Assembly (NCBI GenBank): GCA_016234925.1
Contig: JACRNI010000028.1
Span: 1 to 35,481, forward strand
Length of the DNA stretch: 35,481 bases
From: Deltaproteobacteria bacterium
GTDB lineage: Bacteria; Desulfobacterota; GWC2-55-46; UBA9637; GWC2-42-11
Direction: 5' to 3'
Part shown: piece by piece, positions 1-35,481 of the stretch
Layout of the letters: every line of letters starts with the position of its first letter
Numbering within the stretch: the stretch's first letter is position 1
Position numbers and translations under genes: made by a program
The notes under the pieces: model-generated
Database searches by the model: none
Told to the model about the DNA's origin: nothing
Seen by the model: only the letters and a program-made list of their open reading frames with translations

Positions 1-812
1 ACATTTGTATAACCAATAAACTTTGCAACCCTTACTGCTGCATCGCCCATTGCATTTCTTAATTTTTCATCAAGCACAGGCGAAGGAGATTCCTCAAGTA
101 TCTTCTGATGCCTTCTCTGGATTGAACAATCTCTTTCGCCCAAATGGATTATATTGCCGTATTTATCCGCCATAACCTGTATTTCAACATGCCTTGGCGA
201 TTCACAGTATTTCTCAATGTAAACGCTGCCGTCGCCGAATGCAGCAAGCGCCTCGCTGTGCGCTGTATGAAACGCATTTCCAATGCTTGCCTGAGTATGA
301 ACAAGTTTCATGCCTCTGCCGCCGCCGCCCGCAGCGGCCTTGATAATAACAGGGAAACCTATTTTCTTTGCTATTTCAACTGCATCTTTTTCATCCTTTA
401 CACCTGTCTTGCTCCACGCTAAAACCGGTATCCGCGCCTTTTCCATCTGCGTCTTGGCAACAATCTTATTGCCCATGAGACGCATTGCATTTGATGTAGG
501 GCCTATAAACTTTATGCCGCACTTCTCACATACCTCTGCAAACTCGGCGTTTTCCGCAAGAAATCCGTAGCCCGGATGAATCGCTTCTGCGTCTGCAACC
601 TCAGCCGCGCTTAATATGGAAGATATGTTAAGATAACTATCTTTGCTCTTTGCCGGCCCAATGCAGATTGCCTCGTCAGCAAGATTTACATGGAGTGCAT
701 TTTCATCTGCTGTAGAATACACCGCAACAGTTGCTATGCCCAATTCCTTGCAAGCCCTTATAATCCGCACCGCTATCTCGCCGCGGTTTGCTATGAGTAT
801 TTTGTGAAACAT
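1..812 (-). CDS. accC: acetyl-CoA carboxylase biotin carboxylase subunit (3' end truncated by window edge)
   Basis: Reverse complement from 812 reads [55 protein letters not shown]; adjacent to accB. Confidence 0.95.
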
Positions 813-821
813 AAAATTAAA

Positions 822-894
822 TACAGGGGTTAGGGATTAGCAGTTAGGGGTTAGTAAAAAAACTAACCTCTAATCTCTAACCCCTAATCCCTGC
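822..894. repeat. palindromic heptad-phased repeat (GGGGTTA GGGATTA ... TAACCCC TAATCCC), copy 1
   Basis: Words in register at 7-bp period on both arms; related copy 35398-35460. Confidence 0.85.
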
Positions 895-896
895 CC

Positions 897-1367
897 TTAT
901 GCTGCTTCTATAACAAAAAGCGCTTCGCCGTATTCAACAGGCTGTCCGTTCTCAACCATTATTGAAACGATTTTGCCGCCGTATTCGGATTCAATCTCGT
1001 TCATTAACTTCATCGCCTCTATGATGCACAAAGCCTGCCCTTTTTTAACAGCGCTCCCCACTTCAACAAACGGCGGCGCATCAGGCGACGGAGAGCGATA
1101 AAATGTCCCGACCATTGGCGATGTAATTGTTTTAAGATTATCGTTTTTTACAATTGCCTCTTTTTCAACCTGTTTTTCCGCCTCTGCTGTTTTCTGCGAT
1201 AGCATAGGCGCAGGACTGGCAATGCCCTGCTGTAAAATGTTTTCAGGCTGCTGCAATGCTGTTCCTCTTTTTATCCGCACCTTGCCATTTGGCCCTTCAA
1301 TATCAATCTCTACTATATCAGTGCCTTTAATAAACTTAAAAATATCTTTTATTTCTTTTAAATCCAT
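897..1367 (-). CDS. accB: acetyl-CoA carboxylase biotin carboxyl carrier protein
   Basis: C-terminal biotinyl domain with [11 protein letters not shown] biotinylation motif; upstream of accC. Confidence 0.96.
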
Positions 1368-1380
1368 ATGACCTCCATTT

Positions 1381-1446
1381 TTCAGTGTCAGTGACAGTTA
1401 TTAGTGTCAGTATTTGCTGACACTGACACTAAACACTGAACACTGC
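1381..1446. repeat. palindromic heptad-like repeat (CAGTGTCAGTG... / ...CTGACACTGACACTAAACACTGAACACTG)
   Basis: Inverted arms between accB and pepQ/P with (AACACTG)2 at 1432-1445. Confidence 0.75.
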
Positions 1447-1448
1447 TT

Positions 1449-2525
1449 TTACAATACCGTCATCTCCTTTGAAACCCTTGTTAAAACCTCGCATCCACTT
1501 TTTGTAACCCTCACCATGTCTTCTATCCTGACACCGCCCCATTCCGGCATGTATATCCCCGGTTCTATTGTAAATACCATATTTTCTTCAAGCATGGTAT
1601 TGTCAAATTTTGAGATTTTAGGCATCTCATGCACAAGAAGTCCTATGCCGTGTCCTGTTCCGTGGCCAAAATATTTCCCATATCCTGCCTTTTTTATAAT
1701 CCCTCTCGCAGCAGCATCTATAGACGAAGCCTTTACACCGGGCATTACTGCATCTATTGCCGCATCATGCGCATCCTTGACAATATCATATATCTCCTTC
1801 TGTTTTCTTGTGGGACTGCCTGTAAAAAATGTGCATGTTTCATCAGAATTATATCCTTTATATACCGCGCCTGAATCAACAACAACCGCTTCCCCCTTTT
1901 TTATTTTCTTTGTTGATGCCCTGCCATGAGGAAGCGCCGCACTTTTTCCAGATGCGACTATTATATCAAATGACGGCTTTTCAGCGCCTCTTTTTCTCAT
2001 GCCAAATTCCATTGCAATTGCAACATCTCTTTCAACTGCCCCGTCTCTTATATGCCGCTTTGCAATATCAAAACCCTTTGCCCCAATCTTTGCAGCCTGT
2101 CTTATTATCTCAATCTCCGCGGCATCCTTTTTTATCCTTATGGCATTCAACTTTTCAGTTAAAGAAAAAATCCTCCTGTTGGCAAGAAAATTCTTTAATT
2201 TTTTATAATAGTCATAATTTATATTATTGCCTTCAAAACCTATATCCTTTGCCTTTATTTTTTTTAAAAGAGAAACAACCTCATCTATCTGCTTTTTATA
2301 TTCAATAATTTTAAAGCCCTCAACTTCATCATGCGCCTGAGTAATATATCTGGAATCTGTTAGAAAAAAAACTTTATTCTGCGCTGCAATAACAACTGCG
2401 CTGCTGCCTGTAAAACCTGAAATATAGCGGATATTTTCAAAACTGGTGATTAGCGCCGCATCAATCTTCCACTCAAGAAGATTGTACTGAAGCCTTTTTA
2501 ACCGTGCGTCTCTGTTAGAACTCAT
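1449..2525 (-). CDS. Xaa-Pro aminopeptidase/dipeptidase, M24 family
   Basis: Creatinase N-domain plus pita-bread M24 motifs (VVDSGAVYKGYNSDETCTFF, GHGTGHGIGLLVHEMP, FTIEPGIYMPEWGGVRIED). Confidence 0.93.
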   Translation of the reverse strand: MSSNRDARLKRLQYNLLEWKIDAALITSFENIRYISGFTGSSAVVIAAQNKVFFLTDSRYITQAHDEVEGFKIIEYKKQIDEVVSLLKKIKAKDIGFEGNNINYDYYKKLKNFLANRRIFSLTEKLNAIRIKKDAAEIEIIRQAAKIGAKGFDIAKRHIRDGAVERDVAIAMEFGMRKRGAEKPSFDIIVASGKSAALPHGRASTKKIKKGEAVVVDSGAVYKGYNSDETCTFFTGSPTRKQKEIYDIVKDAHDAAIDAVMPGVKASSIDAAARGIIKKAGYGKYFGHGTGHGIGLLVHEMPKISKFDNTMLEENMVFTIEPGIYMPEWGGVRIEDMVRVTKSGCEVLTRVSKEMTVL

Positions 2526-2874
2526 CTGCTATCATAAGAGCGGTTTTTTTTAAAACAAATCTTGCCTTGCCATGAATTTCCCCATTTTTAACAATCAGCA
2601 CCATAAAATATCTTTCATTGATTAGCCTCATAAAAACCATAGAATCTCTGGCAGATATTGCAACCTCATCAATATCGCCGGTGTTTAAAACTTCGGTTAT
2701 ATTTTTTATCTCTTCAATAATCTTGTTGTAAAGAACAGCGAGAGATTCCGTATCATAAAACCTGTCTTGCCTCATATAGTGGGCTACAGCAATGCCGTCC
2801 CTGCCAATGATTGCCCCTGCCAATCCGCCGTCAATGCTGTTGACCATTCCTTTTAACACGTCTCCAAATCTCAT
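2515..2874 (-). CDS. roadblock/LC7-domain-like protein
   Basis: 119 aa; MVNSIDGGLAGAIIGRDGIAVAHY resembles bacterial roadblock/LC7 N-terminus; overlaps neighbouring ORFs as in an operon. Confidence 0.6.
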   Translation of the reverse strand: MRFGDVLKGMVNSIDGGLAGAIIGRDGIAVAHYMRQDRFYDTESLAVLYNKIIEEIKNITEVLNTGDIDEVAISARDSMVFMRLINERYFMVLIVKNGEIHGKARFVLKKTALMIADEF

Positions 2875-3611
2875 TACCTGCCTCCTCTTTTAAACTTACT
2901 CGCCCAATCTGCCAACTGTTTTACCCTTTCGTCATCTTTTGCGTCTTTTTTTTCATCTTTTTTCTCTGGCAATGGTTTTTTATGCAGACCTGCCTGTGCT
3001 ACGGCAGACAGGGATTTTAGTCTATTTATACTTTGTTTCACAACTTCATTTTTTGCATCTCCTTTTAAAATCTCCTCGTAAATCTTTAAAGCCTCATCAA
3101 TATGCCCCTGTTTCTCAAGGAGTTCTGCCATTGTAACAGTATAAATAACTTCATCCTTAAATGGCGGTGGTTCGTGTGCCGCAGGCTGCAGATTTTGACT
3201 TTCAACCCCCGCATCTTGCCCCGCCTCTTGACCTTCGGATGCCTTTAAAACATCCGCTCTCAACTCTTGACTGTTTTTTTCTTCACCTGTCTTGTCATTT
3301 ATCTCTTTTAAAATCCTTGCTGCAAGTATGTTGTCAGGTGAAATCTTTACAACCTCTTCAAATTCCTTTTTAGCCTCCTGCAGCATGCCTTTGTCATAAT
3401 ATATCCTTCCAAGCGCAACCTTGCCGCTCATATGATTTGGATGTTTTTGCAAGCCTTCTACGCATATTGTCAACGCCTCATCCAAAAAACCTCCGCGTCT
3501 AAGAGACTCTGCCAGAGGCGCAAACACAGAAGATGAGGGTGCCCGCTCAAGCATAGCCCTGTAACGTTCTATATCCTGCTCAATACTATGACCTTCGTCT
3601 TCTTGCGCCAT
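2874..3611 (-). CDS. tetratricopeptide repeat protein
   Basis: TPR signatures (GFLDEALTICVEGLQKHPNHMSGKVALGRIYYDKGMLQEAKKEFEEVVKISPDN). Confidence 0.85.
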   Translation of the reverse strand: MAQEDEGHSIEQDIERYRAMLERAPSSSVFAPLAESLRRGGFLDEALTICVEGLQKHPNHMSGKVALGRIYYDKGMLQEAKKEFEEVVKISPDNILAARILKEINDKTGEEKNSQELRADVLKASEGQEAGQDAGVESQNLQPAAHEPPPFKDEVIYTVTMAELLEKQGHIDEALKIYEEILKGDAKNEVVKQSINRLKSLSAVAQAGLHKKPLPEKKDEKKDAKDDERVKQLADWASKFKRGGR

Positions 3612-3648
3612 CTTTTAAAACCCCTTTAACCAATTGCTAAAAGTTTAA

Positions 3649-3770
3649 ACAGAGCGTCATAACTTTGCATACCTGCGTTGCTCCTCGGTTCATCGTTGCG
3701 GCGTATGCTAAAAATACGCCTCACTCTTCACCTTCGTCGCGCCTTGGTCTGCTTTGTTCTGACGCTCTGT
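3649..3770. repeat. MITE-like element family A, copy 1 (~122 bp, TIR ACAGAGCGTCA/TGACGCTCTGT)
   Basis: Near-identical copies at 18079-18198 (inverted) and 23112-23233; 11-bp terminal inverted repeats. Confidence 0.9.
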
Positions 3771-3806
3771 ATGCGGCTTTATTTATGTCGTTGTGTATAG
3801 ACTTAA

Positions 3807-4886
3807 TTAAAGAATATCCCGAAACAAGTCAAGCGGAAAACCATCAAGACCAACTTCATGAAACATAACATCGCCGATATTTTTAACCAATACAAACCGC
3901 AGATTTGCGCCTGCTGCTTTTTTATCCGTCTCCATTGCCTTAATAAATCTATCAGGCTCTATTTGCGGAGGGGTTATGGGGAGTCCAAACATCTCAACAA
4001 TATTTTTTATGCGCTGATATGTATCATGGCTGCAAACACCCATCTTATAAGAAAGCCCTGCTGCCATGACCATGCCGATTGCGACTGCCTCGCCGTGTTT
4101 AAATTCTTTATAATCTGTCAAGGACTCTATTGCATGTCCAAATGTATGTCCAAAATTTAATATAGCCCTCAAGCCTTTTTCTCTTTCATCCTTTTCAACT
4201 ATCTCTGTCTTTATCTCGCATGACCTCTTAATCGCATAATCTACGCTGCTTCCGAGTTTTAAAATATCCTGATGATTTTTTTCAAGAAATGAAAATAGAT
4301 TGGCATCTTTTATAATCCCATATTTTATAACCTCTGCCAATCCTGTTCTAATCTCCCGCTGCGCAAGGGTTTTCAAAACATCGCTGTCTATTAAAACAAG
4401 TCTTGGCTGATAAAATGCACCTATCAGGTTCTTGCCTTTTGGATGATTCACGCCTGTCTTTCCGCCGACAGAACTATCCACCTGTGAAAGAAGTGTCGTT
4501 GGAATTTGAACAAATGGAACACCCCTTAAATATGTTGCAGCAGCAAAACCTGCTATGTCACCGACAACTCCGCCGCCTAATGCAATAATCGGCGATGAAC
4601 GTTCCATTCTGTTTAGGATAAGATTATTATAGATATTAGAAACAGTCTCCAGATTTTTATATTCTTCGCCGTCTGGAATCTCAATAACGGTCGGCAGAAA
4701 ACCATTATTTTTTAGACTTGATATAACCCTCGCGCCGTGCAATCCATTAACAAGAGGGTTTGTTATAATGCCAACCTTGTCTTTAAAACCTGCCTTAAAC
4801 ATCAAGTTCCCAATATCTTCCAGACCTCCACTTAAAAAATAGATTGGATAACTTCTTTCGCCAAGATTTACAGTTATTGAGCCCAT
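3807..4886 (-). CDS. aroB: 3-dehydroquinate synthase
   Basis: IPDGEEYKNLETV, GGGVVGDIAGFAAATYLRGVPFVQIPTTLLSQVDSSVGGKTGVNHPKGKNLIGAFYQP. Confidence 0.97.
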   Translation of the reverse strand: MGSITVNLGERSYPIYFLSGGLEDIGNLMFKAGFKDKVGIITNPLVNGLHGARVISSLKNNGFLPTVIEIPDGEEYKNLETVSNIYNNLILNRMERSSPIIALGGGVVGDIAGFAAATYLRGVPFVQIPTTLLSQVDSSVGGKTGVNHPKGKNLIGAFYQPRLVLIDSDVLKTLAQREIRTGLAEVIKYGIIKDANLFSFLEKNHQDILKLGSSVDYAIKRSCEIKTEIVEKDEREKGLRAILNFGHTFGHAIESLTDYKEFKHGEAVAIGMVMAAGLSYKMGVCSHDTYQRIKNIVEMFGLPITPPQIEPDRFIKAMETDKKAAGANLRFVLVKNIGDVMFHEVGLDGFPLDLFRDIL

Positions 4887-5392
4887 AAAATTTGAATTAT
4901 CTTTGTCTTTATCTCAGCCGCAACTTCATTTACTGTCTTGTTCGTTGTATCTACGCATAAATCAGCCTTTGCATAAAACGGCTTTCTGTATTCAAGTATT
5001 TTCTCTATAGCATCTTTTCTGTCAGGCTGGTTTAATAAAGGCCTTTCTTTGCCTGTGCCAATCCTTAAAAGTATTGTATCAACTGAAGAAGTCAAGCATA
5101 CGATTATACCTGATTCCTTCAGCGCTACAAAATTTTCTTCATCAATTATTGCGCCGCCGCCTGTCGCTATAACTCGGTTACCTTTTAAAACAACTTCTTT
5201 TATAACCTTCTTCTCAACTGCCCTGAAACTCGCCTCGCCGTATCTGTCAAATATAAGCGGGATTTTTAACCCAACCTCTTTTTCTATTAAATCATCTGTA
5301 TCAATAAATTCTCGGTTCAATTCCCTTGCAAGCCGTCTTCCAACAGATGACTTGCCTGTGCCCATAAAGCCTGTAAGGATAATATTCTTCAC
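4874..5392 (-). CDS. aroK: shikimate kinase
   Basis: Walker A GFMGTGKSSVGRRLA; DTDDLIE; GGGAIID; adjacent to aroB; GTG start. Confidence 0.95.
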   Translation of the reverse strand: MKNIILTGFMGTGKSSVGRRLARELNREFIDTDDLIEKEVGLKIPLIFDRYGEASFRAVEKKVIKEVVLKGNRVIATGGGAIIDEENFVALKESGIIVCLTSSVDTILLRIGTGKERPLLNQPDRKDAIEKILEYRKPFYAKADLCVDTTNKTVNEVAAEIKTKIIQILWAQ

Positions 5393-5399
5393 CTGAAAA

Positions 5400-5550
5400 T
5401 AGAAATCCCAATCTCAAATTCCAATAACCAAATCCCAAATTACAAATAAATTCCAATGTCCAAAATCCCAAATTCCAAATGGCATTATATCATTTTTGGT
5501 GCTTGGTTATTGTTTATTGTTTGATTATTGGTGCTTGGTTATTGGAATTT
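5400..5550. repeat. palindromic heptad-phased repeat (AATTCCAA.../GGTGCTTGGTTATTGGAATTT), copy 1
   Basis: Intergenic array with 7-bp words GGTGCTT, GGTTATT, GGAATTT; related array at 12841-12979. Confidence 0.8.
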
Positions 5551-5568
5551 TCATCCTCATTCACGTTA

Positions 5569-6819
5569 TCAAAAATCTTTAACATATTTAAGGTAACCTT
5601 GATAATTTCTCTTTGTCTCTTTAACAGAATCGCCGCCAAACTTTTCTAAAAATACATTTGCTATCTCAAACGCTGTTACTGCCTCGCCGATTACAGACGC
5701 AGCAGGCACAGCGCATATATCAGACCTTTCTATGCTTGCCTTAAACGGCTTTTTTGTTTCCATATCAACTGACCTTAGCGGTTTATAAAGCGTTGGTATC
5801 GGCTTCATCGCAGCCCTTAAAATAATAGGCTCGCCATTACTCATCCCGCCCTCTATGCCGCCAGCGTTGTTGGTCTTTCTAAAAAATCTAGGCTCAACAG
5901 GCCATATCTCTCCTGACCCCTTGACCCCCCACCCATCCTTCGGATGGGTACCCGCCCTTGACCCCTTTTTATAAAATATCTCATCATGCGCCTCTGAACC
6001 AAACCTTTTGGCATTTTCAAAACCAATTCCAACCTCAACTCCTTTAATCGCCTGAATACTCATGAGCCCTATAGCAAGCCTTGCGTCGAGTTTCCTGTCC
6101 CACTGCACATGACTTCCAAGTCCCGGCGGAACGCCTGTAGCAGCAACCTCAAAGATACCGCCGACACTATCGCCATTCTTTTTTGCGCTATCTATAGCCT
6201 TCCTCATTTTCTCTGAAACCTTTTTATCAGGACACCTGACATCAGATTCTTCCGCCCTTAAAAAGATTTCTTCCAAATTTGAAATTTGGAATTTGGAATT
6301 TGGAATTATCTTTGCCCCTCCTATTTCTGTCACCCAACTCATAACCTTTATCCCAAACTCTTCCAAAAATCTTTTGCAAACAGCGCCGACTGCAACCCTT
6401 GCCGCAGTCTCCCTTGCGCTTGAACGTTCAAGTATATTTCTAATATCCCTATGGTCATATTTTAAAGCGCCTGCCAAATCAGCATGACCGGGTCTCGGTT
6501 TTGTCACTTCTTCTCCCATTGCCCATTGCCCATTGCCCATTGCCACTATATTCATAATCTCTTCCCAATTCTTCCAATCTTTATTTTTTATATTCATTGC
6601 AATGGGAGAGCCAATGGTTTCGCCAAATCTTACGCCAGATGTAATTTCAACGGAATCTTTCTCTATTGCCATCCTGCCGCCGCGTCCGTAGCCAACCTGC
6701 CTTCTGGCAAGTTCCTTGTTTATAAATCCCTCTGTAATTGAAAGATCTGCAATCATCCCCTCAAGGATTGCGGTTAAACACCTGCCATGAGACTCGCCTG
6801 CTGTTAAGTATCTTAACAT
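5569..6819 (-). CDS. aroC: chorismate synthase with three repeat-derived in-frame insertions
   Basis: [114 protein letters not shown]. Confidence 0.97.
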
Positions 6820-6835
6820 AAATCACCTCTTCTAT

Positions 6836-6886
6836 GCGGGTTCAATGAATTGAACCCCTACGTAGTGGCTTGATTTATCAAGCCCG
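6836..6886. repeat. paired small hairpins (gggttcaatgaattgaaccc / ggcttgatttatcaagcc)
   Basis: Two adjacent perfect short inverted repeats in the aroC-pilQ intergenic region. Confidence 0.6.
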
Positions 6887-6892
6887 ATTAAA

Positions 6893-6923
6893 AAAAATGC
6901 ACCTGCTTTAGAGGTGCATTTTT
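6893..6923 (-). terminator. probable rho-independent terminator downstream of pilQ
   Basis: 12-bp stem AAAAATGCACCT/AGGTGCATTTTT with T-run, just beyond the pilQ stop. Confidence 0.75.
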
Positions 6924-6954
6924 CAAAACCCGTATGCATTTTTAGCAGTCTCTC

Positions 6955-9900
6955 CTAATTTGCCGCATTCTCCGCTAATTTTTCCTTTAATATGGTCGGT
7001 GTAATAAATATCATGAGTTCTGCTCTAATATCTTTAACAGACTTGCTCTTAAAAAGCCATCCTAAAATAGGTATATCTTGCAGTAAAGGAATTCCCGATG
7101 TACCATCTGATTTGCTATTCTTAATGATGCCGCCTATAACTGCTGTCTCCCCATCCTTTACAAGTATTTCTGTTATTGCCTCTTTTTTGTTTATACTCGG
7201 CGCGCCGCTGGCTGACCTGAATTGACCAATCTCATTATTATTAACCTTTATCTTCATTATAATACTGCCGTCTGCTGTAATATGAGGCGTTACTGTAAGA
7301 CTTAAGTTTGCATCTATAAATGTTGTCTGAGTGCCGCTTGCAGATGTTGTTTCAAAAGGAATAGCCTCACCCTGCTGTATCTTCGCCTCTTTATTATCAA
7401 GTGTTGCTATCCTTGGTCTTGAGATAATCTTTGTCATGCCTGCCTGTTCACCTGCTGTTAACCGCATATCAAGTATCAACGGATTGATACCTAGTTTTCC
7501 AAGCACAAAACCAAGTCCACCAAAGGCTCCAGCAGCAGGCAAATTCACAGCATAGTTTGTTACACCAGCACGTGCCGGCCACTCTTTCTTCTCAGAGGGA
7601 TATACTCCACCGCTTTCTTTAGTAATATTATTCTGTACAGCCGGATTATGCGGCATCTGACCAAAACTTTTTTCCACACTTCCAAACACATCAGTATGCA
7701 CATTCCCTGATGTTTTATAATCCACACCCCACTGAATGCCCAAATCTCTAGAAAAATTATTCCCAGCCTCAATAATCCTTGCCTCTATTAAAACCTGCGG
7801 TGTTTGGGTATCAAGTTTTTTTACAAGTTCAACAGCCTTTTTTATACTTGCAGATATATCGCTTATTATAAGCATATTTGTTCTTTCATCAATTGCAACC
7901 TTTCCCCTGTCGCTCAAGACATCCTTTATCTGTTTTTCCATATCCTTTGCTACTGCATAACTAACAGGCACAATCTGTGTTACCAAATCTCCCAGTTTTT
8001 CCGTTGCCTTTTTTGCGGCAAGTGCAGCATCATCTTCCTGCTTTATCTTTGTTAGGGTTGCAATTCGTACAATATTGCCTTCCTGCGTCTTGCCCAGCCC
8101 TTTAGATTTCAAGATTATATCAAATGCCTGATGCCATGGGACATCTACAAGACGGAGCGTTACCTTTCCTGCAACGCCTTCGTCTGCAATAATATTAAGG
8201 CTGCTGACCTCTGCCATAAGTCTCAAGAGGTTGCCAATATCCGCGTCCTTAAAATCCAGAGAAAGTTTCTTGCAAAGGTATGTAGCGGGCATCTCGGCTT
8301 TGCAATCTACTGGGGTCTCTCCTGTTCCTGATGCAGATGTCCCTGCCAGAGACCCTGACGGAGACTCAACCTTTTTCTCTCCTTTTTCTTCACTAAAGGC
8401 TGCATTTGCTTCAATCTTTGCATTGACGCCTGCAGCAATGCTTGCAACTGGCGTTACACCCTCTGCCTTGTCCTGTTTTTGCAAGGTTTGCTCGGAAGAT
8501 ATCTTCATTTTGTCATTGCGAGCGGGGTACCCAAGCAATGCTTGGGTCGGCGTGGCAATCTCTTTTTTTGAGATTGCTTCGTCGCTAACACTCCTCGCAA
8601 TGACACTCTCACTCCCCTTTGCTGCCACCTGAGTCTGGACAGGGAATGTGAGATATATGTTATTATTATCCTGAAACACATCATAAAGCGCATTTTCTTT
8701 TAACTTAACAAGCACCCTTGCGCCTTTTAAAGCCTCGCCTGACATCTGAAATGAACTCACAGACGCAACAGCCGTATCCAGTGTTGACACATCGGCTGTC
8801 TTTTTTAATTCATCAGGCATATTAACATTTTTAAAATCAATAACAATGCTTTTGCCGTCAAGGGATTTTGAAAGTTTATAATCAGCCTTTTTTGAGGTTG
8901 TTATTGTCAATCTTGTGCCTGCTTGAGACGGCTTAAAGTCAATATTGCTGACTTTGTTTTCCAAAGTATTAGGTGAAGTCTCAGGCTTGACAGCGGCAAT
9001 TTGAGAAAGCGGCGTCTTTTTTACCTCAACCCTGCCGTATGAAATAGTCATTGCCGCGCCTGTTACATCAACTGAATACAAGGGCAGATTCTTTGGAATA
9101 GATTCAAACACCAGTCTTATCTTATCCTTATGCTCGCCGAGCCTTATCTTTTTTATATGACTGCCGCCTATGTTTATTTCCTTATCTTTATCCGCAATAG
9201 CCGTACCAACACCCCATATATCAAGAACCAGCCTTGACGGGTCATCCAATCCAAAGGCATTATAACTGCCAATATCTCCGTCCGCAAAAACCATTATTTG
9301 CGTCAAGTCCTTTTCTTTTTTAATAGTTTCTATGGCAGTAATCTTTTCAGCCTTTGCCCGATTAAGACCTTCGGGCACAGGTTTAACAGGCTCTGCTCCC
9401 CGATTAAGAACTTCGGGGACAGGTTTTTTCTCCTGCGCCTTCACCTCTTGAGACGCAGATGTATTCAAGGTTACGAGCAGTTTTCCTTCCTGCACATCAA
9501 TCTTATAATCTGCATCATTTTTTAATCCAATAGTCACTCTGCCTATCTTTGTCCCTGCCTGCTCCTTGCCATAATGGGCAGTTGTAATCTGGGTTATAAT
9601 TCCATTTTCAACAGTAACCGATTCTTTAACCTTATCAATATCTGCATCTGGTATATCTATAACCAAACGAAAAGGTTCTGACAGTTTAAAAGCGGTATAA
9701 GTAATATTGCCTGTCCCTTCAATCGACACCTTTGCAGTATCACCTGACTTATCAAATATTATATTATTTATCGAGACACCTTGTTTTTGCTGCTGGGATA
9801 TTGGCTCATCTGGCTTTACCTGCGCTGTCTTTTGCTGGCAGCCTGTAAAAACAGTGAAAAGTGAGAGGTTAAGAGTGGCAAGCAAAAAGAAAGTTTTGAG

Positions 9901-9972
9901 TTTTGAGTTTTGAGTTTTGAGTTTTCCCTTGACCCTTGACCCTTGACCCCTGACCTGTATTTTAGTATTCAT
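6955..9972 (-). CDS. pilQ: type IV pilus secretin PilQ (AMIN domains + secretin), with repeat insertions
   Basis: AMIN-like repeats, LSLDFKDADIGNLLRLMAEVSSLNIIADEGVAGKVTLRL, secretin core VLIEARIIEAGNNFSRDLGIQWG...AVIGGIIKNSKSDGTSGIPLLQDIPILGWLFKS; followed by pilP. Confidence 0.95.
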   Translation of the reverse strand: MNTKIQVRGQGSRVKGKLKTQNSKLKTFFLLATLNLSLFTVFTGCQQKTAQVKPDEPISQQQKQGVSINNIIFDKSGDTAKVSIEGTGNITYTAFKLSEPFRLVIDIPDADIDKVKESVTVENGIITQITTAHYGKEQAGTKIGRVTIGLKNDADYKIDVQEGKLLVTLNTSASQEVKAQEKKPVPEVLNRGAEPVKPVPEGLNRAKAEKITAIETIKKEKDLTQIMVFADGDIGSYNAFGLDDPSRLVLDIWGVGTAIADKDKEINIGGSHIKKIRLGEHKDKIRLVFESIPKNLPLYSVDVTGAAMTISYGRVEVKKTPLSQIAAVKPETSPNTLENKVSNIDFKPSQAGTRLTITTSKKADYKLSKSLDGKSIVIDFKNVNMPDELKKTADVSTLDTAVASVSSFQMSGEALKGARVLVKLKENALYDVFQDNNNIYLTFPVQTQVAAKGSESVIARSVSDEAISKKEIATPTQALLGYPARNDKMKISSEQTLQKQDKAEGVTPVASIAAGVNAKIEANAAFSEEKGEKKVESPSGSLAGTSASGTGETPVDCKAEMPATYLCKKLSLDFKDADIGNLLRLMAEVSSLNIIADEGVAGKVTLRLVDVPWHQAFDIILKSKGLGKTQEGNIVRIATLTKIKQEDDAALAAKKATEKLGDLVTQIVPVSYAVAKDMEKQIKDVLSDRGKVAIDERTNMLIISDISASIKKAVELVKKLDTQTPQVLIEARIIEAGNNFSRDLGIQWGVDYKTSGNVHTDVFGSVEKSFGQMPHNPAVQNNITKESGGVYPSEKKEWPARAGVTNYAVNLPAAGAFGGLGFVLGKLGINPLILDMRLTAGEQAGMTKIISRPRIATLDNKEAKIQQGEAIPFETTSASGTQTTFIDANLSLTVTPHITADGSIIMKIKVNNNEIGQFRSASGAPSINKKEAITEILVKDGETAVIGGIIKNSKSDGTSGIPLLQDIPILGWLFKSKSVKDIRAELMIFITPTILKEKLAENAAN
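8511..8605. repeat. MITE-like element family G (TIR TGTCATTGCGAG/CTCGCAATGACA) inside pilQ
   Basis: 12-bp perfect TIRs; second full copy 21073-21164 and partial copy ~22422-22476. Confidence 0.88.
9357..9425. repeat. two direct copies of hairpin unit CCCGATTAAGAnCTTCGGGnACAGGTTT inside pilQ
   Basis: Two ~28-bp copies separated by ~14 bp, encoding KPVPEVLNRGAEPVKPVPEGLNRA. Confidence 0.8.
9893..9953. repeat. heptanucleotide tandem repeats (GTTTTGA)4 and (CCCTTGA)3+variant in pilQ N-terminal coding region
   Basis: Direct reading of 9893-9920 and 9926-9953. Confidence 0.95.
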
Positions 9973-10484
9973 CGTAGTTCCTCCCCTTTTTGCGCAGGCA
10001 AAGCCAGAATAATCTCATTTGTCTGAACTGTGCCCAAATAATCTTTATATTTTTCCTCTATTATGATTTGATTATTCAAGACCTTTGAAACCTTGCCGCC
10101 CTTATTGCCGACAAGGTCGCCATTTCTTACTGTATAACCCTTTCCATCCGGCGTTTCTACCATTGCTACAGAGCCGTTTAATCCCCATATCACTGCGACA
10201 AGTTTTAATACGCTTATTTCATATCTTTGAAGCGGTGTCTGCGGCTCTACTATCTGCGCCTCTGTCACAAGCCCCTTTGCTATAAACGGTTTGAAAGGGT
10301 TTCTTTTTGGAGATTCTTTTTCAACTTTTTTCCCGCCTTCCTCAATAACCTTTGAAAGCGGAGGAGGAGGCGCCACGACTGGTTTCGGAGGCGCAGCAGG
10401 CGGCGGTGTCTCTTTCTTGCAGCCAAATATTGAAAGCGCAAGAACTAGAGATATTATTATAAGTTTGTTAGATGGTTTTGCCAT
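9969..10484 (-). CDS. pilP: type IV pilus lipoprotein PilP
   Basis: Lipobox ALSIFGCKK, NPFKPF, LQRYEISVLKLVAVIWG..AMVETPDGKGYTVRNGDLVG; between pilO and pilQ. Confidence 0.92.
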   Translation of the reverse strand: MAKPSNKLIIISLVLALSIFGCKKETPPPAAPPKPVVAPPPPLSKVIEEGGKKVEKESPKRNPFKPFIAKGLVTEAQIVEPQTPLQRYEISVLKLVAVIWGLNGSVAMVETPDGKGYTVRNGDLVGNKGGKVSKVLNNQIIIEEKYKDYLGTVQTNEIILALPAQKGEELR

Positions 10485-10556
10485 AAATTATTTTTTGTAA
10501 AGGCAATTCTTGAATTGCCCTTTTGCATGGCAGGGCAAGCCCTGTCACTACACATC

Positions 10557-11195
10557 TTATTTCTTGCCTTTTTTATCTTTTTCTGCTGCTTTTGCCGCCT
10601 CTTCCTCTCCTATAAATCTAAATGTTGTGGCCTTAAAATCTGCTGAAAGGACTATGTTCCCTTTTACATCCTTTGCATCGCCCAAGTTCAACTTCCCTAT
10701 ATTAACAATCCTCTGCAATTTAGCAATCTTTTCAAAAAACAGAAACACATTTTCATAGCCGCCCTGCACCTTCATATCAACAGGGACCTCGGCATAAAAT
10801 CCCTTTGAAGATTCCGCCGCTGGCTTAAAGGATAATATATCCAAACCCGATTCTCTCCCTGATGAAGATATGCTGCTCAAAAGGTTTGGTATCTCTTTTT
10901 CATTTGGCATCTGTGTCAATGCCTGCGCCAGTTGGGCTTTAAATTCCTCCCTTTCCTTTTTAATCTTTGGAAGTTGGCTTGCTGTTACACTTTCATTATC
11001 AACCTCTTTCTGAAGCCCTGCTATCTTTGCCTGCAAATTTTTTGACTCGGTCATTTTTGGATAATATAAAAGATATCCATATATACCTGCTACAACAAGC
11101 CAAACACCCCCAAGTATCATAACCTTCTTTGAAAGCGGAAGTTTCAATATAAAGTCAAGATTTATATTTTTCAGGTCTTTTATATCAAGCGCCAT
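10557..11195 (-). CDS. pilO: type IV pilus inner-membrane protein PilO
   Basis: N-terminal TM, coiled coil, ferredoxin-like fold; position between pilN and pilP. Confidence 0.92.
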   Translation of the reverse strand: MALDIKDLKNINLDFILKLPLSKKVMILGGVWLVVAGIYGYLLYYPKMTESKNLQAKIAGLQKEVDNESVTASQLPKIKKEREEFKAQLAQALTQMPNEKEIPNLLSSISSSGRESGLDILSFKPAAESSKGFYAEVPVDMKVQGGYENVFLFFEKIAKLQRIVNIGKLNLGDAKDVKGNIVLSADFKATTFRFIGEEEAAKAAEKDKKGKK

Positions 11196-11196
11196 A

Positions 11197-11754
11197 TTAT
11201 GCCCTTCCAGCGGTTTGAGAAGTCTTTTCCATCTTTATTGAAAATTTCTTAGTCTTAATGCCGCCCTTTTCTTCCATTTCCACAATCTCAAGTTCAACCT
11301 TTTTTATGCCCGGCATCTTCTCCAGATTCTTCATAAACTGCGATATGTCCTCGTCGCCAAGCGCATTGCCTGTAATAGAAATATTTATTTCAGTGTCGCT
11401 CAACTTATTTATCCACGCCCTTTCCGGTATTGCCTTGCCAATCTCGTCAAGAAGCCTTGCCGGACCAGCCTTGTTATCCTCCAACTGCTTTACAATATCC
11501 AGTTTTTCCTTAACAATCTTATTTTCTTCCCTAACCTTTGTGAGTTCCCCTGTCTGCGCCTTGAGCACAGCCAGTTCTTTTTCCTTATCGCCGATAGTAA
11601 CCTTTAACATACCTATATCCTTGCCCTTGTAATAATTAACAACTCCAATGATAATAAATAAAAGGACAACTGACAATCCTGCGATGGACAACTGCTGTCT
11701 TGCAGTCTCTTTTTTCTTTGCAGCCCTGACAGGTAATAGGTTAATCCTTATCAT
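11197..11754 (-). CDS. pilN: type IV pilus inner-membrane protein PilN
   Basis: MIRINLLPVRAAKKKETARQQL signature; operon position. Confidence 0.94.
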   Translation of the reverse strand: MIRINLLPVRAAKKKETARQQLSIAGLSVVLLFIIIGVVNYYKGKDIGMLKVTIGDKEKELAVLKAQTGELTKVREENKIVKEKLDIVKQLEDNKAGPARLLDEIGKAIPERAWINKLSDTEINISITGNALGDEDISQFMKNLEKMPGIKKVELEIVEMEEKGGIKTKKFSIKMEKTSQTAGRA

Positions 11755-11767
11755 CTATCCCCCTTTC

Positions 11768-12832
11768 TCATCTATCCCCCAATTTCCTCATCGCAAGACC
11801 GACTGCAACCGCCAGCAAAGGCGATACCTCTTCAATATACTTCGGGTCAAAAGACCTCTGGTCGTATTCTATTGCATTAAATGGGTTTATCATCTCCACA
11901 GACAGCCCGGTCCTCTCTTGTATTATATTTGAAAGCCCTGTCACCTTGCTGCAGCCGCCGCTTAAATATATCTTTGTAATATACTCTCCCGGCATGCCGC
12001 CCAAATAAAAATCAATAGACCTTTTTATCTCAAGCGATATATTCCCGCAGACCTTTTCAATGACCGGCTGCGCCGCGCTTATATGAATATCACCGACTAC
12101 CCCGCTAATCTTTAATGTTTCCGCATCTTTAAAACTTATATTCAACAGTTTTTGCATCTCTTCAGTAAAAAGATTCCCGCCCATTGTAATTGCCCTTGTA
12201 AACGCTGTTACGCCGCCCTTCAATATATTTATGCTCATCACGCCTGCGCCGATATTCACAATAGATATGTTCTCTGCCGGCACAACAGAATAATTTGCCT
12301 CATACATATTCTCAAGCGCAAACGAATCGACATCAATCACTACCGGATTCAGTCCCGCCTCTTTTATGACATTTGTATAATCATTTATCATATCCTTTTT
12401 AACAGCAACCAGCATGACATCCATCTGCCCCCTGCCCTCTGTGTCAGTCCCAAGTATCTGAAAATCAATATTCACATCCGCTATAGGAAACGGTATATAC
12501 TGCTCTGCCTCCCACTGGATGCTCTCTGCAAGTTCATCCTCTGTCATTGCAGAAAGGCTCACCTTTTTTATAATTACTGAATTGCCTGCAAGCGCTGACA
12601 CAGCATCCTTAACCTTTATATTTTGCTGTCCGAAAAGTTCCTTAACAGCGGTTGTAACAGTCATTGAGTCAATAATAGAGCCGTCAACAATCGCCTCTGG
12701 CGGAAGTTGGACAATGCCAGCCTTCACAAGCCTGTAGCCCTTCTTTGTCTCGGCAAGTTGGACAAGTTTTATAGAGTTAGAGCCAATATCAAGCCCTATA
12801 ACATCTTTCTTTTTCTTGAAAAATGGAAGCAT
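11768..12832 (-). CDS. pilM: type IV pilus assembly ATPase-like PilM
   Basis: MLPFFKKKKDVIGLDIGSNSIKLVQL..., actin-like fold motifs; start at 12832 preferred over 12868 because GGAG lies upstream and the extra residues are encoded by an adjacent repeat. Confidence 0.94.
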   Translation of the reverse strand: MLPFFKKKKDVIGLDIGSNSIKLVQLAETKKGYRLVKAGIVQLPPEAIVDGSIIDSMTVTTAVKELFGQQNIKVKDAVSALAGNSVIIKKVSLSAMTEDELAESIQWEAEQYIPFPIADVNIDFQILGTDTEGRGQMDVMLVAVKKDMINDYTNVIKEAGLNPVVIDVDSFALENMYEANYSVVPAENISIVNIGAGVMSINILKGGVTAFTRAITMGGNLFTEEMQKLLNISFKDAETLKISGVVGDIHISAAQPVIEKVCGNISLEIKRSIDFYLGGMPGEYITKIYLSGGCSKVTGLSNIIQERTGLSVEMINPFNAIEYDQRSFDPKYIEEVSPLLAVAVGLAMRKLGDR

Positions 12833-12840
12833 ATATCTCC

Positions 12841-12979
12841 AGAAATCCAAATCACAAATTAAAAACAAATTCCAATAACCAAATCACAAATTCCAAATAA
12901 ATTCCAAATCTCAAATTCCAAACTGTTTGTTTATTGGTGCTTGGTTATTGGTTATTATTTGGTGCTTGGTGCTTGTTTG
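12841..12979. repeat. palindromic heptad-phased repeat, copy 2
   Basis: Same word set as 5400-5550: CCAAATAAATTCC..., GGTGCTT GGTTATT GGTTATT ... GGTGCTT GGTGCTT. Confidence 0.8.
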
Positions 12980-13204
12980 TTAGTCCTTAAACACCTTGTT
13001 CTTTTCTGATAATTTCAAACCCAATGCCTGTATGATTTTTCTCTTTGTATCCACACGGCACTCGCAGCCCTTTTCAATCCTGTCTATTGTAAGCGGAGAA
13101 ATCCCTGCCTTTCTTGCAAGTTCAGCCTTGCTTATGAGGAGGTTCTCTCTAACCCTTTTTAAGTTGTTTGCTTTTTTTGCCATCTGATATTTGAACAGCT
13201 GCAT
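12980..13204 (-). CDS. XRE-family helix-turn-helix transcriptional regulator
   Basis: LKRVRENLLISKAELARKAGISPLTIDRIEKG HTH_3 signature. Confidence 0.85.
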   Translation of the reverse strand: MQLFKYQMAKKANNLKRVRENLLISKAELARKAGISPLTIDRIEKGCECRVDTKRKIIQALGLKLSEKNKVFKD

Positions 13205-13353
13205 TTTTCTGTTATAGGTCTTAACAGAGTTTTCGGCAAAACTTTATTAAACTTTAGATAATTTGTCAAGATATTTTTCAATTCATTATAATTTAATATA
13301 AATTATGTATAATTATATGACAATATGCAAACATCTGCACCAACGGCACAGGC

Positions 13354-14463
13354 TCATAGAATGCCTTCTAGAAGGACATCTTTTCCAATCCTCTTGACCT
13401 GAATATTTTTAAGATGAACTGCATCCTTTAATCTTTTTATTCCAAGACTGCTTATCATTTGAATGCCATTGCCGCCTAATAAGAGCGGGGCATAAAAGAT
13501 TAAAACCTTGTCAGCAATGCCGTCTTTTATTGCAGATGCGGCAAGCCTTGCCCCGCCTTCTATAAGAATGCTTGTTATTTCCCTTTTGCCAAGTTCATGC
13601 ATAAGTTTTTTTAAGTCAACATGCCCGTCTTTTGAATCAACAAGAACAACCTCAGCGCCTCTCTCCCTTACTTGTTTAATCTTTTTTGGAGTGGCATTTT
13701 TTGTTGCTGCAATTATAAGTTTTGCTGCTTTTGCGTCAAACACATTTGCATCCAATGGTATCTTTAGTTTACTGTCAACAACAATACGAACAGGCTGCCG
13801 CGGGCCGATGGCTGCGGGTCGTTTAGTTTTTAAGCGAACCGTAAGAAATGGGTTGTCTTTTAACACAGTCCCGATACCGACCATAACAGCATCCGCATTT
13901 GAACGGAGTTTATGAACATATTCTCTGGATTTTTCAGATGTTATCCATTTTGACTCGCCTGATGATGCTGCTATTTTTCCGTCAAGAGTTGAGGCAAGTT
14001 TAAGCGTTACAAAAGGTTTTTTTGTTGTAATGTACTTGATATACGGCTCATTGATTTCTTTACATTCATGTTCAAGTATGCCTGTTTTAACCTCTATGTT
14101 ATTTTTTTTCAGTTTCCTGATGCCTCTTCCGCTCACAATGGGATTTGGGTCTTTCATGCCGATAAAAACCCTTTTAATGCCGCTTCTAATAACAGCCTCC
14201 GTGCATGGCGGCGTTCTCCCATAATGGTCGCATGGTTCGAGCGTTACATAAAGGTCTGCGCCTTTTGCGCGGGTTCCTGAATTATTCAGGGCAATTATTT
14301 CTCCATGCGGAAGCCCTGCCTTTTTATGACAGCCCTTGCCTATAATCCTGTTATTTTTCACAACAACAGCGCCGACAGCCGGATTTGGACTGGTTTTGCC
14401 AATGCCTTTTTTGGCAAGGTTAACGGCAATATCCATAAAATATTCGTGTGTATTATTTTTCAT
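13354..14463 (-). CDS. ribD: bifunctional diaminohydroxyphosphoribosylaminopyrimidine deaminase/5-amino-6-(5-phosphoribosylamino)uracil reductase
   Basis: [70 protein letters not shown]-type reductase domain. Confidence 0.96.
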
Positions 14464-14926
14464 TTTTTATTTTTCTTACATCAAGCAGTTCTTTAAGTTC
14501 CTTCATAAATTCGTTTATGTCTCTAAACTCCCTGTAAACCGATGCAAATCTGACATATGCAACCTCATCTAGTTTTTTTAGTTCATCCATGACAACCTCG
14601 CCGACTTTAGAAGATGTTACTTCTTTCTCGCCCAAATCCTGAAATCTTTGCTCAACCCTTTTTATAACCGTTTCTATCTGTTCAATGCTGACCGGCCTTT
14701 TTTCGCAAGCCTTCTGAATTCCTGCAAGCATCTTCATTCTGTCAAACGGTTCTCGTCTGCCGTCTTTTTTAACAACAAGCGGCAGCGCCTCCTCAACCCT
14801 TTCATATGTAGTGAAACGTTTTTCGCACTTCAGGCATTCCCGCCTGCGGCGGGTAACATCGCCGTCTTGTGAGACTCTGGAGTCTATAACCTTATCTTCA
14901 AGAAATCCGCAAAATGGACATTTCAT
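14453..14926 (-). CDS. nrdR: transcriptional repressor NrdR
   Basis: [45 protein letters not shown] zinc ribbon + ATP-cone. Confidence 0.97.
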
Positions 14927-14967
14927 AATTCCTGAATAACACTTCTATGTTAAAATCTCAAGACTTT

Positions 14968-16357
14968 TAGGTAATCTAAACTTCTCTGTGTAAATTCATT
15001 GATGAATAAAAAAAGAGGGTGTATTCTCCATGTATTATCAGCAAAATAAAACAAAGGAGGAATACACCCTATGTTGCATAGAGCAACAGTAAGAAATGTA
15101 AACCGGGGAAGGAGATTTTAAACTGTTGGCAAGGAAGGCATTAAAAAAGATATTGGAAGACCGGATGGAAGAAGATATGTGTGCCTATGTAGGTCTTCCT
15201 GCATACGAGAGAGGAGATAGTCGCTCAGACTACCGGAACGGCAGTTGGACAAGGCATCTTCTCTGTGAGCTCGGGGATTTAACCCTTTCTGTGCCACGGA
15301 CAAGGAACAAGGGGTTCTATCCATCCGTATTAGACGCCTACAAGAGAAGACACAGGAGCATAGATGAGGTAATACTGGCATGTTTTGTATTAGGCCTATC
15401 CACAAGAAAGGCGGCAAAGGTATTAGCGCCTATGGCAGGGGAAAGCATAAGCGCATCAACCGTAAGCAATATTGCCAAGAGTCTTGATAAACATGTCCCT
15501 GCATGTATTAAGCAGGGAGAGGTAGAGAGGCATCACAATAGGCCGCTTCAGGATAAATACCGGTTTTTATTCTTTGACGGAGTGGTATTAAAAAAACAAA
15601 GGCGCTGCAAGTGTGCAGAAGAGGCCTCTTCCCGTTTAGAAACATAACGGGACAAGCTTATGCGCCTATGGGATAACCCATAAAGGGGTATGCGAGATAA
15701 TAGACTTTCAATCATCACAGGGAGAATCCCAGGAGGCATGGATGGCATAGATAAAAATTATCTTTATACCTTAAGCCATCAACAAGGGTTTTTAAACGAC
15801 CTCTACAAAAGAGGGATAACTGGAGATAACTGCGAGATTATCATAACCGATGGCCGCTAAAGGCCTTCATGCGGCATTGGAGCTTGTATATCCAAAAATC
15901 CAAAGACAAAGATGCTGGGCGCATGAGCCTGTCCTCATGAAAATGGGGAACAAGAAATGTGCTGGATAAGGTAAGAAAAAAGGATTGGGATTTGGTAAAG
16001 AAGGCAGTGCAGAAAATCCCGTATGCAAAGAATAGGAGAGATGCAACAAAGGCATATTGGCTTTTTGCGAATAAATGGCGCAATGCCTATCCCGATGCGG
16101 TTAAATGTTTAGAAAGAGATATAGATGATTTGCTGACATTTTTCAATGTCAAAGAATATGAGCTATGGTCAAAGATTAGGACTACCAATGCCATAGAGCG
16201 CACCTTTAAGGAGGTAAGACGAAGGACTCGTCCTATAGGGGTGTTTGCCAATAGGGAGAGTGTAGAGAGGATTGTGTTTGCAGTCTTTCATCATTTGAAT
16301 GTCAACTGGGAGAATAACCCTCTGAATGAATTTACACATAAGGATTGACATTACCTA
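14968..16357 (+). mobile_element. decayed IS256-family insertion sequence
   Basis: Inverted ends TAGGTAAT-N11-TGTGTAAATTCATT (14968-15000 vs 16325-16357) around IS256/mutator-type transposase fragments. Confidence 0.8.
15126..16348 (+). pseudogene. IS256-family transposase, multiply frameshifted
   Basis: N-part ORF 15126-15647 (YRNGSWTRHLLCELGDLTLSVPRTRNKGFYPSVLDAYKR...) and C-part ORF 15959-16348 (DLWSKIRTTNAIERTFKEVRRRTRPIGVFANRESVERIVFAV-type), middle readable only across several frames. Confidence 0.85.
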
Positions 16358-16432
16358 CTTTATCTACGGCTTGACAAATCAGGATTGTTTGTAATAGGCT
16401 GTTAATAGAGATTAGATGTTGCCTAACAGGAT

Positions 16433-16580
16433 GTTGAAAAAGTCCATCCATGGCTTTTTCAACTGCGGCTTGGACCAAGTAAATTCGTCCAAGCCTTGCA
16501 AATTGCTTAATTTTTTAAATCTCGCAATTTGGCAATCCATCCATGGATTGCATTAGCAGGTTGTCTTTCAACAACCTGCT
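16433..16580. repeat. cluster of short hairpins upstream of the diguanylate cyclase gene
   Basis: GTTGAAAAAG..CTTTTTCAAC, CTTGGAC..GTCCAAG, CAATCCATCCATGGATTG, AGCAGGTTGT..ACAACCTGCT. Confidence 0.6.
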
Positions 16581-16603
16581 AATATAAAATCAGGGGAGAG
16601 GAT

Positions 16604-18052
16604 GTGATTGGGACGAGCATGCGTGATGCGCAAAAAATCTTAATAGTTGATGATGATGTTCTTATCAGAAACATGGTCTCGGATACCATTGCAAATGCAG
16701 GATATGAGGCAATGGCGGCTGCAGACGGATATGAGGTATTGCACAAAGTATCTTTAGACAAGCCTGACCTAATCCTTCTTGATGTGGTAATGCCGGGCAT
16801 AGACGGCATTGAGGTTTGCAAAAGGCTAAGGGCAAACCATGACAGCCTTAGTCTGCCTATTATTATACTTACATCAAGGGCTGAAAAGGATGATATACTT
16901 AATGGATTAAAGGCAGGCGCAAATGATTACATTATAAAACCAATAGAGCCGTTAGAACTTAACGCAAGGATAGAAACACATCTTTGCCTAAAAAATTTAT
17001 ATGACAAGGTTAATGCAGAAAAAAATGATTTGTTCGCACTTTTATCTATATCCCAGACTGTTGCCTCAACCCTCAAATCAAATGATATAATGCATACCAT
17101 CGTAAAAAAGGTGGCGGAGGTAATAGAGGTGTCCAGATGCTCTATTGTTAAGATAGGCAAAAAAAAGGATGTCGGCTATATCCTGACAACATACGAAGAC
17201 CCGGACCTAAAAGATTTCCCAATAGAACTTAATAAATATCCTGAAATTAAGAAGGCAATTGAAACAAAGGGTACTGTTGTAATAAACGATATTCACAATG
17301 ACCCTCTCATGATTGAGGTAAGGGATTATCTGAAGGCATTGGACTTTAACAGCATCCTGATTATCCCGATAATTGTTAGAAGCGAGCCTGTTGGAATACT
17401 TTTCTTAAGGACATCAAGACGGATTAAAACTTTTACTCCAAGGGAGATTAAGTTGTGTCAGGTTATAGCAAATCTTGCCGGCAATGCCCTTGTAAACGCC
17501 CACCTCTTTGAATCTATAGAACTTGCCAATCTGGATTTAGAAAGACTTGCCATCACTGACGGGCTCACTGGCGCATATAACCACCGTTATTTCCGCACAA
17601 GGATTGAACAGGAGTTTAACAGGGCAGCGAGATATAAAACATTCCTGTCCTGTATTATGCTGGATATAGATTATTTTAAAGATATTAACGATGCCTTTGG
17701 TCATGGGCAGGGCGATACTGTCTTAAAAGAGTTGACAGATATAATGAAAAATAATGCGAGGAACACCGATATAGTAGCCCGTTATGGCGGAGAAGAGTTT
17801 GTAATCATCCTTCCGCAGACTGATAAAGAGGGCGCTTTTATACAGGCAGAGCGAATAAGGAATGCTATAAATGGTTATAAATGCTGCATCAGCGATAAGT
17901 GCGTAATGCTGACTATAAGTCTGGGGGCTGCAACATTTCCATCAGAAAATATAAAGACCATTGATGATTTAGTTGGGGCTGCTGATGCCGCGTTATATGA
18001 AGCCAAGAAAGGCGGGAAAAATCGGACAGTATCTGCATATGAAATTAAATAA
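16604..18052 (+). CDS. response regulator diguanylate cyclase (REC-GAF-GGDEF)
   Basis: [49 protein letters not shown] with RNTD I-site five residues upstream. Confidence 0.93.
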
Positions 18053-18078
18053 ACACAACGACATAAATAAATCCACAT

Positions 18079-18198
18079 ACAGAGCGTCAGAACAAAGCAG
18101 ACCAAGGCGCGACGAAGCGAGGAGTGAGGCGTATTTTCAGCATACGCCGCAGCGACGAGCGAGGAGCAACGCAGGTATGCGAAGTTATGACGCTCTGT
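18079..18198. repeat. MITE-like element family A, copy 2 (inverted relative to copies 1 and 3)
   Basis: ACAGAGCGTCA...TGACGCTCTGT; overlaps apparent start of hisIE. Confidence 0.9.
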
Positions 18199-18866
18199 AT
18201 AATATCAATCTGATAAAATTTGATGAAAGAGGGCTTGTGCCTGCGATTGTTCAGGAATATTCTACAGGCAGGGTTTTGATGCTTGCGTATATGAACAAAG
18301 AGGCATTGGAAAAGACTTTTTCAACAGGAAAGGCACATTACCATAGCCGTTCAAGGAATAAACTCTGGCTCAAAGGTGAGACATCAGGAAATATTCAGGA
18401 GGTCAAGGCTGTTTATTATGACTGCGATGAGGATGCGATACTCTTGAGTGTAAACCAAACAGGCCCTGCCTGTCATACAGGCGAGGAGAGTTGTTTTTTT
18501 AGAAGGCTTGATAATGGGGATGCATCAGCCCTCAGTCCTCAGTCCTCATCAGTTCTGCCTGAACTCTTTAAGACTATAAAAGATAGAAAAAATGCATCTC
18601 CAGATAAATCATATGTGGCATCCCTTTATGCAAAAGGTTTAGATAAGATTTTAGAAAAGGTTAAAGAGGAATCCTCTGAACTTATTGACGCAGCAAAAAA
18701 TGGTGTAAAAAAAGATATAGTCCATGAGACAGCAGACCTATGGTTTCATACACTGATTTTACTTGGAGAAATGGATATAGATTTTATGGATATATTAGCA
18801 GAATTTAAGAAAAGAGCAGGAATATCAGGAATAGAAGAAAAGGCAAAAAGAGGGGAAAATGGGTAA
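18177..18866 (+). CDS. hisIE: bifunctional phosphoribosyl-AMP cyclohydrolase/phosphoribosyl-ATP pyrophosphatase
   Basis: [79 protein letters not shown]-terminal HisE ([26 protein letters not shown]). Start ATG 18177 with GAGGAG upstream chosen over the longer ORF start at 17973. Confidence 0.93.
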
Positions 18867-19335
18867 GAAAGCAATGACAGATATTGAAAAACAGGTATGC
18901 AAATTGGTTCAGGGAGATATGCCGCTTAATCCGCAGCCATTTAAAGAACTTGCCGACAAAATAGGTATTTCAGAGGATGCATTTATTTCAAAGATAAATG
19001 AATTTCTTGAAAATGGTTACATAAGACGATTTGGCGCAGCGCTTCGGCACAGAAAGGCAGGCATAACAGCAAACGGCATGGGTGTATGGATTGTTCCAGA
19101 GTCTGAAAGGGAAAGGGTTGGAAATATAATGGCGTCTTTTAAAGAGGTGAGCCACTGTTATGAAAGACCGTCTTTTGAAGATTGGCCGTATAACCTTTTT
19201 ACAATGATACACGGCAGGACAAAAGAAGAATGTTTTGAGGTTGCAAAAAGGATTTCAGATGCAGCAGGCATAAAAGAATATAATATACTTTTCAGTTCGC
19301 AGGAATTTAAAAAAGAGAGCATGGTGTATTTTTAA
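18859..19335 (+). CDS. siroheme decarboxylase-like protein (AhbA/AhbB, NirD/L/G/H family, Lrp/AsnC-like)
   Basis: [84 protein letters not shown]. Confidence 0.85.
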
Positions 19336-19348
19336 AAAGAGATGATAT

Positions 19349-19440
19349 GATTACACCGATTTTAAGAAGCAGATTACACAGATTTGGACAGGAATGTTGG
19401 TTTTTAATCTGTGTAATCGTTTTTTCAGAATCTGTGTAAT
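19349..19440. repeat. palindromic GATTACAC-type repeat family H, copy 1
   Basis: TGATTACACCGATTTTAAGAAGCAGATTACA...AATCTGTGTAATCG...AATCTGTGTAAT; second copy 22391-22519. Confidence 0.8.
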
Positions 19441-19467
19441 AAATTTCTTTTAAAAGAGATTAAAATT

Positions 19468-21048
19468 ATGAAAAAAAACTGCATTATCTTGTTCACTATC
19501 TGCGCTTTAATAACACTGCTTCCGTCCATTTCAGGGTCCCAACCCAAATCTCAATCCACTGACAGCCGCGGGGTAAAGGTCGTAGCGATTAAAGATGCTC
19601 AAGGCAAAGAAATAGGCTTATATAAAGAGAGCCATGCCCTGATAATCGGGGTGAGCGAATATACAGAAGGCTGGCCCAAACTTCCCGGCGTTAAAAAGGA
19701 TGTGGAAGATGTAAAGAATACCCTTCAAAATCACGGCTTCAATGTTACAGTTGTTATGGACCCGAAGCGTGAACAGATGATTCAGGCATTTGAAGGCTTT
19801 ATAAACAAATACGGGCTTAAACCTGAAAACAGGCTGTTGTTTTATTTTGCAGGACATGGTCATACTGTTAAGCAGTCCTATGGCGAAGAAATGGGATATA
19901 TTGTGCCTGCGGATGCGCCTAATCCAAACAAAGACCCGGAACGTTTTTTAACAAAGGCGGTTGACATGCAGTTGATTGAGGTGTTTGCCAAACGAATACA
20001 ATCCAAACACGCCATGTTTTTATTTGACAGCTGTTTTTCAGGCTCTTTGTTTGCCATTACCCGCGCAGTGCCTGAGAATATTTCGTACAAGACGGCAAAA
20101 CCTGTCAGGCAGTTCCTTACATCAGGCAGCGCAGATGAACAGGTTCCTGACGCAAGCATCTTCCGCCATCAATTTATTGCCGCAATAAACGGCGAGGCTG
20201 ATGTAGACAAGGACGGCTATGTAACAGGGACAGAATTGGGAGAGTTTTTGCAAAACAAGGTGATAAATTATTCAAAAGGCGCACAGCACCCCCAATATGG
20301 AAAAATCCGAAACCCGAATCTTGACAAAGGGGATTTTGTATTTGCTCGGATAAAGGGGTCAGAGGAAGATGCGTCAAAAAAAGTGACTGTGTCAGAAAGC
20401 CAGCGCATAGCAAGAGAAAAATTAGAAGAAGAGCAGCGCAAACTTGAGGAAGAGCGTCAAAGCATTGAGACAGAGCGCAAGCAGTTTGAAATTGAAACAG
20501 AAAAACAGCGGCTTGAACGGGAAAAGAAGAAGTTAAGAGAAGAAATGGAAAGCGCTGCAAGATTTGAGGAAGAGCGGAGGAAATTAGAAGAGGAAAAGAG
20601 AAAACTGGAAGAAGAAAAGAAAAAGATGGCATACAAACAGACGCCTTCATATGATATGGGTTATGTGCCTATAATCAACGGAAAGGTGCGGGAAGTAAAA
20701 TTTTTTGAAACAGGATATGATATGGTTAAATATGAAAACAGAGAATATAGAACAAATTTTTCGCAAACTAATACCAGATACATAGGATGGGAGATTTACA
20801 TAGACCATCCAATACCTGACCGTAAGATTGATTTTAAGATTGAGTCCATCTGGTATTATCCTGACGGGAGTGTTTTCGCTAGATACACGCACGACACCTA
20901 TGTACAGACTGATTGGTCAACGTCTTATCATAATGCCAGTTACGGGTGGAAAGATTACTCGCAATCTAATTGGAAGACAGGGACATACAGGATTGATTTT
21001 TATGTCAGCGGCCAAAAGATAGGCAGCAGCGCCTTTACCGTATATTAA
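19468..21048 (+). CDS. secreted caspase-family (C14-like) protein with coiled coil and C-terminal beta-rich domain
   Basis: Signal peptide; HALIIGVSEY, LLFYFAGHGH (catalytic His), AMFLFDSCFSGS (catalytic Cys); RKLEEEKRKLEEEKKK coiled coil. Confidence 0.88.
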   Translation: MKKNCIILFTICALITLLPSISGSQPKSQSTDSRGVKVVAIKDAQGKEIGLYKESHALIIGVSEYTEGWPKLPGVKKDVEDVKNTLQNHGFNVTVVMDPKREQMIQAFEGFINKYGLKPENRLLFYFAGHGHTVKQSYGEEMGYIVPADAPNPNKDPERFLTKAVDMQLIEVFAKRIQSKHAMFLFDSCFSGSLFAITRAVPENISYKTAKPVRQFLTSGSADEQVPDASIFRHQFIAAINGEADVDKDGYVTGTELGEFLQNKVINYSKGAQHPQYGKIRNPNLDKGDFVFARIKGSEEDASKKVTVSESQRIAREKLEEEQRKLEEERQSIETERKQFEIETEKQRLEREKKKLREEMESAARFEEERRKLEEEKRKLEEEKKKMAYKQTPSYDMGYVPIINGKVREVKFFETGYDMVKYENREYRTNFSQTNTRYIGWEIYIDHPIPDRKIDFKIESIWYYPDGSVFARYTHDTYVQTDWSTSYHNASYGWKDYSQSNWKTGTYRIDFYVSGQKIGSSAFTVY

Positions 21049-21049
21049 A

Positions 21050-21189
21050 GGACACTCTGAAAAACCCGTAAATGTCATTGCGAGGAGCGATTTTTGCGAC
21101 GAAGCAATCTCTAACATATTGATTTATATAGAAGCGAGATTGCTTCGCTTTGCTCGCAATGACAGACTTGATAGTTTTTCAGAGTGTCC
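21050..21189. repeat. composite element: 16-bp perfect inverted repeat GGACACTCTGAAAAAC/GTTTTTCAGAGTGTCC enclosing a family G MITE (21073-21164)
   Basis: Direct reading of arms 21050-21065 and 21174-21189; inner TIR TGTCATTGCGAG/CTCGCAATGACA. Confidence 0.9.
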
Positions 21190-22380
21190 AAGTTTTTTGT
21201 TTCGCTGATTTTTTTTCTTATAATATTCAGCAGTCCAGTCTTTGCAGGCGCTTCCAAGTTCTATTACGGCACATCATCCCTTATGGTCATAGTTGAAAGG
21301 GAATCGGGGAGCGTCATAGTCATTGATTCGTCAAAACATAAGTTTCTTGGAAGGGTCAGCGGGCTTGGCAATCTAATCCATGCAACTGTTAAATTCTCTC
21401 CTGATGCAAGGTATGCCTATGTCATTGCAAGGGATGCAACCATAAGCAAGATTGATTTGCTGACGCTCAAACTTGTTAAAAAAGTAAAGGCAGGTCTTGA
21501 CTCAGTCGGCGGCGTTATGACACAGGACGGCAAATACATCGCCCTAAGCAATTATGTCCCCGGCGAGGTAAGAATTCTAGATACAGATACATTAGAGACT
21601 GTGAAACAGATACCTGCTGTAAGGGAATATGAAGACGGCAAAAAAATCCAGTCCCGTGTTGTTGGGATTCTGGATGCCCCGGGCAATCTTTTAATATTTT
21701 CCCTGATGGATGCTGACGGCATATGGGTTGTTGATGGAGGCAAAAAAGATTTCCCTGTTATAAAAAAATTCTGGGATGTCGGCAAAACGCCGTATGATGC
21801 GCTTATAACCCCTGACGGCAGATATTACATGGCAGGTTTTTTAAATTCAAATTGGATGGGGCTTCTGGATACATGGGAATTAAAAGAGGTAATAAATATA
21901 TTGACGCAAAAAGATGAGCAGTCAGCAAGTGATGTGCCGCTCTGGAAAATTCCTCATTTAAAGGGCTGGGCAATTGCTGGGGATACCGCAATCCTGCCAG
22001 CATTGAAAAAAGAGTGGGCATTGGTTTATAATAGCAAGACATGGGAATGGCTCAAGAATGTGCCTCTTGAAGGAACTGCGCTTTATACTGTTTCAGGACC
22101 TGACGGTCGTTATATCTGGGTTGATTTGGTTGGCAAGAATGGTGATTTGATACAGGTTATTGATATGAAAACACAAGAGGTTATAAAAACTTTAAACCCC
22201 GGCAAAGGCGCAACGCACCCGCAGTTTACGCCAAAGGGAAATAGTGTTTATGTCTCCTTAATGGATGAGGACAAGGTTGTTGTATATGATGCAGCGACAT
22301 TTGAAAAAATAAAAGAGTTCCCTGCAAAGAGACCATCGGGAATATTTTCCACTGAAAGGGCGCATAAATTCGGAATGTAA
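21184..22380 (+). CDS. cytochrome d1-domain / NirF-like periplasmic protein
   Basis: Signal peptide, beta-propeller with FSPDARYAYVIARDATISKIDLLTLKLVKKVKAG..THPQFTPKGNSVYVSLMDEDKVVVYDAATFEKIKEFPAKRPSGIFSTERAHKFGM; length typical of NirF; GTG start. Confidence 0.75.
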   Translation: MSKFFVSLIFFLIIFSSPVFAGASKFYYGTSSLMVIVERESGSVIVIDSSKHKFLGRVSGLGNLIHATVKFSPDARYAYVIARDATISKIDLLTLKLVKKVKAGLDSVGGVMTQDGKYIALSNYVPGEVRILDTDTLETVKQIPAVREYEDGKKIQSRVVGILDAPGNLLIFSLMDADGIWVVDGGKKDFPVIKKFWDVGKTPYDALITPDGRYYMAGFLNSNWMGLLDTWELKEVINILTQKDEQSASDVPLWKIPHLKGWAIAGDTAILPALKKEWALVYNSKTWEWLKNVPLEGTALYTVSGPDGRYIWVDLVGKNGDLIQVIDMKTQEVIKTLNPGKGATHPQFTPKGNSVYVSLMDEDKVVVYDAATFEKIKEFPAKRPSGIFSTERAHKFGM

Positions 22381-22390
22381 CTAAATAATA

Positions 22391-22519
22391 CGATTATACT
22401 GATTACAAAAAAGCAGATTACGCCGAAGCAATCTCTTGAGATTGCCGCAGTCGCTTACGCTCCTTCGCAATGACAACAAGTTGTCATCTGTGTAATCGTA
22501 TTTCAAAATCAGTGTAATC
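22391..22519. repeat. family H palindromic repeat, copy 2, with partial family G MITE in its loop (~22422-22476)
   Basis: CGATTATACTGATTAC..CAGATTAC | GCCGAAGCAATCTC..TTCGCAATGACA.. | CTGTGTAATCG..ATCAGTGTAATC. Confidence 0.75.
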
Positions 22520-22530
22520 AACAAGGGTAT

Positions 22531-23106
22531 ATGGACAAAAACGAAACAATGGATAGAAAGACTTTCTTGAAAAAAGGGCTGTTTGCTGTTGCACAGCCTT
22601 TTGTTTCAATGATTGAAAGCAAGGTCAGGGATGCTACAAAGAGAAGGGCGGTAAGACCTCCCGGAGCAATTGATGAGGTTTCATTTTTGGGCAAATGCAC
22701 ACGGTGCGATGACTGCGTAAAGGCATGTCATCAGAATGCCATAAAACATGCAGGAGAGTTTGACGGCCTTGCAGTCGGAACGCCAATAATCGTTCCAAGC
22801 GAAACACCCTGCTACCTTTGCGACGATTTTGTCTGCATAAAGGCATGCAAAGAAGAGGCTCTTCTGATGGTTAAAAAAGAAGATGTCCGAATGGGTCTGG
22901 CAAGCATAGATACAAAAAAGTGCAACAGGTGGGCAGATATTGACCCGATGTGCGATTACTGTTTTGACCGCTGTCCGTTAAAAGGCAGGGCAATTTTTAT
23001 GGATAACAGAGGTCCTGAGATAGATGATAAAAAATGTGCTGGCTGCGGTATTTGCGAATATGTATGCCCTGCTGACCCAAAGGCAGTAAATGTAATGCCT
23101 GTTTAA
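22531..23106 (+). CDS. ferredoxin-type 4Fe-4S protein, NapG/NapF/MauM-like
   Basis: CTRCDDCVKACHQNAI, CYLCDDFVCIKACKEEAL, CNRWADIDPMCDYCFDRCP, CAGCGICEYVCP cluster motifs. Confidence 0.85.
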   Translation: MDKNETMDRKTFLKKGLFAVAQPFVSMIESKVRDATKRRAVRPPGAIDEVSFLGKCTRCDDCVKACHQNAIKHAGEFDGLAVGTPIIVPSETPCYLCDDFVCIKACKEEALLMVKKEDVRMGLASIDTKKCNRWADIDPMCDYCFDRCPLKGRAIFMDNRGPEIDDKKCAGCGICEYVCPADPKAVNVMPV

Positions 23107-23111
23107 TCAAC

Positions 23112-23233
23112 ACAGAGCGTCATAACTGTGCATACCTGCGTTGCTCCTCGGCTCGTCGTTGCGGCGTATGCTTAAAATACGCCTCACTCCTCGCCTTTGT
23201 CGCGCCTTGCTCTGCTTTGTTCTGACGCTCTGT
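23112..23233. repeat. MITE-like element family A, copy 3
   Basis: ACAGAGCGTCATAACTGTGCATACC...TTCTGACGCTCTGT. Confidence 0.9.
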
Positions 23234-23246
23234 ATAAAAATATCTT

Positions 23247-25142
23247 ATGAAAATGCTGCGACAGTTTCTATTATATTTCTTTACTTTTTTCTTACTAACC
23301 TCTTCAATCGCCTATGCTAAAACTGATTTAAGCGGCCAATTCTCCCCTCCCCTCATTTCAGACATTGCAAAATATGATTTTAAAAAAGCAGAAACTCATA
23401 TCCTTAAAAATGCAAAGATTAAATTGAAATCAAAAGGATTAAGCAAAAAAGAACATGCTGAACTTTTGACCCTTTTATTGACTATCTACAAAAATTCGGA
23501 TGACAAGAGCAATCTCGCTAAAACACTTGCTGACATAAGGGGTTTTTCACCTGATGCAGTAAGAGCAGACAAAACAGAAGCGGAACTTGAAACAGGGCTT
23601 AAACTCGCAAGGCTATATAATTCTGCATACAGCGTAAGAAAGGAAAAAATATTTAAAGACAGGGCAATCGGATTATTAAAGCAGATACAAAATATATATT
23701 TTGACAACAAGACAAATGTATTCATTGTAAATGTAAATGGAAAACCATCTGCAACTGCAACGGCAAATGCCGCTGCTTCTACCATTTTTCTTGAGGCATC
23801 AAAAAATCTTCAGGAAAAACCTTTTGAAGATATTGCGAGAGACAGCATTGCATATCTAAAAAATAATTTAATAAAAGGCGGCGGGGCATTCCACATATTT
23901 GATATAAACACATCCTCTGCATTTATGGATGGACAATTGATAGACAATGCAATGGCAGGCATCGCATTGCTGGAGGGTTATAAAAATTTTAAAGATGAAA
24001 CAAAACTTGATGCTGCAAAAAACATAGCAGAGTTTATGCAAAAAAGATTATACGATGAAAAATTCGGCGGTTTTATTCAGAGGAACAGCAATTCTCAAGA
24101 ATATTATTCAGAGGGAGAGGAATTATACATAGGCGACAAGCCATTTGAGGAAAACGCAATTGCAGGATATTTCTTTGAGTCCATATATGAGATTACAGGC
24201 GATGCCAGACATAGCGATGCCGTAAAAGGAACTCTCGGCTATCTTGCCCCATTATATAAAGATATATCCCCTGAAAAACAAGCCTATTTTTTAACGACTG
24301 CCAACAATTATATCAAATCCATTGCAGCAGCAAAAAAAGAACCTCGGACAGAAAAACTTGGATGGGAAACAGAACTGCCGAAAACAGGGCTTTTGCCATT
24401 GGCAATACTTTCATTTTTAGCAGGCATCTTAAGTTTTTTATCGCCATGCACCTTGCCGATTCTTCCGGCATATTTCGCATTTGCATTTCAGGGCGAGAAG
24501 AGACGGATAATGGCAATGACATTTTTCTTTTTTCTTGGTTTAGCGCTTGTTTTTTCTATAATGGGCGCAACAGCAAGTTTTATCGGTTCATTTTTAAAAA
24601 CAAACATTTCAATAATAACAACTGTCGGAGGCATCCTGATAATCATCTTCGGTTTTATGTCCCTCATTGGCAAGGGTTTTAGCGGCGCCAGAATCTTTCA
24701 AAAAAGCCCTTCTGCAACACTCGGCGGTTCATTTATATTTGGCGCGGCAATGGCATTCGGCTGGACAGCATGTGTCGGACCAATCCTTGCAGGCATACTT
24801 GTCCTTGCAGCAACAGAGGAAAAGGTTTTAAGAGGCGTTGGGCTTCTCTTTATATATGCGCTTGGTCTTGGGCTGCCGCTTATGATAATTTCTCTTTTCT
24901 TCAAAAATATGAACAGGGACAGCATATTCTGGAGGTTTTTAAAAGGCAAAGGATGGGAAGTAAATATTTTTGGCCGCACACTTCTTTTACATTCCACAAG
25001 CATAATAAGCGGCATTATATTTATATCGCTCGGCGTGCTTATGGTAAGCGGGTATCTCGCATATATAAATAAGATAATTCCGCTTTCAACACAGGTCTGG
25101 TTTGCAGATATAGAGGACAAACTGATGGAGATGTTTAAATGA
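23247..25142 (+). CDS. secreted helical-barrel (YyaL/DUF255 C-terminal-like) domain fused to CcdA/DsbD-type transmembrane domain
   Basis: C-terminus LLPLAILSFLAGILSFLSPCTLPILPAYFAFAFQ..AFGWTACVGPILAGILVLA; N-part DAAKNIAEFMQKRLYDEKFGGF..EENAIAGYFFESIYEITGDARHSDAVKGTLGYL. Confidence 0.8.
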   Translation: MKMLRQFLLYFFTFFLLTSSIAYAKTDLSGQFSPPLISDIAKYDFKKAETHILKNAKIKLKSKGLSKKEHAELLTLLLTIYKNSDDKSNLAKTLADIRGFSPDAVRADKTEAELETGLKLARLYNSAYSVRKEKIFKDRAIGLLKQIQNIYFDNKTNVFIVNVNGKPSATATANAAASTIFLEASKNLQEKPFEDIARDSIAYLKNNLIKGGGAFHIFDINTSSAFMDGQLIDNAMAGIALLEGYKNFKDETKLDAAKNIAEFMQKRLYDEKFGGFIQRNSNSQEYYSEGEELYIGDKPFEENAIAGYFFESIYEITGDARHSDAVKGTLGYLAPLYKDISPEKQAYFLTTANNYIKSIAAAKKEPRTEKLGWETELPKTGLLPLAILSFLAGILSFLSPCTLPILPAYFAFAFQGEKRRIMAMTFFFFLGLALVFSIMGATASFIGSFLKTNISIITTVGGILIIIFGFMSLIGKGFSGARIFQKSPSATLGGSFIFGAAMAFGWTACVGPILAGILVLAATEEKVLRGVGLLFIYALGLGLPLMIISLFFKNMNRDSIFWRFLKGKGWEVNIFGRTLLLHSTSIISGIIFISLGVLMVSGYLAYINKIIPLSTQVWFADIEDKLMEMFK

Positions 25143-27862
25143 TAAATACAGGCAAAGGTAGAGGTAGAGTCATAAGTATTTGGAATTTCTTCTTTACCTA
25201 TACCTTTACCTGCCTTTTCATTCTGTCTTCTGTAGTTCATGCCCAACAAATTGTTTTTTCACCCGGTATTCCTGCGCCATGGGATAAGGGAGATGTTGAG
25301 CCCGGCGCTGTTATAAAAGACGGCTCTCTATTCAAGATGTGGTTTACAGGTTCTGATGGGAAAAAATACAGTATCGGTTATGCAGTGTCAAAGGATGGCA
25401 TAAACTGGCAGAGGCATGAAAAACCTGTGTTTGAATCGGGTGAAGAAAATAAGTGGGATAGTTTTTCTACTGCATACCCATCTGTAATAAAAGACGGGGA
25501 TATTTACAAGATGTGGTACACAGGCTCCAGCGGCAAGAAACTTTCAATAGGCTATGCAGTGTCAAAGGATGGGATTTCATGGGAAAGAAATGAAAAACCT
25601 ATGTTTGAGCCTGATGAGGAAGATGTATGGGACGGCTTCAGTGTGCTTTATCCAATGGTGATAAAAGAAAACAACAAATACAAGATGTTCTACACAGGCA
25701 CAGCAGGCATATCATATAAAATCGGCATTGCAGTATCAGATGACGGCATCAAATGGAAAAGAGCAGAAACTAATCCAATAAATCTTGGTGAAAAGGTTCA
25801 TTCATTTCATCCATGGATTGTTAAGGATTTAAAAGAAGGCTACAGCATGTGGTATTCAATAAAGGAGTCTCCTAAAACAGGATTTAAGATTGGCTCTGCA
25901 TATTCAAAAGACGGCATTAAATGGGATGTAAAAAAAGAGGCATTAAAACCATATCTTGGCTGGGACATAAAAGAAGTTTTTAAGCCTGTTGTATTGCAGG
26001 AAGGCAATAAGTATAAAATGTGGTATGCAGGTTTTGACGGCAGAAAAACAAGGATTGGCATTGCAGAATCCATTGACAGCATAAAATGGACAAGGCATGG
26101 GAAAAACCCTGTATTTAATGCAAGCGAAGGCGCAGGCTGGGACGGCGATTCTGTTTTCAGGGGCGGTATTATACAAGACGGGGGTATCTATAAAATCTGG
26201 TATTCAGGTTTTAACGGCAATAGAACAAGTATCGGACTTGCATCATTAAAAGGCATGGATTGGGAAAAGAGATTAGCGCCTGTTTTTTCTCCGGGAATTG
26301 ATTGGGACAGGATGGGTGTCGGCTATCCGTTTGTTATGAAAGAAGGCAGTATTTACAAGATGTGGTATACAGGTTTTGACGGAACAATGCTTCAGATAGG
26401 TTATGCTGTTTCAAAAGATGGGATAAACTGGCAAAGGCGCGACAATCCTGTTTTAAAATCGGGTAAAGATTGGGATAAGGTGCAGGCTGCATATCCATTT
26501 GTGATGAAAGATAAAAACGGCTACAGGATGTATTATTCTGGATATGACGGCAAAAAAATGGGCATTGGCATTGCAGTGTCAAAGGACGGCATTAAATGGA
26601 AAAGGTTTTTAAACAAACCTGTTATTGAAGACAAAGAGGTTATCTCTCCATGGGTAACAAGGGATAAAAATGGTTATAAGATGTGGTATTCAGTTTATGG
26701 GGATAACGGCTATGAAATCCATCTAGCCTCATCTTTAGACGGCATTAAATGGACAAAACACGGCGCAGCAATAAAACCTGACGGAAAAATAAAAGATGTA
26801 AAAGGGGCAATGGTATTTATTGAAAATCAACTATACAATATGTATTATGAAGAGTTTGACGGGTTTAAAAACCGCATTGCACAGGCATTTTCAAAAGACG
26901 GCAAAGATTGGGAAAGGCGGCTGACAACTGCGATTGACCCTGGTCCAAAAGACGGCTGGGATAGTTATGGTGTGGGAGGGGCATGGGTTTTAAAGGAAGA
27001 CGGCATTTACAAGATGTGGTATTCGGGACATAACAACGAAACATTTCGGATTGGATATGCGACATCTAAAGACGGCATAAACTGGGAAAGGTTTACTCAA
27101 AAACCTGTTTTTGATATAGGGACAAGCGGTTCTTGGGATGATGCGCATGCTGCATATCCATTTGTTATGAAAGATGGAAATTTATACAAGATGTGGTATT
27201 ATGGCTATGGCTCGTCGCCGAAACAACCTCCCAGCATTGGATATGCAGCATCAATTGACGGCATAAATTGGGAGAGACCTGATGCAAACCCTGTTTTATC
27301 GCCGGGGGTGAAAGGGGGTGAAACAGGTTCATGGGATGATGAGATGATTGGTTATCCAGTGATTATAAAAGAAGGCAAGATCTACAAGATGTGGTATGCT
27401 GGGGCAAATGTATATGAGGAATGGCAAATCGGTTATGCTGAATCAAAAGACGGCGTCAAATGGACAAAATTTTTTGCGCCTGCATTAGTCCCCGGTGAAA
27501 AGGATGAGTGGGACGGTTTTGCAGTTTCATATCCAATGGTAATATCAGTAAAAGGCGGCTATTATTTATGGTACACAGGCATAGATGCAAGAAAAGACGG
27601 CAGCGCAATGAGGATTGGTCTTGCATATTCAAAAGACGGCATATCATGGGACAAAGGGGACAAAGTGGACAAAGGGACAAAGCCAGCCCTTGAACCGCAG
27701 ATAGACATAGGCGACAAAGGCGAATGGAATGAGGCGTCAAGTTTCAGCCCAAGGGTGATGCTTGACGGCGATGCGTGGAAAATCTGGTTCACAGGCTTTG
27801 ATGCAAAAAGGGGCTTTAAAATCGGTTACACAGAAAAGAAATACGAGGATATATTAGAATGA
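25139..27862 (+). CDS. secreted 15-repeat beta-propeller-like protein (GH43-like repeats)
   Basis: Fifteen recognisable copies of YKMWYTGxDGKKxxIGYAVSKDGINW; ATGA overlap with upstream gene; signal peptide. Confidence 0.8.
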   Translation: MINTGKGRGRVISIWNFFFTYTFTCLFILSSVVHAQQIVFSPGIPAPWDKGDVEPGAVIKDGSLFKMWFTGSDGKKYSIGYAVSKDGINWQRHEKPVFESGEENKWDSFSTAYPSVIKDGDIYKMWYTGSSGKKLSIGYAVSKDGISWERNEKPMFEPDEEDVWDGFSVLYPMVIKENNKYKMFYTGTAGISYKIGIAVSDDGIKWKRAETNPINLGEKVHSFHPWIVKDLKEGYSMWYSIKESPKTGFKIGSAYSKDGIKWDVKKEALKPYLGWDIKEVFKPVVLQEGNKYKMWYAGFDGRKTRIGIAESIDSIKWTRHGKNPVFNASEGAGWDGDSVFRGGIIQDGGIYKIWYSGFNGNRTSIGLASLKGMDWEKRLAPVFSPGIDWDRMGVGYPFVMKEGSIYKMWYTGFDGTMLQIGYAVSKDGINWQRRDNPVLKSGKDWDKVQAAYPFVMKDKNGYRMYYSGYDGKKMGIGIAVSKDGIKWKRFLNKPVIEDKEVISPWVTRDKNGYKMWYSVYGDNGYEIHLASSLDGIKWTKHGAAIKPDGKIKDVKGAMVFIENQLYNMYYEEFDGFKNRIAQAFSKDGKDWERRLTTAIDPGPKDGWDSYGVGGAWVLKEDGIYKMWYSGHNNETFRIGYATSKDGINWERFTQKPVFDIGTSGSWDDAHAAYPFVMKDGNLYKMWYYGYGSSPKQPPSIGYAASIDGINWERPDANPVLSPGVKGGETGSWDDEMIGYPVIIKEGKIYKMWYAGANVYEEWQIGYAESKDGVKWTKFFAPALVPGEKDEWDGFAVSYPMVISVKGGYYLWYTGIDARKDGSAMRIGLAYSKDGISWDKGDKVDKGTKPALEPQIDIGDKGEWNEASSFSPRVMLDGDAWKIWFTGFDAKRGFKIGYTEKKYEDILE
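25151..25210. repeat. imperfect inverted repeat in signal-peptide coding region
   Basis: GGCAAAGGTAGAGGTAGAG (25151-25169) vs complement of CTTTACCTATACCTTTACC (25192-25210), 16/19 matches. Confidence 0.7.
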
Positions 27863-28863
27863 AGACTAAAACATTGCAAAAAGAGCGCGACGTGATACAG
27901 CAAATATACGATTTAATAAGCGAAGACCTAAAAAAGGTTGAGATTGAATTTAAGAAAAACCTGCATTCCGATATATTCCTCATTAGAAAGATGGGCGAGT
28001 ATATACTGGGCAGCGGCGGCAAAAGGGTAAGACCTTTGCTTGTTCTGCTGTCTGCAAAATTATGCAAATACAATGGCGAAAGCCACATACCATTTGCGGC
28101 AATAGTTGAGTTTATACATACTGCAACGCTTCTCCACGATGATGTTGTTGACGAGGCAGAATTAAGGAGAGGAAAGGTGTCTGCGAATGTCCTTTGGGGC
28201 AACGGCGCAAGCGTGCTTGTCGGCGATTTTTTATATTCAAAATCATTTTATCTGATGATTGAACACGGCGATATGGAAATCCTTAAAATAATGTCAAAGA
28301 CAACAACACAAATGTCAGAGGGCGAGATACTGCAATTATTAAAGAGCAATGACCCTGAAACAACAGAAGGAGAATACCTTGAGATTGTAAAGAATAAAAC
28401 CGCGATACTCATGTCTGCTGCGTGTCAGACCGGCGCTATACTCGGCAGGGTTTCAAGAGAAAAACAGGAGGCAATTTCAAATTTCGGCTTAAATATCGGC
28501 ATGGCATTTCAACTCACAGATGACTGTCTTGATTATACATCAAAGAACGAGGAACTTGGCAAGGCTGTCGGCAATGACCTGAAAGAAGGAAAGATTACGC
28601 TTCCCTTGATACATCTTTTGAAAAATTCCACGCCTGATGAAAAACAAGAGATACTAAAATTAATAGGGCAGGATGATTTAAACAAATCAAAACTTATATA
28701 TGTGATAAACATGATAAATAAATATAAATCCGTTGACTATGCAATGGCAAAGGCAAAAAGATGCGTTGACGAGGCAAAGGCCTGCCTTGAAATATTTGAG
28801 CCATCTTCTGAAAGAACTGCTTTGATTGGTTTGGCTGATTATGTGTTTGAAAGGAGATTCTGA
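27859..28863 (+). CDS. polyprenyl (octaprenyl-type) diphosphate synthase
   Basis: GGKRVRPLLVLLSAKL, LLHDDVVDEAELRRGK (DDxxD-like first motif), FQLTDDCLDYTS second motif. Confidence 0.94.
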   Translation: MKTKTLQKERDVIQQIYDLISEDLKKVEIEFKKNLHSDIFLIRKMGEYILGSGGKRVRPLLVLLSAKLCKYNGESHIPFAAIVEFIHTATLLHDDVVDEAELRRGKVSANVLWGNGASVLVGDFLYSKSFYLMIEHGDMEILKIMSKTTTQMSEGEILQLLKSNDPETTEGEYLEIVKNKTAILMSAACQTGAILGRVSREKQEAISNFGLNIGMAFQLTDDCLDYTSKNEELGKAVGNDLKEGKITLPLIHLLKNSTPDEKQEILKLIGQDDLNKSKLIYVINMINKYKSVDYAMAKAKRCVDEAKACLEIFEPSSERTALIGLADYVFERRF

Positions 28864-28892
28864 AAGCAGGGGCTAGGGATTGGAAAAAAAGA

Positions 28893-28949
28893 TGGTAGCC
28901 GCACCCTTTATGGGTGCGTCATAACGCAGGCTAAAGCCTGCGGCTACCA
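28893..28949. repeat. three-way-junction-forming palindromic repeat
   Basis: TGGTAGCCGCA/TGCGGCTACCA 11-bp outer stem enclosing hairpins GCACCC..GGGTGC and GCAGGCTAAAGCCTGC. Confidence 0.75.
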
Positions 28950-29044
28950 GAATTTATGTCTAGTTTATTTAGTTCGTTTGCTATGATATCCATATTTTTA
29001 AGTAGAGACAAAAATAAATTTCATCTTAAAAGAGTAAAAATAAT

Positions 29045-29527
29045 ATGGAACTAAAAACCATAAAAATAGAAATCCCGCAGGGTGCAAATATCATTCTGGG
29101 GCAGACTCACTTCATAAAAACCATTGAAGACCTTTATGAAATCATTGTTACAACCGTTCCGCAGGCAAAGTTTGGCATCGCGTTTTGCGAGGCATCAGGT
29201 CCGTGCCTTATAAGATTTGAGGGCAATGACAAGGAACTAACAGACAAGGCAGTGGAAAATGCATCCACTGTCGGCGCAGGGCATTTTTTCATAATAATCA
29301 TAAGAGATGCGTTTCCAATAAATATCTTAAACGCTGTCAAGAACTGTCAGGAGGTCTGCAATATCTTCTGCGCGAGTGCAAATCCTGTCGAGATTATTGT
29401 TGCAGAGACCCGGCAAGGCAGGGGCATAATGGGCGTTGTTGACGGTTTTTCTCCAAAAGGCATTGAAACCGATGAAGATAAAAATAAGCGCAAGGAATTT
29501 TTAAGAAAGATTGGATATAAAAAATAG
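29045..29527 (+). CDS. adenosine-specific kinase (DUF355 family)
   Basis: [63 protein letters not shown]. Confidence 0.9.
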
Positions 29528-29554
29528 AGACATAACACTATTATCAGCCACGCA

Positions 29555-30427
29555 TTACTCTTTATTTTTATGCTGATGCGAAAGCGACGGGGCAATCTTA
29601 AATGCCGCATCAAACGACTGTCTTGCTTTTTGCATATTTCCCATCCGTTCATATGCCATGCCAACGGCATAATGCGCTTCAGCAAATTCTGGCCTTAATT
29701 TAACCTCTGCCTCAAGTTCTATTATTGCGTTTTCCAGCAATCCATTTTTGATATAGATTATGCCAAGGTTATAATGCGCGTCCTTTATATTTGGATTAAG
29801 TTTAATCGCCTTTCTATACTCCGAGACCGCCTCGTCAAACTTCCCTCTTTCCTGATATAAGACCCCGATATTGTAATAGATATCAGCAAAATCCGGCCTC
29901 TCTTTAAGCGCGGCATTAAATTCATCCATTGCATGGTCCCATTTTCCAATATCGTGATAAAGTATCCCAAGGTTCAAATGCGCCTTAAAATAACCGGGGC
30001 TTATCTTTAACACCTCTTTATATTTTATTATTGCATCATCAAACAGTTTAGCCTTTTCAAGACTGTTGGCAAGATTGCATATTGCATCAACAAAATCCGG
30101 CTTGATTGAAATGGCTTTATTGTATTCCTGAATCGCTCTTTTATTTTGTCCCATTGCCGCATATACAATGCCAGTATTATTGTGCAAAAGGTGGGAATTG
30201 GGCATTATATGAAGCCCTATCTCATACATCTTTAACGCCTTTTCTAAAAGATTCTTACCGAAATATGCATTGCCGAGGTTATTATAACCCCTTGCCTTTT
30301 CATGAGATTTTAAGACAACATCTGTCCATATTGAAAATTCATCCTGCCATACGGCATTCCTTGCGCTAGAGCCTATAAAAAGGGTTAAGATTATAATAAA
30401 TATCAAAACATGTCTCATATCATACAA
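29555..30427 (-). CDS. tetratricopeptide repeat protein
   Basis: Multiple TPRs (AKAHLNLGILYHDIGKWDHAMDEFNAALKERPDFADIYYNIGVLYQERGKFDEAVSEYRKAIKLNPN). Confidence 0.92.
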   Translation of the reverse strand: MYDMRHVLIFIIILTLFIGSSARNAVWQDEFSIWTDVVLKSHEKARGYNNLGNAYFGKNLLEKALKMYEIGLHIMPNSHLLHNNTGIVYAAMGQNKRAIQEYNKAISIKPDFVDAICNLANSLEKAKLFDDAIIKYKEVLKISPGYFKAHLNLGILYHDIGKWDHAMDEFNAALKERPDFADIYYNIGVLYQERGKFDEAVSEYRKAIKLNPNIKDAHYNLGIIYIKNGLLENAIIELEAEVKLRPEFAEAHYAVGMAYERMGNMQKARQSFDAAFKIAPSLSHQHKNKE

Positions 30428-30591
30428 GATAGCAAAGGTTATATTTTTTGTAAATCATTTTGCAATATCATTAACATAAAAATCTTGACAAATATCATAG
30501 CAAGTTAGTAGCATTTAATTTTAAACTTGATGTAATTTTTTTGCAAAGTTTATGTTTTTAAAACTGTAACTTGAAAGGAGGTGATTTTTAG

Positions 30592-30810
30592 ATGAAAAGG
30601 ATTATTGCTTTTATCGCTGTAATATTATTGGCATCTCCAATGTTTATTGCAACTTCTTGCGGTAAGAAGGCAGAGGAAACAAAGCCAGCAGAAACAGCAG
30701 CACCGGCGCCTACAGCGCCTGCGCAAGAAACAGCGCCAGCACCGGCAGCAGAACCTGTTAAAGAGGCCGCTCCAGCAACACCTGCGCCTGCTGCACCAGA
30801 AAAAAAGTAA
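30592..30810 (+). CDS. small Ala/Pro-rich predicted lipoprotein
   Basis: AAAGGAGGTG Shine-Dalgarno; signal peptide ending FIATSC; low-complexity APAP tail. Confidence 0.65.
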   Translation: MKRIIAFIAVILLASPMFIATSCGKKAEETKPAETAAPAPTAPAQETAPAPAAEPVKEAAPATPAPAAPEKK

Positions 30811-30840
30811 AAATCAATCGGACTTAAAAGTTTTATATTG

Positions 30841-30870
30841 AAGAACCCCGCAGCAAACTGCGGGGTTCTT
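30841..30870 (+). terminator. hairpin AAGAACCCCGCAG-CAAA-CTGCGGGGTTCTT, probable terminator
   Basis: 13-bp perfect stem 30 nt after the stop of the small lipoprotein. Confidence 0.7.
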
Positions 30871-30898
30871 CACGGTAAGGAATTTCATTATTTATATA

Positions 30899-30940
30899 GC
30901 TCGCCTTGACCCCGCTCCAAGGAGCGGGGTCAAGGCGAGC
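30899..30940. repeat. perfect palindrome, 20-bp arms with 2-nt spacer
   Basis: GCTCGCCTTGACCCCGCTCC-AA-GGAGCGGGGTCAAGGCGAGC. Confidence 0.9.
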
Positions 30941-30949
30941 ATCCCGTTC

Positions 30950-30990
30950 AACACAAAAAGCCTGTGAATGATTCACAGGCTTTTTGTGTT
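30950..30990. terminator. perfect palindrome, 20-bp arms with 1-nt spacer, possible bidirectional terminator
   Basis: AACACAAAAAGCCTGTGAAT-G-ATTCACAGGCTTTTTGTGTT. Confidence 0.7.
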
Positions 30991-31297
30991 TTCATTGCAA
31001 ATTTAGAAAAAGATTCACCGTTTTTTCAAGAGATTCTTTTTTTGCACTGAAACTGGCAGGATAGAAATTTAAAAGAAGAGCAAAGAAAAAAGGGGTGGTA
31101 GATTTATTTATTGATTGGCTTGACATGCTTAATATTCTCCTTGACAGTTATATCTTATAATTATATTTGGCACCAGTAGACATATCATCAAAATTACGAA
31201 AGAAAGGAGGTGTAAAAAAGATTATTCTATCACGAAAAGATAGAGCAAGCCTTTTATAACAAATTTAGTAAAAAAACTAGGCAAAAAGGAGGGTAAA

Positions 31298-31798
31298 ATG
31301 TTTAAGAAAGTCATAGTCATGGTATGTATTAGTGTATTTCTGACAACTGCAATGGCATTTGCAGGTTCAGACATCAAAGGCGCAGTTATCAATAAATCAG
31401 ATGTAAAAGGCGCGGCAAACATTGCAATCAACGAAAAAAACAAAGCCAACATGGGTGCAACAAATATTGAAGACTCAAAGGTTAAAGGCGCAGTCATCAA
31501 CCAGTCAGATGTAAAAGGCGCGGCAAACATTGCAATCGGTAAAGGAAATGAAGCCAATATGGGTGCAGTTAACATAAAAGGTTCTGATGTTAAAGGTGCC
31601 GTAATCAATAAATCAGATGTAAAAGGCGCGGCAAACATTGCAATCGGCGAAAAAAACAAAGCCAACATGGGTTCGGTTAACATAAAAGATTCAAAAGTTA
31701 AAGGCGCAGTCATCAACCAGTCAGATGTAAAAGGCGCGGCAAACATTGCAATCGGCAAGGGCAACGAAGCCAATATGGGTGCAGTAAACGTAAAATAA
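31298..31798 (+). CDS. secreted 4x36-aa repeat protein, curlin-like / beta-solenoid candidate
   Basis: 22-aa signal peptide then exactly four 36-residue units (GSDVKGAVINKSDVKGAANIAIGEKNKANMGSVNIK type). Confidence 0.85.
   Translation: MFKKVIVMVCISVFLTTAMAFAGSDIKGAVINKSDVKGAANIAINEKNKANMGATNIEDSKVKGAVINQSDVKGAANIAIGKGNEANMGAVNIKGSDVKGAVINKSDVKGAANIAIGEKNKANMGSVNIKDSKVKGAVINQSDVKGAANIAIGKGNEANMGAVNVK
31364..31795 (+). repeat. four tandem 108-bp units in an alternating A-B-A-B arrangement
   Basis: 31364-31471, 31472-31579, 31580-31687, 31688-31795; units 1/3 and 2/4 most alike. Confidence 0.9.
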
Positions 31799-31868
31799 GT
31801 TTATTAATGTTTTTACGGGGGTGGGATAGAAAGTCCCATCCCTGTAAAAACACTATGGGGCAATTTAA

Positions 31869-32252
31869 ATGAGAAAAATTTATCTATGCTCATCAATATT
31901 CATATTTACCATATTAATAGTCTTATCCCTCTCTACTCTAGCCATTGCAGGCGATCTTGACGATAAGATTGGGAAATATACCGATGATGATATTCAGTCT
32001 GACCACGAGATGGGGGAATTCAATCCAAATATAAAATTCAAGAAGATGGATGCAAAGAGCAAGGCAAAGGTAAGGCAAAAAAAAGGCGACAAAAGCAAGG
32101 ACGGCAGTTCATCAAGCAAGTCTGGCAGCGGTAAAACTGATGCATCAGGAAATATGAACAGCGTGGTGCTGGGCCCAGGCGGCAGCGTAAAGGGCGATAT
32201 TATTATCATTGACGAGAGCAGAGGACCAAAGACTCAAATAGTGGATAAATAG
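31869..32252 (+). CDS. small secreted protein of unknown function
   Basis: Signal peptide (…STLAIAG), Ser/Gly/Lys linker, C-terminal MNSVVLGPGGSVKGDIIIIDE. Confidence 0.7.
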   Translation: MRKIYLCSSIFIFTILIVLSLSTLAIAGDLDDKIGKYTDDDIQSDHEMGEFNPNIKFKKMDAKSKAKVRQKKGDKSKDGSSSSKSGSGKTDASGNMNSVVLGPGGSVKGDIIIIDESRGPKTQIVDK

Positions 32253-32379
32253 CTTATTGACTGCTTTTATTTGTTTGTATTGCCATGTTCAGATTATAAT
32301 TAGATGCGAAAAGAATCTGCCTGAATAAGGCATTGAAGATATATCCAGCATAAACATTTCAAGAGAGGAGATAGATATT

Positions 32380-33951
32380 ATGAAAGGTGCTGCAAGAAAA
32401 TCTATATATGTTGTTTTACTCTCTTTAACATTGCCATTATTCTTACTGTCATGCGCCACAACAGACCCAAAGCATATGGAGGTGCCAATAGAGAAGACTG
32501 CCCCTGCAGAGAAAGTTACCACCTTCACAGAAAATTTAAAGACCTTTGGACTGATGATGGAAATTCACAGGGCGCAGCCGCTAAAAGTTATGGTAAAAGA
32601 TATTGTTGATAAAACAGGCGCATCTGCCGCAACAGGAAGCGAAATACAGCAGAATATAACAGAGATTGTCAAAAGCACGCTCAATTCTATGGGCGAAAAT
32701 GTTGTTTTCATTGAATATGACCCTGAATTTGTTCAGTCCATGCAGCAGACCGGCTATTCAGATTTCAGCAATAGGTTAATACCTGACATTGTGGTAACCG
32801 GCGCAATAACCGAATTTGACAGGGCTCTTGAATCATGGGACAAGGGCATGGATGTAGGCGCTGAAGTGCAATTCTCACATGTAAAAAAGTTCTTGCCGTC
32901 ACAAACCATCAGTATGGAATACAGCGATGCTGCTATGGCTACAAAAGCCCGCATTACAGTAGATTTTAATTTAAAAGATTTCAGGACGCTTGCTGGCATC
33001 CCCGGCATGAATATCGTGAATGCCATAGAAGTACAAAAGGGACAGAGAAAACAGGAATTTGGAATTACGCTTTTCGGCCCTACTTTTGGTTCAAAAGGGA
33101 GCAGAAAAATAGTTCAGGGAAGGCATGATGCTGTCCGTCAAGTTGTTCAGTCCGGTTTGATACAGCTTATGGGAAGATATGCGGCTGTGCCTTACTGGAA
33201 AGTCTTTGGCGAGGAATCTGTTCCAGATGATACGGTAATTAAAAGCTGGATGCGCGGATTTCCAAAACTGGATGATGCCAGCAGAATCACTATGATGCAG
33301 GAAAAACTGTACTTGCATGGCTACGATGTTGATATAAACGGAAAAGTAGATGAAAAAACAAAAGCAGCCTTCTCAGATTTTAAGTCAAAAAATAATCTGA
33401 CTGGGGGTTCCTTGAATGCAGACACATTCCTTAAAATTTACTTCACCGTTCCTGTAAATGAAAATGTTTACGCTAGATCGCAGGCAATGGGTAGTGGCGG
33501 AGGGACAGAGATAACTCAGACGCCTTCACCTTCCCAAGTAACTCCTCAACAGCAGCAAACTGCCGCAAGCAGCGCCGACCAACAGCAGAATCAGCAGGAT
33601 GATTTCGGCAGGGCAGGAAACCTGATGACTCAAGCGTACGGACGCTTTAAACAAAATGATTACCAGAATGCGGCACAGCTTTTTGAGGAATCAATTAAGG
33701 CATTGCCTACGCCTGTTGCCTACTACTATCTGGCGCTCTGCTATCAGTTTTTACAGGACAAAAAAATGGCAATAACACGGCTGGAAGACGGCGTTCAAAA
33801 ATTTGGACAAGATTTCCCTCTATGGAAGGCCCTCGGCATGGGTTATTATGAAGTTGGAGATGAGCAGAAGGCAAAATCAGCATTTAAAAATGCCTTGGCG
33901 CTAAAATCTAATGATAAACAGGTGCAGTTCTTCATAGAGAGGATTAAGTAA
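32380..33951 (+). CDS. CsgG-like outer-membrane lipoprotein with peptidoglycan-binding-like and TPR regions
   Basis: Lipobox LFLLSC; IVVTGAITEFDRA..GAEVQF..ARITVDFNLKDFRTL..VQKGQ; DAVRQVVQSGLIQLMGRYAAVPYW; PG_binding_1-like MQEKLYLHGYDVDINGKVDEKTKAAFSDFKSKNNL; C-terminal TPR. Confidence 0.7.
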   Translation: MKGAARKSIYVVLLSLTLPLFLLSCATTDPKHMEVPIEKTAPAEKVTTFTENLKTFGLMMEIHRAQPLKVMVKDIVDKTGASAATGSEIQQNITEIVKSTLNSMGENVVFIEYDPEFVQSMQQTGYSDFSNRLIPDIVVTGAITEFDRALESWDKGMDVGAEVQFSHVKKFLPSQTISMEYSDAAMATKARITVDFNLKDFRTLAGIPGMNIVNAIEVQKGQRKQEFGITLFGPTFGSKGSRKIVQGRHDAVRQVVQSGLIQLMGRYAAVPYWKVFGEESVPDDTVIKSWMRGFPKLDDASRITMMQEKLYLHGYDVDINGKVDEKTKAAFSDFKSKNNLTGGSLNADTFLKIYFTVPVNENVYARSQAMGSGGGTEITQTPSPSQVTPQQQQTAASSADQQQNQQDDFGRAGNLMTQAYGRFKQNDYQNAAQLFEESIKALPTPVAYYYLALCYQFLQDKKMAITRLEDGVQKFGQDFPLWKALGMGYYEVGDEQKAKSAFKNALALKSNDKQVQFFIERIK

Positions 33952-33966
33952 TAGGCTTTATTCTCA

Positions 33967-35286
33967 TTATTTCTTCTTTAAATTCTCAAGCCTCTCTTTT
34001 ATCTCCTTATCATAGCCTTTGTCAGTGGGGTTATAATATATTTTCCCCTTCAATGCGTCTGGCAGATAATCCTGTTCTGCTTTGCCTTCTTCATAGTCAT
34101 GCGGATATTTATACCCCTTCCCATAACCAAGTTCCTTCATAAGCCCTGTTGGAGCATTTCTGATGTGAAGCGGGACAGGCAATGCGCCTTTTGATTGGAC
34201 ATCTTCCAAAGCCTCAAGATACGCCATATATGAGGCATTGCTCTTTGGCGCACTCGCAAGATATGCAGCGCCCTGCGCAAGCGGTATCCATCCTTCCGGC
34301 ATCCCGACAAAGTCAAATGCGTCTTTAACCGCAATAGCAACCTGTAAAGCCTTTGGGTCTGCATTGCCGATGTCCTCAGATGCAAATATTACCATCCTTC
34401 TTGCTACAAACATAGGGTCTTCGCCTGCCTCCAGCATCCTTGCAAGATAATATAATGCTGCATCAGGGTCGCTTCCCCGCATTGATTTTATAAACGCAGA
34501 TATGACATTGTAATGCTCTTCCCCATCTTTATCATATAATAATGCCTTCTGCTGGATTGCCTCTTGGATTATTTCTTTTGTAATATGCCTGACACCGTCT
34601 TTATCAGGCTGGCTCATCATAACTGCTGTTTCAATTGTGTTGAGGCTAGACCTTGCATCGCCGTGTGAATATTCTGCAAGGATGCCTATTGCGCCATTTT
34701 CAATCTTTAGACTGTAATTGCCCAGCCCTTTTTCTTTATCATCAATCGCCCTCTGGATAATCTTTTTAATATCATCGCCGGTCAACTGTTTTAATACCAA
34801 AACCTTACACCTTGAAAGCAGCGGCGCATTTACCTCAAATGACGGATTTTCAGTTGTAGCGCCGATTAGTGTTATTGTGCCGTCCTCAACATGATGAAGA
34901 AACGCATCCTGCTGAGATTTGTTGAATCTGTGGATTTCATCAACAAAAAGTATTGTCTTTATTTTCCTATAAGCAAACTCATCCTTTGCATCTTTTATAA
35001 CATCCCGAATCTCCTTTACGCCTGAGAGGACTGCGGAAAATGATATAAACCTGCTTCCTGCTGCCTCTGCAATTATATTTGCAAGGGTTGTCTTGCCTGT
35101 GCCCGGCGGCCCCCAGAGTATTAGTGACGGAATCTCCTTTTTCTCAATCAGATTCCTTAAAAATTTTCCATCTGCAACAAGATGCTCCTGTCCTACAAAT
35201 TCGTCAAGGGTTTTAGGTCTCATCCTGTCCGCAAGGGGCGCTTGAGATTTTGCAGGTTTTTTTGTTTTCAGGTCAAATAATTCCAT
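33967..35286 (-). CDS. rarA: replication-associated recombination protein A (MgsA/RarA AAA+ ATPase)
   Basis: PLADRMRPKTLDEFVGQEHLV, WGPPGTGKTTLANIIA, FVDEIHRFNKSQQDAFLHHVEDGTITLIGATTENPSFEVN. Confidence 0.97.
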   Translation of the reverse strand: MELFDLKTKKPAKSQAPLADRMRPKTLDEFVGQEHLVADGKFLRNLIEKKEIPSLILWGPPGTGKTTLANIIAEAAGSRFISFSAVLSGVKEIRDVIKDAKDEFAYRKIKTILFVDEIHRFNKSQQDAFLHHVEDGTITLIGATTENPSFEVNAPLLSRCKVLVLKQLTGDDIKKIIQRAIDDKEKGLGNYSLKIENGAIGILAEYSHGDARSSLNTIETAVMMSQPDKDGVRHITKEIIQEAIQQKALLYDKDGEEHYNVISAFIKSMRGSDPDAALYYLARMLEAGEDPMFVARRMVIFASEDIGNADPKALQVAIAVKDAFDFVGMPEGWIPLAQGAAYLASAPKSNASYMAYLEALEDVQSKGALPVPLHIRNAPTGLMKELGYGKGYKYPHDYEEGKAEQDYLPDALKGKIYYNPTDKGYDKEIKERLENLKKK

Positions 35287-35370
35287 GAATTCATTTTATC
35301 ACAAGCACCTTTTTTTCATAAAATTTTGATTAGCAGGCTGCTATACACAGCGTCATAAGTAGAACAGCAT

Positions 35371-35481
35371 ACAGAGCGTCAGAACAAAGTTAGAATACAG
35401 GTGTTAGGGATTAGGGATTAGTTTTTTTACTAACCCCTAACTACTAAACCCTAATCCCTGCCTCAATACGCAGGTATGCGA
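35371..35481. repeat. family A MITE-like end with a heptad-phased palindrome (35398-35460) in its interior, running off the window
   Basis: ACAGAGCGTCAGAACAAAG...GCAGGTATGCGA is family A; interior is TTAGGGATTAGGGATTAG...CTAATCCCTG. Confidence 0.75.

Follow-up and report, generated by a model that had tools for sequence, protein, structure and literature searches.

The gap between an AccC-like gene and the gene encoding AccB contains a hairpin composed of 7-nt words (positions 824–894 of the 35,481-nt stretch of DNA analysed in this study, hereafter referred to as the window), which raises the question of how such heptad structures are formed. The left arm (826–853) reads GGGGTTA GGGATTA GCAGTTA GGGGTTA and is followed by an A-rich loop; the right arm has the same register and ends, and is built of other words. 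RNA folding of this hairpin gave −41.4 kcal/mol (z −6.2). Of the adjacent genes, AccB (biotin carrier) was identified by Pfam and AccC (biotin carboxylase-like) by position only. A preliminary description of the window had placed the hairpin in one class with a number of other arrays, every one of which was found where it had been reported; among these are the arrays at 6515–6542, 9893–9949, 18531–18544 and 35407–35420.

The period of 7 nt was evident at the level of the whole genome. Counting runs of at least 10 consecutive matches at a given lag, we detected seven such runs at lag 7 in the window, versus 0–1 at each other lag from 3 to 13. The genome to which the window belongs (the own genome) is a draft in 177 contigs, and in the 857 kb analysed there were 81 runs at lag 7, compared with 1, 11, 28 and 13 at lags 5, 6, 8 and 9, respectively, and with 3 lag-7 runs in a third-order Markov control; lags 14 and 21 were likewise high (75 and 51 runs). 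The excess of lag 7 over lags 5, 6, 8 and 9, whose absence had been set beforehand as the finding that would speak against the class, is therefore present. Lag-7 runs occurred at 94.5 per Mb in the own genome, and at 134 and 122 per Mb in the relatives G004 and G008; in all three, tandem 7-nt units exceeded other unit lengths, as is characteristic of the heptameric STRR class of cyanobacteria. The own genome and its relatives contain hundreds of short tracts comprising four or five copies of varying 7-letter words.

Repeats are prone to misassembly and the own genome is a 177-contig draft, which might point to chance or an assembly artefact. This explanation is highly improbable, given the 81 runs against approximately 3 expected, the recurrence of the trait in several separate genomes and in isolates (including Nostoc and Flavobacterium), and the open reading frames that run through arrays. 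For the arrays as a class it is refuted, although single loci, such as an array replacement between G004 and G008 described below, could be chimeras. We consider instead, with a probability of roughly 0.5, that the arrays are high-turnover heptameric simple repeats, which arise by misaligned copying in 7-nt steps and by exchange, and are filtered by selection.

Besides the hairpin at 824–894, four further heptad hairpins were identified in the window. An intergenic one at 1382–1445, upstream of AccB, consists of CAGTGTC, GACACTG and AACACTG words (the last repeated at 1432–1445) and folds with a z of −5.6. The large hairpin at 5403–5545 (z −3.2), a member of family B, has CCAANNN words (AAATCCC, AAATTCC, AATAACC) in its left arm and TTGGTGC/TTGGTTA words in its right arm. 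A second family B hairpin, at 12843–12975 (z −2.7; apex CAAACTGTTTG), carries GGTGCTT/GGTTATT words in the right arm, including those at 12936–12956 and 12961–12974. The hairpin at 35395–35462 repeats the design of 824–894, with three words in the left arm and four in the right.

All five fold better than shuffled sequences (z −2.7 to −6.2), as would be anticipated if the arrays were selected binding sites or RNA structures, e.g. for a heptamer-binding RNA protein. Such proteins, Csp or S1, were proposed by MacGregor (2015) for the TAACTGA direct repeats of Beggiatoaceae, which also occur in some cyanobacteria and Bacteroidetes, and in most cases immediately precede start codons (PMC4679880). 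Those repeats resemble the arrays described here in being 7-nt direct repeats that are found throughout the genome in short arrays, but they have one dominant word, with related heptamers rarely repeated, whereas we observed dozens of words and many arrays within coding sequence. Selection for binding or RNA structure is a quite unlikely origin of the arrays: the words differ widely within a genome and at the same site between sister genomes, many arrays are placed inside genes, and the window contains no Rfam match at the gathering threshold.

The preliminary description had framed its test in terms of intergenic repeats, but several of the arrays it listed lie inside the genes for chorismate synthase, a PilQ-like secretin and HisIE. 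Among 282 arrays, 140 were intergenic and 142 were placed in greedy ORFs (51 N-terminal, 83 internal and 8 C-terminal), so that, in this respect, the arrays depart from the STRR class, which is mainly intergenic. Since coding sequence makes up 84%, intergenic DNA is still enriched in arrays per base. Within genes, the arrays were concentrated near the start codon, with 47 beginning within 120 nt of it (15.7 expected), i.e. a three-fold excess. A signal- or TM-like start, defined as a basic and then hydrophobic N-terminus by a simple hydropathy rule and not by a signal-peptide predictor, was found in 21 of the 40 genes that carry an N-terminal array and in 388 of the 1318 that do not (p 0.003); one such N-terminal array encodes MKKESQKSKVKS...FLLFTVHCSLFTVLYGC. 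Arrays at gene starts often encode predicted signal peptides, as judged from sequence. In the window, two adjoining arrays at 9892–9955 on the minus strand (GTTTTGA ×4–5 and CCCTTGA ×4) encode the basic n-region of the signal peptide of the PilQ-like secretin, MNTKIQVRGQGSRVKGKLKTQNSKLKTFFLLATLNLSLFTVFTGC. A TCAGTCC array (18525–18548, plus strand) forms residues 185–192 of HisIE, in the linker between the PRA-CH domain, which extends to residue 176, and the PRA-PH domain, which begins at residue 196. The literature searched, which gave partial coverage, yielded no description of in-frame arrays serving as signal peptides or loops. Heptameric repeats as such are already known, and it is their in-frame coding use that is the new aspect. 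The window also contains a 108-bp tandem repeat (31376–31795, 3.9 copies) inside a 166-aa ORF (31298–31798), corresponding to a 36-residue protein repeat.

The chorismate synthase gene (aroC; 5569–6819, minus strand, Pfam match) carries arrays in three loops, all of them in frame and on the minus strand: GGCAATG ×4 (CCCATTG on the plus strand) in loop 1 (6515–6544), an AATTCCA-type array including the GGAATTT ×3 region (6288–6307) in loop 2 (6275–6307), and GGGTCAA-type words in loop 3 (5913–5967). Nested in the last is a palindrome, GGGCGGGTACCCATCCGAAGGATGGGTGGG (5927–5957), matching three other places in the own genome and one in G001; a similar nested palindrome, ACCCCCGATAGAATCAATCGGGGGC, was observed in the signal-peptide array of a copper gene of G009. 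The same three loops hold in-frame arrays in most of the examined members of the order (families f1 and f2), with species-specific words: GGCAATG, GGGGCAA/TGGGCAA, CCGAGTT opposite CGTGTTT, GAGTTCG and CAGGGGT in loop 1; AATTCCA, AAGTTCA, AAGCTCA, GGATTTC and CAGGGGT in loop 2; and GGGTCAA, AGGGGCA and CAGAAGT in loop 3, where G003 has a different insert. In other families of the class, 20 aroC loci were all free of arrays. Compared with the outgroups, loop 2 has gained approximately 4 residues, not 7.

These loops present two difficulties for a copying model. A single 7-nt step within a gene is a frameshift, and stepwise growth inside chorismate synthase would thus pass through broken states. 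Moreover, words in the same loop of different species were barely closer than words in different loops (2.75 versus 2.97 differences), and gradual in-place descent at aroC is therefore not demonstrated.

The preliminary description had also reported different words in register and inverted partners, and both features were confirmed. Words varied preferentially in particular columns of the 7-nt frame (statistic 2165 versus 1617 ± 75). In 31 pairs of adjacent arrays (at most 40 nt apart) the mean reverse-complement identity was 0.71, versus 0.56 for random pairing; same-strand identity amounted to 0.55, and no pair was perfectly inverted (0/31). On reading, the arms of a single hairpin displayed related but differing words, each near-uniform within its arm (e.g. 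AGTGAAT opposite AGTCAAA, and GGTCATT opposite AGTCAAY). The view that the arrays have a period and not a sequence in common was only partly borne out: the period is common, but word sharing within a genome exceeds that of a letter-shuffled null approximately 11-fold (0.0186 versus 0.0017). The probability that two arrays share a word was 0.019 within a genome, 0.0175 within a genus and 0.007 between families (permutation p 0.0005). Words are likewise interchangeable across species, as had been claimed, but drawn from a restricted repertoire within a lineage.

Copies inside arrays resembled each other only a little more closely at distance 1 (0.84) than at distances 2 (0.81) and 3 (0.80), which argues against the copying model, and even this slight excess could be explained by lag-7 selection alone. 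Neither stop-free nor self-complementary words were enriched over letter shuffles; the array words contained fewer purine/pyrimidine alternations, more AA/TT, and fewer TA and CpG.

Array length is a further problem for copying, as stepwise slippage predicts falling lengths, whereas the arrays of the own genome and the order, when pooled, peaked at 30–33 nt (126/394). Among arrays of at least 90% identity, few exceeded 41 nt: 54 were 30–33 nt long, 14 were 34–35 nt, 10 were 36–41 nt and one was beyond 42 nt. A peak at 30–35 nt was present in the own genome, G004, G008 and CPR loci, and was weaker in cyanobacteria. Such a peak would suit a dedicated enzyme, resembling a terminal transferase, polymerase or reverse transcriptase and common to the array-bearing phyla, that writes tracts of approximately 31 nt by 7-nt additions; it would also suit the occurrence of an array-rich clade beside array-free families. 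We regard this explanation as doubtful, since the peak may result in part from frame selection and, in non-coding arrays, can be partly due to common descent. Arrays that are open together with their flanks peaked at 30–35 nt and carry most of the length peak, so that frame selection may account for part of it. Frame selection as the only cause of a 31-nt length (10 + 3×7) was rejected, although partly supported, because arrays stopped in all six frames are also 30–31 nt long (16/53); this excess probably reflects copies of a few families.

Comparison of relatives, which the preliminary description had recommended for detecting copy-number change, revealed an orthologous hairpin of 110 nt in G008 and 103 nt in G004, a difference of exactly one heptamer. 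By reading, a hairpin arm of G005 was 7 nt shorter than that of G006. Of 28 array comparisons, a number in which each direction is counted, 4 showed a difference by a non-zero multiple of 7, and most differed more radically. At one locus, covered by G008:C4:11586–12868 and its G004 counterpart, a signal-peptide array was wholly different between G008 and G004, the flanking coding DNA being identical over 750 and 406 bp, i.e. with 0 substitutions in the 1,156 bp alongside. The own genome, G002 and G004 have one common version of this array (MKKTIT.YELR..NL), which suggests that the change occurred in G008. The DNA around the segment is approximately 85% identical, and the identical segment therefore looks like a recent exchange; the replacement could, alternatively, be the product of a chimeric assembly. 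For one array of G008, partial matches were found at dozens of other places in G008, G004 and G009. Array sites had a mean identity of 0.61, compared with 0.90 for control sites chosen at random, most of them coding. A turnover of arrays exceeding that of other intergenic DNA was rejected as a general claim, as array-free gaps diverge equally (0.46, n=10) when compared with array gaps (0.54, n=17).

The replacement of a whole array agrees with another possibility, according to which the heptad hairpins are non-autonomous mobile palindromes of the REP/MITE type, mobilised as units by a transposase, either Y1 (RAYT-like) or of another type, with the 7-nt phasing being an internal property of the element and its terminal hairpins. 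Some larger hairpins (families A–D) are recurrent, dispersed elements with a shared internal order and common ends; copies of family A, for instance, have similar ends resembling AACAGGG...CCCTGYTTT. Copies of family D are flanked by short hairpins, e.g. CTCACGAAGTGAG and CATTCTTGCGAATG, which were noticed around this family only. The heptad hairpin at 35395–35462 of the window occupies the expected interior of a MITE copy, and Y1_Tnp is encoded by most members of the order. We nevertheless consider transposition an unlikely source of the class, though not a negligible one: many arrays are plain single-word tracts without an inverted partner and, by eye, plain arrays lack common ends, while the 53 word classes found among 73 arrays of the own genome (those without the seed word used below) are too varied for a few families. 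The arrays share with REP/BIME and MITE elements the dispersal of small palindromes, some hairpin ends and the presence of Y1_Tnp in most host genomes, but most of them have no conserved ends, and nothing in common beyond the period.

Several observations concern individual elements. Family D hairpins were located at L013:853, L026:18206, L026:18775, L031:1010 and L070:155, flanked by the short hairpins CATTCTTGCGAATG, CTCACGAAGTGAG and ATGGAGCGAAGCGAC in varying combinations, as if they were composite elements. Identical family A arrays are present at L025:8828 and L025:9028, approximately 200 bp apart, each directly after the apparent 3' end of a tRNA gene. A dispersed palindromic MITE-like element of approximately 126 bp coexists with the arrays in the window (18077–18200, 3647–3772, 23110–23235 and an interrupted copy from 35361). 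Its terminal repeats are ATACAGAGCGTC/GACGCTCTGTAT; 35 end-pairs, some of them nested, were found in the 857 kb, and a protein search also located it in related genomes, among them G005 and G014 of another family.

The preliminary description had ascribed the arrays to one 7-nt-stepping process and had advised a search for an associated polymerase, reverse transcriptase or REP-transposase. The genome-wide class with a 7-nt step, and its affinity to STRR, were upheld; the evidence did not extend to a single process. None of the tested families (RVT_1, Y1_Tnp, DinB, MutS) tracked the arrays, which weighs against a dedicated enzyme. RVT_1 gave no match in G001–G003 and G005–G007, all members of the order, and array loci were read in five of these genomes (G001, G002, G003, G005 and G006). 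A reverse transcriptase (telomerase-like, DGR or retron) was rejected as the maker of the arrays, as RVT_1 is missing from most array-bearing relatives. Most members of the order had 2–12 matches to Y1_Tnp, and the own genome had 5. There was no match in G001 (100% complete), whose aroC locus carries an array, whereas G011, G016, G017 and G040 encode Y1_Tnp and have array-free aroC loci. The Y1 transposase is enriched, yet appears neither necessary nor sufficient, and its presence in every element-bearing genome, as typical of REP/RAYT systems, was not observed. DinB polymerase was dismissed as a cause, because it occurs both inside and outside the array clade, and loss of mismatch repair is not a general cause, since MutS was found in most members of the order. 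In two array-rich genomes, G004 (99% complete) and G008, MutS1 gave no match and only a spurious one, respectively.

Arrays are frequent in the order to which the window belongs (families f1 and f2); comparable loci in other families of the class lack them. The distribution was extended using a single seed word, (TTTTGAC)×3. Within the phylum, with one mismatch allowed, this word was present in 12 of 298 genomes, with the most numerous copies in the own genome; it also matched at least 119 stretches in named genomes; among the matches listed, these were mostly from Cyanobacteria, followed by Bacteroidota, CPR and Nitrospirota. Away from the seed, the loci among the matches listed had 241 lag-7 segments per Mb in cyanobacteria, 84 in Bacteroidota, 360 in CPR and 466 in others, compared with approximately 0–50 per Mb at most lags that are not multiples of 7 (higher values at such lags appeared only in the small set of others). 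With the seed word excluded, the own genome and order shared 12 of 32 words with CPR/Bacteroidota/others (null 3.2, p<0.001) and 14 of 59 distinct words with cyanobacteria (null 6.7, p 0.006). This cross-phylum vocabulary exceeds what composition predicts and is unexplained by slippage alone, and it is compatible with the dedicated enzyme considered above. It is also possible, although rather improbable, that active DNA writing in 7-nt steps, with a product of approximately 31 nt, either single or paired as a hairpin, operates in several phyla with overlapping words, outpaces point mutation, and supplies signal peptides and loops.

An over-representation of heptamers among long simple repeats was reported by Mrazek (2007), who proposed polymerase slippage (as cited in PMC4679880 and PMC4692102). 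The STRR were described as three tandem heptanucleotides in Calothrix PCC 7601 (as cited in PMC4692102), and mixtures of heptamers occur in Microcystis and Cyanothece (PMC4679880). The kinship with STRR put forward in the preliminary description is supported by the predominance of Cyanobacteria among the listed (TTTTGAC)×3 matches, whose loci hold further heptamer arrays. Both groups have tandem 7-nt units, words mixed within an array, 7-nt indels between strains and even identical words, e.g. (TTTTGAC)×3. Unlike STRR, the arrays described here occur in a distant lineage, many of them in frame inside genes; they frequently form imperfect inverted pairs and have a sharp length of 30–35 nt. The GGGAATC and GGGGA(C/T)T repeats of Xanthomonas and Nostoc, interpreted as G-quadruplexes (PMC4692102), are similar in being G-rich heptamers, intergenic and sometimes inverted, whose length and sequence at a given gene pair vary strongly from one close species to another. 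However, each genus has one G-rich word, whereas G-rich words are a minority among those found in this study. The in-frame placement of arrays has a parallel in palindromic repeats of another genus.

Rickettsia palindromic elements are inserted in frame in protein-coding genes, often at surface positions; the members of each family are related in sequence and show no heptamer period. In the arrays, in contrast, the period is constant and the words change.

How might the favoured process, i.e. misaligned copying and exchange followed by selection, generate these features? We infer both causes from the observed arrays. Misaligned DNA copying with a 7-nt step would make the arrays and keep their copies alike, and out-of-register re-pairing would need only a core of 3–4 nt recurring every 7 nt. 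Recombination or template switching among arrays or array hairpins could spread tracts or swap them between sites. The lineage-specific words and the many partial matches of the G008 array argue for a genuine contribution of exchange or dispersal, and, given the replacement of a whole array at one locus, exchange must be a major component. Selection would then act as a filter: most intergenic arrays, many of them imperfect hairpins, may be tolerated, while in genes only frame-preserving arrays would survive, which would account for their presence in surface loops, domain linkers and N-termini. The two complementary arms of a hairpin may differ in the residues they encode, basic or polar in one and hydrophobic in the other, and a hairpin could therefore serve as a signal peptide.

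As early as 2007, bacterial genomes were noted to contain 7-nt repeats in excess (Mrazek, as cited in PMC4679880), and there is no agreement on the cause. A clade that carries in-frame arrays at fixed sites in essential-looking genes, with words specific to each species, makes this question testable by simple sequence comparison, as well as by mutation accumulation. The heptad hairpin, with its polar, basic arm and its hydrophobic arm, points to an easy way in which new signal peptides could arise. If a specific enzyme were indeed responsible for the arrays, it would represent a new kind of genome-modifying activity.
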